From assembly GCA_022826045.1 (NCBI GenBank), contig JAJDVQ010000013.1, forward strand, positions 20,849-84,848: DNA of 64,000 nucleotides. Reading direction: 5' to 3'. Below, piece by piece: positions 1-64,000 of the stretch. The position numbers and the translations under genes were made by a program. Within the stretch, counting starts at the first letter, position 1. Every line of letters begins with the position of its first letter. Under the pieces are notes generated by a model. The model was not told where the DNA came from. It made no database searches and saw nothing but the letters and a program-made list of their open reading frames with translations. The DNA comes from Acidimicrobiia bacterium. GTDB taxonomy: Bacteria > Actinomycetota > Acidimicrobiia > Acidimicrobiales > Poriferisodalaceae.

Positions 1-51
1 GCGATCAGCAGACACGGGCCGACTAACCGGCGACAGGGCACCACAGACCGG

Positions 52-1062
52 CTAACCGGCCGTGGCCTCGCGCAGGGCCGCATTGCGCGACGCAGCCATG
101 CCGCCGGGGAAACCGATCTCGGCGGGGGCCTCGATCTGGCTCTGCAACACCCAGCCGAGCAGGCCGTGCCGATCGCAGATAGCCGTGTGCGTGCCCGCAA
201 GCCCCTGGGGCGCCACCACTGTGGCCGCATCGAAGTAGAACCACTCCCCCGTCGGCACGCGCAGCAGCTGCAGCGTCACATCGGTGTTGATGTAGGCGCC
301 GCCGGACGGCGAGAAATCCCACCCCACGGCCGCGCCGAGATCGGCCAAGGTCGCAACTCGCACCAGCGGTGACGTCTCCTCGCCCGCCATGATCGGATGG
401 TCCAATCGCAGCCACGTGCGGCCGGGGCCCGGCTCCTCCGTCGAGCCGCCGACGAAGCGAAAATCCACGGCGTCGGCGTTGAAGCCGGGACGCGGGTAGT
501 CGATGTCGGGATTGGCGCCGGGGCCGGCGCGCTCGGCCGGGATCGGCGGCAGCGATTGCCCGTCGCCCCCAAGCTCAGCCGACGGCTCAGTCGGGGTCAG
601 CCATTGCGACGTCGCCCGCGCCACCAGGCGACCCGTCTCCCGGTCCGCCGTCGCATCAGCAGCCCGCGGCGAGCCGACCGAGCCCGAGACGCCTTCGGAG
701 CCCCGCGCCCCCGACATCGCCCGCACCTCGGCGTCGACCAGCGCAGTTCGCTTGCCACCCTTCACGGTGGTTGCGGTGACCGCGTAGGTCGCCATCGGCA
801 TGCCCGAGAGGATCTCCACCGTCAACCGGCTGCAGACCTGCGCAATCCCGAGCCGCCGATGCTCGCGCTCGACCGCCCAGCCCAGCAGGCCGCCGATGGC
901 ACCGCCGTGCATCACCTGATGAGCCCACGGACCGCGCGTCAGTTCGGTCGCGCGCACGCCGCCAGCCTCCAGCACGAAGAGCGCCGGCGGCATCCGCCCG
1001 GGGAGCGCTGAGTCGGAAGAAGCAAGGGCTTCGCCGTTCGGCTCGGATCCGATGTTTGTCAC
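52..1062 (-). CDS. Acyl-CoA thioesterase-like (hotdog) protein
   Basis: 336-aa ORF; 'GPWAHQVMHGGAIGGLLGWAVERE' resembles TesB/thioesterase-superfamily N-terminus. Confidence 0.7.
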   Translation of the reverse strand: MTNIGSEPNGEALASSDSALPGRMPPALFVLEAGGVRATELTRGPWAHQVMHGGAIGGLLGWAVEREHRRLGIAQVCSRLTVEILSGMPMATYAVTATTVKGGKRTALVDAEVRAMSGARGSEGVSGSVGSPRAADATADRETGRLVARATSQWLTPTEPSAELGGDGQSLPPIPAERAGPGANPDIDYPRPGFNADAVDFRFVGGSTEEPGPGRTWLRLDHPIMAGEETSPLVRVATLADLGAAVGWDFSPSGGAYINTDVTLQLLRVPTGEWFYFDAATVVAPQGLAGTHTAICDRHGLLGWVLQSQIEAPAEIGFPGGMAASRNAALREATAG

Positions 1063-1145
1063 GGCGACAAGCTAGGTGGCAGGATGTTGGATCGCCCGTT
1101 CTCGTGTTCGAGCGATGCCAGCAACCAGCAGAGGGAAGGGGTGAC

Positions 1146-1970
1146 GTGACCGACACTGCCACCCCCGCTCCCCATGCGCCGCCAGCGACCACGGCCCCGC
1201 CATGGTGGACGCGGCTGCACCCGATCGGCTGGCTCGCCGGCGCCACGATCGCGTTCGCCATCATCGCCCGCCTCCTGTGGGACACCGACTACTGGATCGG
1301 CAACCTGGCGTGGTGGAACTGGCTGGTGCTGGCAGGCGCAGTGGCGATGGGCCTCTGGCACGACGGGCTCGACCGGCTCCGCCGGGGCGTGGAGTCGATC
1401 GCCACCTTCAGCCTGACCGTGGCGTGGATCCTGGCGTGGGTGGTCTTCGGGCTGCAGCTGTTCAACGTCATCACCCGCTACGGCAATGACCTCGTCGAGA
1501 CCGACATCCTCTTCGGCGAGACCACCAGCCTGGCGTGGCAGTCGTTCGGGCTCATGTTTCTCGTTGCCATCAACTTCGGCGTGCGCGACGGCGTGAACCC
1601 GCGCATCGACTTCTGGTGGGCCAACTTCAGCGCCAAGCGCAAGGCATGGCTCGACTTCGTCGTTCACTCGGCCCTGCTGCTGCCGTTCATCGTCATGGCC
1701 ATCCGCATCCTCAAGGGCTACGCGGCCACCTCACTGGGCCGTCGGCACAACGGCGAGTGGCCGAGCAGCTGGCGGGTCTGGGAGAGCTGGGAGCAGGGTG
1801 TCGATGCAGGCAGCCTCCCGGTGGGGCCGATCAAGGTGATGATCCTCGTTGCGTTCGTCCTGTTCGGACTGCAGATCCTTGCCGAGATGATCAAGACCGG
1901 CTTCGTGATGATCGGCGACGAGGCGAAGGGCGGCATCGTCGAGCACGAGTCGCCGCTGCGCGTCGAGTAG
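1146..1970 (+). CDS. TRAP transporter small permease (DctQ-like)
   Basis: Multi-TM protein directly upstream of DctM-like gene; likely GTG start at 1146. Confidence 0.7.
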   Translation: MTDTATPAPHAPPATTAPPWWTRLHPIGWLAGATIAFAIIARLLWDTDYWIGNLAWWNWLVLAGAVAMGLWHDGLDRLRRGVESIATFSLTVAWILAWVVFGLQLFNVITRYGNDLVETDILFGETTSLAWQSFGLMFLVAINFGVRDGVNPRIDFWWANFSAKRKAWLDFVVHSALLLPFIVMAIRILKGYAATSLGRRHNGEWPSSWRVWESWEQGVDAGSLPVGPIKVMILVAFVLFGLQILAEMIKTGFVMIGDEAKGGIVEHESPLRVE

Positions 1971-1977
1971 CTGCCCC

Positions 1978-3546
1978 ATGACCGACCTTCTGGCTATATT
2001 CGGCATGGACACGGGCGTCTTCCTGGCGCTGACGATGTTCGTCGTGTTCATGGGGATGATCCTCACCGGCTACAACGTCGCGTTCTCATTCGCCGCGACG
2101 GCCTTGGCGTTCGCGTTCATCGGCGACATCACCGGAGCGTTCAACACCGCCACGCTCAACACGCTGCCGGCGCGCTGGTTCGTGGCCATCAGCGACCCCG
2201 TGCTGCTCGCCGTGCCGTTGTTCGTGCTGATGGGCGCGATCCTGGAACGGTCCGGCATGGCCGAGCGGCTGCTGAACGCCGTGGGCATGCTGATGGGCGC
2301 GCTGCGCGGCGGCGTGGCCGCTGCGGTGGTGCTGGTGGGCACGCTGCTGGCCGCCGCGACCGGCGTGGTGGCGGCCACCGTCATCGTGATGGGCCTGCTG
2401 TCGCTGCCGGCGATGGTACGGCTCGGCTACGACAACAAGCTCTCGACGGGCGCCATCACCGCCTCAGGCACGCTCGCGCAGCTGCTGCCGCCCAGCATCG
2501 TGCTGATCCTGCTGGCCCAGCAGATGGGTGTGGGCATCCTGGGCCTGTTCGCCGGCGCGCTGCTGCCCGGCCTGATTCTCAGCGGCCTGTACGTGGCGTA
2601 CGTGCTGGTCGTGTCGTGGTGGAAGCCCGACATGGGCCCGGCCATGCCGATCGAGGAGCGCAAGCTGGAAGGCAACCCGTCGATCCAGACCAAGCTGCTG
2701 ATTGCAGCCCTGCTGGGCTTCATGGTGGGCTGCGTGATGCTGCTCGCCAATCTGCGCGTGGCAGCCATCGCAGCAGTGCTGGTGATGCTCGCGAGCTTCG
2801 CGATCATGGCGTTCGCCAGGATGCTGGCGTGCGAGGTGCTCATTGCGATCGTGCCGATCGTGGTGCTCATCCTCGGCGTGCTGGTGTCGATCTTCCAAGG
2901 CATCGCAACGCCGTCGGAGTCGGGTGCCGTCGGCGTGTTCGGGGCGCTTGCCCTCACCGGCCTGAACTGGCTCTTCGACCGCCTGCTGATGCGCGAGGGC
3001 GCCACCCACATCACGCCCCAGTGGCGACTCAACCGCGCAGCAGCAGTGCAGGCGGGCAAGTCCACCGCCAGCGTGGTGGTGCTGGTGATGACGCTGCTGT
3101 TCAGCTCCACCTTTTTCAGCGCCATGTTCTTCCAGCTCGGCGGCTCCGATCAGACCTCCGAGTGGCTCACCTCCATCGGCGGCGGCAAGCTGGGCTTCGT
3201 CATCATCGCGATGATCGCGGTGTTCCTGCTGGGCATCAATCTGGAGTTCCTCGAGATCACCTTCATCGTGGTGCCCATCTTCGTCCCGGCCATGGAGGTG
3301 CTGGGTTTCACCCAGGACGAGAAGATCTGGTTCGCCGTGATGATGGCGGTGAACCTGAACATGGCGTTCATCTCGCCGCCGGTGGGCTTCTCGCTGTTCT
3401 ACCTGCAGAGCGTGGCCCCGCCCGAAGTGCGCACCGCCGACATCCACAAGGGCGCCATCCCGTTCATGGGGCTCCAGTCGATCGCCTTGGTGATCCTCGG
3501 GGTGTTCCCGGGCATCGTGTACACGTCGCTCGAGTTGTTCAGTTAG
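1978..3546 (+). CDS. TRAP transporter large permease (DctM-like)
   Basis: 522-aa hydrophobic protein with DctM-like features (GVVAATVIVMGLLSLPAMVRLGY, ATPSESGAVGVFGAL). Confidence 0.88.
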   Translation: MTDLLAIFGMDTGVFLALTMFVVFMGMILTGYNVAFSFAATALAFAFIGDITGAFNTATLNTLPARWFVAISDPVLLAVPLFVLMGAILERSGMAERLLNAVGMLMGALRGGVAAAVVLVGTLLAAATGVVAATVIVMGLLSLPAMVRLGYDNKLSTGAITASGTLAQLLPPSIVLILLAQQMGVGILGLFAGALLPGLILSGLYVAYVLVVSWWKPDMGPAMPIEERKLEGNPSIQTKLLIAALLGFMVGCVMLLANLRVAAIAAVLVMLASFAIMAFARMLACEVLIAIVPIVVLILGVLVSIFQGIATPSESGAVGVFGALALTGLNWLFDRLLMREGATHITPQWRLNRAAAVQAGKSTASVVVLVMTLLFSSTFFSAMFFQLGGSDQTSEWLTSIGGGKLGFVIIAMIAVFLLGINLEFLEITFIVVPIFVPAMEVLGFTQDEKIWFAVMMAVNLNMAFISPPVGFSLFYLQSVAPPEVRTADIHKGAIPFMGLQSIALVILGVFPGIVYTSLELFS

Positions 3547-3638
3547 CCGCGGCAGCCCATCAGGCGTGGTTCCGACGCGTGCTAGTTTCGCGCCGAGCAG
3601 TCGACGCGGTGTTGCGCGCCTGCGGGGAGGCACTACCA

Positions 3639-4871
3639 ATGACTACGCACGACGAGGCCAGTCCGGAGACTGCCCTTGATGACACCGTCGAAGCCGGCGG
3701 GTTCGACCGGAGATCGTTCCTCAAGGCCGGTCTCGGCGTGGCGGGATTCGCAGCGGCCGCCACGGTGCTCAACGCCTGCAGTTCCGACGACGGCGACACT
3801 GCAGCGACGACCTCTGAAGGCCCCGTCGGCACCGACGCGCCGACCACATCGGTGGCGCTCACCCAGGACGGTCCCGAGATCGAGTGGGAGATGGCGACGA
3901 GCTGGCCCGCTGCGCTGGTGACCCTGTTCGGGTCAGCCCAGCACTTCGCCGAGCAGGTGAGCCGTCTCACCGGCGGCAGGTTCAAGATCAATCCTCGGCC
4001 GGCCGGCGAGATCGTGGGCGGCCTCGAAGTGCTGCCCACCGTGCGCGATGTCGGCGTGCAGTCGGGCCACACGGCGTCGTACTACTACGTGGGACTCAGC
4101 CCCGTGCAGCAGTTCGGCACTGCGGTCCCGTTCGGGCTGACCCAGCGCCAGCAGAATGCCTGGCTGTACAGAGGCGGCGGCCTCGACATGCTCAACGAGT
4201 TCTACGCCGAGGAGCACGGGGTGATCGCGTTCCCCGCCGGCGGCACCGGCTGCCAGATGGGCGGCTGGTTCACCAAGGAGCTCAACTCGGTCGGCGACCT
4301 GCAGGGCCTGAAGATGCGGATCCCCGGCCTCGCGGGGCGGGTCCTCGAGAATCTGGGCGGCGAGCAGGTCACCTTGGCCGGCGGCGAGATCCTGCCGGCG
4401 ATCCAGCAGGGCGCGATCGACGGCGCCGAGTTCGTGGGTCCCACCGACGACCTGATCCTGGGCCTCGACCAGTTCGACGGCGAACTGTTCTATTACCACC
4501 CCGGCTGGTGGGAGCCCGGCACTGCCGTGGAGGTGCAGTTCCCGCTGTCGTTGTGGAACGACTTGCCCGCCGAGTACCAAGCGGCGATCGAGATCGCTGC
4601 GGCGGCGACGAACATCAACACGATCGCCGACTACGACGTGCGCAACCAGACCGACCTGCAGCGCGTGAAGGAGTTCGCCAACATCCGGCAGTTCCCCGAC
4701 GACATGATGGCGGCGTTCAAGGAAGAGACCGAGAACGTGCTGGACGCGGTGGCGGCGGACGATGCTCGCTTCGCCGCCATCTTGGCGCCGTGGCGGGAGT
4801 TCCGTGACGGCATCGCCGAGTGGCACGGCTTGGCGGAGCGTTCCTTCCTGGACCAGCAGACGCAGATCTAG
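3639..4871 (+). CDS. TRAP transporter substrate-binding protein (DctP-like), Tat lipoprotein
   Basis: ATG at 3639; twin-Arg 'DRRSFLKAG' followed by lipobox-like 'LNAC'; 'ATSWPAALVTLFGSAQHFAEQVSRLTGGRFKI'. Confidence 0.88.
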   Translation: MTTHDEASPETALDDTVEAGGFDRRSFLKAGLGVAGFAAAATVLNACSSDDGDTAATTSEGPVGTDAPTTSVALTQDGPEIEWEMATSWPAALVTLFGSAQHFAEQVSRLTGGRFKINPRPAGEIVGGLEVLPTVRDVGVQSGHTASYYYVGLSPVQQFGTAVPFGLTQRQQNAWLYRGGGLDMLNEFYAEEHGVIAFPAGGTGCQMGGWFTKELNSVGDLQGLKMRIPGLAGRVLENLGGEQVTLAGGEILPAIQQGAIDGAEFVGPTDDLILGLDQFDGELFYYHPGWWEPGTAVEVQFPLSLWNDLPAEYQAAIEIAAAATNINTIADYDVRNQTDLQRVKEFANIRQFPDDMMAAFKEETENVLDAVAADDARFAAILAPWREFRDGIAEWHGLAERSFLDQQTQI

Positions 4872-5002
4872 CCGGATCGCACAGGTTCTCGTCGGCAGAC
4901 CGACCGGTGCCGGGTGCCAGCGTCGGCTGCGAGTATCGCCGTCTCGTGCCGTTGACGCGCAACCGTCGTCCCGAGCAGATCGGCGGCGCGTAGGGTGCCC
5001 TC

Positions 5003-5932
5003 GTGCATCCGTTCAGATTCGGCGTCCAGTACGGCAAGCCAGAGAGTCCCGCTGTGTTCCGCGAGACGGCGCGCAAGGTCGAGGATCTCGGCTATTCGAC
5101 CTTGTTCTGCCACGACCATTTCTGGGACAGCTGGTCGCCCATCGTGCATCCCGCCGTCGCGGCGGAGATCACCACGACCCTGCGGGTCGGGACGCTGGTG
5201 TACGCAGCCGACTACCGGCACCCCGCAGTGCTGGCGAAGGACTTCGCCACCCTCGATCTGCTGGCGGAGGGACGCACCGAGTTCGGCATCGGCGCCGGCT
5301 GGCTGACAGACGACTACGAGCAGGCGGGCATACCGCTGGACCGGCCCGGCGTGCGCATCGACCGCATGATCGAGGCGTTGGAGGTCATCAAGGGGCTGTG
5401 GCGGGGCGAGCCCTTCGACTACGACGGCGAGCACTACCAGATCGCCGGCATGGTGGGCCGCCCGCTGCCCCACACGCCTGGCGGGCCGCCCGTCATCATC
5501 GGCGGCGGCGGCAAGCGGGTGCTGAGCGAAGCTGCCCGCCTTGCCGACATCATCAGCCTGAACCCGAATCTCCGCTCGGGCACCGTGGGCCCCGATGCCG
5601 CCCGCAGCTCGGTGGCCGACAAGTTCGTCGAGCGCCGCCAGTGGATCGCAGACGCCGCCGGGGACGGCTTCGCCGACATCGAGATCCAGCTCAACACGTT
5701 CATGGCGTTGGTGTCCGACGACGCCGACAGCGTGCTCGAGCAGTTCGCGCCCGGCTTCGGGCTGACGCTGGAGGAAGCCCGCGAGGTTCCCTTGGTGCTG
5801 GCCGGCACGGTCGACGACATCTGCGAGCAGCTGCATCACCACCGCGAGACCTACGGCGCCAGCTACATCATCATCCACGACCCCGAGGTCGATGCCATGG
5901 CGCCGGTGGTGGCCCGCCTCGCCGGCACCTGA
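5003..5932 (+). CDS. LLM class F420-dependent oxidoreductase
   Basis: 'FRFGVQYGKPESPAVFRETARKVEDLGYSTLFCHDHF', 'GGGGKRVLSEAARLADIISLN'. Confidence 0.88.
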   Translation: MHPFRFGVQYGKPESPAVFRETARKVEDLGYSTLFCHDHFWDSWSPIVHPAVAAEITTTLRVGTLVYAADYRHPAVLAKDFATLDLLAEGRTEFGIGAGWLTDDYEQAGIPLDRPGVRIDRMIEALEVIKGLWRGEPFDYDGEHYQIAGMVGRPLPHTPGGPPVIIGGGGKRVLSEAARLADIISLNPNLRSGTVGPDAARSSVADKFVERRQWIADAAGDGFADIEIQLNTFMALVSDDADSVLEQFAPGFGLTLEEAREVPLVLAGTVDDICEQLHHHRETYGASYIIIHDPEVDAMAPVVARLAGT

Positions 5933-6035
5933 GCGGCACGCTGGCACCCGGCGTGTCGCGACTGACGCGATTGCACTGCGACAATCAATCCATGACGTCA
6001 ACGCAGGAAGACTCAACGCCCGAAAACGATCGGAG

Positions 6036-6500
6036 TTATAGGGCTGTTTCCCCAAGATCGGCGTCGTCGATCGCTTGGTAGTCGAAGGTGACGCTGAGCG
6101 AGTCGGTTAGGCGTTCCATCGTCAGCCACGGATCCTTGCGATGCACCATGACGTGACAGTTCACGCACAGCGGACGCACCTTTTCGATTGCCTCGGACAG
6201 CGTCAGTTCCCGTGCCCCACCGTTCCCGTGCCCCACCGAACGCAATCGGTTCTAGGTGGTGGATTTGGATGTAGCCCGCCCCGATGCCGACGTAGGCGCG
6301 GTCAAAGTCGAATGAGCAACTGGCGCACGGAAGTTTCCCACCCACGGTGCAGTGCTGCACGGCGGCATCTCGCAGTCGATTGGAGCGCTTGCGGTAGTTG
6401 GCGGTGCGCCTGTTCAACTGGCCCTCTGTGATGACGCTCTCGTCGATGACGACAACCGGCAATTGGCTGAGTGCGACCGGGTCCAGACGGCGCGCGGCGC
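6036..6500 (-). pseudogene. HNH endonuclease, frameshifted by a 16-bp tandem duplication (5' limit approximate)
   Basis: '...CASCSFDFDRAYVGIGAGYIQIHHLEPIAFGGARE' in one minus frame continues as 'GGARELTLSEAIEKVRPLCVNCHVMVHRKDPW' in another, exactly at the duplication. Confidence 0.75.
6206..6237. repeat. Perfect 16-bp tandem duplication (GTTCCCGTGCCCCACC x2)
   Basis: 6206-6221 and 6222-6237 are identical. Confidence 0.97.
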
Positions 6501-6570
6501 CGCCGGACGCTTGCGCATTAGTGCACGCATCAAATCGTCGTCGGGTACCCAGGGATGGTAGTTTCCGCGT

Positions 6571-7374
6571 ATGAGCACAGCCGCGATGGAAGAGGTCGCC
6601 AGTCGCCGCTGGCCCGGCGGCGTCGAATGCCCCAAATGCGGCAGCCGGGACGTCGCCCGACGCAAACCGCAGAAACGTCGCCGCTGGCCGCAATGGCGAT
6701 GCCGTGCATGCCGCCGAGATTTCACAGCTCTCACAGGGCACCCTCAGCGCGCCCGCAGCCGCCGCCCGGCAGCGGGCATCGCCGCGGACGACGTCAGGGT
6801 CCGCGATGCAGCCCAGCGCCCCGCCGCCGCAGGACTGTCGGCAGGGGCACGCCGCACGCTTGCTGTGCTGCGACGACGCCCGGACGGCGCCACAGCAGCC
6901 AAGATCAGCGAACTCAGCGGGCTGTCGCTCTCGCAGACGCACAGAACGCTGCGAAATTTCGCGGAACGCGGCTGGGCATGCCGACGCGACGGCACTGTCC
7001 GCGACGGGCATCAGCTCCGGGGAACGAACCTGTGGCAGATCGTCCACTCCGACGAATGCCTCGCAGCGCTCGCTTCGCTTCCCGTCGAGAGCTTCCCGAT
7101 GCCGCCGCTTCCTCAGCCGGACATGGTCCCGCCCGAATTCTGGCATCTGTTCTGGTCCGGGCTGCAAGGCTCCGAGCTGCGCATCGGCGAACACGCCGAG
7201 CACATCGGAGGCGTCATGATCGGCAGCAACGATCTCAGCGCCGAAGCGTGGGCGCTGCGTCATCTCCCGACAGACGCACTCATGACGCTGCACCGCGCGC
7301 GGACCCGGACCGGCAGCCCGTCGGGGCGGCTGCTTGCAGCCACGATCCGGCACAGGGCCGGTCCCGATGCTTGA
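6571..7374 (+). CDS. AbiEi-like antitoxin/regulator with N-terminal transposase-type zinc ribbon and wHTH
   Basis: 'RWPGGVECPKCGSRDVARR...WRCRACRRDFTALTG' (Cys4 ribbon) then 'ATAAKISELSGLSLSQTHRTLRNFAERGW'; overlaps the downstream AbiEii-like gene. Confidence 0.6.
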   Translation: MSTAAMEEVASRRWPGGVECPKCGSRDVARRKPQKRRRWPQWRCRACRRDFTALTGHPQRARSRRPAAGIAADDVRVRDAAQRPAAAGLSAGARRTLAVLRRRPDGATAAKISELSGLSLSQTHRTLRNFAERGWACRRDGTVRDGHQLRGTNLWQIVHSDECLAALASLPVESFPMPPLPQPDMVPPEFWHLFWSGLQGSELRIGEHAEHIGGVMIGSNDLSAEAWALRHLPTDALMTLHRARTRTGSPSGRLLAATIRHRAGPDA

Positions 7375-8233
7375 AGGCCACGCGCATCTCTTCGCTCCGC
7401 AGCTGCGAGGGCTCTGGCCGCTCGCCGCGGAAATCGCTGCCGAAGTGAACGGGCGGCTGATGGGCGGCACCGCGCTCGCAGTCCACCTCAAGCACCGAAC
7501 CAGCGAAGACCTCGACATCATGACCATGGACGGCTTCGACGGACGCGAGCTTCGCGCGTCGATCGAGAAACGCATGCGGCAGACCAGACCGGACGACTGC
7601 TGGCGTGCCGTCGAGATCATCGAAGCACGCAACGACAGCTACTGCGCCGTCATCGACGGCATCCGTGTCGAGGCTTTCACCGCTCTCGGCAGCGGGTCAG
7701 CGAAATCGTCTGACATGCGATGGGTGCAAGCCGCGCAGGTCGTAGAAGGAACCCCCGTCGGCACCGTCCCCGACATCTTGGCGTCGAAGCTCGCTGTCAT
7801 CGAACGCCGCCAGAAGCTCCGCGACTACATCGACCTCGCTGCCATCGACCGGAGCACCCCGTGGAAGCTCGAAGACGGACTCGACTTCTACCGTCGCGTG
7901 CACGGCTTCGACGTCAACCCCGACCCGCATCAGATGCGCCGGATCGTCACAGCGCTGAGCGCGCCCGGCTACATCGAACCGGATCCCGGATTCGACTCGC
8001 AGCGCGACGACACGCTCGAATACCTCGAGCATCGTTCCGGCGATCTGCTCGACTACATGGCCGAAATCGCGGACCGGGACGTCGCCCGCGCCGCCGAGAA
8101 GCACGCATCCGGGCTCGGCGCTTCGCGTGCATCAGCGAGCTCGTCGCAATGCGGGGCGTGGATGCCGCGCGCTCGCACCGCATGCCGACTGCCGCCCGAC
8201 CACAAAGGCCCTCACCGTCGCAGACGCAGGTGA
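7367..8233 (+). CDS. AbiEii/AbiGii-family nucleotidyltransferase toxin-like protein with C-terminal CCHH tail
   Basis: 'GRLMGGTALAVHLKHRTSEDLDIMT'; ATG 7367 overlaps upstream stop by 8 nt; C-terminus CGAWMPRARTACRLPPDHKGPH. Confidence 0.8.
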   Translation: MLEGHAHLFAPQLRGLWPLAAEIAAEVNGRLMGGTALAVHLKHRTSEDLDIMTMDGFDGRELRASIEKRMRQTRPDDCWRAVEIIEARNDSYCAVIDGIRVEAFTALGSGSAKSSDMRWVQAAQVVEGTPVGTVPDILASKLAVIERRQKLRDYIDLAAIDRSTPWKLEDGLDFYRRVHGFDVNPDPHQMRRIVTALSAPGYIEPDPGFDSQRDDTLEYLEHRSGDLLDYMAEIADRDVARAAEKHASGLGASRASASSSQCGAWMPRARTACRLPPDHKGPHRRRRR

Positions 8234-8333
8234 ACGCGCTGCCCTGTCGGCACGGGCGACGGACTGCCGAGTTCGGTGACGCCTGGCGTGCCTGCCGGCG
8301 GGCGCTGACAGGTCGGTCGGTAGCGTCGCTGTT

Positions 8334-9278
8334 GTGAGCCGCCGCGGCAGTTTCGAGTTCAGTGTCGAGAGTGTCTGGGACCGTGACCCGCGGGTCGCGG
8401 AGGGAGCCGTGTCGCGGGTGCTGGCCGTCGGCGATCTTCACGGCATCATGACTGCTTTGCAGTCGGCGATAGCTGTCGATGTGGACGTCGAAGCCGACGC
8501 GATCGTGCAGGTCGGAGATTTCTGGCTCGCTGACAGGCACTGGTCGAAGTTCACTGCACGCCACTCCGCCTACATGGAGACCGCGGCGGCGTCGCCGGTG
8601 CCGATAGTGGCCATCGACGGCAACCACGAAATCTGGCCGACGCTCGCGAGGTTCGCGGCTACCCCCGAAGCACTGCAGGCCGCGGCGGCACGCCGCCCTG
8701 TCAGTCTCGGCGGCAGCCTGTGGTGGGCGCAGCGAGGCAGCGTCTGGACATGGAACGGCTGCCGCGTCGGCGCGCTCGGCGGAGCGGTGTCACCTGACAA
8801 GCACATCGAGGACGTCCGCCGGTACCGATGGCCCGAGGAGACCGTCACCGACGCTGACCTGGGCCGGCTCGTCGAGAACGCTGACGTCGAGCACGATGGC
8901 AAGCTCGACCTGCTGTTCACCCACGACGCGCCCGCTCAGACTCGAGGGCTCCGCGGGGGCGTCGACTACCTGTGGCGGTTCCCCGAGGTCGAAGCCGAGA
9001 TGAACCAGACCCGCAAGCTGCTCGCCGAAGCCGTCGTCCGGCTCGAACCCGGCACGCTGCTGCACGGGCACTGGCATCAGCACAACCGCGAGACCATCAA
9101 CGAAACCACCGACGCAGTCAGCCTCGCAGCCAACATGGAACCCGGAACCGCTGCCGCTGCCGTGCTTGACCTTCACGGACCCGGCGTCGACGTCGAAACA
9201 ACAGGAATCGGGTACAGGACCGACACAGCCAGATGGGCCGCCAGCGCACGCGACATCACGCGACTCGCTGAACTGTGA
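8334..9278 (+). CDS. Calcineurin-like metallophosphoesterase
   Basis: 'VLAVGDLHG', 'VQVGDFW', 'IDGNHE', 'LLFTHDAP', 'LLHGHWHQHNRE'; GTG start. Confidence 0.88.
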   Translation: MSRRGSFEFSVESVWDRDPRVAEGAVSRVLAVGDLHGIMTALQSAIAVDVDVEADAIVQVGDFWLADRHWSKFTARHSAYMETAAASPVPIVAIDGNHEIWPTLARFAATPEALQAAAARRPVSLGGSLWWAQRGSVWTWNGCRVGALGGAVSPDKHIEDVRRYRWPEETVTDADLGRLVENADVEHDGKLDLLFTHDAPAQTRGLRGGVDYLWRFPEVEAEMNQTRKLLAEAVVRLEPGTLLHGHWHQHNRETINETTDAVSLAANMEPGTAAAAVLDLHGPGVDVETTGIGYRTDTARWAASARDITRLAEL

Positions 9279-9305
9279 CGAGCTGTCCCCCGTTCGCCGG
9301 GGAAC

Positions 9306-10673
9306 TCACCGTCGCCGGTAGCGGTGCTGGCCGCCGTGGCCTCGTGGCAGGACACACGGCTTGCGGGATCGCGGCCCGCGGTGCCCGCAAGGAGGCGGCC
9401 CGGGGCGATTCGGAACAACCGAGGCCGGAGTGTTGCCTCGTGGCGGGGGGCGCGTTCCAAGGCTGTGCGTCATCACACCGTCGGGCTGCATCTGACGCAT
9501 TGCGCCTACCAGGTCGGCGACCGTGTAGCGGACGTTGCGCTCTCCGCCAGCCGTGTCCAGGATGCCGGCTGACGCGAGCGCTTTCACGGCGTTGCGTGCG
9601 ACCCGCTCGGACACCCCGAGACGGACGCTGACCATCCCTGTGTCGAGCACCGGCATGGACGGCAGATGCGCCAGCAGACGCGCGGAAGCGCTGCCTGCTC
9701 GGAAGCGCGCCTGCCGTTGCCATTTCTCCACGAGCCGTTCCATCATGCCTGCGGTTCTCTCTGCCTGCTCGTAGGCGCTCTCGCAGGCTTCGCCGAATCG
9801 GCGGATCCATTGTTCGTGTACTCGGCTTCGGGTCGCGGTGTCGTCGACGACGCAGTCCACGCGGGTGTCGTTCAGTGCGGCGTAGTAGCCGGCCCTGTCT
9901 CGCTCGAGCGCTGTGCTGATCGGGACTGTCCCGCCCGCGAGCCGATGAGCGTTGAGCACCGCCTGTATCAACGCCCGTCCGGTGCGTCCGTTGCCGTCCT
10001 CGAACGGATGGATTGTCTCGAACTGGGCGTGAACGATTGCTGCTCTGAGCACAGCAGTGTGTCCGCTGCCGTTGATGTAGCCGACGAGGTCATTGAGCAG
10101 CCCCTCGAGATGCTCAGGCGGCGGCGCCACAAACGTCGCGTCGTCGATGAGGCAGCCGGCAGGACCGACCCATATCGGCTCAGCGCGGATCGTTCCGCCT
10201 ATGTCGTGGTCGCGGATGTTCTCGAACAGCGCCATGTGCAATCGAAGGATGTCGTCGACAGTGCAGGCATGGCCTTCGGACATCTGCCGGCCCAGTGCGA
10301 CCGCGGCAGCTATCTGGCGGGACGCGCCGAGCGTCAATGTCTCGTTGGCGTCTGACACAGGTCGACCGACTTGTTCTCGATAGCGCGCCCAGGCGAACGC
10401 GTCTGTGGTGGTGTGGATGTTCTCGATGGCGCTCGTGCGGATGCTCTCGTCGCGGGCCGTCATCCAATCCGCCAAGGCGCTTCCGAGGTCCGTGTGCGGC
10501 AGCGCCGTGATGCGTTCGAGGGCGCTCTGCGCGGCGACCAGCGTTTCGACCGCGGCTGCGCTCAGTTGCGGTTCCCAGTCGCGCAGCGGATGCGGCACGT
10601 AGGCTCGGTAGGAGCGGTGCCCGTACCCGACTCGACTCGCGAGCCAGCCCTTCGCCGCCACATATCTGCCCAT
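9306..10673 (-). CDS. Fic family protein with C-terminal CCHH tail
   Basis: 'IHPFEDGNGRTGRALIQ' Fic motif; GGGGG RBS before ATG at 10673; C-terminus CGHRGPRSRKPCVLPRGHGGQH. Confidence 0.9.
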   Translation of the reverse strand: MGRYVAAKGWLASRVGYGHRSYRAYVPHPLRDWEPQLSAAAVETLVAAQSALERITALPHTDLGSALADWMTARDESIRTSAIENIHTTTDAFAWARYREQVGRPVSDANETLTLGASRQIAAAVALGRQMSEGHACTVDDILRLHMALFENIRDHDIGGTIRAEPIWVGPAGCLIDDATFVAPPPEHLEGLLNDLVGYINGSGHTAVLRAAIVHAQFETIHPFEDGNGRTGRALIQAVLNAHRLAGGTVPISTALERDRAGYYAALNDTRVDCVVDDTATRSRVHEQWIRRFGEACESAYEQAERTAGMMERLVEKWQRQARFRAGSASARLLAHLPSMPVLDTGMVSVRLGVSERVARNAVKALASAGILDTAGGERNVRYTVADLVGAMRQMQPDGVMTHSLGTRPPPRGNTPASVVPNRPGPPPCGHRGPRSRKPCVLPRGHGGQHRYRRR

Positions 10674-10685
10674 AGCCCCCACAAT

Positions 10686-10753
10686 AACGTTCCGCATGGG
10701 CTATTCCGGCGTTCGGAACGGAACTTCACGGGCACAACGTTCCGCATGGGCTA
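10686..10753. promoter_or_regulatory. Direct repeats AACGTTCCGCATGGGCTA (10686-10703 and 10736-10753) upstream of fic
   Basis: 18-bp identical copies with 50-bp start-to-start spacing, with CGTTCGGAACGGAAC between them. Confidence 0.75.
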
Positions 10754-10813
10754 CTCGGAAGCGTCTGGGGTGTGCAGCGCGCTCTGCGAGGCAGCGCCAC
10801 GCATTCGTCGTTC

Positions 10814-11390
10814 TCAGGGCAGCGAGACTCGGTCTGTGTGGTCTTCGATTCTGCGTGTGTGAGCGGACGGCAGGTCACCGCCGAGCGGTCCGACCGGTTC
10901 CTTTGGGTCGGCGGCGAACGAGTCGAACTGTTCGTTGGCTTCGACAGCAGCATCAGCGCCTACGACGTCGAGGTGACGGTCGCGGGTTTGCATGGCGACC
11001 GCTCGCAGCAGCATCCGGTCCGGCATGATCTGCCCTTTGGCGCCGTTCGGGGTCGCTGCCGGGACAGACTCGTATTCGGCGAACGGATACGTGTCGACCG
11101 GTGTCTCGCTGGCTTCGCAGCGATATCTGTATTCGACGCCGATGGGCGAGTCGGAGCTGTCCTCAGCCCAGCGGACAACCGGAGCGTCGAACTCGTCGGA
11201 ACGGACGGTCGGTGATGGCTCGCACGTTCTCGAGCAGCAGCGTCGGACGTTCGTCGCTGCGAGCGAGCAGGCCCGTGAGCGCATCGAACAGCCACCGCCC
11301 GTCGCTGTCTCCGCGGCGTTCGCCGACGGTGGCCATCAGCACCTCCCCGCAGAAGGCCGGGTAGCTGTGACACCCCTGTCCTAGCTTTCG
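10814..11390 (-). pseudogene. Degraded coding remnant, frameshifted near 11,200; identity uncertain
   Basis: Plausible protein in two minus frames ('GEVLMATVGERRGDSDGRWLFDALTGLLARSDERPTLLLENVRAIT' then 'VRSDEFDAPVVRWAEDSSDSPIGVEYRYRCEASETPVDTYPFAEYE'). Confidence 0.35.
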
Positions 11391-11394
11391 TGCC

Positions 11395-14300
11395 GTGGCC
11401 ACCGACACCATGACGGACGAGGTACCCCGCAGCGGCAGCGCTTCGGAGAGCGAAGGGGTGCGGGTTGTTCCCGTGGCTTTCGGAATGCCGGCACGACAGG
11501 CGCTGGCTGCGTTGGCGGCCGAAGCCAAGACGGGCGACCCGCTGAGACCGGTCACTGTCGTGGTGCCGTCCAACTACACCGGGCTGGCGCTGCGTCGTGC
11601 CTTCGCCTTGGGGGTCACCGATGAGGGAGACGAGGCACCGGGCGACACGGCACGGGCGACCGGCGGCGGCATCGCGGCATTTGACACGCTGACGTTCGGG
11701 GCACTCGCCGATCGACTGGCCGGGCCGTCCCTGCAAGCAGCCGGCCGGCGGCCGCACGGCGCCATGGTGCTGACGGCAGCCGTACGCGAGGCACTTCGCC
11801 ACGATGCTGCCCTCTTCGGGCCGGTGGCCGATCACCACCGCACCGCGGAGGCGCTGGCGGGGACCTACAGCGAACTGCGCGATCTCTCGCCGCGCCAACT
11901 GAAGCAGGTCGCCGCGACATCCACGCGGGCAGCGGCCGTCGTCGCCATCTGCGAACGCATCAGATCGTTGCTGGCGCCGGAGTGGTACGACACGAGCGAA
12001 CTCCTGCAGGCCGCCGCTGCACACGCGGAATCTGCACAGCCAGGCGCCCTCGCGTTCGACCCGGGAGAGTTCGTGCTGTACCTGCCGCGACGGCTCAGCG
12101 TGCCTGAGGCCCGGCTGGTGCGCGCACTCGGCCTGTGGACGCTGGCCGCGCGCCGCATGCCGCTGCATGTGCTGGTGGGCGTCACCGGCGATCATGCAGC
12201 CGACGCGTCGGCGCGAGCGGTCTGCGAGCGACTGGGAGTCGGGCTGCCGGCCCATGAGGCGATGCCGCCGACCGGCACGCGGATCATGAGCGTCACCGAC
12301 CCCGACGAGGAAGCGCGCACTGTGGTGCGCGCCGTGGTGGCCGATCTCGACGAAGGTGTGGCCCCAGGGCGCACTGCGGTGTTCTACGCGGCGGCCGAAC
12401 CGTACGGACGCATGCTTGAAGAGCAATTCGAGGCTGCGGGCGTGCTGACGTACGGCAGCACCGCACGCACGCTGGGCGAGTCGATCTACGGGCGATTTGC
12501 CTTGGGCTTGAGCGCTCTGGCCGACGACGGCGGCACTCCCTTCCTCGGACGTCGCGAAGTGTTCGATCTGCTTGCCGGCGCCAAGATCCCGCGTCGGCAG
12601 CCCCGCCAGCGAAACGCTGAGGAGCACTTCTTCGTGCCCGATTCGGCGTGGGAGCGCTTGGCTCGCGCAGCCCATGTGGTCAGCGGTGACGACTGGGAGG
12701 TCCGGCTGTCGGCTCACGCCGAGCTGCTGGAAAGCCAAGCGCGGCCCAGAGCCCACGGCGAAGCATCGGCAGACACCCAAGCCGCATGGCTCCGTCGGCA
12801 GGCCCGCGAATGCCGTGCAGCAGCAGAGTTCGCGGCAGAACTGCGCGATCGCGTGCAGCAAGGCAGGCAGCACCGGACATGGCGCAGCCTGTGCGACTGG
12901 ATGCGCGCCTCGCTGCGGCGCTACCTGGGAGCAGTGGGGCGCGACGGCTGGACGCAGGATTGGCCGCCGTGGGAGCGCAGTGCCGCGGAGCGCGTGGAAG
13001 GCGTGCTCGACCGGCTGGCCGACCTCGGCACGGTGGAGAGGCGGGTCACGCTGGGTGTGATGCGCCGCGCGCTCGAAGTCGAACTCGGCCAACCGCACGG
13101 TCGCAGCGGCACCGAGGGCACCGGCGTGTACGTCGGTCATGTCAATGGCGCAATCGACATCGTTGTCGATCGCACGTACGTCGTAGGCCTGGCCGAGGGC
13201 ATCTTCCCCTCGCGCCCCGTGCCCGACAGCCTCATCAACGAGGACGAGCGCCGTGCGCTGGGCGGCGCACTGGCACAGCAAACCGACGCGACCGCCGAGC
13301 AGCATCGAGCGCTGCTGGCCGCGATGGCCGGCGCCCGCCACGCCTGCACCCTGCTGCTTCCACGCGGCGACTTGCGTCGTAACTGCGAGTACGTGCCGTC
13401 ACGCCTGCTCATCGACACCGCTCGCCGACTCGAGCGTGCTGCTCGCGGCGGCGATGCTGCGGCGAACCCGGCGGGCCGCTCGGAAAGCGGTCAGGAGTAC
13501 TTCGCCGACGGCCTAGTGGACGGCGACAGCCTCAGCGCCGCGGCGCTCGACAGCGCGGTGGACGGCATCATCGAGGCCCCCTCGTATCTCGCCGGGATTC
13601 GCTCCGCCGGCTTTCCGGCCACGGTCACCGAGTACGACGCGGCGAGCCTGCTTGGGCACTGTGCGAGCGGGCGCCCGGTCGCGAGCCATGCACTGTGGCG
13701 CGACCCCGCACTGCGCAGGGGCGTCTCGCTGACCGACGCCCGCGCCAGCAGCGAGTTCACCCGCTTCGACGGGAACCTGGCCCGCGTCATCGATGCCGAC
13801 GGCGCGCTGGCCAAGGTCATGTCCGCCACCCGTCTCGAGCACTGGGCCACCTGCCCGCGGCGCTACCTGTTCGAGGATCTGCTCGGCATCAAGGCTGTCG
13901 AAGAACCCGAGGACATCCTGCGGCTCAGCCCGCTCGAACGAGGCCATCTCATGCACGAGTCCATCGACCGCTTCTTGCAGCCCCTGATCGCGAATCGACA
14001 GTCGGCAGGCAGGGACGCGCCCGTGGCTCTCAGCGGTCCGGGCCGCATGCCTCCGGGACCGCAGCGTCCGCCTTCCGACGAAGACCGCGACGAGCTTGTC
14101 GCTATCGGCCGCGAGCTGGCAGACCAGCGAGAAGCGCAAGGCCTGACCGGTTCGCCGCTGCTGTGGCAGCGCGACCGAGCCGCAATCTTGAGTGACCTGG
14201 CCGAAATGCTGGAGCGAGACGGCGACAAGCACCGGCCGCCCCGCGGCGAGATCGAAGGTTCGGAGTTCCGGTTCGGCTTTGCCGATTCCGCGGCCGGGGC

Positions 14301-14937
14301 CGTCGCATTCGACCTCGCCGACGGGCACACGGTGCGCTTTCGAGGCGTCATCGACCGGGTGGAGCGCACGGACGACGGCGCGTTGGTGGTCATCGACTAC
14401 AAGACCGGTTCGCCGCGCAGCTACCGGGGCCTGACGCCCGCCACTGCGCCGCGGACGTCCGAGCCAGATCCCACGCTGCGAGGCACGAAACTGCAGCTTC
14501 CCGTCTATGCGCTCGCTGCGGCTGAGCACTTTCGCGGCGCCGCGACCGTCGGCGCAGCAGATCACGCCGCCTACTGGTTCATCTCGAGCCGGCCCGGTTA
14601 CTGGACTTGGATCGATCTCGCTGTCGACGACGAGGTGATGCGGCGGTTCGCCCAGGTGGTCGAAGTCATCGTGGCGGGCATCCGCGGCGGTGTGTTCCCC
14701 GGCTATGCCCGCCCCGGTGACGATCGCCTGCCCTTCGTGGCATGCCCGTACTGCGATCCCGACGGCATCAGTTCGGGCGATGTCCGCAACGACTGGATGC
14801 GCAAGCGGCACCAGCCGCTGCTCGAGGGCTTCAGCCGCCTGGCCGAGCCTGACGAACACGACGCACTTGGCGCCGCGGCCGATGCCGACCCTGACGCTGC
14901 GTCACCGCGCGGGCGCTGCGTGGGCGGGCCGCGGTGA
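11395..14937 (+). CDS. AddB-like ATP-dependent nuclease subunit with PD-(D/E)XK nuclease C-terminus
   Basis: 1180 aa; 'VIDRVERTDDGALVVIDYKTGSPR...KLQLPVYALAA' RecB-like nuclease motif; next to an AddA-like gene. Confidence 0.82.
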   Translation: MATDTMTDEVPRSGSASESEGVRVVPVAFGMPARQALAALAAEAKTGDPLRPVTVVVPSNYTGLALRRAFALGVTDEGDEAPGDTARATGGGIAAFDTLTFGALADRLAGPSLQAAGRRPHGAMVLTAAVREALRHDAALFGPVADHHRTAEALAGTYSELRDLSPRQLKQVAATSTRAAAVVAICERIRSLLAPEWYDTSELLQAAAAHAESAQPGALAFDPGEFVLYLPRRLSVPEARLVRALGLWTLAARRMPLHVLVGVTGDHAADASARAVCERLGVGLPAHEAMPPTGTRIMSVTDPDEEARTVVRAVVADLDEGVAPGRTAVFYAAAEPYGRMLEEQFEAAGVLTYGSTARTLGESIYGRFALGLSALADDGGTPFLGRREVFDLLAGAKIPRRQPRQRNAEEHFFVPDSAWERLARAAHVVSGDDWEVRLSAHAELLESQARPRAHGEASADTQAAWLRRQARECRAAAEFAAELRDRVQQGRQHRTWRSLCDWMRASLRRYLGAVGRDGWTQDWPPWERSAAERVEGVLDRLADLGTVERRVTLGVMRRALEVELGQPHGRSGTEGTGVYVGHVNGAIDIVVDRTYVVGLAEGIFPSRPVPDSLINEDERRALGGALAQQTDATAEQHRALLAAMAGARHACTLLLPRGDLRRNCEYVPSRLLIDTARRLERAARGGDAAANPAGRSESGQEYFADGLVDGDSLSAAALDSAVDGIIEAPSYLAGIRSAGFPATVTEYDAASLLGHCASGRPVASHALWRDPALRRGVSLTDARASSEFTRFDGNLARVIDADGALAKVMSATRLEHWATCPRRYLFEDLLGIKAVEEPEDILRLSPLERGHLMHESIDRFLQPLIANRQSAGRDAPVALSGPGRMPPGPQRPPSDEDRDELVAIGRELADQREAQGLTGSPLLWQRDRAAILSDLAEMLERDGDKHRPPRGEIEGSEFRFGFADSAAGAVAFDLADGHTVRFRGVIDRVERTDDGALVVIDYKTGSPRSYRGLTPATAPRTSEPDPTLRGTKLQLPVYALAAAEHFRGAATVGAADHAAYWFISSRPGYWTWIDLAVDDEVMRRFAQVVEVIVAGIRGGVFPGYARPGDDRLPFVACPYCDPDGISSGDVRNDWMRKRHQPLLEGFSRLAEPDEHDALGAAADADPDAASPRGRCVGGPR

Positions 14938-17900
14938 GTGCGGCGACCGGCGCCGAGCCGGCAGCGGTAGCCGATCATTCCGTACGCGAGCGCGTCGTGC
15001 ACGACGTCGGCTCGACGATGTTCGTGGAGGCCGGCGCTGGCACCGGCAAGACCACCGCGCTGGTCGGTCGCATCGTCGAGCTGGTGTCGGGCGAGCATGC
15101 CGTGCCGATCAGCGCGATTGCGGCCATCACGTTCACCGAGAAGGCCGCCGCCGAATTGCGCAATCGAATCCGCGCGGAGCTGAACGCCCGATTGGCAGGG
15201 TCGCAGGACGCCCGGACGTGCCAGCAGTTGCGTGACGCGCTCGACGGGCTCGACAGTGCAGCCATCTCGACGCTGCACAGCTTCGCTCGCCGCATCCTCA
15301 GCGAGCATCCCATCGAAGCCGGACTGCCGCCGCTGTTCGAGACGCTTGATCAGATCACGAGCGACGTCGAGTTCGACGATCGCTGGCGCAGTTTCGTCAA
15401 CGGGCTCCTGGCCGACCACGATGCGCTGTGGCTCGTGCAGATGCTCGACGCGGCCGGCGTGACGCCAGCCGATCTGCGCGAGATAGGCGCTGCCTTCGGC
15501 GCCAACTGGGACCGCATCAGGCAGCCGGACCGCCCATTCGAGCCGGCGCCGCTGCAGATCGACGGTCTGGTGGCCCGCGGCAGCGCGCTGTGCGCGCGCA
15601 GGCGCGAGTGCAGCGATCCCGGCGACAAGGCGCTGGCCCGCTTCGGACAGCTCGAAGAGTTCGTGGCTCGCCTGCGATGGGCGCGCAGCGACGCCGAGGC
15701 GCTGGGGGTGCTGCTCGATGCCGAAGACTCCCGCCACGGCGTCCCCAAGATCGGCAACCGTCGCAGGGGAACAGGGCAGGCCCAGAACTGGAAGGACATC
15801 GCGTCGGTGCGCGAGGACTTCACTGCATTGCGCGTGCTCTGCACCGAGACGGCAGCCGAAGCGCTGCAGCAGGTGATCTCTGCGTGGTGCAGCCACGTCG
15901 CCCGCTTCACCATCGAAGCCGCAGAGCAGCGGCGTGCCAGCGGGCGGCTGGAGTTCCACGACCTGCTGGTTCGCGCACGCGACCTGCTGAAGTCATCGCA
16001 TGATGCCCGCGACTCGCTGCACCGGCGGTACCGGCACCTGCTGCTCGACGAGTTCCAGGACACCGACCCGATCCAGATCGAGATCGCAACGCGCATCGCT
16101 GCCGTGGTGGATGCCGACGAGTCCGTGCCCGACGGCTGGCGGCACATCGACACCGTGGACGGGCAGCTGTTCTTCGTCGGCGATCCCAAACAGTCGATCT
16201 ACCGGTTCCGTCGGGCCGACATCAGCCTGTATCTCGATGCCAAGGACAGCTTCACGAGCTCGCAGCCTCAGACGGCGCTGGTCACGAACTTCCGCACGAC
16301 GGAGCCGATCATCGAATGGGTCAATCACGCCTTCGGCCGGCTGATGGCTGCCCGCGGCGTCGATCCGGTCGATCAGCTCGCACCCCCGGCACACGACGCC
16401 GGCGCCGAACCGGCGGCGGCAGCCGACGCAGCGCCGCAGCATTCGGAGCGACTTCACCCCGAGTATGCACCCCTGCACGCATCGAGATCGGCAGTGGGCC
16501 ACGGGCCGGCAGTCGTGACGCTGGGCCTGAGCGGCCATGGCGATATCAGTGCGCAAGCCATTCGCGAGGTTGAGGCCGCCGACATCGCCAGCGCCATCAC
16601 CGAGATCCTCGCGAATCAGTGGTCCGTCGAGGACCGTCACCGCGGCGGCGAGCGGCCAGCCCGCCTCGGCGACATCGCCATCCTCATCCCGACGCGGACA
16701 TGCCTGCCGCAGCTTGAAGCGGGACTGACAGCAGCGCAGGTGCCGTATCGCCTCGACGCATCGGAGTTCGTGTGGCGCTCCCGGACGGTGCGTGATCTGC
16801 TGATGTGCCTGCGGGCCGTTGCCGACCCCGACGACGCTCTCGCGGTCGCGAACGCGCTGCGCACGCCGCTGTACGGGTGCGGCGACGACGACCTGTACAC
16901 GTACTGCCGAGCGGTCGGGTCGTGGAGTCTCTTCGCTTCCGATTTCTCCGCAGTGCCGGGCGGCGCCGAGCACCCGGTGGCACTAGGCATCCAGCACCTG
17001 CGGCGTCTCTACGACGAGCATGCCGTTGTCGCCCCGTCGGTGCTGCTCGACCGGCTGGTACGCGAGCGGCGCGTCGTCGAGCAGGCCGCAGCCGGGCGGC
17101 GAACCCGCCAAGTCTGGCGACATGTGCGCTACGTCATCGATCAGGCGCGGGCATGGTCGCACAGTCAGCAAGGAGGCTTGCGGCAGTTCCTCCGCTGGGC
17201 CTCGATGCAGGCGTCCGAACGCGCCAAAGTCACCGAGGCAATCCTTCCCGAATCTGACGACGACTCGGTCAGGGTGATGACGGTTCACGCAGCGAAAGGA
17301 CTCGAGTTCCCGATCGTGATCGTGGCGGGCCTCCAAGGCGGCAACCGGTCGCGGCCGTCGCTCGTGGGCTTCACCGGCGCTGACCACGACGGCCCCGAAC
17401 ACTGCTGCGGCGCTGCCGCAGTGCGCCTGCGCGCCGGCGCCGAGACAGCCGGCTACGCACTCTGGGCCGAACGCGAGAAGACAGCGGATCACTTCGAGCG
17501 CATCCGGCTGCTGTACGTGGCCTGCACCCGCGCACGCGACCACCTGATCGTGTCGTTGCATCGCCCGCTGCCGCCCGCGAACGCGGACACCGCGCAGCAG
17601 CCGCGCAGCAAACCCAGTTCGCAGCTGCTCTTCGAAGCGATGCCGAAGCTCGACGCCGGGACGGTGGCGAGCGCTCGCGGCTGGGACTACCGAGAGGCCC
17701 CGGGCGATGCGACGGTTGCCCTGCAGGCCGCCGACACCGCGGCCTCGCGCAGCGGGCTTCCCGAGCGCGGCGACTGGCTTGCGCGACGGGAGCGAGCTGT
17801 GCGATCAACGAGAGTTCGCTCGGCGCTCAGCGCCACCTTCATTGCTCGCGGCGGTGCCGCTGCGGTCGGCGGCGGAGGACCTCACCAAGTCAGTCCGCAC

Positions 17901-18653
17901 GCGAGCCCCCGCGGCGACAGTCCGCCGGCCCGCGGCCCGGACGACATCGGCCCGACCCACGACGGGCTCAGCGCAGATCCAGTCGATGCACGCCATGCCG
18001 GCAAGGACGCGCCCGACGAACATCTCGGCGACGAGGGGCCTCCTGCACGCCGCGGGCGTGGCGCGACGGCAGTGGGCAAGGCAGTGCACGGTGTGCTCCA
18101 AGCCGTCGATCTGGCCGACGGCGAAGCGCTCGACGAGTTGGCCGCTGCACAAGCCGTTGTCGAAGGCGTGGCAAACCGAGCCGAGGAGGTCGCCGACTAT
18201 GTCCGCTCTGCTCTGGCCAGCGACGAGGTGCAGTGTGCCGCTGCGGGGCGATGCTGGCGCGAGGTGTACGTGGCCGCTCCGGCAACGCCGACTGCGTCAT
18301 CGTCGGGTGCTGCCTCGGGTCCGGTTGTGGAGGGCTACATCGACCTGCTGTTCGAGGACGGCCAGTCCGACGGGCTCGTCGTTGTCGACTACAAGACCGA
18401 TGCGCTCGGCGCGATGCCCGGCGCCGACCACGAACGTGCCGAGCAGTATCGGCGGCAGGTCACCGTCTACGCATGGTGCCTCGAACGGGCGACCGGCCTT
18501 CCGGTCGCCCGTGTGGTACTGCTGTACCTGCGCGCCGACGGCACGCCGGCTCACGCTGATGCGCTGGGGGGCGAAGCGCTGCGCCAAGCGATCGATGATG
18601 TGGCCGAGCGCGCAGCCGAACTCGCCCAAGCACCCGACGAGTCGACGTCGTAG
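14934..18653 (+). CDS. AddA-like UvrD/Rep-type helicase-nuclease
   Basis: Walker A 'VEAGAGTGKTTALVGRIVELV', 'LLLDEFQDTDPIQIEI', 'VMTVHAAKGLEFPIVIVAGL', nuclease 'GLVVVDYKTD'; 4-nt overlap with upstream gene. Confidence 0.92.
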   Translation: MSAATGAEPAAVADHSVRERVVHDVGSTMFVEAGAGTGKTTALVGRIVELVSGEHAVPISAIAAITFTEKAAAELRNRIRAELNARLAGSQDARTCQQLRDALDGLDSAAISTLHSFARRILSEHPIEAGLPPLFETLDQITSDVEFDDRWRSFVNGLLADHDALWLVQMLDAAGVTPADLREIGAAFGANWDRIRQPDRPFEPAPLQIDGLVARGSALCARRRECSDPGDKALARFGQLEEFVARLRWARSDAEALGVLLDAEDSRHGVPKIGNRRRGTGQAQNWKDIASVREDFTALRVLCTETAAEALQQVISAWCSHVARFTIEAAEQRRASGRLEFHDLLVRARDLLKSSHDARDSLHRRYRHLLLDEFQDTDPIQIEIATRIAAVVDADESVPDGWRHIDTVDGQLFFVGDPKQSIYRFRRADISLYLDAKDSFTSSQPQTALVTNFRTTEPIIEWVNHAFGRLMAARGVDPVDQLAPPAHDAGAEPAAAADAAPQHSERLHPEYAPLHASRSAVGHGPAVVTLGLSGHGDISAQAIREVEAADIASAITEILANQWSVEDRHRGGERPARLGDIAILIPTRTCLPQLEAGLTAAQVPYRLDASEFVWRSRTVRDLLMCLRAVADPDDALAVANALRTPLYGCGDDDLYTYCRAVGSWSLFASDFSAVPGGAEHPVALGIQHLRRLYDEHAVVAPSVLLDRLVRERRVVEQAAAGRRTRQVWRHVRYVIDQARAWSHSQQGGLRQFLRWASMQASERAKVTEAILPESDDDSVRVMTVHAAKGLEFPIVIVAGLQGGNRSRPSLVGFTGADHDGPEHCCGAAAVRLRAGAETAGYALWAEREKTADHFERIRLLYVACTRARDHLIVSLHRPLPPANADTAQQPRSKPSSQLLFEAMPKLDAGTVASARGWDYREAPGDATVALQAADTAASRSGLPERGDWLARRERAVRSTRVRSALSATFIARGGAAAVGGGGPHQVSPHASPRGDSPPARGPDDIGPTHDGLSADPVDARHAGKDAPDEHLGDEGPPARRGRGATAVGKAVHGVLQAVDLADGEALDELAAAQAVVEGVANRAEEVADYVRSALASDEVQCAAAGRCWREVYVAAPATPTASSSGAASGPVVEGYIDLLFEDGQSDGLVVVDYKTDALGAMPGADHERAEQYRRQVTVYAWCLERATGLPVARVVLLYLRADGTPAHADALGGEALRQAIDDVAERAAELAQAPDESTS

Positions 18654-18679
18654 AGATCGCTGCTTCGACGTCCCCTGCG

Positions 18680-20050
18680 CTAGAGCGCGCGGGGTGGGGG
18701 CTGGTAGCCGCCGGTGAGCTCGCCGATGCGACGAGCCAGCGCCATCGTGGTGCGATCGCCGCCGTAGGGGCCGACCACTTGGAATCCCACCGGGAGGCCT
18801 TGGGTGGTGAGGCCCAGCGGCGGCACGGTGGCGGGCAGGTACGACATGCCGGTCAGGATCGTCCAGCGGGTCATCTCGATGTAGGGCCGCTCGATGCCGT
18901 TCGCGGCGATGCGGCGCTCGGCGAAGGTTCCTTCCTGCATGTGGTCGAAGGGCGGGTGGAAGCTCACCGGCATGAGAATGGCGTCGTAGCCGGTGAAGAA
19001 GTCTGCCCACTTGCGACGGCACTCCTCCCGCGCCATGTGACGCTCGAGCCACTCGCGATGACCCGGTCCTTCGCCGCGGCCCGCAAGCGTCATGGCAGCC
19101 CGCACCAGCCACAACCCGGTCTCCCACGCCGGCAGCGGGTCGATATCGGGCCGCGCCGCGTGGTCGACGCTCACGCCGCTGTCCTCGAGGGCTGCGACAG
19201 CCGCGTTCATCACCTCGAGCACGTCACCGTCGACCGGGCAGTACTCGTCGTCGAGCCACGCCGCGACACGCAGGCCGCCGACGTCATCCGGTGAAGGCGG
19301 CATCTGCGGCACCCACGGCACCTCGGTGCGCAACAGCACGTCGAACAGCAATTCCAGGTCGTCGCAGCTGCGCGCCAGCGGGCCGAACACGTTGATGTCG
19401 GGCTCGGTGGTGCCGCCGCGCAGGTGATCGAGGTAGCCGGTGGTTGGGATCACCCCGAAGCTCGGCTTGTGACCCCAGATGCCGTTGTACGAAGCCGGGA
19501 ATCGGATCGAACCGCCGATGTCGGTGCCGATCTCGAAGCCGGTGAAACCCATGGCGGTCGCCGCTGCGGCACCTCCCGAGGAGCCGCCGGGCACCTTCGT
19601 CAGATCCCACGGGTTGCTGGTGGTGCCGAACAGGTCGTTGAACGACTGGTTGTCGGCCGACCAGCGCGGCAGGTTGGTCTTGCCGATCACGATCGCTCCC
19701 GCAGCACGGCAGGCAGCCACGACTGCCGCATCGGTGTCGGGCACGTTGCCGGTCAGCTCCCGCGCCCCACCGGTCGAGCGGATGCCTTCGGTCATCAAGG
19801 CGTCCTTGGCGGTGAACGGGACTCCGTGCAGCGGCCCGAGCGTGGCACCGCCCGCCTGCGCAGCATCAGCAGCAGCGGCGCGCTCGAGCGCCGCTTCGAA
19901 GTCGCGGGTGACCACCGCGTTGATGTCGCCGTCGAGCCGCTCGATGCGGTCGATGACGTGGGCGGTCAGCTCGCGGCTCGACAGCTCCCCCGCAGCCACT
20001 GCCGCTGCCTGCTCGCTCGCACTCCACAGTCCCGGGTCATCGCTCGCCAT
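18680..20050 (-). CDS. Amidase (amidase signature family)
   Basis: 'KVPGGSSGGAAAATAMGFTGFEIGTDIGGSIRFPA'; ATG at 20050. Confidence 0.9.
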   Translation of the reverse strand: MASDDPGLWSASEQAAAVAAGELSSRELTAHVIDRIERLDGDINAVVTRDFEAALERAAAADAAQAGGATLGPLHGVPFTAKDALMTEGIRSTGGARELTGNVPDTDAAVVAACRAAGAIVIGKTNLPRWSADNQSFNDLFGTTSNPWDLTKVPGGSSGGAAAATAMGFTGFEIGTDIGGSIRFPASYNGIWGHKPSFGVIPTTGYLDHLRGGTTEPDINVFGPLARSCDDLELLFDVLLRTEVPWVPQMPPSPDDVGGLRVAAWLDDEYCPVDGDVLEVMNAAVAALEDSGVSVDHAARPDIDPLPAWETGLWLVRAAMTLAGRGEGPGHREWLERHMAREECRRKWADFFTGYDAILMPVSFHPPFDHMQEGTFAERRIAANGIERPYIEMTRWTILTGMSYLPATVPPLGLTTQGLPVGFQVVGPYGGDRTTMALARRIGELTGGYQPPPRAL

Positions 20051-20163
20051 CTCGTCCCCTGATCCCCACGCGCCGATACAACCCGGCGTCGCGCCGACGT
20101 TAGTTCTGACATCGCAGGCAGGTTCTGAGTGGAGCGCCGTCGTGGCGGGGTCGGCCTCAGTGC

Positions 20164-21222
20164 TTACCCGGTGATCTGCCGGTAGGCGTCGATCACCGTT
20201 GCGAGCTCGGCAGGCGTTGCGCCGTGCATGAGCACGGCGTCGCAGCCGAGGTCGATCTGGCGTCTCACCGCCGCGGCGCATTCGGCGGGCGTACCCGCTG
20301 CCATCGGGGCCAGCCATTCATCCGGCAAGAGCGTGCCGATGTGCTCGAGCTCGGCAACCGTGGCTGTGCCGTCGATCGGGGCGAGGAACTTGGCCACGAC
20401 CTCGTCCGCGCGGAACTGCGCCAGCACATCGGGGTCCCAGCGATTCACTCGCACCAGCACATCGCCGTAGTACTGCAGGTAGGTAGCCAAGCGTCCGATC
20501 GTCTTGCGCAGCCGCAGCTCGGGCGGCACCTCGTCGCTGACCACGACGAAGCATGACCACACATTCACCTCGGCCGGATCGCGTCCGGCCTGCTCGGCCG
20601 CCACCGACACTGCGTCCACTGAGCGCACCACGGTCTCGTCGGAATAGAACGGATGCAGGATGACGTCGTCGAAACAGCGCCCGCCCAGCGCCAGCGTGTT
20701 CGGCCCCATTGCCCCGAGAGCCAAGGGCAAATGCTCGTCGAGCGTCTGGTCGAGCAGCAGGATCGGAACGCGGCCGGTCGGACCGTCGTAGTCGCCGATG
20801 ATCTCGCCCCGGAACAACCGGCGCATCATCAAGGCGAAGTCCTCCAACTCGGCCGTGGTGACGGGCTCGAGGCCCATGATCTGCTGCGCCACAGCGACAC
20901 CGCGCCCGAAGCCCATCGTGAACCGGCCGTCGGCCAGGCTCTGCACCGTGAGCGCGAGGCCCGCCGTGAGCGTCGGGTGGCGGGTGTTGATGTTCGTGAC
21001 TCCCAGCGTGATGCCAATGGAGCTCGTGACCGCGGCGGCAGCGCCGCAGATGGCGCCGGCCTCCTTGCGATTAGGTCGTTCTCCGAGAAACGCCCTGCCG
21101 AGCCCCATTGCTTCGGCAGCTTGAATCTCGGTGAGGGCCTCCGCAGAGTCATCGGCATCGCCAGGCAGCATGTAGAAGCCCAGCTCGGGAAACTCTTGCG
21201 TTGACACTGCTCTGTCCGACAT
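20164..21222 (-). CDS. LLM class flavin/F420-dependent oxidoreductase
   Basis: 'GFYMLPGDADDSAEALTEIQAAEAMGLGRAFLGERPNRKEAG', 'GVTNINTRHPTLTAGLALTVQSLADGRFTMGFGRG'. Confidence 0.85.
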   Translation of the reverse strand: MSDRAVSTQEFPELGFYMLPGDADDSAEALTEIQAAEAMGLGRAFLGERPNRKEAGAICGAAAAVTSSIGITLGVTNINTRHPTLTAGLALTVQSLADGRFTMGFGRGVAVAQQIMGLEPVTTAELEDFALMMRRLFRGEIIGDYDGPTGRVPILLLDQTLDEHLPLALGAMGPNTLALGGRCFDDVILHPFYSDETVVRSVDAVSVAAEQAGRDPAEVNVWSCFVVVSDEVPPELRLRKTIGRLATYLQYYGDVLVRVNRWDPDVLAQFRADEVVAKFLAPIDGTATVAELEHIGTLLPDEWLAPMAAGTPAECAAAVRRQIDLGCDAVLMHGATPAELATVIDAYRQITG

Positions 21223-21314
21223 CTGCGAGACACTAGGACACCGTTCGCGCGTGACATCGATTCATCGGCTGCATGCGGCGCGCAGCAGGTGCACGGCCGC
21301 CTGACCGCTCGCCG

Positions 21315-22736
21315 CTACTCGGTGCGCTCGACGATGAACAGCGTCTGTTCCGGCTTGCCGACGACGACCGCGAGATGCTCGCCCGCCCTGCCGACCTCGC
21401 CATTGACGTGGTCCAGCTCCTCGTCGGCGATCGGGCAGACCTCCCACGTCTGTCTGCCACGCCGCAGCATCGCCATGCCCCCGCTGACGTGCACCGTCGT
21501 GGCGACATCCATGACGGTGGTCTGGTGCAGGGCCACGGTTGCGGCACCCCCGTCTGCCGATCGACTGGGAGTCAGCTGCAGCGCAGGCACCGTGTACGTC
21601 GGCGGGCTCATGGTCGTCCACTCCAAGTCAGCACCGGATGCTGCGGCGGCATCGGCATCGGAGCGAGCCACGTTCGGCCAGTGATCCGCGAACCCCCCGT
21701 CCAGCCGCGCAAGCGGCCAGCTGTCACGCCAGATCTCGCCGAGTTCCTCCAGTTCGGCGACGAGTTTCGCTGCCGCACCGGTCGGCGCCTCGAACTCCGC
21801 TGGGCCTGTGCATTGCTCGTCCAGCCACAGGCGCTCGACGCGCTCGAGTTCGATGGCGGTGTCGGTGACGCGAATCCGGGCATCGAGCAGCTCCCACCCC
21901 ACCGTCGGCGGTGTGTCGTCATCGACGCGCACGTAGCTCCACTGCTCGCCTGTGCGGACCGCCACCACCTGCTCACGTGCGCAGTCGAGCGGCCGAACCA
22001 CGCCGAGCACGGCAATGCGCCCGGGTCTGGACAGATCGACCGCCACGACGTCCATGTCATCGGGCAGGCCCACCGACTGCCAGTCCGCGCCGTCGTACGC
22101 GTACCAGTTGCCGGCAGCGCGGGCGACGGCGTGCGCGCCGCTGAACGAGTAGCGCATGTCTGCGCCCTCGGCCGCTGGCGGCGGATTCACGATCGACACG
22201 GTCGTGGCGAACACTGCCGCTTCGGAGTCGCTGCTGGCCGGCGGCTTGCTGTCCCAATTCTCCGACTCGCCAGCTATCGCCGGTTCGAGCGTCTCGCCGA
22301 CGGGCGGCGTGGCGGCGCCATCCGCTGCGTCCTCCAACAGCTCCGCTGCGTCCTGCTGGGAATCGTCGTCGCTCGCCGCCGCCGCGGTCACGATCTCGGC
22401 GGCAGCCTCGTCGGCCATTTCCTCCTCGGCCATGTCCTCTTCAGCGACGCTGAATGCGACAGCAGCAGTCGTCGCCGACATGGGCTCGGCCGCCTCCTGC
22501 TGCTCGGCGGCCACCACGGAGTCGCTGAGTTCATCAAGCCCGCCGCCTCGCAGCGACACCACGCCGACAAGTGCAACCGCCGCGAGCGCACAGGCGCCCA
22601 TGCCGCCGCGCACCGCGTTGCGTCGACGCTGCAGTCGGGCTGCGCGCGCCTGGACGCCCGCGAGCGAGCCCGAGCCCACCGGCATCTCCGATGCTGCGCT
22701 GCGCAGCCGCCCGCGGAGGAGGTCCTCGTCGGTCAC
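21315..22736 (-). CDS. Putative anti-sigma/membrane-anchored protein cotranscribed with ECF sigma
   Basis: Single TM near N-terminus; ATG overlaps sigma-factor stop by 4 nt. Confidence 0.6.
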   Translation of the reverse strand: MTDEDLLRGRLRSAASEMPVGSGSLAGVQARAARLQRRRNAVRGGMGACALAAVALVGVVSLRGGGLDELSDSVVAAEQQEAAEPMSATTAAVAFSVAEEDMAEEEMADEAAAEIVTAAAASDDDSQQDAAELLEDAADGAATPPVGETLEPAIAGESENWDSKPPASSDSEAAVFATTVSIVNPPPAAEGADMRYSFSGAHAVARAAGNWYAYDGADWQSVGLPDDMDVVAVDLSRPGRIAVLGVVRPLDCAREQVVAVRTGEQWSYVRVDDDTPPTVGWELLDARIRVTDTAIELERVERLWLDEQCTGPAEFEAPTGAAAKLVAELEELGEIWRDSWPLARLDGGFADHWPNVARSDADAAAASGADLEWTTMSPPTYTVPALQLTPSRSADGGAATVALHQTTVMDVATTVHVSGGMAMLRRGRQTWEVCPIADEELDHVNGEVGRAGEHLAVVVGKPEQTLFIVERTE

Positions 22737-23407
22737 GACCCGTCCCTTGCATCAGGTGCTGCTTCCAGCACGTTGCGCAGCTGTTCCAGACCGCGGCTGA
22801 GACGGCTCTTGACGGTGCCCGTCGCGATGCCGAGCGCATCGGCAGTCTCGGCCACCGACCAGTCCAGGTAGAAGCGGGCCACAATCACCGCGCGATGCGA
22901 ATCATTGAGCGTCGCCAACGCCCGCTCGAGGTCCACGTCGCGCGTCCGGTCCTCGGTGGCGTGCGGCTGGGCCAGCAGGGGTCGCCGTTCTCGTTCCCGG
23001 CGAACCCGTCGCAGCCACGACCGCGCCCAATTCAGCCCGACGCGGAATACCCAACCCTGCGGATTCGCGTAGGCGCTGACCTGTCCCCAGCGCTGGCACG
23101 CGCGTGCAAATGCCTCGTCGGCTGCTTCGGCGCCGAGCGCGCTGTCGCGCAGTGCCATCCCGAGCGCCCGCGCCAACTCGTCGCGATGGGCCGCATAGAA
23201 GTCCTCGAAGCGGACCGCCACCGCATCGATGGGGCCGGCCCCGGTCGACGGCCCGCCCTCAGCCGCGCTCACCGTCAGTCCTGGGCGGATGGCGGCCGAG
23301 CCGATCGTGCTCGATTCCGTCATCGGAGCAGCCATCAGCGAAACATCGGGACGCAGACCCCAGCTCATCACTGCCGGAATCGTCAATGCAACGGGCGCGC
23401 CAGCCAT
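22733..23407 (-). CDS. ECF RNA polymerase sigma factor (SigE-like); start may lie downstream
   Basis: 'FEDFYAAHRDELARALG...PQGWVFRVGLNWARSWLRR...HRAVIVARFYLDWSVAETADALGIATGTVKSRLSRGLEQLR'. Confidence 0.85.
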   Translation of the reverse strand: MAGAPVALTIPAVMSWGLRPDVSLMAAPMTESSTIGSAAIRPGLTVSAAEGGPSTGAGPIDAVAVRFEDFYAAHRDELARALGMALRDSALGAEAADEAFARACQRWGQVSAYANPQGWVFRVGLNWARSWLRRVRRERERRPLLAQPHATEDRTRDVDLERALATLNDSHRAVIVARFYLDWSVAETADALGIATGTVKSRLSRGLEQLRNVLEAAPDARDGS

Positions 23408-23500
23408 GCCAAGTCCCCACGAAGACTGCCTATCCCTTCAGACTCCTGCCGGACTGTTTCGGTTCCATGAAGATCGTTGCATGAACGTCATGGCCGACGG

Positions 23501-24712
23501 TCACGGCCGCCCGTGCGCGCGCCGCTCGGCCGCGAAGTCGTCCTCGACGAGCACGCCTGCTTCGCGCAACGCGTCGATTTCTGTGCGGTCGGCGCCCAGC
23601 CACTCCGCTAGCACCTCGCCGTTGTGCTCGCCGAGGTACGGCGCCAGTGAGTCCGAGGTAACCCCCGAGACCGCCGCCCAGTCCTCAGCAGCACCAGCAA
23701 ATCTGTACGGCGTCTGCGTGACGCGGCGCGTGCCGCCGTCGCGAGCGCTGATCTCTACCGAGGAACCCCGATGGGTCGCGGTGGGCGATTCGTGCGCCTC
23801 CGCGGTCGTGCGGATGTCACCCCACGCCAGGTTTGCCGCATCCAGCGCAGCCAGCATCTCCGCACGGGTCCCGAAGGAGCTCAGGAAGACGTTGATCGCA
23901 TCGGTGCGGTGCGCCCGCTTGGTGGGGATGTCGGCATCCGGGGGCGACGGATCGGCCAGCCCGTGGGTCTCGCTCAGCTGCCTCCAGATCCATCGGAAGT
24001 CGCCTGCGGTCAAGACCGGCCCGTCCACGCCGTCCCACACGAGCCCGCCCTGGGATGTGTAGTTCCCGCCGTCGAGCCCCGCCTGGCTCCCCTCATCGGT
24101 CGCCAAGAACGCTTCGAGCATCGCGATGTCGATGTGCTGGCCGTGCCCGGTCGCCTCCGCGACGCGTAGCGCCGCGAGCACGCCAATGGATCCGTGCAGT
24201 GCTGCGTTGGTGTCGGCGACGGCCAGGTACGGCTCTTGGAGCGGCTGCTGATGCATCTTGGCGGCGCGAGCCATCCAGCCCGACTCGCCGTGCAGCACTG
24301 CCGCATAGGCCGCTCGCTGCGAATCGGGACCTTCCTGCCCGAAACCGCTGATCGACAGCATCACCAATGCAGGGTTCACTTGGCACAGCTCGGCAAACGA
24401 CAGGCCGTGGCGCGCCATGACGCCCGGCCGGAAGTTCTCGACGAGCACATGGGCCTCGGCCACGAGCCGCTTCACCGTCTCGGCCCCGCCCTCAGCACGC
24501 AGGTCGATGCAGACATTTCGTTTGCCCACGTTCTGCTGGGTGTAGAAGCCGGCGAGCCCCGCCCGGTTGACGCCCCACAGGCGCGAGATGTCGCCCTCGG
24601 GCGGCTCCACCTTCACGACGTCGGCTCCGAGGTCGCTGAGAATCCGTCCGGCGAACGGCCCGGCCAGAACGCGGCTCATGTCGACCACGCGGATGCCTGC
24701 CAGCGGTCTCAT
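23501..24712 (-). CDS. CaiB/BaiF family CoA transferase
   Basis: 'PLAGIRVVDMSRVLAGPFAGRILSDLGADVVKVEPPEGD'. Confidence 0.93.
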   Translation of the reverse strand: MRPLAGIRVVDMSRVLAGPFAGRILSDLGADVVKVEPPEGDISRLWGVNRAGLAGFYTQQNVGKRNVCIDLRAEGGAETVKRLVAEAHVLVENFRPGVMARHGLSFAELCQVNPALVMLSISGFGQEGPDSQRAAYAAVLHGESGWMARAAKMHQQPLQEPYLAVADTNAALHGSIGVLAALRVAEATGHGQHIDIAMLEAFLATDEGSQAGLDGGNYTSQGGLVWDGVDGPVLTAGDFRWIWRQLSETHGLADPSPPDADIPTKRAHRTDAINVFLSSFGTRAEMLAALDAANLAWGDIRTTAEAHESPTATHRGSSVEISARDGGTRRVTQTPYRFAGAAEDWAAVSGVTSDSLAPYLGEHNGEVLAEWLGADRTEIDALREAGVLVEDDFAAERRAHGRP

Positions 24713-24743
24713 CAGGGTTCGCTCCTGTCGCCTGCGAAATGGC

Positions 24744-25601
24744 TCAACGAGGCCGGTCGCCGGCGATCGTCACCCGGAGCATGTGCCGGCGCTGCCCGTG
24801 GTAGTCGTTCAGCGCGTAGTGCTGGACGCTGCGGTTGTCCCACATGGTCAGCGTTCCCGGTTCCCACCGCACCCGGCACGTGAACTGCTCGCCGACCGCA
24901 TGGCTCCACAGCATCTCGAGCAGCGCCTTCGACTCGTGCCGCCGCATGCCCGAGATGGCTTCGGTGAACGCCCGATTCACATACAGCGCCTTCGCGCCGG
25001 TCTCGGGATGGGTCCGCACGACCGGATGTGTCAGCTGTGCGTGCGCCTCCTCGGACACCGCGACCTTCATCGAGCTGCGCTGGTCGGCGTACCGGTCCGA
25101 GTCGCCTCGCCGCCCGTACTGGCGAGCCGCCGAATGCACCGCGCTGAGGCTCTCGGCGAAGCGCTTCATCGTGTCGGACAGCCCCGTGTAGGCCGCCTGC
25201 TGGTTCGCGAACAGCGTGTCACCGCCGAAGCTCGGCACCTCCACCGCATACAGCGCTGTCGCCATCGGGGGGCATTCCAGGAACGACATCTCCGAATGCC
25301 ACCCGCCGCCGAAGTTGACCGTCTCGTGTGGCTCTTTGATGACCGGCACCACCTCGGGTTCGTCCGAGGTGCCGCCGAGGTACGGGTGACGCTCCAGCTC
25401 GCCGAACCGGCGGCCGAAACGTGCGAGCGCCGCCGCGTCCATCTGCTGGTCGCGGATCACCACGACGTGGTGAGTGCACAGTGCCTCCCGGATCGCGGCG
25501 CACCCGGAGTCATCGATCGTGGTGACATCGAGCGGCTCGCCGTCGGGCGCCCACAACTCGGCGCCGAGTGCACCGGCGAGGGGTTTGGCCGTGATGCTCA
25601 T
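24744..25601 (-). CDS. TauD/TfdA family dioxygenase
   Basis: 'GGGWHSEMSFLECPPMATALYAVEVPSFGGDTLFANQ', 'HPVVRTHPETGAKALYVN', 'WEPGTLTMWDNRSVQHYALNDY'. Confidence 0.92.
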   Translation of the reverse strand: MSITAKPLAGALGAELWAPDGEPLDVTTIDDSGCAAIREALCTHHVVVIRDQQMDAAALARFGRRFGELERHPYLGGTSDEPEVVPVIKEPHETVNFGGGWHSEMSFLECPPMATALYAVEVPSFGGDTLFANQQAAYTGLSDTMKRFAESLSAVHSAARQYGRRGDSDRYADQRSSMKVAVSEEAHAQLTHPVVRTHPETGAKALYVNRAFTEAISGMRRHESKALLEMLWSHAVGEQFTCRVRWEPGTLTMWDNRSVQHYALNDYHGQRRHMLRVTIAGDRPR

Positions 25602-25660
25602 GGCGACCCTGTCGCGTTGGTTGCTGTCGCGTTCATTGCGGCGTCCCTGCCTCGATCAGC

Positions 25661-26665
25661 TCACTTCGGTGTCGTGATGGCATCGACGGATCGGGCGCCG
25701 ACCCCGAGCGGATCCGCCTCCCTCAGCCGCCGTGCCACTTCCCCCGCTGCAAGTATCGCCTCATCGGGGTTTCCGCCGCACGGCGTCATGTTGATGTGGC
25801 GACAGCCGGCGTCGAGGTATGGCATGAAGAACTCCACGATGTCGTCGACCGTGCCGCAGGGCGTGTACTTCTCGAACGCCTTGAACGGCACCCGGTAGAA
25901 GCGTTCCAGCTCTGGGCCGACCCAGCCGGCCGCTTCTTCACGGCTGTCGCCCAGGCCGATCCACAGCTGGATGCCGTGATCGGGTGCTTGGGGCGCAGGC
26001 GCGGCGCTCGCCCGCTCGGCGGCAGCCGTCTCTGCGTACAGGCGCAGCGCCGCGCGGTAGTGCTCGACCGTGCACCAGATGCCCAGCCAGCCGTCGGCAA
26101 AGTGACCGGCCCTGCGGATGGCAGCGTCGGACCGGCCGCCGACATAGGTCGGGATGGGCGGGTCGGGCACCGGCACGATGCGGGCTTGGGAGAATGAGAA
26201 GAACTCGCCTGCGTGATCGACGGTCTCACCGGCCAGCAATCGCAGCACGATGCCGAGCGATTCGTCGGTCCGGCGCCCCCGGGTTCGCGGATCGACGCCG
26301 CACACTTCGACTTCGTGGCGGTCGTCGCCGCCAATGCCCACGCCGAAGCTGATCCGTCCGGGTGCCATCTCGGCCAGGTTCGCAAGCTGGCGGGCCACGG
26401 GAATCGGGTGGCGCAGCGGAAGCAGGTACACGCCGAGATACACGCCCAGCGTGGGATGCAGGTTGGCCAGTGCCGCCGCAGTGACCATGCCGTCATTGCC
26501 GTGCCCGATCCGGAAGCTGACGTGGTCGGCAAAGAACACGTGATCGATGCCCGCGTCCGCGACGAGCTCGAGCATGCGACGGCGCTCGGCCCACGGTCGT
26601 GACCAGAGCTTGACGTCGGGTGTGACGCCGACCCGGATGGGCGGGGCCGCGGGACGCCCGGTCAC
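25661..26665 (-). CDS. LLM class F420-dependent oxidoreductase
   Basis: 'MLELVADAGIDHVFFADHVSFRIGHGNDG', 'FGVGIGGDDRHEVEVCGVDPRTRGRRTDE'. Confidence 0.87.
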   Translation of the reverse strand: MTGRPAAPPIRVGVTPDVKLWSRPWAERRRMLELVADAGIDHVFFADHVSFRIGHGNDGMVTAAALANLHPTLGVYLGVYLLPLRHPIPVARQLANLAEMAPGRISFGVGIGGDDRHEVEVCGVDPRTRGRRTDESLGIVLRLLAGETVDHAGEFFSFSQARIVPVPDPPIPTYVGGRSDAAIRRAGHFADGWLGIWCTVEHYRAALRLYAETAAAERASAAPAPQAPDHGIQLWIGLGDSREEAAGWVGPELERFYRVPFKAFEKYTPCGTVDDIVEFFMPYLDAGCRHINMTPCGGNPDEAILAAGEVARRLREADPLGVGARSVDAITTPK

Positions 26666-28074
26666 GGCGAAGCCGCCTCACGACTGGCAGCCGCTTCGCC
26701 ACCGGCAGGCGCATCCCAGAGCACCGGCAGGTGCTTGAAGCCGTGCTGGAAGTTCGACAGCAGGCGCTCGGGCCTGCGGGCCGGGTCGAGGCGCAGATTC
26801 GGCATTCGCCACAACGACTCGGTGAACATCGCTGACATCTGGCGACGAGCCAGGTGGGCGCCCAGGCAGAAATGCGGTCCTGCCCCGAATGTCAGGTGCT
26901 CGTTCGGGCTGCGCTCGATGTCGAACCGGTCGGGCTCGGCAAACACGGCGGGGTCGCGATTGGCCGCCACGTGAAAGACCACCACCTTGTCGCCCGCACG
27001 AACGGAACGGCCGCCGAGTTCGACATGGCGCGAGGCCGTGCGGCGGAAGTGCACTACCGGCGGAATGAAGCGCAGCATCTCCTCGATGGCGCCCGGCAAC
27101 AAACCAGGGTCGGCGAGCAGCTTGCCGAGCTGATCGGGATGCTGCAGCAATGCCCAGAGCCCGCCGGGGATGCCGTTCCGCAACGTCTCGTTGCCGGCCA
27201 CGGCGAACAGGAAGAACATGGTCTCGAACTCTTCGTTGGTGATGCCGCCCTCAGCGTCGTCGGCCGCCAGCAGGATGGACACCACGTCGGCACCCGGATT
27301 CGCCCGCTTGTAGGTCGCAAGGTCGTGCGCATACCCATACATGTCTGCGAGGCCCTCACGCGAGCGAGGGTCGGGCATGCGACCGTCGGGTCCGGGGCGG
27401 ATCTGGGCTCGCACCTCGCAGGCGCGCTGCGCCATCTCGGTCCCTGTTGCCGGATCGAATGCGTCAGACACCGAGTACTCGGCGTCTTGGTAGCCGATGA
27501 CCCGGTTGGACCAGTCGAACAGCAGCATCCGGTCCTCGGACGGCACGCCCATGATGTCGGCGAGCGTCAGCAGCGGCAGCTCAGCCGAGACCTCCTTGGC
27601 GTAATCGGCGTGCCCGCGATGCACCACCGCACTCACGAGCCGTTCGGCCCGAGCAGAGATGGTGGCCTCCAGCTCAGCTACGGCGCTCGGTGTGAATGAG
27701 CGCATGAGCAGGCGCCGCAGCCGCGTGTGCTGCGGCGGATCCTGGTTGAGCATCATCCGCTGTACGAATTCGAGCATCGCAGCGGTCTGGGGATCGCGGA
27801 TCTGCGTGCCGCCCAGGTGGGACGAGAACGTCCCCGGATCGCGCAGCACCCGGTTCATCAGCTCGTGCGTGAGCACCGCCCAGAAGCCAGGCCCCGCCTC
27901 CCACCCCATGAGCTCCGGCTCGGGCACCCAGAGCACCGGGGCATGTGCGCGCAGTTCGGCAATCAGATCGTGCGGCACACCGTCCAGATATGTCCGCGGG
28001 TCGAACAACGGCGCCGGATCGAGCCCAGATGCAAACCCAGAATCAATCTCAGCGTCCGAGCCGACGGCTCCCAT
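26662..28074 (-). CDS. Cytochrome P450
   Basis: 'FGAGPHFCLGAHLARRQM' heme motif; 4-nt overlap with LLM gene. Confidence 0.94.
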   Translation of the reverse strand: MGAVGSDAEIDSGFASGLDPAPLFDPRTYLDGVPHDLIAELRAHAPVLWVPEPELMGWEAGPGFWAVLTHELMNRVLRDPGTFSSHLGGTQIRDPQTAAMLEFVQRMMLNQDPPQHTRLRRLLMRSFTPSAVAELEATISARAERLVSAVVHRGHADYAKEVSAELPLLTLADIMGVPSEDRMLLFDWSNRVIGYQDAEYSVSDAFDPATGTEMAQRACEVRAQIRPGPDGRMPDPRSREGLADMYGYAHDLATYKRANPGADVVSILLAADDAEGGITNEEFETMFFLFAVAGNETLRNGIPGGLWALLQHPDQLGKLLADPGLLPGAIEEMLRFIPPVVHFRRTASRHVELGGRSVRAGDKVVVFHVAANRDPAVFAEPDRFDIERSPNEHLTFGAGPHFCLGAHLARRQMSAMFTESLWRMPNLRLDPARRPERLLSNFQHGFKHLPVLWDAPAGGEAAASREAASP

Positions 28075-28079
28075 GGCGC

Positions 28080-29372
28080 TCAGCGTGCCACTTCTTGCTG
28101 TCGCTGTGAGCCGGTGGCGGTGCCGGTCGTGCGCTGCGGCGGGCTCGGGGGCTTCGTGATCACGAAGAACAGCATGCCGAACGCTGTGAGCACCGCAAGC
28201 GCCACGAAGCCAGTCACGTAGCTGCCGGTTGTGTCAGCCACCCACCCTGCGGCGAGGGGGCCGACGATCGGCCCGATCATCACGATGAGCGAGCTCACGC
28301 CCATGATCGCAGCGAACGCCGAAGAACCGAAGTAGTCGGCTCGCAAGGCTTGCATGAGCGGCCCGCGCGCTCCCCATGCGAGCCCGTGGAAGATCACGAA
28401 CAGCACCACCACGAACGCGTTGGGAGCCCACGCCAGCAGCAGGATGCCGCCGGCGTGCCCGAACATGGCGACCGATGCAATGAGCCGCTTGTTGATCCGA
28501 TCGCCGAGCCAGCCGCCCACGGCCATGCCGGCGAGCTGCATGAGCGGCAGCGCTGCAGCGAACAGGCTGGCCTGCTGCAGCGAGTAACCCCGTTCTGATG
28601 TCAGATAGAGCTGCAGGTGCGCCATCACTGCGCCGACCACGAACAGGGCACTCAGGTGACCGAACGAGATTGTCCAGAACGCTCTCGTGCGCATCGCCTC
28701 CTTCGCCGTGAAGTGGACGTCGGTCAGGCCTTCGGCTCGGACCGTCCTCCCGTTGGCGACGATCTTGGCCCCGCCGTCGACCTCCTCGCCGAACTCGGCA
28801 GGGCTGCCGTCGAGATACTTGGCCAGCCACCACGCGACGGCAGCGCCCCCGACGCCGGTGACCGCAGCGGTGGTGCGCCAGCCGAACCACGTGAACGACA
28901 GCACCACGAGCGGGACGCATACGCCGCCCGCAGCGAGGCCCATGCCGCCGAACGCCAGCGCGCGGGCGCGCAGCCGTTCGAACCATCGCACGATCGCGAC
29001 GGTGACGGTCAGAAAGCCGCAGAATGCGCTGCCGACGGCCATAACGAAGAAGGCGCCGTAGAACTGCCACAACGAGTGCAGCTGGCTGAACCACACGAAG
29101 CCGATCGCCATGCCCACAGCGCCTGCCCGGGTAACGGCTTTGGGTCCGAACCGGTCGATCAGCCAGCCCTGCGCCGGTCCCAGCAGCGCCGTCTCGGCAC
29201 GATTCACCGCAAACGCGCCCGACAGGGCCGTCTTGCTCCAGCCGTACTCCCGCTCGATCTCCACCAGGTAGGCACCCAGCGCATGCATCACGAATGCGCT
29301 CTGGAGCCCCTGGACCACTGCCCCCGCACCCACCACCTTCCAGCCGCGGAAGGTGGTGCTGCGTTTGGACAT
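28080..29372 (-). CDS. MFS transporter
   Basis: 'TTFRGWKVVGAGAVVQGLQSAFVMHALGAYLVEIEREYGWSKTALSGAF'; ATG at 29372. Confidence 0.88.
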   Translation of the reverse strand: MSKRSTTFRGWKVVGAGAVVQGLQSAFVMHALGAYLVEIEREYGWSKTALSGAFAVNRAETALLGPAQGWLIDRFGPKAVTRAGAVGMAIGFVWFSQLHSLWQFYGAFFVMAVGSAFCGFLTVTVAIVRWFERLRARALAFGGMGLAAGGVCVPLVVLSFTWFGWRTTAAVTGVGGAAVAWWLAKYLDGSPAEFGEEVDGGAKIVANGRTVRAEGLTDVHFTAKEAMRTRAFWTISFGHLSALFVVGAVMAHLQLYLTSERGYSLQQASLFAAALPLMQLAGMAVGGWLGDRINKRLIASVAMFGHAGGILLLAWAPNAFVVVLFVIFHGLAWGARGPLMQALRADYFGSSAFAAIMGVSSLIVMIGPIVGPLAAGWVADTTGSYVTGFVALAVLTAFGMLFFVITKPPSPPQRTTGTATGSQRQQEVAR

Positions 29373-29497
29373 CGTTACATCCTGCCTGATGAGGCGGCTG
29401 CTGCGTCGGTTCAGAGCCCCTCTTTGGGCTGATCTAGACTTGTTTTTTTCCTCCAGCCACGCACCAAGGACTCCCAACGGAGCGAGGAGGGCACAAG

Positions 29498-30340
29498 ATG
29501 GCACGCAAGGTGACGGCCGCAATCGTGCAGACGGCCTGGACCGGTGACAAGGACTCGATGATCGAGCTCCACGAGAAGTACGTGGCCGAGGCGGCTGCCG
29601 CCGGTGCCCGGGTGATGTGCTTTCAGGAGCTGTTCTACGGGCCCTACTTCTGCCAGGTACAAGACGCCGAGTACTACTCCTACGCAGAGGCAATTCCCGA
29701 CGGCCCGACAACCAAGCGCTTCTGCGAGCTCGCGGAACAGCACGAGATGGTGCTCGTGGTGCCTATGTACGAGCGGGAGCAGGCCGGGCTCCTCTACAAC
29801 ACCGCGGCCGTCATCGACGCCGACGGGACCTATCTCGGCAAGTACCGCAAGAACCACATCCCGCAGGTCAAGGGGTTCTGGGAGAAGTTCTACTTCCGGC
29901 CGGGCAATCTCGGCTATCCCGTCTTCGAGACCGCCGTGGGGACGGTCGGCGTCTACATCTGCTACGACCGGCACTTCCCCGAGGGCTGGCGTGCGCTCGG
30001 GCTGGCCGGCGCGGAGATCGTGTTCAACCCTTCAGCCACCAGCCGGGGGCTGTCCGCATACCTGTGGCAGCTCGAGCAGACATCCTCGGCGGCGGCGAAC
30101 ATGTACTTCGTCGGGGCCATCAACCGGGTCGGCGTCGAACCGCTGGGCGACAACGACTTCTACGGCACGTCGTACTTCGCCAACCCCCGCGGGCAGATCG
30201 TTGACGGGGCCGCGTCGGACCATGCCGAGGAGTTGGTGGTGCGCGAGCTGGACCTCGAGATGCTCGACGAGGTCCGCAACCAGTGGGCCTTCTACCGAGA
30301 CCGTCGGCCCGAGTCGTACGAACCGCTCGTGGCGCCCTGA
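29498..30340 (+). CDS. Nitrilase-superfamily hydrolase, beta-ureidopropionase-like
   Basis: 'CFQELFYGPYFCQ', 'LGKYRKNHIPQVKGFWEKFYFRPGN', 'GVYICYDRHFPEGWR' catalytic Glu-Lys-Cys. Confidence 0.88.
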   Translation: MARKVTAAIVQTAWTGDKDSMIELHEKYVAEAAAAGARVMCFQELFYGPYFCQVQDAEYYSYAEAIPDGPTTKRFCELAEQHEMVLVVPMYEREQAGLLYNTAAVIDADGTYLGKYRKNHIPQVKGFWEKFYFRPGNLGYPVFETAVGTVGVYICYDRHFPEGWRALGLAGAEIVFNPSATSRGLSAYLWQLEQTSSAAANMYFVGAINRVGVEPLGDNDFYGTSYFANPRGQIVDGAASDHAEELVVRELDLEMLDEVRNQWAFYRDRRPESYEPLVAP

Positions 30341-30396
30341 GCGGCGAGCCAAGGCGGGAGCGGGTTGAGCAGATCGCGAACCAGGGGGACACATAG

Positions 30397-31806
30397 ATGA
30401 CGACGCTGATCAAGGGGGGCACCGTTGTCAGCTCGACCGGAGCGGACCCGGCCGAGGTGCTCATTGACGGAGAGCAGATCGTCGCGGTCTTGCAACCCGG
30501 CAGCGACATCGCCGTCGCAGCCGAGCAGGGGGCCGAGGTTGTCAATGCCACCGGACGGCTGGTCGTGCCCGGCGGCGTGGACGTGCATACGCACATGGAG
30601 CTGCCGTTCGGCGGCACCTACGCCTCCGACACATTCGAGACGGGTACGAGAGCTGCAGCGTGGGGCGGCACCACGACCATCGTGGATTTTGCCGTGCAGA
30701 AGACCGGCGAGAACGTGCGCGAATGCCTGGATGAGTGGATGGCCAAGGCCGAAGGCAACTGCGCCGTCGATTTCGGCTTTCACATGATCATCGGCGGCGT
30801 CGACAACGACTCGCTCAAGGAAATGGACCTGCTGGTCAACGAGGGCATCACCAGCTTCAAGCTGTTCATGGCGTACCCGGGGGTCTTCCTCGCCGACGAC
30901 GGCCAGATCCTGCGGGCCATGCAGCAGGCAGCCGGCAATGGCGGGTTGATCATGATGCACGCCGAGAATGGCTTGGCCATCGACGTGCTGGCCGCCCAGG
31001 CGTTCGAGCGCGGCGAGACCGCGCCCGTCACCCATGGCTACGTGCGCCGCAAGGAACTGGAGTCGGAGGCCACCCACCGGGCGATCCAGCTCGCGAAGGT
31101 CGGCGCCGCGCCGCTGTACATCGTTCACCTGTCGGCGGCAGAGGCCCTCGAGCAGGTGACGCTGGCACGCGACGCCGGCATGAACGTGTTCGCCGAGACC
31201 TGCCCGCAGTACCTGCATTTCAGTCTCGAAGAGCACCTCAACCTGCCCGGCTTCGGGGGCGCCGCCTATGTGTGCTCGACGCCGATCCGCTCCCGCGAAG
31301 AAGGCCACCAGGACGCCCTGTGGAAGGGGCTGCGCACCAACGATCTGGCCGTCGTGTCCACCGACCACTGCCCGTTTTGCATGAAGGAGCAGAAAGAACT
31401 CGGGCTCAACGATTTCCGCGCCATCCCCAATGGCATCGGCGGCGTCGAGCACCGCATGGACATGATCTACCAGGGCGTGGTGACCGGCGAGATCGGCTTG
31501 GCCCGCTGGGTGGAACTGTGCGCCACCACCCCTGCTCGAATGATGGGCCTGTACCCGCGCAAGGGGATCATCGCGGCGGGATCCGATGCCGACATCGTGA
31601 TCTACGACCCCGAGCATCGCTGGACCATCAGCGTCGACAACCACCATATGAACATCGACCACTCGGCCTATGAAGGAGTCGAGGTGACAGGACACGTCGA
31701 CACGGTGTTTTCTCGGGGTCGCAAGATTATCGACGGCGGCCAGTACCTGGGGCGCGCCGGCGACGGCCAGTACCTGCCTCGGGGGCTGTGCCAGTACCTG
31801 CAATAG
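30397..31806 (+). CDS. Dihydropyrimidinase/hydantoinase
   Basis: 'VDVHTHMELPFGG', 'VNEGITSFKLFMAYPG', 'MMHAENG', 'ETCPQYL', 'VSTDHCPF'. Confidence 0.93.
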   Translation: MTTLIKGGTVVSSTGADPAEVLIDGEQIVAVLQPGSDIAVAAEQGAEVVNATGRLVVPGGVDVHTHMELPFGGTYASDTFETGTRAAAWGGTTTIVDFAVQKTGENVRECLDEWMAKAEGNCAVDFGFHMIIGGVDNDSLKEMDLLVNEGITSFKLFMAYPGVFLADDGQILRAMQQAAGNGGLIMMHAENGLAIDVLAAQAFERGETAPVTHGYVRRKELESEATHRAIQLAKVGAAPLYIVHLSAAEALEQVTLARDAGMNVFAETCPQYLHFSLEEHLNLPGFGGAAYVCSTPIRSREEGHQDALWKGLRTNDLAVVSTDHCPFCMKEQKELGLNDFRAIPNGIGGVEHRMDMIYQGVVTGEIGLARWVELCATTPARMMGLYPRKGIIAAGSDADIVIYDPEHRWTISVDNHHMNIDHSAYEGVEVTGHVDTVFSRGRKIIDGGQYLGRAGDGQYLPRGLCQYLQ

Positions 31807-31872
31807 GGGGCAGCACCATGGCCCGACGCAACGGAGCGTTCGGGCAACAGAACGGATCGGGGGACTGAGAAC

Positions 31873-32874
31873 ATGGACTTTGGCGTTGTTCTGCAGACCG
31901 ATCCGCCTGCGTGGCGTGTGGTTGACCTGGCCCAGCGGGCCGAGACGCTGGGGTTCGACTACGGGTGGACTTTCGACAGCCATGTGCTGTGGCAAGAGCC
32001 CTATGTGATCTACAGCCAGATGCTGTCGGCCACGAACCGCATGATCGTCGGCCCGATGGTCACCAACCCGGGAACCCGGAACTGGACGGTCACCGCGTCG
32101 CTGTTCGCCACGCTCAATGACATGTTCGGCAACCGGACGGTGTGCGGCATCGGCCGCGGCGACTCGGCCATGCGAGTGCTGGGCCACCGTCCCACCAGCC
32201 TGGCCGCGCTGTCCGAGTCGATGACGGTCATCAAAAGCTTGGCCGAGGGCCGCGAAGTCACCTACAACGGCACCCGTCAGCAGATTCCATGGTCGTCAGG
32301 CAGCCAGCTCGATATCTGGATGGCGGCGTACGGACCGAAGGCGCTGCGACTCTGCGGGGAGCAGGCCGACGGCTTCATCCTGCAGCTTGCCGATCCGCAG
32401 ATCGCCGAGTGGACCGTCGCCGCCGTCCGCCAGGCCGCGGCTGATGCCGGACGCAATCCCGATGATCTCTACATCTGTGTGGCAGCACCCGCATACGTCG
32501 GCGACAACCTCGCCCACCAACGCGACCAGTGCCGCTGGTTCGGCGGCATGGTCGGCAACCACGTGGCCGATCTCGTCGAGCGGTACGGCGACGCCGGGGG
32601 CGGGGTGCCCCAAGCGCTTACCGACTACATCGCCGGGCGTGAGGGCTACGACTACGCCGAGCATGGAAAGGCAGGCAACGTCCACACCGACTTCGTGCCT
32701 GATGAGGTGATCGACCGGTTCTGCATTCTCGGCGACGCCGATCATCACGTTTCCCGGCTCGACGAGCTGCGAGAACTCGGCGTCGACCAATTCGCCATCT
32801 ATCTCATGCACGACGCCAAGGACGAGACCCTCAACGCCTACGGCCAGCGGATCATTCCGGCGCTCGCGACCTGA
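31873..32874 (+). CDS. LLM class F420-dependent oxidoreductase (TIGR03842-like by context)
   Basis: 'MDFGVVLQTDPPAWRVVDLAQRAETLGFDYGWTFDSHVLWQEPYVIYSQML'. Confidence 0.88.
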   Translation: MDFGVVLQTDPPAWRVVDLAQRAETLGFDYGWTFDSHVLWQEPYVIYSQMLSATNRMIVGPMVTNPGTRNWTVTASLFATLNDMFGNRTVCGIGRGDSAMRVLGHRPTSLAALSESMTVIKSLAEGREVTYNGTRQQIPWSSGSQLDIWMAAYGPKALRLCGEQADGFILQLADPQIAEWTVAAVRQAAADAGRNPDDLYICVAAPAYVGDNLAHQRDQCRWFGGMVGNHVADLVERYGDAGGGVPQALTDYIAGREGYDYAEHGKAGNVHTDFVPDEVIDRFCILGDADHHVSRLDELRELGVDQFAIYLMHDAKDETLNAYGQRIIPALAT

Positions 32875-32884
32875 CTGGCGAGCC

Positions 32885-33844
32885 GTGCAAGCAGAGACCG
32901 CTCCACCATCGCATTCACCGGCACATTCGCCCGGGTCAAGCCCGTCGGAGATAGACGACCCGATCGTCCGCGACCAGTTCATCCGCCTGCAGGCGGAATT
33001 CGCAGTCTCGTGGGTGCCGAGGGGCCTTGTGCCACGAGAAGAGGGCGCCAACATCACCAACATTGCTCAGGTGTTCCAGCGAAGCGCCACCTTGCAGGTG
33101 CCCTTCGTGGACTCCGGCATCAACTCGGTGGCCGACCTCGAAGGCCGCACCGTGGGCAACTGGGGATTCGGCAACGAATTCGAGCTGCTGGCCGGGCTGC
33201 GCCGCAGCGGGCTGGATCCGGACTCCGACATCCAGCTGGTGCAGCAGAACTTCGACATGCTGGCGCTGATCTCCGGAGAGATCGATGCGGCACAGGCGAT
33301 GATCTACAACGAGTACGCGCAAGTGCTCGAGACGGTCAACCCTGCCACCGGCGAGCTCTACCAGCCGTCCGATCTCAACATCATCGACTGGAACGACGAG
33401 GGCACGGCGATGCTCCAGGACGCCCTGTGGGCTGATGCCGACCGCCTCGATGACGATCCGGCGTACTACGACGCGGCGGTCCGGTTCGTGGAGGCGTCGC
33501 TGCGCGGCTGGATCCACTGCCGGGACAACACCGAAGAGTGTGTGCAGATCGTGCTCGACAATGTCCCGACGCTGGGTCAGTCGCACCAGACGTGGCAGAT
33601 GAACGAGATCAGCGCGCTGATCTGGCCGTCGCCGTTGGGTGCGGGCATCATGGATCCCGACCTGTGGGCACAAACGGTTGATGTGGCCACCAGCGAGGGC
33701 ATCCTGGCCGCTGAGCCCGATGAAGGTGCGTACCGTACCGACATCGCCGAGGCGGCGGTCGCGAATCTGCGGGACGCCGGCGTCGATGTCGTGGGCAACG
33801 ACTGGGAGCGGATCCCCGTCGTGCTGCTCGAAGGCGGCGAGTAG
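32885..33844 (+). CDS. NMT1/THI5-like ABC substrate-binding protein, N-terminally truncated
   Basis: 'EFAVSWVPRGLVPREEGANITNIAQVFQRSATLQVPFVDSGINSVADLEGRTVGNWGFGNEFE'; no signal peptide or first lobe start. Confidence 0.75.
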   Translation: MQAETAPPSHSPAHSPGSSPSEIDDPIVRDQFIRLQAEFAVSWVPRGLVPREEGANITNIAQVFQRSATLQVPFVDSGINSVADLEGRTVGNWGFGNEFELLAGLRRSGLDPDSDIQLVQQNFDMLALISGEIDAAQAMIYNEYAQVLETVNPATGELYQPSDLNIIDWNDEGTAMLQDALWADADRLDDDPAYYDAAVRFVEASLRGWIHCRDNTEECVQIVLDNVPTLGQSHQTWQMNEISALIWPSPLGAGIMDPDLWAQTVDVATSEGILAAEPDEGAYRTDIAEAAVANLRDAGVDVVGNDWERIPVVLLEGGE

Positions 33845-33870
33845 CCGCTCGCACGCCCACCAGACCGGTT

Positions 33871-33901
33871 GGGGCGGCGGCGGTTCGTCCGCCGCCGCCC
33901 C
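33871..33901 (+). terminator. Strong hairpin, putative terminator
   Basis: GGGGCGGCGGCGG-TTCGT-CCGCCGCCGCCCC (13-bp perfect stem) 27 nt after stop of the preceding gene; no T-tract seen. Confidence 0.55.
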
Positions 33902-34049
33902 GGTCGGCAATCTCCGGCGCCGGACCGGGCGCGGTCTACACGATGGAGACATCCGTCGCCGGGACCACTGAGCGCGCCGCGTGTGGCCGCGATGGTCTCG
34001 CCAACGGACATGATGGAGCCATCAGTTCGCCGAGACCTTCGAGCACGCG

Positions 34050-35069
34050 GTGGCCGACTCAGATCGACCTGACGTAAGACGCGGCCCGTGGCTCACCGCC
34101 CGGCAGGTCGATGTGCTCCTGGCTGCTGCGGCGATTGCTGCGGTCGGGACGGGTCTGGCGTCGTGGGCGGTGGGCACCGGCTGGGGCCGCTGGCTGACCG
34201 TCGCCCACGCCATTGCCGGCCTGAGTCTGCTGGCGATGGCGCCGGCGAAGCTCCGGGGCTCGGTGCGCACCGGGCTCAAGCGCCGTCGCGCCAGCCGGTG
34301 GCTGTCGATGCTTCTGGGGGCTCTCGTCGTCGCAACGGTCGTGCTCGGGCTGCTGCACGCCACCGGGCTCTGGCACGGCGTGGGCTACTGGTCGGCGCTG
34401 TGGACCCATGTCCTGCTGGTCGCGTTCGTGGCGCCGCTGCTGCTGTGGCACATCGTCAGCCGGCCGGGGCGTCCCGGCATCACCGACCTCGACCGCCGGG
34501 CGTTCCTGGGCGGGGGCATCGCGCTGGCAGCCGCAGGAGCTGCGTACTGGATCCAGCAGCTGGCGGTGGGCGACAACCGGCGATTCACCGGCTCGCACGA
34601 GATCGGCTCGTTCAATCCCGCCGAGATGCCGACAACCATGTGGCTCAACGACCGGTCGCCCCGGGCGAACGCCTCCGACTGGGAGCTCACCGTCGCAGGC
34701 GAGCCGGTACAGCTGCAGACCCTCCACGATCGAGCTGCCCCGTTGACCGCCGACCTCGACTGCACCGGCGGGTGGTGGAGCCGTCAGTCGTGGGATGCAG
34801 TGCCATTGGCCGAGTTGCTGCCAGAAGACGACGCACCAACGCTGGAAGTCACATCGCTGACCGGATACAGCCGCCTGTTTCCTGCCCGCGACGCGGACAA
34901 TCTGTACTTGGCCGTCGGCTACGGCGGTGAACCCCTGCGCCGAGGCCACGGCGCCCCGGTGCGGCTGGTGGCACCTGGCAGGCGAGGCTTCTGGTGGGTG
35001 AAGTGGGTCAGCCGCGTCGACGCCGTCAGCCGCCCCTGGTGGCTGCAGCTCCCCTTCCCCGCGGAATAG
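34050..35069 (+). CDS. Membrane-anchored molybdopterin-dependent oxidoreductase (sulfite-oxidase-like domain)
   Basis: N-terminal TM region then 'LDCTGGWWSRQSWDAVPLAELL' and 'RLVAPGRRGFWWVKWVSRV'. Confidence 0.78.
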   Translation: MADSDRPDVRRGPWLTARQVDVLLAAAAIAAVGTGLASWAVGTGWGRWLTVAHAIAGLSLLAMAPAKLRGSVRTGLKRRRASRWLSMLLGALVVATVVLGLLHATGLWHGVGYWSALWTHVLLVAFVAPLLLWHIVSRPGRPGITDLDRRAFLGGGIALAAAGAAYWIQQLAVGDNRRFTGSHEIGSFNPAEMPTTMWLNDRSPRANASDWELTVAGEPVQLQTLHDRAAPLTADLDCTGGWWSRQSWDAVPLAELLPEDDAPTLEVTSLTGYSRLFPARDADNLYLAVGYGGEPLRRGHGAPVRLVAPGRRGFWWVKWVSRVDAVSRPWWLQLPFPAE

Positions 35070-35162
35070 CGGGGCACCGCCGGCTGCGCTGCGTGCCAAC
35101 CCACGCTGGGCGGCCGACACGCAATGCGAGCGCGATACGCCAACGGACTGCATTGCCCGCTT

Positions 35163-35206
35163 AGCCTCCACCGCAATTGTTATATTTCGATATAATCTTG
35201 GAGGCT
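35163..35206 (+). promoter_or_regulatory. Nested inverted repeats at mazEF promoter/RBS
   Basis: Outer AGCCTCCA (35163-35170)/TGGAGGCT (35199-35206) including the GGAGG RBS; inner TTATAT-TTCG-ATATAA (35180-35195). Confidence 0.6.
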
Positions 35207-35209
35207 GCG

Positions 35210-35467
35210 ATGCACACAGCGATACTCCGTCGAGTCGGCGGCTCGGTAATGCTGGCCATACCGCCGGCGCTGCTCGATGTCATGGAGGTGACCGTTGGCT
35301 CAACGGTCGGCGTTGCCGTCGAGGACGGGAACCTGATCGTCGAGCCGCGACGCCGCCCCAGCTACTCGTTGGACGAACTGATCGCGCAGTGCGACCCAGG
35401 CGCGCCGCTCGATGACGAGGCACGGGCCTGGATAGGCGGAGCACCGGCAGGCCGCGAGCTGCTGTGA
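35210..35467 (+). CDS. mazE: MazE-like AbrB-fold antitoxin
   Basis: 'AILRRVGGSVMLAIPPALLDVMEVTVGSTVGVAVEDGNLIVEP'; paired with MazF. Confidence 0.85.
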   Translation: MHTAILRRVGGSVMLAIPPALLDVMEVTVGSTVGVAVEDGNLIVEPRRRPSYSLDELIAQCDPGAPLDDEARAWIGGAPAGRELL

Positions 35468-35799
35468 CCCGCAGGGGGGACATCTGGCTCGTCGACCTCG
35501 GTCCCACAGCAGGCCACGAGCAGCGAGGAACGCGGCCGGTCATGGTCGTGTCGCCTGCGGAATTCAACGACCTGACCGGCACGCCTGTCGTCGTGCCCAT
35601 CACCACCGGCGGCCAATTCGCCCGCCGCCGCGGATTCGCCGTTTCCTTGGACACTGCGGGCACGCGAACGCATGGCGTCGTGCGCTGTGATCAGCCGCGC
35701 ACCCTCGATCTGGAAGCCCGCAATGGCAGAATGCTCGAGAGCGCGCCAGAGGACATCGTGTATGAGGTTCTTGCCCGCCTCGAAGCGATACTGACCTGA
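35464..35799 (+). CDS. mazF: MazF/PemK-family endoribonuclease toxin
   Basis: 'RGDIWLVDLGPTAGHEQRGTRPVMVVSPAEFND', 'VRCDQPRTLDLEARNGRM'; 4-nt overlap with antitoxin. Confidence 0.93.
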   Translation: MTRRGDIWLVDLGPTAGHEQRGTRPVMVVSPAEFNDLTGTPVVVPITTGGQFARRRGFAVSLDTAGTRTHGVVRCDQPRTLDLEARNGRMLESAPEDIVYEVLARLEAILT

Positions 35800-35817
35800 A
35801 CGCATCTGTATCGCCAT

Positions 35818-36000
35818 CCTGCAACGAAGGGCGGGGAATATTCCCCGCCAAACTCGACGTCGAGGGTGAGCTCGCCTTGCCACAGCGTCATGCTTCAATG
35901 AAGGGCGGGGAATATTCCCCGCCAAACCTGCCGTGCTGGTGACCGCCCGCCGATGCGGATTCCGGCTTCAATGAAGGGCGGGGAATATTCCCCGCCAAAC
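35818..36000 (-). CRISPR. Short CRISPR array: 3 x 36-bp repeats, 2 spacers
   Basis: GCTTCAATGAAGGGCGGGGAATATTCCCCGCCAAAC (+ strand) at 35892-35927 and 35965-36000; degenerate terminal copy 35818-35853 (3 mismatches); spacers 35854-35891 (38 bp) and 35928-35964 (37 bp); next to cas2. Confidence 0.95.
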
Positions 36001-36048
36001 CCACTCTCGAAAACTACCGGCCCTGACCAGCGGATTTGAACGCAGTTG

Positions 36049-36075
36049 CGAGCGCTCCCTGTGTAGGAGCGCTCG
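36049..36075. promoter_or_regulatory. Perfect 10-bp inverted repeat in leader region between cas2 and array
   Basis: CGAGCGCTCC-(7 nt)-GGAGCGCTCG. Confidence 0.6.
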
Positions 36076-36171
36076 GGAAGCATGAGATTCTGTTGTCAAG
36101 GTGCATTTCAGGCCCGTACACCGGGGCTGCGAGCGCTGCCCGGGCATCGGGGCCTGACCGGACCGCTCGCA

Positions 36172-36468
36172 TCAGACGATTACCGGCCCGGATTGTGGCA
36201 GTGGCGGAGCTACACCGAGAAAATCAAAGCAGTCTCGGCCGCGCTCTGTCGGCATTCCTAGGTCGATGAATGCAACTGTATCATCTCCATGGTGGATCAC
36301 TTCCCCGAGTTCGAACTTGAGGTCTATCAACTCGATCCGATCTAGATCGCTGATAAACACGCTGTAGTGCATCGGCCAGCCGTAAGCCTTCATTGCCTTG
36401 TGGACCTTGCGCAACCGCTTCGGATCGCGGATGTCATAGGAGACCAGATACCGGCGCCGATCACTCAT
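36172..36468 (-). CDS. cas2: CRISPR-associated Cas2
   Basis: 'RRYLVSYDIRDPKRLRKVHKAMKAYGWPMHYSVFISDL'. Confidence 0.95.
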   Translation of the reverse strand: MSDRRRYLVSYDIRDPKRLRKVHKAMKAYGWPMHYSVFISDLDRIELIDLKFELGEVIHHGDDTVAFIDLGMPTERGRDCFDFLGVAPPLPQSGPVIV

Positions 36469-36472
36469 TGCT

Positions 36473-38113
36473 CTACCTGGTCATGAAGGGGACGTACTCG
36501 GGTATCTCGCCGAGCATGCTTGCTGCAAGCATCCGTGCCTGGACCTCGAGGACGCGACGGTAGGTGATCTTGTAACCGTATGTCGGGTGAGTGACCTCGT
36601 GGTCGAGACGCCGCTCGTAGGCGGCGATGATTGCTCGGCGCGCTGGCTGCTCCAGCGCCACTCCCCCAGCCCGGACGACAAAACCGTTCTCGGCCACCTC
36701 CCCGTTGTTCACGGCATTCACGACGACTGACTCGGCGATGATGGGCCGGAACTCCTCGGCGAGATCGAGTGCGAGCGCAGGCCGCCCGAATCTCGGTCGG
36801 TGATACACGCCCAAGTAGGGGTCGAATCCGATCGAGAACACCACCGCCGTGAGGTCCTTGACCAACAGCGCGTACAGGAACGACAGCAGACAGTTGACGG
36901 GGTCGCGAGGCGGTCGCCGGTTGCGGCCGTTGAAGTCGAAGGTGCCGAGACGGTCGTCCTTCAGCATCGTTGCGAAGCTGCCGAAGTACGAGCGAGCGGC
37001 GGCGCCTTCGATCCCGAGCAGCGACTCGACCGAGTCAGCCTCGGCCGCCTTGGCGGCGAGCTCCTTCAGCTGCGCGACGGTTGAGTCCACCGGTTCACGA
37101 GAGTTTCGCATCAGCAGGGTTCGGGAGTTGCGGATCTTGCCGACGATCATCTGCCGTGCCAAGGGCAGGCCGGCCTGAGCCGCCACCGCGACCTGGCGCC
37201 GCCGCAGCTCCACATGCTTGGACGACAGGCCATGGGCCATCCCTTGGAACCATCCCCCGTAGCTGAACCAGCACACCGGGATGTCCTGCCGGAACGCTGC
37301 GTGGAGCAGCTGAGTGGACACCTGCACATTGCCAGTGAGGTTGATCTGCGACACATCGATCAGACGCTCGCTGCTGACCACCTCGCGGTTGACCTTCACT
37401 TCAACCCGACGCTGACTGATGCCGAGCCGAGCGCCTTGCTGGCCGACATACAACGGCCGCGCAGCCGAATCGCGAGGCGTCAGACGCCGAGGCGCCCCCT
37501 CGGCACGCCCAGCGTGGAAATTGGTCTCGTCGGGAAGACAGATGCCCACCAGCGAACAACGCGGACACTTCGGGCTGTCCACCAGCGGCGGCGGCGGGTC
37601 ATCGGCAGCAGCGACCTGACGCAGCCGGTCCACAGTGTCGAGCGTCCGACGAACCAAACGATCATCGAACTCGACAGTTGTGCGCTCGCGCGACGAGGCG
37701 AGATAGAACTGGCCGTGATCGCAGGCATAACCGTTCTCACGCAACATCAACCCGATAGCGGCCAACTGCACCAGCTCGGGCTCCCACGCGGGCCCGTGCT
37801 TCGGCGGCCGGCCCCGCTTGACCTCCACAGGCACCACCCTGCCGTCGGAACCCTCGACGATGTCCGTCCTCGCAATGAGACCCAAACGCTCCGAGCTCAC
37901 GAGCACAGAGCGAGCGTCGCGAACCGGATCGTCCTCCGACGACTCCCCCATCCGACCGCCGCCCTTGTCCACATTGCGATGCACATAGCGGCCGTGCACC
38001 GTGTCAGCGTTGTCCTCGAATCTGGCCTGGACCCATTCGAGATAGAACAGCCGCGGGCAGTACACGAACTCATTGACCATCCGGGCCGGCACGAGCTCAG
38101 GTACGTCAGCCAC
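36473..38113 (-). CDS. cas4-cas1: CRISPR-associated Cas4/Cas1 fusion endonuclease
   Basis: Cas4 'MVNEFVYCPRLFYLEWVQ', 'PVEVKRGRPPKHG', CxxC near 'SPKCPRCSLVGICLP'; Cas1 'LIDVSQINLTGNVQVSTQLLHAAFRQDIPVCWFSYGGWFQG'. Confidence 0.94.
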   Translation of the reverse strand: MADVPELVPARMVNEFVYCPRLFYLEWVQARFEDNADTVHGRYVHRNVDKGGGRMGESSEDDPVRDARSVLVSSERLGLIARTDIVEGSDGRVVPVEVKRGRPPKHGPAWEPELVQLAAIGLMLRENGYACDHGQFYLASSRERTTVEFDDRLVRRTLDTVDRLRQVAAADDPPPPLVDSPKCPRCSLVGICLPDETNFHAGRAEGAPRRLTPRDSAARPLYVGQQGARLGISQRRVEVKVNREVVSSERLIDVSQINLTGNVQVSTQLLHAAFRQDIPVCWFSYGGWFQGMAHGLSSKHVELRRRQVAVAAQAGLPLARQMIVGKIRNSRTLLMRNSREPVDSTVAQLKELAAKAAEADSVESLLGIEGAAARSYFGSFATMLKDDRLGTFDFNGRNRRPPRDPVNCLLSFLYALLVKDLTAVVFSIGFDPYLGVYHRPRFGRPALALDLAEEFRPIIAESVVVNAVNNGEVAENGFVVRAGGVALEQPARRAIIAAYERRLDHEVTHPTYGYKITYRRVLEVQARMLAASMLGEIPEYVPFMTR

Positions 38114-39038
38114 GTCGCCAGATCACCCTTGGCGGCCCGAAGCGCCCATACTTGCTGGCCCGGTCGATGCTCGACGTCAGGATCCGGGTAATCCCCCAGC
38201 CAGCGAATTGACGTGTCCGGGCGACGTATGGAGCTGAATCAACGCCGACCGCATCGGACGGCGGGATCGATGCATGCGCAATGTACGTCCTGGACACTCG
38301 ACTCGGCACGGGGCGCTCCCATAGCGGCCATGAGAAGCATCCTTGGTTCCACGTCCCGTGACACGCCGTGGTCGCAGTCTTCCGGTAACCGCGGAACACC
38401 GGGAAATGGAACATGCCCAAAATGGCGAGGCAGTGGGCACCCGCGCACGAGAGCTTCGGATTCCTCGCGGTATCAGTCGGATCGAACGCTTCAAGCGCAT
38501 ATTGGCGGTCATCGATGACATCCCAACCAAGCGACGGGAGTCGCCCGTCGTATCGCCACGCCCCCGACAGGGTCTGCGCAATGTCTTCTGGACTCGTCTC
38601 AGAGAGGATTCTCTTCATCATGTCGAGGAGCTTCTGATTCCCGGACGTGAAGTCAAGATCTGTCGGCTTCGCCTTTGTTCGAGACATCGCATCGAGACTG
38701 TTCTCCGCGACGAGTGACGCCGCCAGAACCCCGTTCCTCGAAACGCGTGATTCGGCTAGGTAATCCCGGATCGCGCTCGCAGGAAACTTGACGTCACCGC
38801 GAGACGGACTTGGATTCAGCGCTGCCCCTTGGGACCAGCCCTTCGCCACCGAATCGACACGCGAAACGATTTCTTCCAAGTCGAAGACGGAGTCGACAAT
38901 CGCCACCGGAGTGAGCGAGTCGGCCCACCCAAGATGCAGTTCACAGTCGGTCTCGGCGAGTGCGACCTGCACTCCGAGTCCCGCCAGAAACCCGAGCGGG
39001 CTGTCGCCCGACAGCCCAGGGAGCTCAAGTTCCGGCAT
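38106..39038 (-). CDS. Type I-G CRISPR-associated protein, 'Cas3-extension' family-like
   Basis: 310 aa; 'LPGLSGDSPLGFLAGLGVQVALAE', 'LDFTSGNQKLLDMMKRI', 'LSGAWRYDGRLPSLGWDVIDDRQYAL'; between cas3 and cas4-cas1. Confidence 0.75.
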   Translation of the reverse strand: MPELELPGLSGDSPLGFLAGLGVQVALAETDCELHLGWADSLTPVAIVDSVFDLEEIVSRVDSVAKGWSQGAALNPSPSRGDVKFPASAIRDYLAESRVSRNGVLAASLVAENSLDAMSRTKAKPTDLDFTSGNQKLLDMMKRILSETSPEDIAQTLSGAWRYDGRLPSLGWDVIDDRQYALEAFDPTDTARNPKLSCAGAHCLAILGMFHFPVFRGYRKTATTACHGTWNQGCFSWPLWERPVPSRVSRTYIAHASIPPSDAVGVDSAPYVARTRQFAGWGITRILTSSIDRASKYGRFGPPRVIWRRG

Positions 39039-42000
39039 CAGCGAACCTTCCGATCAACGTCAGCAGGCCCCCGTGCTTCGGCTTCGCTCTGGCGGTGATC
39101 GGCGAGACGGAGGATCGCTTCGAGCCAGGCCAGACCGTGGTGCCCGTACTTGGTGCTCAGGCGCCAGAAGCGGTCGGCCATCTCGAGAGCGAGAGTCGAT
39201 TCGCTGAACTCGGATCGGACACTCAGCGCATGGCCGTCGTGCTGATAAGCCAAATCCTGTGGACAATCGTCGGGAACTATCCGCGGCAACGGGCGACTGT
39301 GACCGTGGTGCGTAGCTACCAGGTGCAGCACCAGGTCCGCATCGTTGGCTCGCCCCATCAGCGCCGTGGAGGACTGCGCCATTGCGACGCTCGCTATCTC
39401 GTGTCGCACGGGCGGCCATGAGTGACGCCGGGTACGAGCGCCTGGAAGCGACTTAGCGAGCGGCTCGTCCAGCGACTCCAGGCGGACCCGATCATGTCCG
39501 ACCATCTGCGCCTGGAATCTGCGGTCCACTTTGCCGAGATCGTGTAGCTCGCCAGCGAGCCGCAGATCGCAGACCAGCTCATCACTGAGGCCGAGGTTCC
39601 GAGCGAAGCCCTCGGCGCGCACACCGACCCCTTCGAGGTGGCTGCGGAGTGTGATTCCCGTGCCGGTCATCGACGTGTCGTCGTCTCCGCGAATCGCCGA
39701 GACATCAGGCGAGTTCTCGACCAAGACGTAGTAGCCGCCTGCGGCTGGAGCAGCTCGACCCGGCCAGAGGTCGTCCTCCGAGTCTGAGATCAGCTCCAGT
39801 AAGCGCCGAGCGCGCGTTCGGAGTCGAAACAGCGCCCCGGCAGTGTCTCCATCTTCTGACGTCGGACCAGTGAAGAGCCAGCGCATCTGCATCGGCGCCG
39901 ACTCGTGATCGCGATCGAGCAGATTGCCTATCCACTCGTCGATCCGGTCGTCGAGAGCCTGGGTTTCGTTATCTGTGTCGTCGCCGTCGGCGATTTGATC
40001 GCTGGGTGGCTTGGGCAGCGGCGGTGCCTCGTCGCCGAGCCAATCTTCGATCCACTCCTGCATTTGAGCGTCGAGGCGAATTGTGCAGCGCTTCGCGTAG
40101 GCCCACTGAGCCTCGTCGCCGATATCCGCAATGACTTCTTGCCGCGTTGCTGGATCCGCGCCGCCAATCTGCGTCGGATCCGCCCCGACGTTTCGCTGAG
40201 GGTCCCAAGTGCCGCCGCTGAGGCCGCCTCGTGACGGATCGACAACGATGACGTCCCCAGGCTTGACATCGTCGATATCGACTTCCTCGATGACTGCTTC
40301 CCCGCCGAGGTAACGGTGAACTCGCCTGCTCTCGACTGTCGCGGTTCCATCGTCACCTCTGCGTCTCGGATCGCCATCCGGGGCGGGTGTGGCCACGTCG
40401 GCAATCGGCGTCTCGTCGTTGCCTCGCAGCCATGCTCGAACAGCAGAAATCGGCACTGTCAAGTACTCGGCCTGTCGCGGACGAACCGCCTGCAGCGCCT
40501 CCGGCCGCGCGTCCCGACGCCAAACGATGGACACTTCTGGTTCAGGCGGGTTGTCGTCGAAGCCGTGCAGGAAGTCGCTGATATCCGGCTGCACCAACGG
40601 CTCGGGTCGGGTCTGTGCCCATGCCTCGATGTGGGTGGGCAGCAGCAGAGGTGCTGCGGGGCGCGGGGCGCGGGTGTCAGGCGGCATGTCGACGAGCGCT
40701 CCGCTCGACGGACCGATGTCAATGAAGCCACCGTCAGCCCGCTCACTCAGCTCTCGCCACGTGGCCTTGATCGCGTCGCCATAGATCGGATCGGATCGCT
40801 TGCCTTCGACATCGGGCTTCAGCCCGAGCACCCAGCAGCGCGCCGGCTTGCCCGTCTCCTCGGCGAGCGAGCCGCGCCGGTCCAAGCGACCGACTCGCTG
40901 GCGCAGACTGTCCACCGGGCAGGCTTCGGTGATGAGGGCGTCGAAGCTGAAGTCAGCGCCGACTTCAATGGCTTGAGTGGCAACGACGACCGTACGGCCC
41001 GCATCGGGGTCTCGGATATCGGGATCGACAAGAGCCTCTATCTCCCGAAGCCGACGTGCTCGGTCCAGCGGACGCATGCGACCCGTGACCAAGTGCGACG
41101 CGATCCTTGTGTCACGCAATGCGCGGTCGATTTCTCGCGCGGTGCGGACTCGGTTCACGATCACACCGATGCTTCGCTCGTGCTCTTGAAGCTCTTTCTC
41201 GATGATCGCTGTGACCTTCTTCGGCAACGCCGCATGTGCTGCGGAACCTGTGACCGGAACGAGGCTCGCTCGCTTGGCTGCGAGAGCTATCTGGCGGAGC
41301 CGTTTGCTCGGTTCTCCGAGACCTTCGAGGTCAGTGGAGGAGTGCAGCTCGAATCGGCGGTGTTCCTCGGTCGGTGGCGTGGCAGACATCTCTACGATGC
41401 AGCCGCGCCTCGGCAGCAGGTTTGCGTTGAACGAGTTGACCGTCGGCTCCTTCTCGATGTCGCGCAGCGTGTCGACGAACGGCCTACTCAGATGCACTTC
41501 GTCGAGGATGACGAGGCAGTCGTTGCCGGCGAGGCCCGCATGGATTGGCCGCATGCCGTGGCTGGTCCCGTAGCCGCGGAACAGCAGCTTGGAGCCGAAC
41601 TGGTCGACGGTGGACACCATCACCCAGGGTTGGTCGGGCCGCAGTGCCCAGTCGTTGTCGATCGGGACGCCACCACGCAGGGCGGACACGCCGATCGGAT
41701 TTGTGAGTTCATCGACGATGTCGTTCAGTGCGGAGCGCATCCGGCTGAGGACGCCGGTGTGAGCGGCCCGGATCGAGTCGCTGATCTTCTGTGCGCGCTC
41801 GTAGACCTGATCGACCACGATGCGGCGGTCGATCACGAACACGACCCGGCGCGGAAAGGTCTCCGGACGGGCTGCGAGCGTGAACACCGCAGTGTCGAGG
41901 ACTGCCGTCTTGCCAGCGCCGGTCGGCAGATCGATGACATCGGGCCATCGCCCCTCAGCGAGCACCTGGCCCGTCAGGCGCTCCTGCCACGGGTAGGGCT

Positions 42001-42064
42001 CATAGCCGTGCACCGACTCGAAGTAGTCAGCGAATTCGTCCGCGGACAGAGACTCAGCGCCCAT
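39038..42064 (-). CDS. cas3: Type I-G Cas3 helicase/HD nuclease
   Basis: 'VIDLPTGAGKTAVLDTAVF', 'VILDEVHLSRPF', C-terminal HD 'ELHDLGKVDRRFQAQMVGHDR'; probable ATG at 42064. Confidence 0.92.
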   Translation of the reverse strand: MGAESLSADEFADYFESVHGYEPYPWQERLTGQVLAEGRWPDVIDLPTGAGKTAVLDTAVFTLAARPETFPRRVVFVIDRRIVVDQVYERAQKISDSIRAAHTGVLSRMRSALNDIVDELTNPIGVSALRGGVPIDNDWALRPDQPWVMVSTVDQFGSKLLFRGYGTSHGMRPIHAGLAGNDCLVILDEVHLSRPFVDTLRDIEKEPTVNSFNANLLPRRGCIVEMSATPPTEEHRRFELHSSTDLEGLGEPSKRLRQIALAAKRASLVPVTGSAAHAALPKKVTAIIEKELQEHERSIGVIVNRVRTAREIDRALRDTRIASHLVTGRMRPLDRARRLREIEALVDPDIRDPDAGRTVVVATQAIEVGADFSFDALITEACPVDSLRQRVGRLDRRGSLAEETGKPARCWVLGLKPDVEGKRSDPIYGDAIKATWRELSERADGGFIDIGPSSGALVDMPPDTRAPRPAAPLLLPTHIEAWAQTRPEPLVQPDISDFLHGFDDNPPEPEVSIVWRRDARPEALQAVRPRQAEYLTVPISAVRAWLRGNDETPIADVATPAPDGDPRRRGDDGTATVESRRVHRYLGGEAVIEEVDIDDVKPGDVIVVDPSRGGLSGGTWDPQRNVGADPTQIGGADPATRQEVIADIGDEAQWAYAKRCTIRLDAQMQEWIEDWLGDEAPPLPKPPSDQIADGDDTDNETQALDDRIDEWIGNLLDRDHESAPMQMRWLFTGPTSEDGDTAGALFRLRTRARRLLELISDSEDDLWPGRAAPAAGGYYVLVENSPDVSAIRGDDDTSMTGTGITLRSHLEGVGVRAEGFARNLGLSDELVCDLRLAGELHDLGKVDRRFQAQMVGHDRVRLESLDEPLAKSLPGARTRRHSWPPVRHEIASVAMAQSSTALMGRANDADLVLHLVATHHGHSRPLPRIVPDDCPQDLAYQHDGHALSVRSEFSESTLALEMADRFWRLSTKYGHHGLAWLEAILRLADHRQSEAEARGPADVDRKVR

Positions 42065-43751
42065 CGCTGACCGACCGTTCGCCAGAACTGCCCGACGACA
42101 CATCCCATTCAGGGATCGGGCGCATCAAGCCCAGGCCGACGAACCGGCCAGAACCCATCACCAACGGGCCCTCAACCTCTTCGGCGAATCGCACGGCGGC
42201 GTGCACCAAACGACGACGCACGCCCTCGCCACGACGCGTGCCTTGTACAAAGGCCGGATAGGCAGCCGCACCGCGAACGCCAGTGATCAGCGGATCGAAC
42301 GAGACCGCGACGGCCTCCGGTTCGGGCAGACCGATATGGACGCACGACTGTCGCACTTGCGCTTCGGCTGCAGCCCACGCCTTGGCTCTTGCGCTCGGCG
42401 AACCACGAGCAAGCCGGCCGGGATTCTTCGGCAGCGCGATCGGTGTCACGCTCGCCCAGCTGCGAGACGCCCGTGCCCACGTTCCGCTCCGCAGACTCGA
42501 GAGTTCGAATGGAGGCTGCTTGCGCTGAAGGTCGATCACATTGCCCCCGGCCAGCGTCAGCCGGCAGAGACCAGGTGGCTCGGATTGCTCCCAGCGACCA
42601 ATGGCGCGGTAGGCGGCGCGGGCCGCGAGTTCGTCAAGCCCATCGGGGAGCAGCACTGCCAATCCCATGACCCGGCCGTCGGCATGGGCATGGCCGACAT
42701 TGGGAAGGGACACGAAGGCGACATGAGGGTCACGGCTCGGCGAACCGCTGGGCAGATGACCGCTCAGCCCTTCCGGCAGAGGGTCCTCGGCATGGTGGAA
42801 CACCGCTCCACGCAGCGTCTCAACCAGCTCGACAGTGCGCGTCACCGGCAACCCGCGCTTGCCGGCCGGAATCTCGAACACGACTAAGTCGCCCGCGATG
42901 TCGGGGCGCGACGCGGGCTTCGCTTCGTCATCTTCGCTGCGAACCTGCCCGTAGCGAACGCCCAAGAACGGCAGCGCACGGGGACGCACCCCCCCGTGCC
43001 GGGAGTGGGCACGCTCCAACGCGTCAAGCTGGCCACGCTGAGTGCACCTCAGCACCATCGGCCCCTCCCCGGGCTTCAACGTCGGCTCCGGCGCAGAATC
43101 GACAAGCCGGCACGACACCAACGACGACGAATGCCCAAGTCGCGTCACACGGCTCAGCAGCGCATCAAGCGCCGCTGCAAGACCAGGATCAGGAGACTCG
43201 TCCCATGAGAAGGTCACACACGAGCAGTCGGGCGTGACAGACGGAAACTGACGCTCCTGCTTGCCCCGCCCTTCCGGCAGGAGCGCTTCGGCAGCTTTCG
43301 GATTGGTCGAACCAACCGCCTCAACAAGTGAAGCCACATAGCGTTCCTTGTCGATCTTGTCTCGCAACCGCTCGACGGCGGGCGTTACCTCTCCTTCCAA
43401 GGCCTCGAGCAGCTGATCGTGCCCGTCTTGAAGATCAGCAAGTCGACCAGCGCGGCGTCGATACTGCGCCCCAGCAATGACCGACGCATCGTTCACGGGA
43501 ACGAAGTGACTGACCGGGCGACGAACCGAGACACTGTCGGGACGAGATGCCGTGATCGCGGGTGCTTTCTGGCGCTCCAGCCACTCGAGGGCGGCCCGCT
43601 CACTCGCGTCGGCGGCATCAGCATCGGCCCACGCCGCCACGAGCGCCGAGAACAAGCGAGCCGGGTGCGGCGGCCATTCGTGCTGTTGACGGTCGTGGTG
43701 TGCCGTCGCGACATACCGACCGGTCAACAGCGTGACCTCGACGGTAATCAC
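42054..43751 (-). CDS. csb2: Type I-G Csb2 (Cas5/Cas6-type)
   Basis: 'MITVEVTLLTGRYVATAHHDRQQHEWPPHPARLFSALVAAWAD'. Confidence 0.9.
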   Translation of the reverse strand: MITVEVTLLTGRYVATAHHDRQQHEWPPHPARLFSALVAAWADADAADASERAALEWLERQKAPAITASRPDSVSVRRPVSHFVPVNDASVIAGAQYRRRAGRLADLQDGHDQLLEALEGEVTPAVERLRDKIDKERYVASLVEAVGSTNPKAAEALLPEGRGKQERQFPSVTPDCSCVTFSWDESPDPGLAAALDALLSRVTRLGHSSSLVSCRLVDSAPEPTLKPGEGPMVLRCTQRGQLDALERAHSRHGGVRPRALPFLGVRYGQVRSEDDEAKPASRPDIAGDLVVFEIPAGKRGLPVTRTVELVETLRGAVFHHAEDPLPEGLSGHLPSGSPSRDPHVAFVSLPNVGHAHADGRVMGLAVLLPDGLDELAARAAYRAIGRWEQSEPPGLCRLTLAGGNVIDLQRKQPPFELSSLRSGTWARASRSWASVTPIALPKNPGRLARGSPSARAKAWAAAEAQVRQSCVHIGLPEPEAVAVSFDPLITGVRGAAAYPAFVQGTRRGEGVRRRLVHAAVRFAEEVEGPLVMGSGRFVGLGLMRPIPEWDVSSGSSGERSVSDGR

Positions 43752-45001
43752 GCGGCCTCCGTCACATCCTCACGTGCCGACACCTCGCGGCTGCGCCGGA
43801 GCAACTCGACAAGCTTCGGTGCCGGCACCAGCCGGATTTCATCCGTCGCCCAGCCAAGTCCCGCCGCTGCCGCTTCGCGTGCCGCCCGCTCAACCAACTC
43901 GGCACTCGTAGCGCGGCCGATGCCGACGGCCTGAGGTTCGGAGCCATCGCGCAATACAAGTTCCGCTGACAACGGGTGCACAGGCACCAGCAAGCAACGC
44001 GAGCGCAGGTCAAGATCCATCTCGTAGCTGTATGCGATCGCGGCGACGCCGAGCGCTGCCACCGCAGCTCGTGCGGCTACGGCAGCTTCCCGGCTCGCAT
44101 TGGCGAACTTGAGTCGACGCAGCGCCGCGAACGAGATCACCGTGGTCTGCCGGGCAGACGAGATGGTCACACCACCGGCGAGCCCATCGATCGAGGGCGC
44201 GATGTTGCCGTGATTGATCTTGGACGGCTGCCCTGCCGTTCCGCTCTCAGAACCCCGCGACGCGGGCTCAGGCTTCCCGCCTTTGAGCTGAACAGCGTCG
44301 TGTGACTCGAACGTCCAGACTTGCCCGGGATCGCTGTGGTTATACGCGATCTGGTCTGCTGGCAGCTTCTCGATCTGCAACGGGTCGATCCTGCTCCTGA
44401 CCTTGGTTCCGATCTTCGCATCCAGCCCGACTACCTCAGACACGTACGCACGCTGGAACTTGGCGCCAAGACCGCCCTTGGGTCCCGTCGAGTCCCACTG
44501 CCCGAAGAGCAACCCAGTGGGGGCATACCGGAACATCGCAGCCGCGTTGCGAGGCTGAGCATCGGTGATCGCCTTGCCGATGTCCGAAAGACGGAACAAG
44601 GTGCCGTCAAGCAAGCTGTCACGAAAGATCGCGTCCGCCAACCGATGCGGAGCTTCAAGCACCGTCAGGCGTCCGAGGTCGTTGACTCCCTCTTCACCCG
44701 AGAAATCAACGAAGGGAACCGGGAACGCGAGCTCATCAGCCTCCCAGCCCTCCAGCAACGCAAGCTCGGCGCGGTTCGCCTGCGACGCCACCGAATCCAA
44801 TAGCACAGTGGTCGACACCCGGTCACCAATCTGGCGCTCCTCGACGGCGTACTTGTGCTCGGCCGTGTTTGGGACGTCGTAAGTCGGCGGGAAGACTTTG
44901 CCTCCCTCGCCATCCGTCGGCTGCAAGCGCAAGATCGAGCGCAGCGCGACCGCCCCGCCCGACACAGCATCTCGCAACCTCTCATAGGTCAGTTCAGTCA
45001 C
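43748..45001 (-). CDS. csb1: Type I-G Csb1 (Cas7-type RAMP)
   Basis: 'LQPTDGEGGKVFPPTY', 'VLLDSVASQANRAELALLE', 'APHRLADAIFRDSLLDGTLF'. Confidence 0.92.
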   Translation of the reverse strand: MTELTYERLRDAVSGGAVALRSILRLQPTDGEGGKVFPPTYDVPNTAEHKYAVEERQIGDRVSTTVLLDSVASQANRAELALLEGWEADELAFPVPFVDFSGEEGVNDLGRLTVLEAPHRLADAIFRDSLLDGTLFRLSDIGKAITDAQPRNAAAMFRYAPTGLLFGQWDSTGPKGGLGAKFQRAYVSEVVGLDAKIGTKVRSRIDPLQIEKLPADQIAYNHSDPGQVWTFESHDAVQLKGGKPEPASRGSESGTAGQPSKINHGNIAPSIDGLAGGVTISSARQTTVISFAALRRLKFANASREAAVAARAAVAALGVAAIAYSYEMDLDLRSRCLLVPVHPLSAELVLRDGSEPQAVGIGRATSAELVERAAREAAAAGLGWATDEIRLVPAPKLVELLRRSREVSAREDVTEAA

Positions 45002-45145
45002 GTCCGCTCCTTCGCGCTGTGCATCTTGTTCATTTCTCTGTGCTCTCTTCGCGAACGTAGTTTCACGGTGTTACATGAATGCGGATGGACACCCGTCCCG
45101 GTGATGCGCTGCTGCCGAGTAGTCCGGCTCACGGCCTCTGGCTCT

Positions 45146-45400
45146 GCCTCGGTGTCGATACTTGTGGCACCCCCTTCATACGGTTGTTCCCATGGAAACG
45201 GACAGCAGCGACCGGGTTGGCGGCGGCGACTCCCCGCCCCACATGCCACACATGAGGCTTCTGCTGGTGTCGGGGTGCGGGCCGACGCGGTAGCTGTGTC
45301 GGAACTGCCCGACGCAGCGCTGCATCGCCGGCTGGCCGAGGCCGGCCCGGTCACGTCGGGCGGACCGTCGCTGCCTGGGCGTCTGTCTCACAAACGGCCG
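45146..45400 (+). pseudogene. DUF222/HNH (13E12-like) N-terminal remnant, copy 1
   Basis: Matches upstream block and first ~40 codons of 49254-50474 (ATG 45192; METDSSDRVGGGDS..., then frameshift and deletion). Confidence 0.8.
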
Positions 45401-45640
45401 AACTCGCTGAATGGCGGCACCTCGACCAACTCTGTGCTCATCATCAACAGCGCGTCCGCGCGCACTGCGGAACTGCCGCACATGAGCGGCAAAGCCGTGC
45501 TCGTCGATCTGCGATTCCAGACGCATGCAGGGCCGGGCGCCCACGACCTGACAGCGAGCGCCGTAACCAGCGGGACCTTGCTCCACCGCCGAGTCGTACC
45601 CGCCATGTCATCGTCAGGCATGACGATGGCCTGAGCGCCC
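45395..45640 (-). pseudogene. Remnant of the small membrane protein encoded at 50583-51104
   Basis: Parallel nucleotide blocks, e.g. GTCGATCTGC.ATTCCA.GCGCAT/acgCAT and GACCAGCGGGACC-like segments. Confidence 0.7.
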
Positions 45641-45769
45641 AGACCGGCAGCACTGCCGCGCCAACACCATGCCCATGGCGAGCGTGAGATGGCTCAAAAA
45701 CCATTCGAGTGCACCGAGCCGGTGACTGTACGTTCGAGGCGCGTCGCGAGACGAGCGGCGGGAGAGCGC

Positions 45770-46273
45770 ATGGCTACCATTCAGACTGTGCCGGAGCAGC
45801 CCGCTGCAACAGACACGGCCAGCGAGACAGACAGCCCCGACAGTGCGGCCGAATCCCGAGTGCCGACGAGCGGGAGCGACGACGGCAGGGGCAGCACGCA
45901 ACCGGCCGCGACTGCCGACCATCGCACCAGTAGGCGCCATCCCTTCCTCCGCCAGACGGCAGCAATCACGATCATCGCCGCGCTGATCGCGTCCATGACG
46001 CTCGCTGCCGTCACGGCGTTCAACACGCTCCGCTCCGACATCCTCTCCGTGCGGACCGAACTGCGAGACGAGATCAGGTCGGCGGAAACCGGTCTGCGGG
46101 ACGAGATTGCTGCGGTGCGAACCGGCTTGCGAGCCGAGATCGGATCTCTGCGGACCGAACTGCACGACTTCCGAACCGAGGTCAGTGCGGTGCTGCTCGA
46201 TCATGCCGAACGTCTCGCGCGCATCGAAGCCCTGCTCCTGAACGGCACCATCGACTCGAGCCAGCAGTCCTGA
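45770..46273 (+). CDS. Single-TM protein with C-terminal hendecad coiled coil, copy A
   Basis: 'TAAITIIAALIASMTLAAVTAFNTLRSD' TM then four 11-residue repeats VRTELRDEIRS/AETGLRDEIAA/VRTGLRAEIGS/LRTELHDFRTE. Confidence 0.75.
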   Translation: MATIQTVPEQPAATDTASETDSPDSAAESRVPTSGSDDGRGSTQPAATADHRTSRRHPFLRQTAAITIIAALIASMTLAAVTAFNTLRSDILSVRTELRDEIRSAETGLRDEIAAVRTGLRAEIGSLRTELHDFRTEVSAVLLDHAERLARIEALLLNGTIDSSQQS

Positions 46274-46339
46274 GCACCAGCCACAAGGACCGCTCCATAG
46301 GACGGACGTCGTCGAGATGGTGCCCGATTCCGCCTCGGT

Positions 46340-46640
46340 GCCGATACTTGTGACACCCCCGTCATACGGTTGTTCTCATGAAAACGGACAACGACGACCG
46401 GGTTGGCGGCGGCGACTCCTGCGCTCAGCGCGCCGCACATGAGGCGTCTGCCGGCGTCGAGATGCGGGCCGAAGCGGCAGCAGTGTCGGAGCTGTCCGAC
46501 GCGGCGCTGCGTCGTCGGCTGGCCGAGAGATCGGCCCCATCGCCGCAGGCGCACGGGTGCTGCCGACGATCTTCAATCACGCAACCGGCGACGGGTGGCA
46601 GCACGGCCCCGAGAGCACCCCCAGCTTGAATGCCGGGCCG
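46340..46640 (+). pseudogene. DUF222/HNH (13E12-like) copy 2, two internal deletions
   Basis: ATG 46378, MKTDNDDRVGGGDS...LSDAALRRRLAE joined to a block matching 50129-50160 (VLPtIFNHATGD) and then to the C-terminal block GSTAPRAPPA. Confidence 0.85.
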
Positions 46641-46658
46641 AATCTGCGGGTTGCCCGC

Positions 46659-47912
46659 TCAGGCACTCCAGAGACGATCTGCCGGCACGACACCAATGCG
46701 ATCTTCCAAGCGGTAGCTCATTTCGCCCGTGCAAATGACGAAGCCCGCAAGGAAGCTGTCGCCCAAGGTGGTGCGTAACGCGCGCAGACCGCTCGCATCG
46801 CTACGGCCGACGCGGGCTGCAGCCTTGACCTCGAAGGCGACCACTGATCCATCGACGCGCTCGACGACAAGATCGGCTTCTTGGCCATCGTGAGTCCGCC
46901 AATGACCCACGGACGCGATGTCCTCAGTCCACGACGCTTGCTTGAGCAGTTCACCGACGATGAACGTTTCGAAGAGGTGGCCGAACTCCACCTGCGCCGC
47001 CGGATCAGGCCTCGCTAAGCGTTCGGCAGAGACACCCATCAGTCGCGCAGCCAAGCCGCTGTCGAGCACATGCACCTTCGGCGATGTGCCCGTGCGTGCC
47101 CGCAGCGTCCTGCCCCATGCTGGCAGCCGACGAATGAAGAAGAGGGCTTCGAGCAGCTTCGTATACGTCTCGGTCGTGGCGGCCTTCAGGCCGACGGCGC
47201 TGCCGGCTCGTGCCATGTTCAGCACCTGTGCCGTTTGCCCTGCGAGACGTCTGAGCAAAGCCGGCAAGAGCTCACCGTGGCGGACACTCGTCAGGTCTCG
47301 GATGTCCCGCTCCAGTGACATCCGGACATAGTCGTCGAACCACCGGCGGCGGCCTTCGGGGGTTCGAGCGATGGCAAGCGGCATGCCTCCGGTGCAGAGC
47401 CGTTGGATGTAGTCGGCGCGAGTGCATTTCGACTGGACCGGCGACCTGAGCGACTCGGGATCGCTCAGTGCAGTCCCCAAGAAGTCCTCGGCGTGCGCCG
47501 TCATCTCACCCTGCGAGAACGGCAGCACATCGACAATGTGAATACGACCGGTCAACGCTTGCGCTGCGGTCGGCAGGGCATCGAATCTCGTTGAGCCGGT
47601 GATGACGAACCGCCCTGGCACAAGGTTCCGGTTCAGTTCAGCCTTGATGACATCGAGAACCACAGGTGCCTTCTGGAATTCGTCGATGCACACGGGTGCG
47701 GGTCCCGAAACGAAGGCTGCAGGATCGGATGACACTGCGTCACGTACTGCTGGCCGGTCGAGATCGATCACCTGGACACCGTGGCGACGGGCGATCTCGG
47801 CGAGCAGAGTCGACTTGCCCACCGTGCGCGGTCCCTGCAATGCCACTACCGGCTCGTCGCGCAGCCTGTTCAGCACGTTTGCGGCTATGCGCCGATGTAC
47901 GAGTTGCATCAT
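46659..47912 (-). CDS. AAA ATPase with DUF4143
   Basis: 'VVALQGPRTVGKSTLLAEIARRHG', 'VCIDEFQKAPVVLDVIKAELNR', 'RFVITGSTRFDALPTAAQALTGRIHIVDVLPFSQGE', 'HLFETFIVGELLKQASW'. Confidence 0.92.
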   Translation of the reverse strand: MMQLVHRRIAANVLNRLRDEPVVALQGPRTVGKSTLLAEIARRHGVQVIDLDRPAVRDAVSSDPAAFVSGPAPVCIDEFQKAPVVLDVIKAELNRNLVPGRFVITGSTRFDALPTAAQALTGRIHIVDVLPFSQGEMTAHAEDFLGTALSDPESLRSPVQSKCTRADYIQRLCTGGMPLAIARTPEGRRRWFDDYVRMSLERDIRDLTSVRHGELLPALLRRLAGQTAQVLNMARAGSAVGLKAATTETYTKLLEALFFIRRLPAWGRTLRARTGTSPKVHVLDSGLAARLMGVSAERLARPDPAAQVEFGHLFETFIVGELLKQASWTEDIASVGHWRTHDGQEADLVVERVDGSVVAFEVKAAARVGRSDASGLRALRTTLGDSFLAGFVICTGEMSYRLEDRIGVVPADRLWSA

Positions 47913-47931
47913 GTTGGCATCGTAACTTGAA

Positions 47932-47970
47932 TCTGGGGATTTGGAGATAGTTTTTCTGGGGATTTGGAGA
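47932..47970. promoter_or_regulatory. Paired 16-bp direct repeat TCTGGGGATTTGGAGA, 23-bp start-to-start spacing
   Basis: Identical copies at 47932-47947 and 47955-47970, 20 bp upstream of ATPase ATG; partial third TTTTGGGGATC follows. Confidence 0.85.
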
Positions 47971-48049
47971 CCCAGATTTTGGGGATCACGAGGCGATCTG
48001 TCCAAGGATCTAGAGGCACGAAACCAGAGAATCCGAAGAGGCATCATCA

Positions 48050-48355
48050 ATGCGTCACGTACCCAGCCAAACGGCAGCAATCACGATCATCGCCGCGCTG
48101 ATCGCGTCCATGACACTGGCAGCCGTCACAGCATCCAACACGCTCCGCTCCGACATCGTCTCCGTACGGACCGGACTGCGAAACCAGATCAGCTCGGTGG
48201 AAACCGGTCTGCGAGACGAGATCGGGTCGCTGCGGACCGAACTGCATGACTTCCGAACCGAGGTCGGTGCGGTGCTGCTCGATCATGCCGAACGTCTCTC
48301 GCGCATCGAAGCCCTGCTCTTGAACGGCACCATCGGCTCGAGCCAGCAGTCCTGA
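48050..48355 (+). CDS. Single-TM/coiled-coil protein, copy B (shortened)
   Basis: Near-identical to copy A from QTAAITII onward; three hendecads instead of four; lacks the N-terminal ~55 aa extension. Confidence 0.7.
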   Translation: MRHVPSQTAAITIIAALIASMTLAAVTASNTLRSDIVSVRTGLRNQISSVETGLRDEIGSLRTELHDFRTEVGAVLLDHAERLSRIEALLLNGTIGSSQQS

Positions 48356-48453
48356 GCACTGGCCCCAGCCCTGCTCCGGTGGGCTCGTATTCGTACTGAA
48401 TGCGGCAACGTCCGGACCCCAACATTCACATTCTCGATGATAAGATTGAGAAA

Positions 48454-49050
48454 ATGAATACATCAGCGTCGGCGCTGGTGCCGCTGTTCAGATCAGATCA
48501 GCAGCTGCGCATTCTCGGTGTCCTCTTCGGCGGCACCGGGGATGAGCTCACTGTGGGAGAACTCGCCGTGCGCGCCGACGTTGCGCAAGCCACCGCGAGC
48601 CGCGAGGTCGCTCGTCTCGAACAGCACGACCTCGTGAAGACGCGGGCTCTGGGCCGCAACCGGCTGGTGCGCCCCAACTGGAGCCTGCCGTGGGCGCCGG
48701 AACTGCGCTCGATCCTGTTGCAGACCGTCGGCGTGCTGGGGCGCCTGGGCGAAGCGCTCAGCGGGCTGGAAGGAGTCGACGAAGCGTTTGTGTTCGGATC
48801 GTGGGCCGCACGCTTCGAAGGCGAGCCAGGCCCGTTTCCGAACGATGTCGATGTCGTCGCAGTCGGCGACGTGCCGCTGCGGTCGGTTCGCAGAAAATGC
48901 CGTGAGGTCGAGCAGCACCTGCGAGTAGGCATCAATCCTGTTGTGATCGACGCTGAAACTTGGAGTGCTCCAGAAGCGGAGCCCTTCGTCACTCACATCC
49001 GGGAGCAGCCGCTGGTGCCGATCTCACTCGATGCAGGCCCCGATGGCTGA
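48454..49050 (+). CDS. wHTH-nucleotidyltransferase (MNT-like) fusion
   Basis: 'LTVGELAVRADVAQATASREVARLEQHDLV' HTH then 'GVDEAFVFGSWAARFEGEPGPFPNDVDVVAVGD' NTase motif; ATG 48454. Confidence 0.8.
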   Translation: MNTSASALVPLFRSDQQLRILGVLFGGTGDELTVGELAVRADVAQATASREVARLEQHDLVKTRALGRNRLVRPNWSLPWAPELRSILLQTVGVLGRLGEALSGLEGVDEAFVFGSWAARFEGEPGPFPNDVDVVAVGDVPLRSVRRKCREVEQHLRVGINPVVIDAETWSAPEAEPFVTHIREQPLVPISLDAGPDG

Positions 49051-49190
49051 CTGGCTGGCGGAGGCGATTGCAACCGGAGACGTGGAGCGAGTGCCGGCGA
49101 ACATGGGTGCGGCCGATGAGCGCTCACGGCCGGGGCACCAAGCCGGCAAATCACGAAAAAGGCACATAGCCCGTAACACCCTGAGTCAGA
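49043..49190 (+). pseudogene. Truncated partner of the wHTH-NTase (HEPN-like partner suspected)
   Basis: ATG 49043 overlaps NTase stop; 'MADWLAEAIATGDVERVPANMGAADERSRPGHQ...' degenerates before the HNH gene. Confidence 0.45.
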
Positions 49191-49253
49191 CCCAGGCCTC
49201 GACCGCCGACCCCAACGTCATGGCTGTAACACTCCCTTTGTACGGTTGTTCTC

Positions 49254-50474
49254 ATGGCAACGGACAGCGACGGCCGAGTTGGCGGGGACGGCGCCCCTGC
49301 CGCGGATGCCCCGCATGAGGCACCTGCGGGTGTCGAGGTGCGGGCCGATGCGGTGGCGGTGTCTGCGCTGTCTGATGCTGCGTTGCATCGCCGGCTGGCC
49401 GAGATCGGGCGGGCAACGTCGGCGTTGGCGGCGCTGCGCAGCGAGACGCTGCGGGAGCTGACGCGCCGTACCGACGTTGCGACGGCCGAACAGACAGCCA
49501 AGGACACACTGAGAATCCCGGGGCGGGCTGCGCGCAGCGAAGTGAAGCTCAGCGTGGCGCTCGGCGACCTCGACGCGACCCGCAGCGGCCTCGAGAAAGG
49601 CGCTATTCCCGACGGGCACGCTCAGCTGATCGCCCGCGCGTCGACCGAGGGGCCTATCGACGAGGCATGGCTCGCCGAGCGGGCACAGCGCGAGGGGTAC
49701 GACCAGTTCCGCCGCACCGTCGCCCGCCACCAGGCCGAGGCGAGCAGCGACGACGGCGCCTCGCTGCTGGAGCGCCAGCGCCAGGCTCGCTCAGGGAAGA
49801 TCTTCACCAGCCGGCACGACGGCATGGTGGTGCTCAATGCCCAGTTCGACCCCGTCACCGGCGCCCGACTGGCGACCGTGATTGCCGCGGCCGAACGGCG
49901 TCTCTACAGCAACGAAGACCCCAAGTCACGGCCGTCGCACACCCAGCGCACCGCAGACGCGATCGCAACGCTGATGCTCGAACCCGACACCGCGCGTCCC
50001 GCAGGCACCTCACTGCTGGTGGTGGCCGACTACGACGCCGTGAACCACCGGCTCGTCAACGCCCGCCTGTCAGACGGCACACCCATCCCCATCGGTGAGA
50101 TCGGCCGCATCGCCGCCGACGCACGAGTGCTGCCGGCGATCTTCAACCACGCAACCGGCGACCTGCGCATGGGCCGCAGCCGCCGCACCGCCACCGAACT
50201 GCAGCGTGCCGCGCTCGCACTGCGTGACCAGGGCTGCATCGGCTGCGACGTGTCGCCCGACTACTGCCGAGCGCACCACATCATCGAATGGCAGCACGGC
50301 GGCCGAACCGACTACGACAACCTCGTGCTGGTCTGCAACGACTGCCACCACAAGATCCACGACCACGGCCACACCGTCGAACGAGTGCCTGGCACCGGCC
50401 GTCACGAACTGCGCTCTCCCGCAACGCCACCGTCGACGGGTGACAGCACGGCCCCAAGAGCACCGCCCGCCTGA
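49254..50474 (+). CDS. DUF222 / HNH endonuclease (13E12 repeat-family-like), intact copy
   Basis: 406 aa; C-terminal HNH 'CIGCDVSPDYCRAHHIIEWQHGGRTDYDNLVLVCNDCHHKIHDHG'. Confidence 0.93.
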   Translation: MATDSDGRVGGDGAPAADAPHEAPAGVEVRADAVAVSALSDAALHRRLAEIGRATSALAALRSETLRELTRRTDVATAEQTAKDTLRIPGRAARSEVKLSVALGDLDATRSGLEKGAIPDGHAQLIARASTEGPIDEAWLAERAQREGYDQFRRTVARHQAEASSDDGASLLERQRQARSGKIFTSRHDGMVVLNAQFDPVTGARLATVIAAAERRLYSNEDPKSRPSHTQRTADAIATLMLEPDTARPAGTSLLVVADYDAVNHRLVNARLSDGTPIPIGEIGRIAADARVLPAIFNHATGDLRMGRSRRTATELQRAALALRDQGCIGCDVSPDYCRAHHIIEWQHGGRTDYDNLVLVCNDCHHKIHDHGHTVERVPGTGRHELRSPATPPSTGDSTAPRAPPA

Positions 50475-50582
50475 GCGCCGGGGCGGCGAGGCGAGGGTCT
50501 GTCCCCGCCATTCCAGGTCAGCTGCGAGGCAACCCGACAAGCCGGGAAGTCTGGCCTTGCCCCTGTCGTCAGCGTTCCGCGC

Positions 50583-51104
50583 TCAGGCTCGATTCCGCGG
50601 GCCTCGTTGCAGCACGTTGAGCAGGTGCTCGGCGTGGCATGTCAGAAGTGTGAGGCGGCAGGTCTTCGGTTCGCGGGTGCCAGCGTGGTGCAGGTAGGTC
50701 ACACGCAGGGCCGTGCTGCCGGCGCCGCCGAGCAGGCGATTGCTGCGCAGGCCCTTGTGCCACCAGCCGCCGAACTCCCAGAACGGATCCACTTCGACGA
50801 TCTCTGCGCTTACGACTGCTCGGGCATCTACGCGCTGACCGCGGAATGGCCGCACACGGGCCGCGAAGCCATCACCGTCGATCTGCAGTTCCAAGCGCAT
50901 ACGGCTGAACATCCACGACGCAGCTGCGAACGACATGACCAGCGGGACCGTGACCCACAACCGGGCTGTACCCGTCAGGTCATCGTCGGGGACGGCGGTG
51001 ACGAGCGTGCCCAGCCCTGCCGCCATCACCAGCAGCGCCACTACGAATATCTGCTGTGCGCGCCGGCTCTTGCCGTCGAACCGCTCCACGATCTCGCTCG
51101 GCAC
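50583..51104 (-). CDS. Small membrane protein (PH-like domain), hypothetical
   Basis: Two TM segments 'QQIFVVALLVMAAGLGTLVTAV', 'LWVTVPLVMSFAAASWMFS'; second, degraded copy at 45395-45640. Confidence 0.65.
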   Translation of the reverse strand: MPSEIVERFDGKSRRAQQIFVVALLVMAAGLGTLVTAVPDDDLTGTARLWVTVPLVMSFAAASWMFSRMRLELQIDGDGFAARVRPFRGQRVDARAVVSAEIVEVDPFWEFGGWWHKGLRSNRLLGGAGSTALRVTYLHHAGTREPKTCRLTLLTCHAEHLLNVLQRGPRNRA

Positions 51105-51107
51105 CGC

Positions 51108-51740
51108 CTACAACGCTTCGAGTCGAGCGACCCAGCCGTCGAAGCGGGGACACGCTTCCCGGATACTCGCGAGGCCGATCGCCTTGGCAATCGCCGGGCC
51201 GTGAAGCCGCTTCTCGTACCTCATTCGGTGGTCTTTGAAACAGCGCTCGACCCGCTTGCTCGGGGCGGTTGTGGCACCGTCGTTGATGTCCTCCGGTGTT
51301 CCGTGGCCACCAGCGATCTGTCCGAGGGTTTCAAGCGCCGAGGCCGGCAGTCCCGCGATGACGCCGAACGAACTCGGGTCCGAGAAGAGCAACGCCTCAA
51401 GCTCATACTGCTGGACGTAGGCGAACTGCGGGGTGACACGAGGCTCTCGCCGGCTGTGGTTGCCGATTGCCGCGTCGATCCGTGCCGTGAGGTCGTCAAT
51501 CGTCTCGCCCGGCTGTGGTCGGCCAAAACCGTAGAAATCCACCAATGAGGTCACGGCGTCGTAGTTCCAGGACAGCATCGCCATATGCGGCGCAAGCCGG
51601 TCAACGCTGATCTTGCCACCACGACCCCACGGCTTGATCGGATCCACCAAAATGCCTTGGTCAGCGAGGTGCGGCGACAACAGCTGCTTGACGAACTCTT
51701 CCTCGGTCTCGCCCTCGACAGCGATAGCCACCCGCTTCAC
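51108..51740 (-). CDS. DUF4276 (TOPRIM-like) protein
   Basis: 'KRVAIAVEGETEEEFVKQLLSPHL', 'YGFGRPQPGETIDDLTARIDAAI', 'QFAYVQQYELEALLFSDPSSF'. Confidence 0.87.
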   Translation of the reverse strand: MKRVAIAVEGETEEEFVKQLLSPHLADQGILVDPIKPWGRGGKISVDRLAPHMAMLSWNYDAVTSLVDFYGFGRPQPGETIDDLTARIDAAIGNHSRREPRVTPQFAYVQQYELEALLFSDPSSFGVIAGLPASALETLGQIAGGHGTPEDINDGATTAPSKRVERCFKDHRMRYEKRLHGPAIAKAIGLASIREACPRFDGWVARLEAL

Positions 51741-52921
51741 GGACGACCGCCGAGCAGGTTCATCTGCCAGAGTTCTCCAGCCGTGTAGTTCTCGTCAAGC
51801 CAGCGCACATAGTCCGCTCGGTCCAAGCGGCGCACCATCGTCTCCGATTTCTTCAATTCCATCACGACGATCTCGCTGAGATCGAATACATCGACAAGCA
51901 ACGGCGATTGGGTTGCCACGATTACCTGACACTGGCCTGCGAGGGCTTCGATCATCGATCCGATCAGCGAGACAGCCGCAGGATGCAGGCCGAGTTCTGG
52001 CTCATCGAGGACCATCACCTTGGGCAGCATGTCGGGTGGAAGATTGAGAAGCGTGATCAACGCGAAGAACCGCAGCGACCCATCCGAGGTCAGATGGGCG
52101 CCGAGGGTCTTGTCCCATTCCGCTGCGCGCCATCTCAAGATCGCTTTGCCGTTCCGTTCCTCAAGGAGAAATTGATCAAAGTTGGGCAGGATGCGTCGAA
52201 TGTTGCATTGGACCCACTCGTAGTGATCCGGGTACTCGTCCAAGAGGCGAAGAAGCACAGCGGCCAAGTTGCCGCCGTCGGAGCGCAGCAAGCGGTTGTC
52301 GCTCGCGTCCCATGGCCGCTTCATGGGGGCGCCGAGGGAGGTGTCGTGGAACTGAAAGGTGTGGCAATCCCTCAGCAGGTTGCAGACCACACGCGCCGTC
52401 GTGGGATTCACATCTGACATGCGACCCTTGGCAGCCTCATCAATCCTCGCTTCAGTGTGACCGCTGCCCGCCGAGATCCATTTGGCCAAGCCCGGCCCTC
52501 TTTTCGGATCGCTGAATCGCCAACGCTCGTCGCTGAAGATGAAGCGATCGGGAGCGCCGTAGGACAGCGAGATCGAGTACTCGTTCAGCCCCTTCGAAGT
52601 CGAGAGGCGAACATCGGCATCCATCCGCGGCGTCACTTTGTTCCCCATGAACAGCTGGTCGCCGGCACCGCCGTATTGGTTGACGAACTGCTCAAGGCGA
52701 CCTGACCGCAGCATCCAACCCAACATCTCAAAGAAGCGAACGAAGTTTGACTTGCCCGAACCATTCGCGCCGATGAGAACCGTCACGCCGCCCAGTCCGT
52801 CCAACTCAACGTCGGCGAGCGAACGAAATCCTCGAATCGCGACCGACTCAAGAGTCGCCGATGAATGCGACGCCGCCGTCCGGACCTGCGCCAGCTCTTC
52901 CCATTGGGGTTCGTCAACCAT
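51737..52921 (-). CDS. AAA (SMC/OLD-like, AAA_21) ATPase
   Basis: 'IRGFRSLADVELDGLGGVTVLIGANGSGKSNFVRFFEML', 'VMVLDEPELGLHPAAVSLIGSMIEALAGQCQVIVATQSPLLVD'; 4-nt overlap with DUF4276 gene. Confidence 0.92.
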   Translation of the reverse strand: MVDEPQWEELAQVRTAASHSSATLESVAIRGFRSLADVELDGLGGVTVLIGANGSGKSNFVRFFEMLGWMLRSGRLEQFVNQYGGAGDQLFMGNKVTPRMDADVRLSTSKGLNEYSISLSYGAPDRFIFSDERWRFSDPKRGPGLAKWISAGSGHTEARIDEAAKGRMSDVNPTTARVVCNLLRDCHTFQFHDTSLGAPMKRPWDASDNRLLRSDGGNLAAVLLRLLDEYPDHYEWVQCNIRRILPNFDQFLLEERNGKAILRWRAAEWDKTLGAHLTSDGSLRFFALITLLNLPPDMLPKVMVLDEPELGLHPAAVSLIGSMIEALAGQCQVIVATQSPLLVDVFDLSEIVVMELKKSETMVRRLDRADYVRWLDENYTAGELWQMNLLGGRP

Positions 52922-53062
52922 CAGGCACTCGACACCTCATTGACCGGGAGCTGTCGATGGGCTCGTCCAACTCTGCGGCAACCGGATGCTTCTTGATCCT
53001 ACGGTGCCACCCGGGACGCGACGGGTTCGGAGGCGCAGCAACGGCACGGGCGACGACTCAAG

Positions 53063-53100
53063 TTGGGGAATTGGAGGCCGTTGCTTTGGGGATTTGGAGG
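53063..53100. promoter_or_regulatory. Paired TTGGGGAATTGGAGG / TTGGGGATTTGGAGG repeat, 23-bp spacing
   Basis: 53063-53077 and 53086-53100; same core and spacing as 47932-47970. Confidence 0.8.
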
Positions 53101-53142
53101 CATCAACTCCAAGGATGCTGACGCTGGCGCCCGTTCGGGGCC

Positions 53143-54381
53143 TCAGATGCCGACGCGGATCTGCAGGTTGCGGGGGCCTCGGATCTGCGAGCCGCCCCAT
53201 TCGGCGCTGCGGCCGTCGGCGTCGGTGGCGAGCTCGAAGTTGGGGAAGCGTGCGAGCCACTCTTCGAGCGCGACCTTGAGCTCCATGCGGGCCAGGTTCG
53301 AGCCCAGGCAGCGATGGATGCCGATGCCGAAGGCGACGTGCCGGTTGTGGGCTCGATCGATGAGAACCTCATCGGGACGGTCGAACATGGCGGGGTCGCG
53401 GTTGCTCGCACCGAAGGGCAGGTACACCTTGTCGCCCTTGGGGACCGGGCAGCCGCTGATCTCGGCCTCGTCGGTGGCGCTGATCCGGGCCATGGTCACC
53501 GGCGCGTAGGCCCGCAGGAATTCCTCGATGGCCGAATCGAGCAGTTCCGGCTCGGCCAGCAGTCGCTCGCGGTCGTCGGGATGGGTCGCCAGGTGCAGCA
53601 GGCTGGCCGATATCGAGCTCCACGTGGTGTCGATGCCGGCCAGCAGCAGCAGGAAACCGACACCGGTGATGTGGCGATTGGTGAGCGGGTCGCCGTTCGG
53701 CAGCCGCATGTCGATCAGCTTCGAGGGAAGATCATCTGCACGTTCCTCGCGGCGAGCGTCGACGAGGTCGCCGAAGTACTTCAGCACTTCGCGGGTCGCA
53801 AGGGCTCGGTGGTCGTGCTCCTCGGGTGTGGCCTGCAGCACGGCGACAGCCCAGCGGGTGAACATCGGCTCGTCCGATTCGGGCAGGCCCAGGATGCGGG
53901 CGATCACCCGCACCGGGATGTACTTGGAGAAGGCGTCGGCCGCGTCGACTACCCCGGAACCGCCGCGGTCCGCCCCCGTCTCGGCCGCGATGACGTCGAG
54001 GCGCTCGCGGGCGATGCTGCGCGTCACCTCGACGAGGTCCTCCACTGCCCTGGGCGAGAAGAACGGCAGCAGCATCCGGCGGGCGTCGGCATGGAATGGC
54101 GGATCGGAGGTGATCGGCGGGGCCGAGATGAACGACGCACCCTCAGGCGTCTGCGCCACCGAGCTGTCGCGTGAGCTGAAGTTGTCGGTGTCGTAGGCCA
54201 CCGCCGCGATGTCGTCCCAGGTGGTGGGCATCCACCCGCCGCCGTTCCGGTCGCTGTGCGCGACAGGGCACTCGGTGCGCAGTTGGTCCCAGACCACTGA
54301 CGGGTCCGCTATGTACTCGTCGCTGAAGATGTCGAAGTCACGCTCGACGTCCACACGATCGGCCTCGGTCGTCGTGCTCAC
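53143..54381 (-). CDS. Cytochrome P450
   Basis: 'FGIGIHRCLGSNLARMELKVALEEWLARFP'. Confidence 0.95.
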   Translation of the reverse strand: MSTTTEADRVDVERDFDIFSDEYIADPSVVWDQLRTECPVAHSDRNGGGWMPTTWDDIAAVAYDTDNFSSRDSSVAQTPEGASFISAPPITSDPPFHADARRMLLPFFSPRAVEDLVEVTRSIARERLDVIAAETGADRGGSGVVDAADAFSKYIPVRVIARILGLPESDEPMFTRWAVAVLQATPEEHDHRALATREVLKYFGDLVDARREERADDLPSKLIDMRLPNGDPLTNRHITGVGFLLLLAGIDTTWSSISASLLHLATHPDDRERLLAEPELLDSAIEEFLRAYAPVTMARISATDEAEISGCPVPKGDKVYLPFGASNRDPAMFDRPDEVLIDRAHNRHVAFGIGIHRCLGSNLARMELKVALEEWLARFPNFELATDADGRSAEWGGSQIRGPRNLQIRVGI

Positions 54382-54545
54382 GGCAAGCCCCCCTCACCTG
54401 AGGCTCGGCAGGTCCCAGACGCTGCCAGCGTAGGCCAGGCGCCCAGCAGAGGCCGCGTGCGCGTCATGAGCAGTGTCATGAGCTTGAGCAGTGTCATGAG
54501 CTATCGACATACATCAGTGCATGGAGAGCGCTCTAGTCTGCCGGT

Positions 54546-55124
54546 ATGTCACTCCCGCGACCAGCCCAACCGCGTCTGGAACCCTTGGAGTGGGCCGCCG
54601 AGCTCGCACGCGAGGCGATGAAATCCTCGCCGGCCAACGTGGTGAACATGCGGGCGACGATGGCCCACAACCGCCTCGTCTCCAAGGCCATGGGCATGTT
54701 CTCCCAGACCATCCTGCTGAAATTCGAAGGCGACCTCACACGGCGCGACGTGGAGATCGCCGTGCTGCGAACTTGCTGGAATTGCAGCTCGGAGTACACG
54801 TTCGGCCAGCACGGTCTCGTGGCGCTCGTCGACGGCGTGACCGAGGCCGAGCTCTACGACGCGACCCGTCCCGTAGCACAAGGTCACTGGACGCCCGCCG
54901 AGGCCGCCATGCTCCAGCTCGTCGACGATCTGTGCGCCGACGACTGCGTGTCCGACGCGGCTTGGGCCGCAGCGTCGCAGCACTACAGCGCCGCCGACAT
55001 GTGCCAGCTGCTCGCCGTGTCGGGCTGCTACCGCATGGTGTGCGGCTTCAACAACAGCGCCGGCGTGCAACTCGAAGAAGGCGTGCCCGGCTGGCCGATG
55101 CCACCCGCAGCATCCCCGTCCTGA
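54546..55124 (+). CDS. Carboxymuconolactone decarboxylase/AhpD-like protein
   Basis: 'LTRRDVEIAVLRTCWNCSSEYTFGQHGLVAL' CxxC-like segment. Confidence 0.78.
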   Translation: MSLPRPAQPRLEPLEWAAELAREAMKSSPANVVNMRATMAHNRLVSKAMGMFSQTILLKFEGDLTRRDVEIAVLRTCWNCSSEYTFGQHGLVALVDGVTEAELYDATRPVAQGHWTPAEAAMLQLVDDLCADDCVSDAAWAAASQHYSAADMCQLLAVSGCYRMVCGFNNSAGVQLEEGVPGWPMPPAASPS

Positions 55125-55253
55125 GTCGGCCGGCCCGCACTGCCCGAAACTCGCCCGTTTTCCGTCGCCGCACCGCCCGAAACACACCGGTCCTCCGCCG
55201 CCCGCGGGCCCTCGCAGCCATGCGTCGGGGGGCGCGCAGCTAGCGTCCGCGCC

Positions 55254-56270
55254 ATGAATTCCGACGCGGGAGACGCGGGAACCGCCGGAGGGACTGAAGG
55301 CACCAGCGAACCCGAACCGGTGGTGCTCTACGACGAAGTCGACACGGTCGCGTTCATCACGCTGAACCGGCCGGAGCGCATGAACACCCTCACCGAGAGC
55401 GTCATTGCCGGTGTGGCAGACGGCATCGACCGGGCGACGGCGTCGCGCAACGTCCGCTCGATCGTGCTCCGTGGCAACGGCCCCACGCTCACAGCCGGCT
55501 ACGACCTGAATCCAGGCGGCGGCACCCCGACCGCGTCAGGGCAGGCCTCAAGCGGCGGGACGCACGACGAGCTGTACGACTCATGGGGCAGTCCGTACAG
55601 CGCCCCCGGCCCCAAGCCGCGAGAAGGCGCCTGGGACCCGGTGCGCGACTGGCAGTTCATGGGCCACAACGTGAAGCGGTTCATGAAGATCTGGGAGTGC
55701 CCCAAGCCCGTGCTGGGCCAGATCCACGGCTGGGCGATCGGCGGGGCCACCGACATGATCCTGTGCTGCGACCTGCTGTTCATGGCCGACGACGCCCACA
55801 TCGGCTACGCCCCGTCGCGCATCTACGGCACGCCCACCACGATGATGTGGGTATACCGGCTGGGCCTCGAGCACGCCAAGCAGTTCCTGCTGTCGGGCGA
55901 TGCCATCGACGCCGACACCGCCCACCGCATCGGTCTCGTCGCCTACGTGCACCCGCCCGACGAACTCGGCGAGCGGGTCGAGGCGTTCGCCCGGCGGCTC
56001 GCTCACATCCCCGCCAACCAGCTCGCGCTCAACAAGCTGCTGATCAACCAGGCCTACGAGAACATGGGCCTGCGCACCAGCCAGCTTCTGGGCACATTCT
56101 TCGACGGCGTGACCCGCCATACCGAAGAGGCCTACCGCTGGGTGGAGGACTTCGAGACGAAGGGCTTCCGCCAGGTGATCGCTGAGCGCGACACACCCCA
56201 CGGCGACTACGGCGAGCGGCCCCGACCGAACGAGCAGCGGATTCCCAAGCGCCGCATCGACAACCGATGA
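55254..56270 (+). CDS. Enoyl-CoA hydratase/isomerase (crotonase) family
   Basis: 'VAFITLNRPERMNTLTESVIAGVADGID', 'KPVLGQIHGWAIGGATDMILCCDLLFMADDAHIGYAPSRIYG'. Confidence 0.93.
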   Translation: MNSDAGDAGTAGGTEGTSEPEPVVLYDEVDTVAFITLNRPERMNTLTESVIAGVADGIDRATASRNVRSIVLRGNGPTLTAGYDLNPGGGTPTASGQASSGGTHDELYDSWGSPYSAPGPKPREGAWDPVRDWQFMGHNVKRFMKIWECPKPVLGQIHGWAIGGATDMILCCDLLFMADDAHIGYAPSRIYGTPTTMMWVYRLGLEHAKQFLLSGDAIDADTAHRIGLVAYVHPPDELGERVEAFARRLAHIPANQLALNKLLINQAYENMGLRTSQLLGTFFDGVTRHTEEAYRWVEDFETKGFRQVIAERDTPHGDYGERPRPNEQRIPKRRIDNR

Positions 56271-56343
56271 CCGTACGCAGCGCTGCGAGCCGCAGCAGGG
56301 CCACACGGCTGCCGATCGGCAGGGCGGCACTAGCGTTCGTGCG

Positions 56344-57252
56344 ATGGCAGAGGGCACCACGCTGGTACTGCTGCACGGGCTCGGCGCCAACCGCCACGTG
56401 TGGGACGGCGTGGCCAAGCTGTGGAAGGGCGACGTATACGCGCCCGACATCCGCGGACACGGCGAGGCGCCGTGGAGCGCTCCGTACTCGTTCGGGGCGA
56501 TGGCGGCTGACGTCGCGGAGGTGCTGAATCGTGACTGCAGCGGGGTCCACTACGCCGTCGTGGGGCACTCAATGGGAGGCGCAGTGGGGCTGGCACTGGC
56601 GTCCGGCTGGTTCGGGGCACCTCCCGCCGGGGCCGCGACCGTCGGTGTGAAGCTGCGCTGGTCCGACGAGGAGTTGTCCCGCATACCGGACCTTGCCGCA
56701 CGGCCGCCACGGGAGTTTCCCGACCGTGCCGGCGCCGTCGAGTGGTTCATGAAGCTCGCGGGCCTGCACGGCGTGCTCGCCGGCGACGACGCCCGCATCG
56801 CAGCGACCATCGAGGCGGGCGTGACCGGCCCGCTGCATCACGACGCCGAGCGGCGCGTCGCGGACGGCAGGGAACCGGCGCGCACCGACCCGCCCGAACC
56901 CCCAGAACCGCCAGAACCGCCAGAACCGCCAGAACCGCTGGACCAGTCCAGTCTGCCGCCAGCCTGGCGCACCGCCCAGGACCCGGCCACCATCGAAGTC
57001 GGCCCGCCCGACATGGCGGGTCTGCTCGCCGCAGCGAAGTGCCCAGTCTCCATGGCCATCGGCGAGCGCGACCCGCTGGTCGCAGCCGACCATCACGGCG
57101 ATCTTGCCGCAGCAGCGGCAGCCAATCCGCTGGCGGCCGGTGTGACTGCGCCGCATGTATTCGGCGGCCTCGGCCACAACGCGATGGTCGAAGACCCCCA
57201 CGCAGTCGCCGACTGGCTCACGAAGCTGCCAGGCTTCGCCGACGCCCGCTGA
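56344..57252 (+). CDS. Alpha/beta hydrolase with internal (PEP)n repeat
   Basis: 'LVLLHGLGANRHVWDGVAKLWKGDVYAPDIRGHGEAPW', 'VVGHSMGGAVGLALA'. Confidence 0.88.
   Translation: MAEGTTLVLLHGLGANRHVWDGVAKLWKGDVYAPDIRGHGEAPWSAPYSFGAMAADVAEVLNRDCSGVHYAVVGHSMGGAVGLALASGWFGAPPAGAATVGVKLRWSDEELSRIPDLAARPPREFPDRAGAVEWFMKLAGLHGVLAGDDARIAATIEAGVTGPLHHDAERRVADGREPARTDPPEPPEPPEPPEPPEPLDQSSLPPAWRTAQDPATIEVGPPDMAGLLAAAKCPVSMAIGERDPLVAADHHGDLAAAAAANPLAAGVTAPHVFGGLGHNAMVEDPHAVADWLTKLPGFADAR
56897..56938 (+). repeat. 9-bp tandem repeat (CCAGAACCG)n encoding Pro-Glu-Pro units
   Basis: Four consecutive copies within CCCGAACCCCCAGAACCGCCAGAACCGCCAGAACCGCCAGAACCGCTG. Confidence 0.85.
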
Positions 57253-57346
57253 CCGTCGGGCCGGCCCAGGCCCAAGGCCAGAGCCGGGCGGCCGATTCTG
57301 CCCTCGTCGACCGGGGGGCCGGGGCTCAGGGCCAGAGCCGGGCGGC

Positions 57347-58129
57347 TCAACCCTCTTCGAGCGGCAGCTCTCCGGAGATCTTCACGCACTCGCCGCCGTC
57401 GATGTCCATCACGTGACCGGTCATCCACGAGCCGGCAGCCGACAGGAACAGCGCAGCTTCGCCGATGTCGGACGGCTCGCCGAGCCGCTTGAGCGGCAGC
57501 TGGTCGGCGATCATCTTCCCGCGGGGCCCGTCCCACAGCACCCGAGCGAAGTCAGTGCGGATCAGCCCCGGCGCGATGCAGTTCACCCGCACCTTCGGCC
57601 CCATCTCCGCCGCAAGCTGGCGGGTCATGTGCATGAGCGCGTCCTTGAACATGCAGTAGACGCCCAGCGCCTCAGACGTGTGATGCCCGCCCACCGACGC
57701 GATATTGATGACCGAGCCACCGTGGGCGCCCATCCACTTGTCCCACGCCACCTGCGACCACTGCAGCGGTGCGCGCAGGTTCACCTCATACGTCTTGTCG
57801 AGCCGGGGGATGTCGCAGTCCATCATCGGGCCCGCCCACGGGTTCGTGGCCGCGTTGTTGACCAGGATGTCCAGCGACCCGTAGCGCTCGATCGTGCCGT
57901 CCATCACCCGCTCGGCCTCGTCGAGATGCCCGATGTGCGAAGCGATGTAGCTCACCTCGCCGCTGGCCGTCTCGGCCAGATCGGCCACTGCCGCCTCGCA
58001 CTTGTCGGCCTTGCGGCTGGTGATCATCACATTCGCGCCCGCATCGGCGAACGACTTTGCGATGCCCTTGCCGATGCCGGCCGAGCCGCCGGTCACCAGC
58101 GCCGTCTTGCCGTCCAGTCGCAATTCCAT
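57347..58129 (-). CDS. SDR family oxidoreductase
   Basis: 'MELRLDGKTALVTGGSAGIGKGIAKSFADAGANVMI', 'DILVNNAATN', 'YCMFKDALMHMTRQLAAEMG'. Confidence 0.92.
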   Translation of the reverse strand: MELRLDGKTALVTGGSAGIGKGIAKSFADAGANVMITSRKADKCEAAVADLAETASGEVSYIASHIGHLDEAERVMDGTIERYGSLDILVNNAATNPWAGPMMDCDIPRLDKTYEVNLRAPLQWSQVAWDKWMGAHGGSVINIASVGGHHTSEALGVYCMFKDALMHMTRQLAAEMGPKVRVNCIAPGLIRTDFARVLWDGPRGKMIADQLPLKRLGEPSDIGEAALFLSAAGSWMTGHVMDIDGGECVKISGELPLEEG

Positions 58130-58139
58130 GGTGAACTCC

Positions 58140-59390
58140 CTAGCTCTTGCCGATCTGGTTCCACGGGCCGCCGTCGGAACGCGGTTCACGCGGCAGCCCG
58201 AGCACCCGGTCGCCGACGATGTTGCGCTGCACCTCCGACGTGCCGGCGTAGATCGTCCCGGGCCTGGCGCCCATGAACGTCTGGACCCACGACAGCGACG
58301 AGAACTCCGCTCCCACGGCGTCGGTGTTGATGCCGTTCGCCGCAGGATGACCGCTGGGCGCCGTCGCCTCCATGCCGAGCAGATCCAGCGAGAACTCGGT
58401 GACCCAGTGGTGGTACTCGCTCCACAGGAGCTTGTGCAGCGACGACTCGGGCCCAGGTGCGTTGCCGGCCAGCACGTTGGTGACGTTTCGCTGGCCCATC
58501 CACTTCATGATCTCGACCTTGGTGTGGGCCCGCGCAAGATCTTGGCGTACGAGCGGGTCGTCGTTGGCGCCCCGCTCCAATGCAACCGCAGTGATGCGGT
58601 CAAGCTCATCGCGGAAGCGGAGCGCGTCGGTGGTGGCGCCATGGCCTCGCTCGAAGCCCAGCAGCACGTTCGCCACCCGCCAGCCGTCGTTCACGTCGCC
58701 GACCACGTTCTCCTTCGCCGTCTTGGCGTCGGTGAAGAACACCTCGTTGAAGTCGTGCCGGTTGTTGATGTTGATGATCGGGCGCATCTCCACACCGGGC
58801 TGGTCCACCGGCACCAGCAGGAAGGAGATGCCGCGGTGCTTGGCCTCGGTGGGGTTGGTGCGGCACAGCACGAAGATCCAGTTGGCGGTGTGGCCGCTGG
58901 AGGTCCAGATCTTCTGGCCGTTGATCACCCACTCGTCGCCGTCGAGCACGGCGCGCGTGCCCAGGTTGGCGAGGTCGGAGCCGCTGTCGGGCTCGCTGTA
59001 GCCCTGGCACCAGCGATGCTCGCCCGAGATGATCTTGGGCAGGAAGTGGCGCTTCTGCTCCTCGGTGCCGCACTCGATGATGGCGTTGCCGACCATCGTG
59101 ATGCTGAAGCCGTCGTTGTTGCCGCCGGTGGGGACCCCGGCCTTGGCGAACTCCTCGGCCAGCACGACACGCTCGACTTCGCTGAGCCCGGCGCCGCCGT
59201 ACTCGACCGGCCACGAGACGGCCAGCAGCTGATTCTCCGACAGCAGCGTCCGCCACTCATCGGTGAAGCGGTCGGCGGCCTCTTCGTCGAGGGCGCCCAT
59301 GCCGGACCAGTTCGAGGGCAGGTGCTCTGCCAGGAAGGCCTGGATCTTCTCCCGGTAGTCCTCGGCCTCGTCGGTGTAGGTCGGATCCAT
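58140..59390 (-). CDS. Acyl-CoA dehydrogenase
   Basis: 'WCQGYSEPDSGSDLANLGTRAVLDGDEWVINGQKIWTSSGHTANWIF'. Confidence 0.94.
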   Translation of the reverse strand: MDPTYTDEAEDYREKIQAFLAEHLPSNWSGMGALDEEAADRFTDEWRTLLSENQLLAVSWPVEYGGAGLSEVERVVLAEEFAKAGVPTGGNNDGFSITMVGNAIIECGTEEQKRHFLPKIISGEHRWCQGYSEPDSGSDLANLGTRAVLDGDEWVINGQKIWTSSGHTANWIFVLCRTNPTEAKHRGISFLLVPVDQPGVEMRPIININNRHDFNEVFFTDAKTAKENVVGDVNDGWRVANVLLGFERGHGATTDALRFRDELDRITAVALERGANDDPLVRQDLARAHTKVEIMKWMGQRNVTNVLAGNAPGPESSLHKLLWSEYHHWVTEFSLDLLGMEATAPSGHPAANGINTDAVGAEFSSLSWVQTFMGARPGTIYAGTSEVQRNIVGDRVLGLPREPRSDGGPWNQIGKS

Positions 59391-59469
59391 GGGCGCGCTC
59401 CCCTGCTTGGCTGACAGCTCAGCTCGTCGCTGAGTCTGCCACGCGACAGGGTGGTTGGCTCAGGGCCGA

Positions 59470-59565
59470 TACCCGCTGCGCTGGTCGCTCCGGCGCCGGC
59501 CTACGGCCGGCAGCCGCCGTGCTGGTCGCTCCGGTCCCGGCCTACGGCCGGTAGCCGAAGGTAGA
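59470..59565. repeat. Imperfect ~41-bp tandem repeat with CCGGCCTACGGCCGG palindromes at 3' end of carboxylase gene
   Basis: GCTGGTCGCTCCGGcgCCGGCCTACGGCCGGcAGCC repeated as GCTGGTCGCTCCGGtcCCGGCCTACGGCCGGtAGCC. Confidence 0.8.
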
Positions 59566-61092
59566 CGGCCCGTGCCGGAGGGCGCGGCGGGCGAGGTCCA
59601 CCCACTCGCACAGCACCGGGCGGGTGTCGCGCGGGTCGATGATCTCCTCGATCTCGAAGAACTCGGCCGAGCGGTGCGGCGAGCGCACGCTGTTGAGCCG
59701 CTCACGGATCTCTTCGAGCAGCTCGTCGGGCGTGTCGCTGTCGGCCAGGTCCTGCTTGTAGGCCACCTCGAGGCCGCCTTCGATGGGCAGCGAGCCCCAG
59801 TCACCCGAGGGCCATGCCACCCGGAAGCTGCGGGCGCCCGGCTGGTTGTTGGCCGCGCCGGCGACGCCGAATGCCTTGCGGACGACCACACAGGCGAACG
59901 GGGCGGTGAGCTGTCCCAGTGCGGCGAGGGCAGCCGATCCGAAGCGGATCGTCCCGCTCTCCTCGGATTCCTTGCCGATCAGGAAGCCCGGGCAATCTGC
60001 CAGGTGCACCACGGGCAGGTGGAACGTGGAGGCAGTGTCGAGCAGGCGGATGAGCTTGCGGCAGCTGTCAGCTGTCCAGCCGCCGCCGTACACGTAGGGA
60101 TCCTCGCCGAAGATCGCCACCGGCCACCCGTCGAGGCGTGCAAGTCCGGTGATGATCGAACGCCCCCAGCGACTGCCGATCTCGAAGAAGCTGCCCTGGT
60201 CGCAGACCGACTCGATGATCGAGCGCATCTTGTAGACGCGCCGTGGCTCACGCGGCACGATCGAGATCAGCTCCTCGTCGCGCCGCTGCGGGCTGTCGCC
60301 GCTCAGCACCCGCTCGGGCAGTTCGTCCACATTGGCAGGCAGGTACGACAGGAACCGGCGTGCCCGCTCGAACGCCTCGTCCTCGCTGTCCACCACGTCG
60401 TCAATTGCGCCGTTGGCCGTGTGGATGTCTGCGTGGCCGAGTTCTTCCTTGCCGTGATCGCCCAGCGACGCCTGCTCGACGAGTGCCGGCCCGGCAATCA
60501 TCATCTGGGCGGTGTCGCGCACGATGACCGAGTAGTGCGCAGTGGCCACCCGGGCGGCGCCGATGCCCGCCACCGAGCCCAGCGCCAGCGACACCGATGG
60601 GGCGACCGAGAGGTGATTCACGATGACGTCCCAGCCCCGCAGTTCGGGGATGTAGGTGCGGCCCGCCATCTCGATGGATTTGACCGAGCCGCCGCCGCCC
60701 ATGCCGTCCACCAGGCGGATGTGCGGCAGCCGCATCTCGTACGCCATTGACTCCGCCGCGTTGCGCTTCTCGGGGATGGTGGCGTCCGAGGAGCCGCCGC
60801 GCACGGTGAAGTCGTCGCCGGACAGGACCACAGGCCGATCGTCGATACGAGCAAGGCCGAAGATGAAGTTCGACGGCGTCAGGTGGACGAGATTGCCGTG
60901 ATCGTCGTACTCGGCGACGCCGGCGGTCTTGCCGATCTCGTGGAACGAGCCCTTGTCCACCATGGCATCGATGCGCTCGCGCACCGTCATCTTGCCGAAG
61001 AAGTGCTGCCGCTCGACCTTGTCGGGCCCGCCCAGCGCCTCGGCAAACTCCTCGCGCCGACGCAGCTCTGCGATCTCGGGCTCCCAGCTCAT
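59542..61092 (-). CDS. Acyl-CoA carboxylase carboxyltransferase subunit
   Basis: 'GKMTVRERIDAMVDKGSFHEIGK', 'DGMGGGGSVKSIEMAGRTYIPELRGWD', 'SWGRSIITGLARLDGWPVAIFGEDPYVYGGGWTAD'-like. Confidence 0.9.
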   Translation of the reverse strand: MSWEPEIAELRRREEFAEALGGPDKVERQHFFGKMTVRERIDAMVDKGSFHEIGKTAGVAEYDDHGNLVHLTPSNFIFGLARIDDRPVVLSGDDFTVRGGSSDATIPEKRNAAESMAYEMRLPHIRLVDGMGGGGSVKSIEMAGRTYIPELRGWDVIVNHLSVAPSVSLALGSVAGIGAARVATAHYSVIVRDTAQMMIAGPALVEQASLGDHGKEELGHADIHTANGAIDDVVDSEDEAFERARRFLSYLPANVDELPERVLSGDSPQRRDEELISIVPREPRRVYKMRSIIESVCDQGSFFEIGSRWGRSIITGLARLDGWPVAIFGEDPYVYGGGWTADSCRKLIRLLDTASTFHLPVVHLADCPGFLIGKESEESGTIRFGSAALAALGQLTAPFACVVVRKAFGVAGAANNQPGARSFRVAWPSGDWGSLPIEGGLEVAYKQDLADSDTPDELLEEIRERLNSVRSPHRSAEFFEIEEIIDPRDTRPVLCEWVDLARRALRHGPSTFGYRP

Positions 61093-61290
61093 GCAACCCC
61101 CGTTCTGGCGGCTCGCCCCGACGCAGCGAACCCGCACAAAGGGTACGGCTGCGCTCGGGGTGCCTGCCTGCCGAGCCCGACGGGCATCCCGCCCGCTTCA
61201 GCCAGCAGCGGGATCGACCAGCAGCTTGATCGCCGCGCCTGTCAGAAAATAATAGTATATTTAGATAATTTTCAATCTATTCTCTCAGCG

Positions 61291-61506
61291 ATGTCAGCAG
61301 GTGAGCCGTACGTGTGGCTTCCCGGCCTCATCGAATTGAATGGAGACGAGGCGCTGGCGGTGTTGTACGCGCTCGACGTTGCAATCGCGAGAGCTCGAAG
61401 CGCACACGAAGAGCGGGTTGCAGAGGCCGCCAAATTGCTCATCACGCGTAAGCTCTGGGACGAGCTCGCGGACATTCTCGAAATGAACGGAGATCACGAT
61501 GGCTAG
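61291..61506 (+). CDS. Small hypothetical protein
   Basis: 71 aa from ATG 61291 behind an AT-rich upstream region; 8-nt overlap with next ORF. Confidence 0.55.
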   Translation: MSAGEPYVWLPGLIELNGDEALAVLYALDVAIARARSAHEERVAEAAKLLITRKLWDELADILEMNGDHDG

Positions 61507-61828
61507 ACCCCCGACCATGCGACATCTCGTCGCTGAAGATGACCCCGTGCGAGCGGGGATCGCTGCGGAGCGGCTCGGCGTCGAGCTGTTCGACATCTAC
61601 TGCATGATCGAGTGGGGCGAGATCATCGGGGGACCCGACCCGGACCGCCGCGTCGCCGTGCCGGCCGCCGAGATCGACCGTGTCATCGCCGTCGGCGGCG
61701 CCCCGAATTACGCCGAACTCTGGTGCAAGTACGGATCGGGCAAGAACTTTCCCGAGGCCGAGAGGCGGCGCCTGTCGGCGATGCACAAGTCACTTGCAGC
61801 CAGCGCCCTCGAGGCGCTGCCCAGCTAG
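61499..61828 (+). CDS. Small hypothetical protein (109 aa)
   Basis: Coding-like composition; overlaps upstream small ORF. Confidence 0.55.
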   Translation: MARPPTMRHLVAEDDPVRAGIAAERLGVELFDIYCMIEWGEIIGGPDPDRRVAVPAAEIDRVIAVGGAPNYAELWCKYGSGKNFPEAERRRLSAMHKSLAASALEALPS

Positions 61829-61896
61829 CGCCGACCCAAGCCGAGCCAGCCGATCGGCAACACGTACAGATCATCGCCTTCGCATATCGTGCGCGT

Positions 61897-62682
61897 ATGG
61901 AATTGAGACTTGACGGTCGCACAGCGCTGATCACCGGGGGCAGCCGCGGTCTGGGACGGGCGATGGCCGAGACGTTCGCTGCTGCGGGTGCCGCGGTGGC
62001 CGTGGTGGCCCGAGACCAGGCGGTGCTTGATGCGACGCTCGCAGCGCTCCGAGATGCGAACCCAGATGCCGCTCACACAGCGATTTCGGCCGATGTACGC
62101 GTGGCGGACGAGGTCTCCCGAGCTCACGCAGAAGCGGTGGAGGTCTGCGGGCCGGTGGACATCCTCGTCAACAACTCCGGGACGTCGCACGCCAAGCCGT
62201 TCCTGGACATCACCGACGACGACTGGCACGACGATCTCGACCTGAAGCTGTTCTCGGCGATCCGACTGTGCCGGCTCTGCATCCCGCACATGCGCAGTCA
62301 GGGCTGGGGGCGGATCATCAACTCGCTGAACGCCGAGGCCAAAGCGCCGAGGGCGCAGACGTGCCCGACCTCTGCGACCCGCGCCGCGGGCATGGCGATG
62401 ACCAAGGCGCTCGCGTCGGAGTTCGCGACCGACGGCGTGCTCGTGAACGCGCTCAACACAGGCCTGCTCGTGACCCACCAGTGGCGGGCTCGCTGGGAGC
62501 GAATGCAGCCCGCCGAAACGTTCGAGGAGTACACCGCAGCGGTCGGCGAGCGGATTCCCATCGGCCGCATGGGCGACGCCCAGGAGTTCGCCAACTTGGC
62601 TCTGTTCCTCGCCAGCGACGCTGCCAGCTACGTCACTGGCGCCGCAATCAACATCGACGGCGGTCTGTGCCCCGTCGTATAG
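61897..62682 (+). CDS. SDR family oxidoreductase
   Basis: 'MELRLDGRTALITGGSRGLGRAMAETFAAAGAAVAVVARDQ', 'VDILVNNSGTSHAKPFLDI', 'YVTGAAINIDGGLCPVV'; ATG 61897. Confidence 0.93.
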   Translation: MELRLDGRTALITGGSRGLGRAMAETFAAAGAAVAVVARDQAVLDATLAALRDANPDAAHTAISADVRVADEVSRAHAEAVEVCGPVDILVNNSGTSHAKPFLDITDDDWHDDLDLKLFSAIRLCRLCIPHMRSQGWGRIINSLNAEAKAPRAQTCPTSATRAAGMAMTKALASEFATDGVLVNALNTGLLVTHQWRARWERMQPAETFEEYTAAVGERIPIGRMGDAQEFANLALFLASDAASYVTGAAINIDGGLCPVV

Positions 62683-62832
62683 CCCCCTTGCAGGCAGGGG
62701 GTCGCGGGTTCGGGTCCGGTCAGTTCCGCCGGTTTGGGCGGGGTCGGGGGCGTTCGAGGTTCGTTTTCTGTTGGCTGATTGTCTATCGTGGTGGCTGTGA
62801 GTGTGCGTCGGCACATGCGAGGGAGGCTGGTG

Positions 62833-64000
62833 ATGGTTGTTCGTAGTGTTCGGGCTGGGCTGAGGAGCCTCCCCCCCCCCCTGTTTGGTTCGGCTGGGCG
62901 GCCGGGGCGCGTGAGGCGTGCTTGGGGGCGGCGCGTTGCGGCTGTCGCGGTGCTGTGCGTCGCGGTCGTGGCGGTGGCGCCGGCTGAGCGGGCCGGGGCG
63001 CAGAGTGTCCCGAACGTGTGGTTTTCCATTTTGGGGACTTTCCCGGCGCTGGAGCCGTCAGAAATACGGGCGGCAAATTTCCAGGTCAACCAGGATCTGA
63101 CCGCGCCGCTGACTGTCAGCTACACGATTGGCGGCACGGCGACTTGCGGGACGGACTACACCATCGCCGGCGCGGACTGCGCCCAAATGACCGGGACGTT
63201 CACCTTCCCGGCGGGCACGGAGAGGTTCTCCAATGTTCGGTTGCCGCTGACGATCCTGGCCGACGCGGTCCCCGACAACGGCGAGACCATCGTTTTGACC
63301 CTCGTCGACGGCGCCGGCTACAACCTGGGCTCGGGCACCGCGATAACGGCGATGATCGTTGAGAACTCCGGCCGGGCCGCGTTCCGGATCGGCGGCCTGC
63401 CCCAGGTGAACGGCACCCTGACGGGGCATCGGGTCTGCGACGACGCCGACGGCAACGGCACGGTCACCGGTTACCAGTGGCAGAGCAGAAGCAGTCCCGG
63501 AAGGGCTGCGTTCACCAATATCGCCGGCGCGACGTCCCAGAGCTACACCCTGACGCAGGCGGCCTCGGGCCATTACTTCCGGCTCCGTGTCGAGTACACC
63601 GACGGGAACAACGTCTCCACGCGGGTCTACTCGCCGATCGTCGGCCCGATCGGGCCGGTCGCGGCGGCGAACACGGTGGGGTTCGGCCGCGGCGGCTACA
63701 ACGTGCGCGAGGGCGACCCGCTGGAGCCGACGCTGACCTTCGGCTCGCCCACGGCGCAGGAGCAGACCTTCGAGATCGTCTTCCAGACTTGCGACGCCGA
63801 CCTGGGCAATGACGTCAGCGTGGATTACGCCGAACACAGCTCGTTTGTGCGCGACACCGATGTCTCCGCCGCGCACTCGGTGACGGTGCCCGCGGGCGTG
63901 ACCAGCCACACCTTCAGCCTGCCCGTGCCGGCGGACGGCGAGATCGAGGGCTACGAGACCTTCGTCATGGGCTTCGGCGCGATCCCGGCCGGGATCACCA
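62833..64000 (+). CDS. Secreted/surface protein with Calx-beta-like domains (runs off window)
   Basis: RBS GGGAGG then ATG 62833; hydrophobic signal 'VAAVAVLCVAVVAVAPAERAGA'; 'LTVSYTIGGTATCGTDYTIAGADC...GTFTFPAGTERFSNVRLPLTILADAVPDNGETIVLTLVDG'. Confidence 0.82.
   Translation, partial: MVVRSVRAGLRSLPPPLFGSAGRPGRVRRAWGRRVAAVAVLCVAVVAVAPAERAGAQSVPNVWFSILGTFPALEPSEIRAANFQVNQDLTAPLTVSYTIGGTATCGTDYTIAGADCAQMTGTFTFPAGTERFSNVRLPLTILADAVPDNGETIVLTLVDGAGYNLGSGTAITAMIVENSGRAAFRIGGLPQVNGTLTGHRVCDDADGNGTVTGYQWQSRSSPGRAAFTNIAGATSQSYTLTQAASGHYFRLRVEYTDGNNVSTRVYSPIVGPIGPVAAANTVGFGRGGYNVREGDPLEPTLTFGSPTAQEQTFEIVFQTCDADLGNDVSVDYAEHSSFVRDTDVSAAHSVTVPAGVTSHTFSLPVPADGEIEGYETFVMGFGAIPAGIT
62871..62881. repeat. 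Homopolymeric C11 tract in the signal-peptide-coding region
   Basis: GAGCCT-CCCCCCCCCCC-TGTTT; reading frame is open with 11 Cs. Confidence 0.9.

Follow-up and report, generated by a model that had tools for sequence, protein, structure and literature searches.

The closest relatives of the gene fragment described here are two nuclease genes, each of which lies directly after a D12/Dam-type adenine methyltransferase gene, a gene order that, judged by the predicted products, corresponds to a type II restriction-modification system made up of two genes. The best relative (locus L019, which is L033 in GTDB, from an Acidimicrobiia MAG) comes from a genome of the same order and another family, and matches with 71% identity over query residues 6-128 (E = 1e-58); the next (L034) comes from a Candidatus Aldehydirespirator catecholifindens MAG. 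In both nucleases an HNH domain at the C-terminus follows an N-terminal region, and the frame of L034 is open, with more than 100 and, by eye, up to about 145 residues preceding the part that matches our sequence. The intact L034 nuclease shows a weak sequence match to the McrA-like 6ghc_A (E = 0.027) and also weakly matches PADLOC mREase_IV, and the adjacent methyltransferase genes argue for type II rather than type IV. The N-terminal part of the L019 nuclease carries one in-frame TAG (upstream of 1501; also L043), because of which this best relative may be decaying too.

Two further kinds of described gene bear comparison with the locus. According to PMC3488263, 99 of 272 solitary restriction endonuclease genes were taken to be probable fragments, and a type II nuclease that is active without its partner is toxic. 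Short spontaneous tandem duplications are able to switch genes reversibly, an example being the capsule genes of pneumococci (PMC4022640, referring to Waite et al. 2001 and 2003), and PMC4022640 also gives a reversion frequency of ~1e-5 at most for insertions up to 9 bp. Literature searches rendered no paper on the reversion frequency of the capsule duplications, and nothing on bacteria for microhomology-mediated tandem duplication.

The window, that is, the whole stretch of 64,000 nucleotides analysed here, contains a fragment with 59-74% protein identity to the L034 and L019/L033 nucleases over the part that is kept, with equal CxxC-HH-CxxCH spacing and a similar C-terminal end (VTYDY/VTFDY), but it has neither their longer N-terminal part nor an adjacent methyltransferase gene, and it differs from them by a 16-bp tandem duplication. 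With the HNH family PF01844 and the McrA-like nucleases (PDB 6ghc) it shares the HNH motif, although in that case the similarity is confined to the catalytic part. By its match to L019, the fragment descends from the same type II nuclease family, and we consider it, with a probability of about 0.82, to be the dead remainder of the C-terminal part of a type II restriction endonuclease gene, acquired horizontally and of the kind that pairs a D12/Dam-type methyltransferase with an HNH nuclease. The features of the locus are as follows.

5953-6030, plus strand: truncated gene of a retropepsin-like aspartyl protease, of which the first 26 codons remain (PF13975, just under the cut-off)
6030/6031, no strand: junction at which synteny with four congeners (88-95%) stops inside the aspartyl-protease gene (synteny comparison)
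6036-6218, minus strand: downstream piece of the relic, GARELTLSEAIEKVRPLCVNCHVMVHR..., carrying the C-terminus and the remaining half of the HNH motif (CxxCH); 70% amino-acid identity to L019 and L034
6206-6221, minus strand: copy 1 of the 16-bp unit GTTCCCGTGCCCCACC (given in plus-strand order; repeat detection)
6222-6237, minus strand: copy 2 of the unit; since 16 mod 3 = 1, the additional copy displaces the frame on the minus strand by one position
6223-6456, minus strand: upstream part of the HNH relic, VVVIDESVITEG...CASC...IQIHHLEPIAFGGARE, with the linker and the first half of the HNH motif; 74% amino-acid identity to L019 and 59% to L034
6455/6456, no strand: rearrangement junction at which homology to the restriction nuclease ends, the N-terminal half being missing; beyond it (6456-9708) lies a segment common to the congener G001
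6456-6570, plus strand: upstream region of the divergent zinc-ribbon/HTH gene, abutting the 5' end of the relic (synteny and sequence comparison)
6571-7374, plus strand: gene of a zinc-ribbon (IS1595-type) and winged-HTH protein, upstream neighbour of an AbiEii-like gene (domain search)

A tandem duplication within the HNH motif

The preliminary description had reported a perfect back-to-back duplication that splits an HNH nuclease frame and looks recent, and of this the duplication was confirmed and the recent-looking split of the frame supported. The unit is present in two exact copies without a gap at 6206-6237 (a 33-bp stretch, 2.06 copies, 100% match), and the 32-mer that they form occurs only once in the 3.64-Mb assembly. 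From base composition, ~1e-4 perfect tandem pairs of at least 16 bp are expected in 64 kb, and a chance origin of the repeat was rejected on that basis. The unit lies within the coding region and its length is not a multiple of three, so that the minus strand reads ...CASCSFDFDRAYVGIGAGYIQIHHLEPIAFGGARE in one frame and GARELTLSEAIEKVRPLCVNCHVMVHR... in another, separated by the extra copy, and the two halves of the HNH active site (CxxC...HH and CxxCH) fall in different frames with all of their residues present. In an alignment of 14 homologs the motif CxxC...HH...CxxCH was read in a single frame in every case (14/14), and the two-copy frame was found in none of them; programmed frameshifting, which no homolog needs, was rejected. 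Moreover, the spacing of the motif in L019 and L034 equals that of the window when the repeated residues GGARE are counted once. The repeat was found in no other genome examined, since ten congeners are without 6031-6455 and L019 and L034 have the single-copy spacing.

Compared with Pfam HNH (PF01844), both pieces joined as one peptide scored 20.1 bits, just under the curated threshold of 21.4, and the relative L019 itself scored 18.4 bits; the Pfam search rendered no HNH match for either piece alone, the NCBIfam search no match for the nuclease, and the search of viral contigs no relative of the upstream piece. About 125 C-terminal codons are kept, with no stop besides the effect of the duplication. 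Differences from L019 at the three codon positions number 12/13/40 before the duplication and 12/5/21 after it. They fall mainly at third positions, so that until recently selection acted on the encoded protein and the relic evolved as coding DNA.

The missing front half and the two junctions

The DNA homology to L019 begins at 6455, and the loss at the 5' end of the nuclease gene amounts to about 145 codons, that is, roughly half of the gene. A second frame disruption had been suspected near 6,500. The discontinuity is real, but it is the rearrangement junction at 6455/6456 and not a frameshift; the latter was rejected because the N-terminal half is encoded in none of the frames upstream of 6456, and the DNA of that part matches a different segment, found in G001. 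The break lies near the interdomain linker, so that a complete HNH domain remains. The N-terminal half of the nuclease had no match in the genome of the window (G000) at E<=10, nor in a further search at E<=1 in which the control genome G346 was matched at 3e-36; in G346 this half is contiguous with the rest of the nuclease. By reading of the sequence, the kept upstream part has no in-frame ATG or GTG start, and in-frame TTG codons are present in it, from which a short product is conceivable.

The methyltransferase is likewise missing, as the L019 methyltransferase used as query had no match in G000 at E<=0.001 and none adjoins the relic. Three other D12-family methyltransferase genes scored above the cut-off in the genome (a draft in 104 contigs, about 91% complete), all of them on other contigs, and a distant partner among these is a slender possibility.

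On the downstream side of the relic, window positions 18-6030 are syntenic with four congeners (G001, G007, G008 and G009) at 88-95%, up to the truncated aspartyl-protease gene, which G001 and G008 have in intact form (180-182 aa) and which shows the same arrangement in G009. The relic segment that follows (6031-6455, ~425 bp) was absent from all ten congeners searched. On the other side, 6456-6486 (31 bp) matches one contig of G001, beside an apparent insertion sequence, and 6485-9708 matches another contig of G001 at 98.6%. The equivalent spot in G001 (L014:7117-7517, contig C167) holds a different fragment without a Pfam hit, in which a DPPF motif resembling the one in DNA methyltransferases is recognised by eye and which adjoins an apparent insertion sequence. 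Since the congener carries a different methyltransferase-like fragment there, the comparison suggests that defence genes have been exchanged here repeatedly.

Probable decay of the gene and alternative readings

The relic may be explained by a rearrangement at a spot of defence-gene turnover, which would have taken away the front of the nuclease gene together with the methyltransferase gene, and by a 16-bp duplication, arisen by spontaneous replication slippage or end joining, which would have broken the relic further either before or after the truncation. No working nuclease would then be made from it today. As an unpaired type II nuclease is toxic, nuclease activity would be expected to have been lost before the methyltransferase or together with it. 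The fragment resembles the truncated genes among the solitary restriction endonucleases (PMC3488263) in being a piece of a nuclease gene without a methyltransferase near rearranged or mobile DNA, and differs from them in that its catalytic motif is also broken by a short tandem duplication. The fragment is a clear, if ordinary, instance of restriction-modification decay, with the partner and the front half gone and the catalytic motif broken. The suggestion of a fresh pseudogene in the preliminary description came close to this, but the locus is rearranged and the relic in it lacks its 5' part. The open codons on both sides of the duplication and the completeness of the HNH domain are a counterpoint to the interpretation as a dead relic.

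It could also be the case that the second copy is an assembly or sequencing error and is absent from the organism, the gene still being a truncated relic. The draft state of the genome favours such an error, but the window has further perfect pairs, of 18 bp, and assemblers do not typically create a perfect 16-bp duplication within 33 bp, which short reads span with ease. We regard an error as unlikely, and it would not rescue the gene or alter the main conclusion.

A phase-variable nuclease, in which gain or loss of one 16-bp copy switches an otherwise functional HNH protein on and off, had been considered as well. Reversible switching by short spontaneous duplications is known from the capsule genes of pneumococci (PMC4022640, after Waite et al.), which resemble the locus in that a short duplication within the coding sequence inactivates the gene, and the preserved HNH domain and the TTG codons are in line with it. 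The capsule genes are however otherwise intact and revertible, whereas the gene in the window is also 5'-truncated. The repeat has two copies only, and the low reversion frequency given in PMC4022640 is for insertions of no more than 9 bp; besides, it recurs in none of the other genomes. Reversion would still leave a gene without its front half, so the lesion, which had been called exactly reversible, is not the sole defect: about 145 codons, the start region and the partner methyltransferase are missing too, and the otherwise intact gene that switching presupposes was not found. Phase variation is for these reasons most improbable, and apparent cases of a gene one duplication away from being intact call for a check of the 5' end before phase variation is invoked.

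Barely credible is a further version, in which the truncation would have given rise to a stand-alone HNH-domain protein, translated from an in-frame TTG, with the intergenic region of the divergent zinc-ribbon gene driving its expression, and toggled by the 16-bp duplication within the population. That the duplication is the only lesion of an otherwise intact, freshly dead nuclease gene, as the open frames on both sides over ~125 codons might indicate, is next to untenable, being already contradicted by the break at 6455/6456, with different DNA upstream that matches a segment of G001, and by an N-terminal half found neither upstream nor elsewhere in the assembly but contiguous in the control genome.

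Neighbouring island and other parts of the window

The zinc-ribbon (IS1595-type)/winged-HTH protein lies next to an AbiEii-like nucleotidyltransferase (PF08843, 44 bits), and the pair (6571-8233) is possibly a type IV toxin-antitoxin-like system with an unusual antitoxin architecture. The same island includes a Fic/DOC protein related to the SoFic adenylyltransferases (9306-10697); G001 is without the stretch that matches 9709-10557. Further along, a PD-(D/E)XK nuclease gene and a UvrD/AddA-like helicase-nuclease gene (11395-18653) show ~97% identity to G001 where this is covered (11196-14740), and ~66-79% to G008 and G009 in the alignable pieces, with DNA on both sides at about 90-94% identity to G008 and G009; the pattern looks as if a divergent allele had been substituted here.

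A second perfect two-copy tandem duplication is located at 54467-54502, with a unit of 18 bp, a length that is a multiple of three. Finally, three copies of a ~36-nt repeat, GCTTCAATGAAGGGCGGGGAATATTCCCCGCCAAAC, the first of them degenerate at its start, are found at 35820-36002 with a spacing of 73-74 nt and differing intervening sequences, an arrangement that, read on the minus strand, resembles a very small and perhaps orphan CRISPR array.
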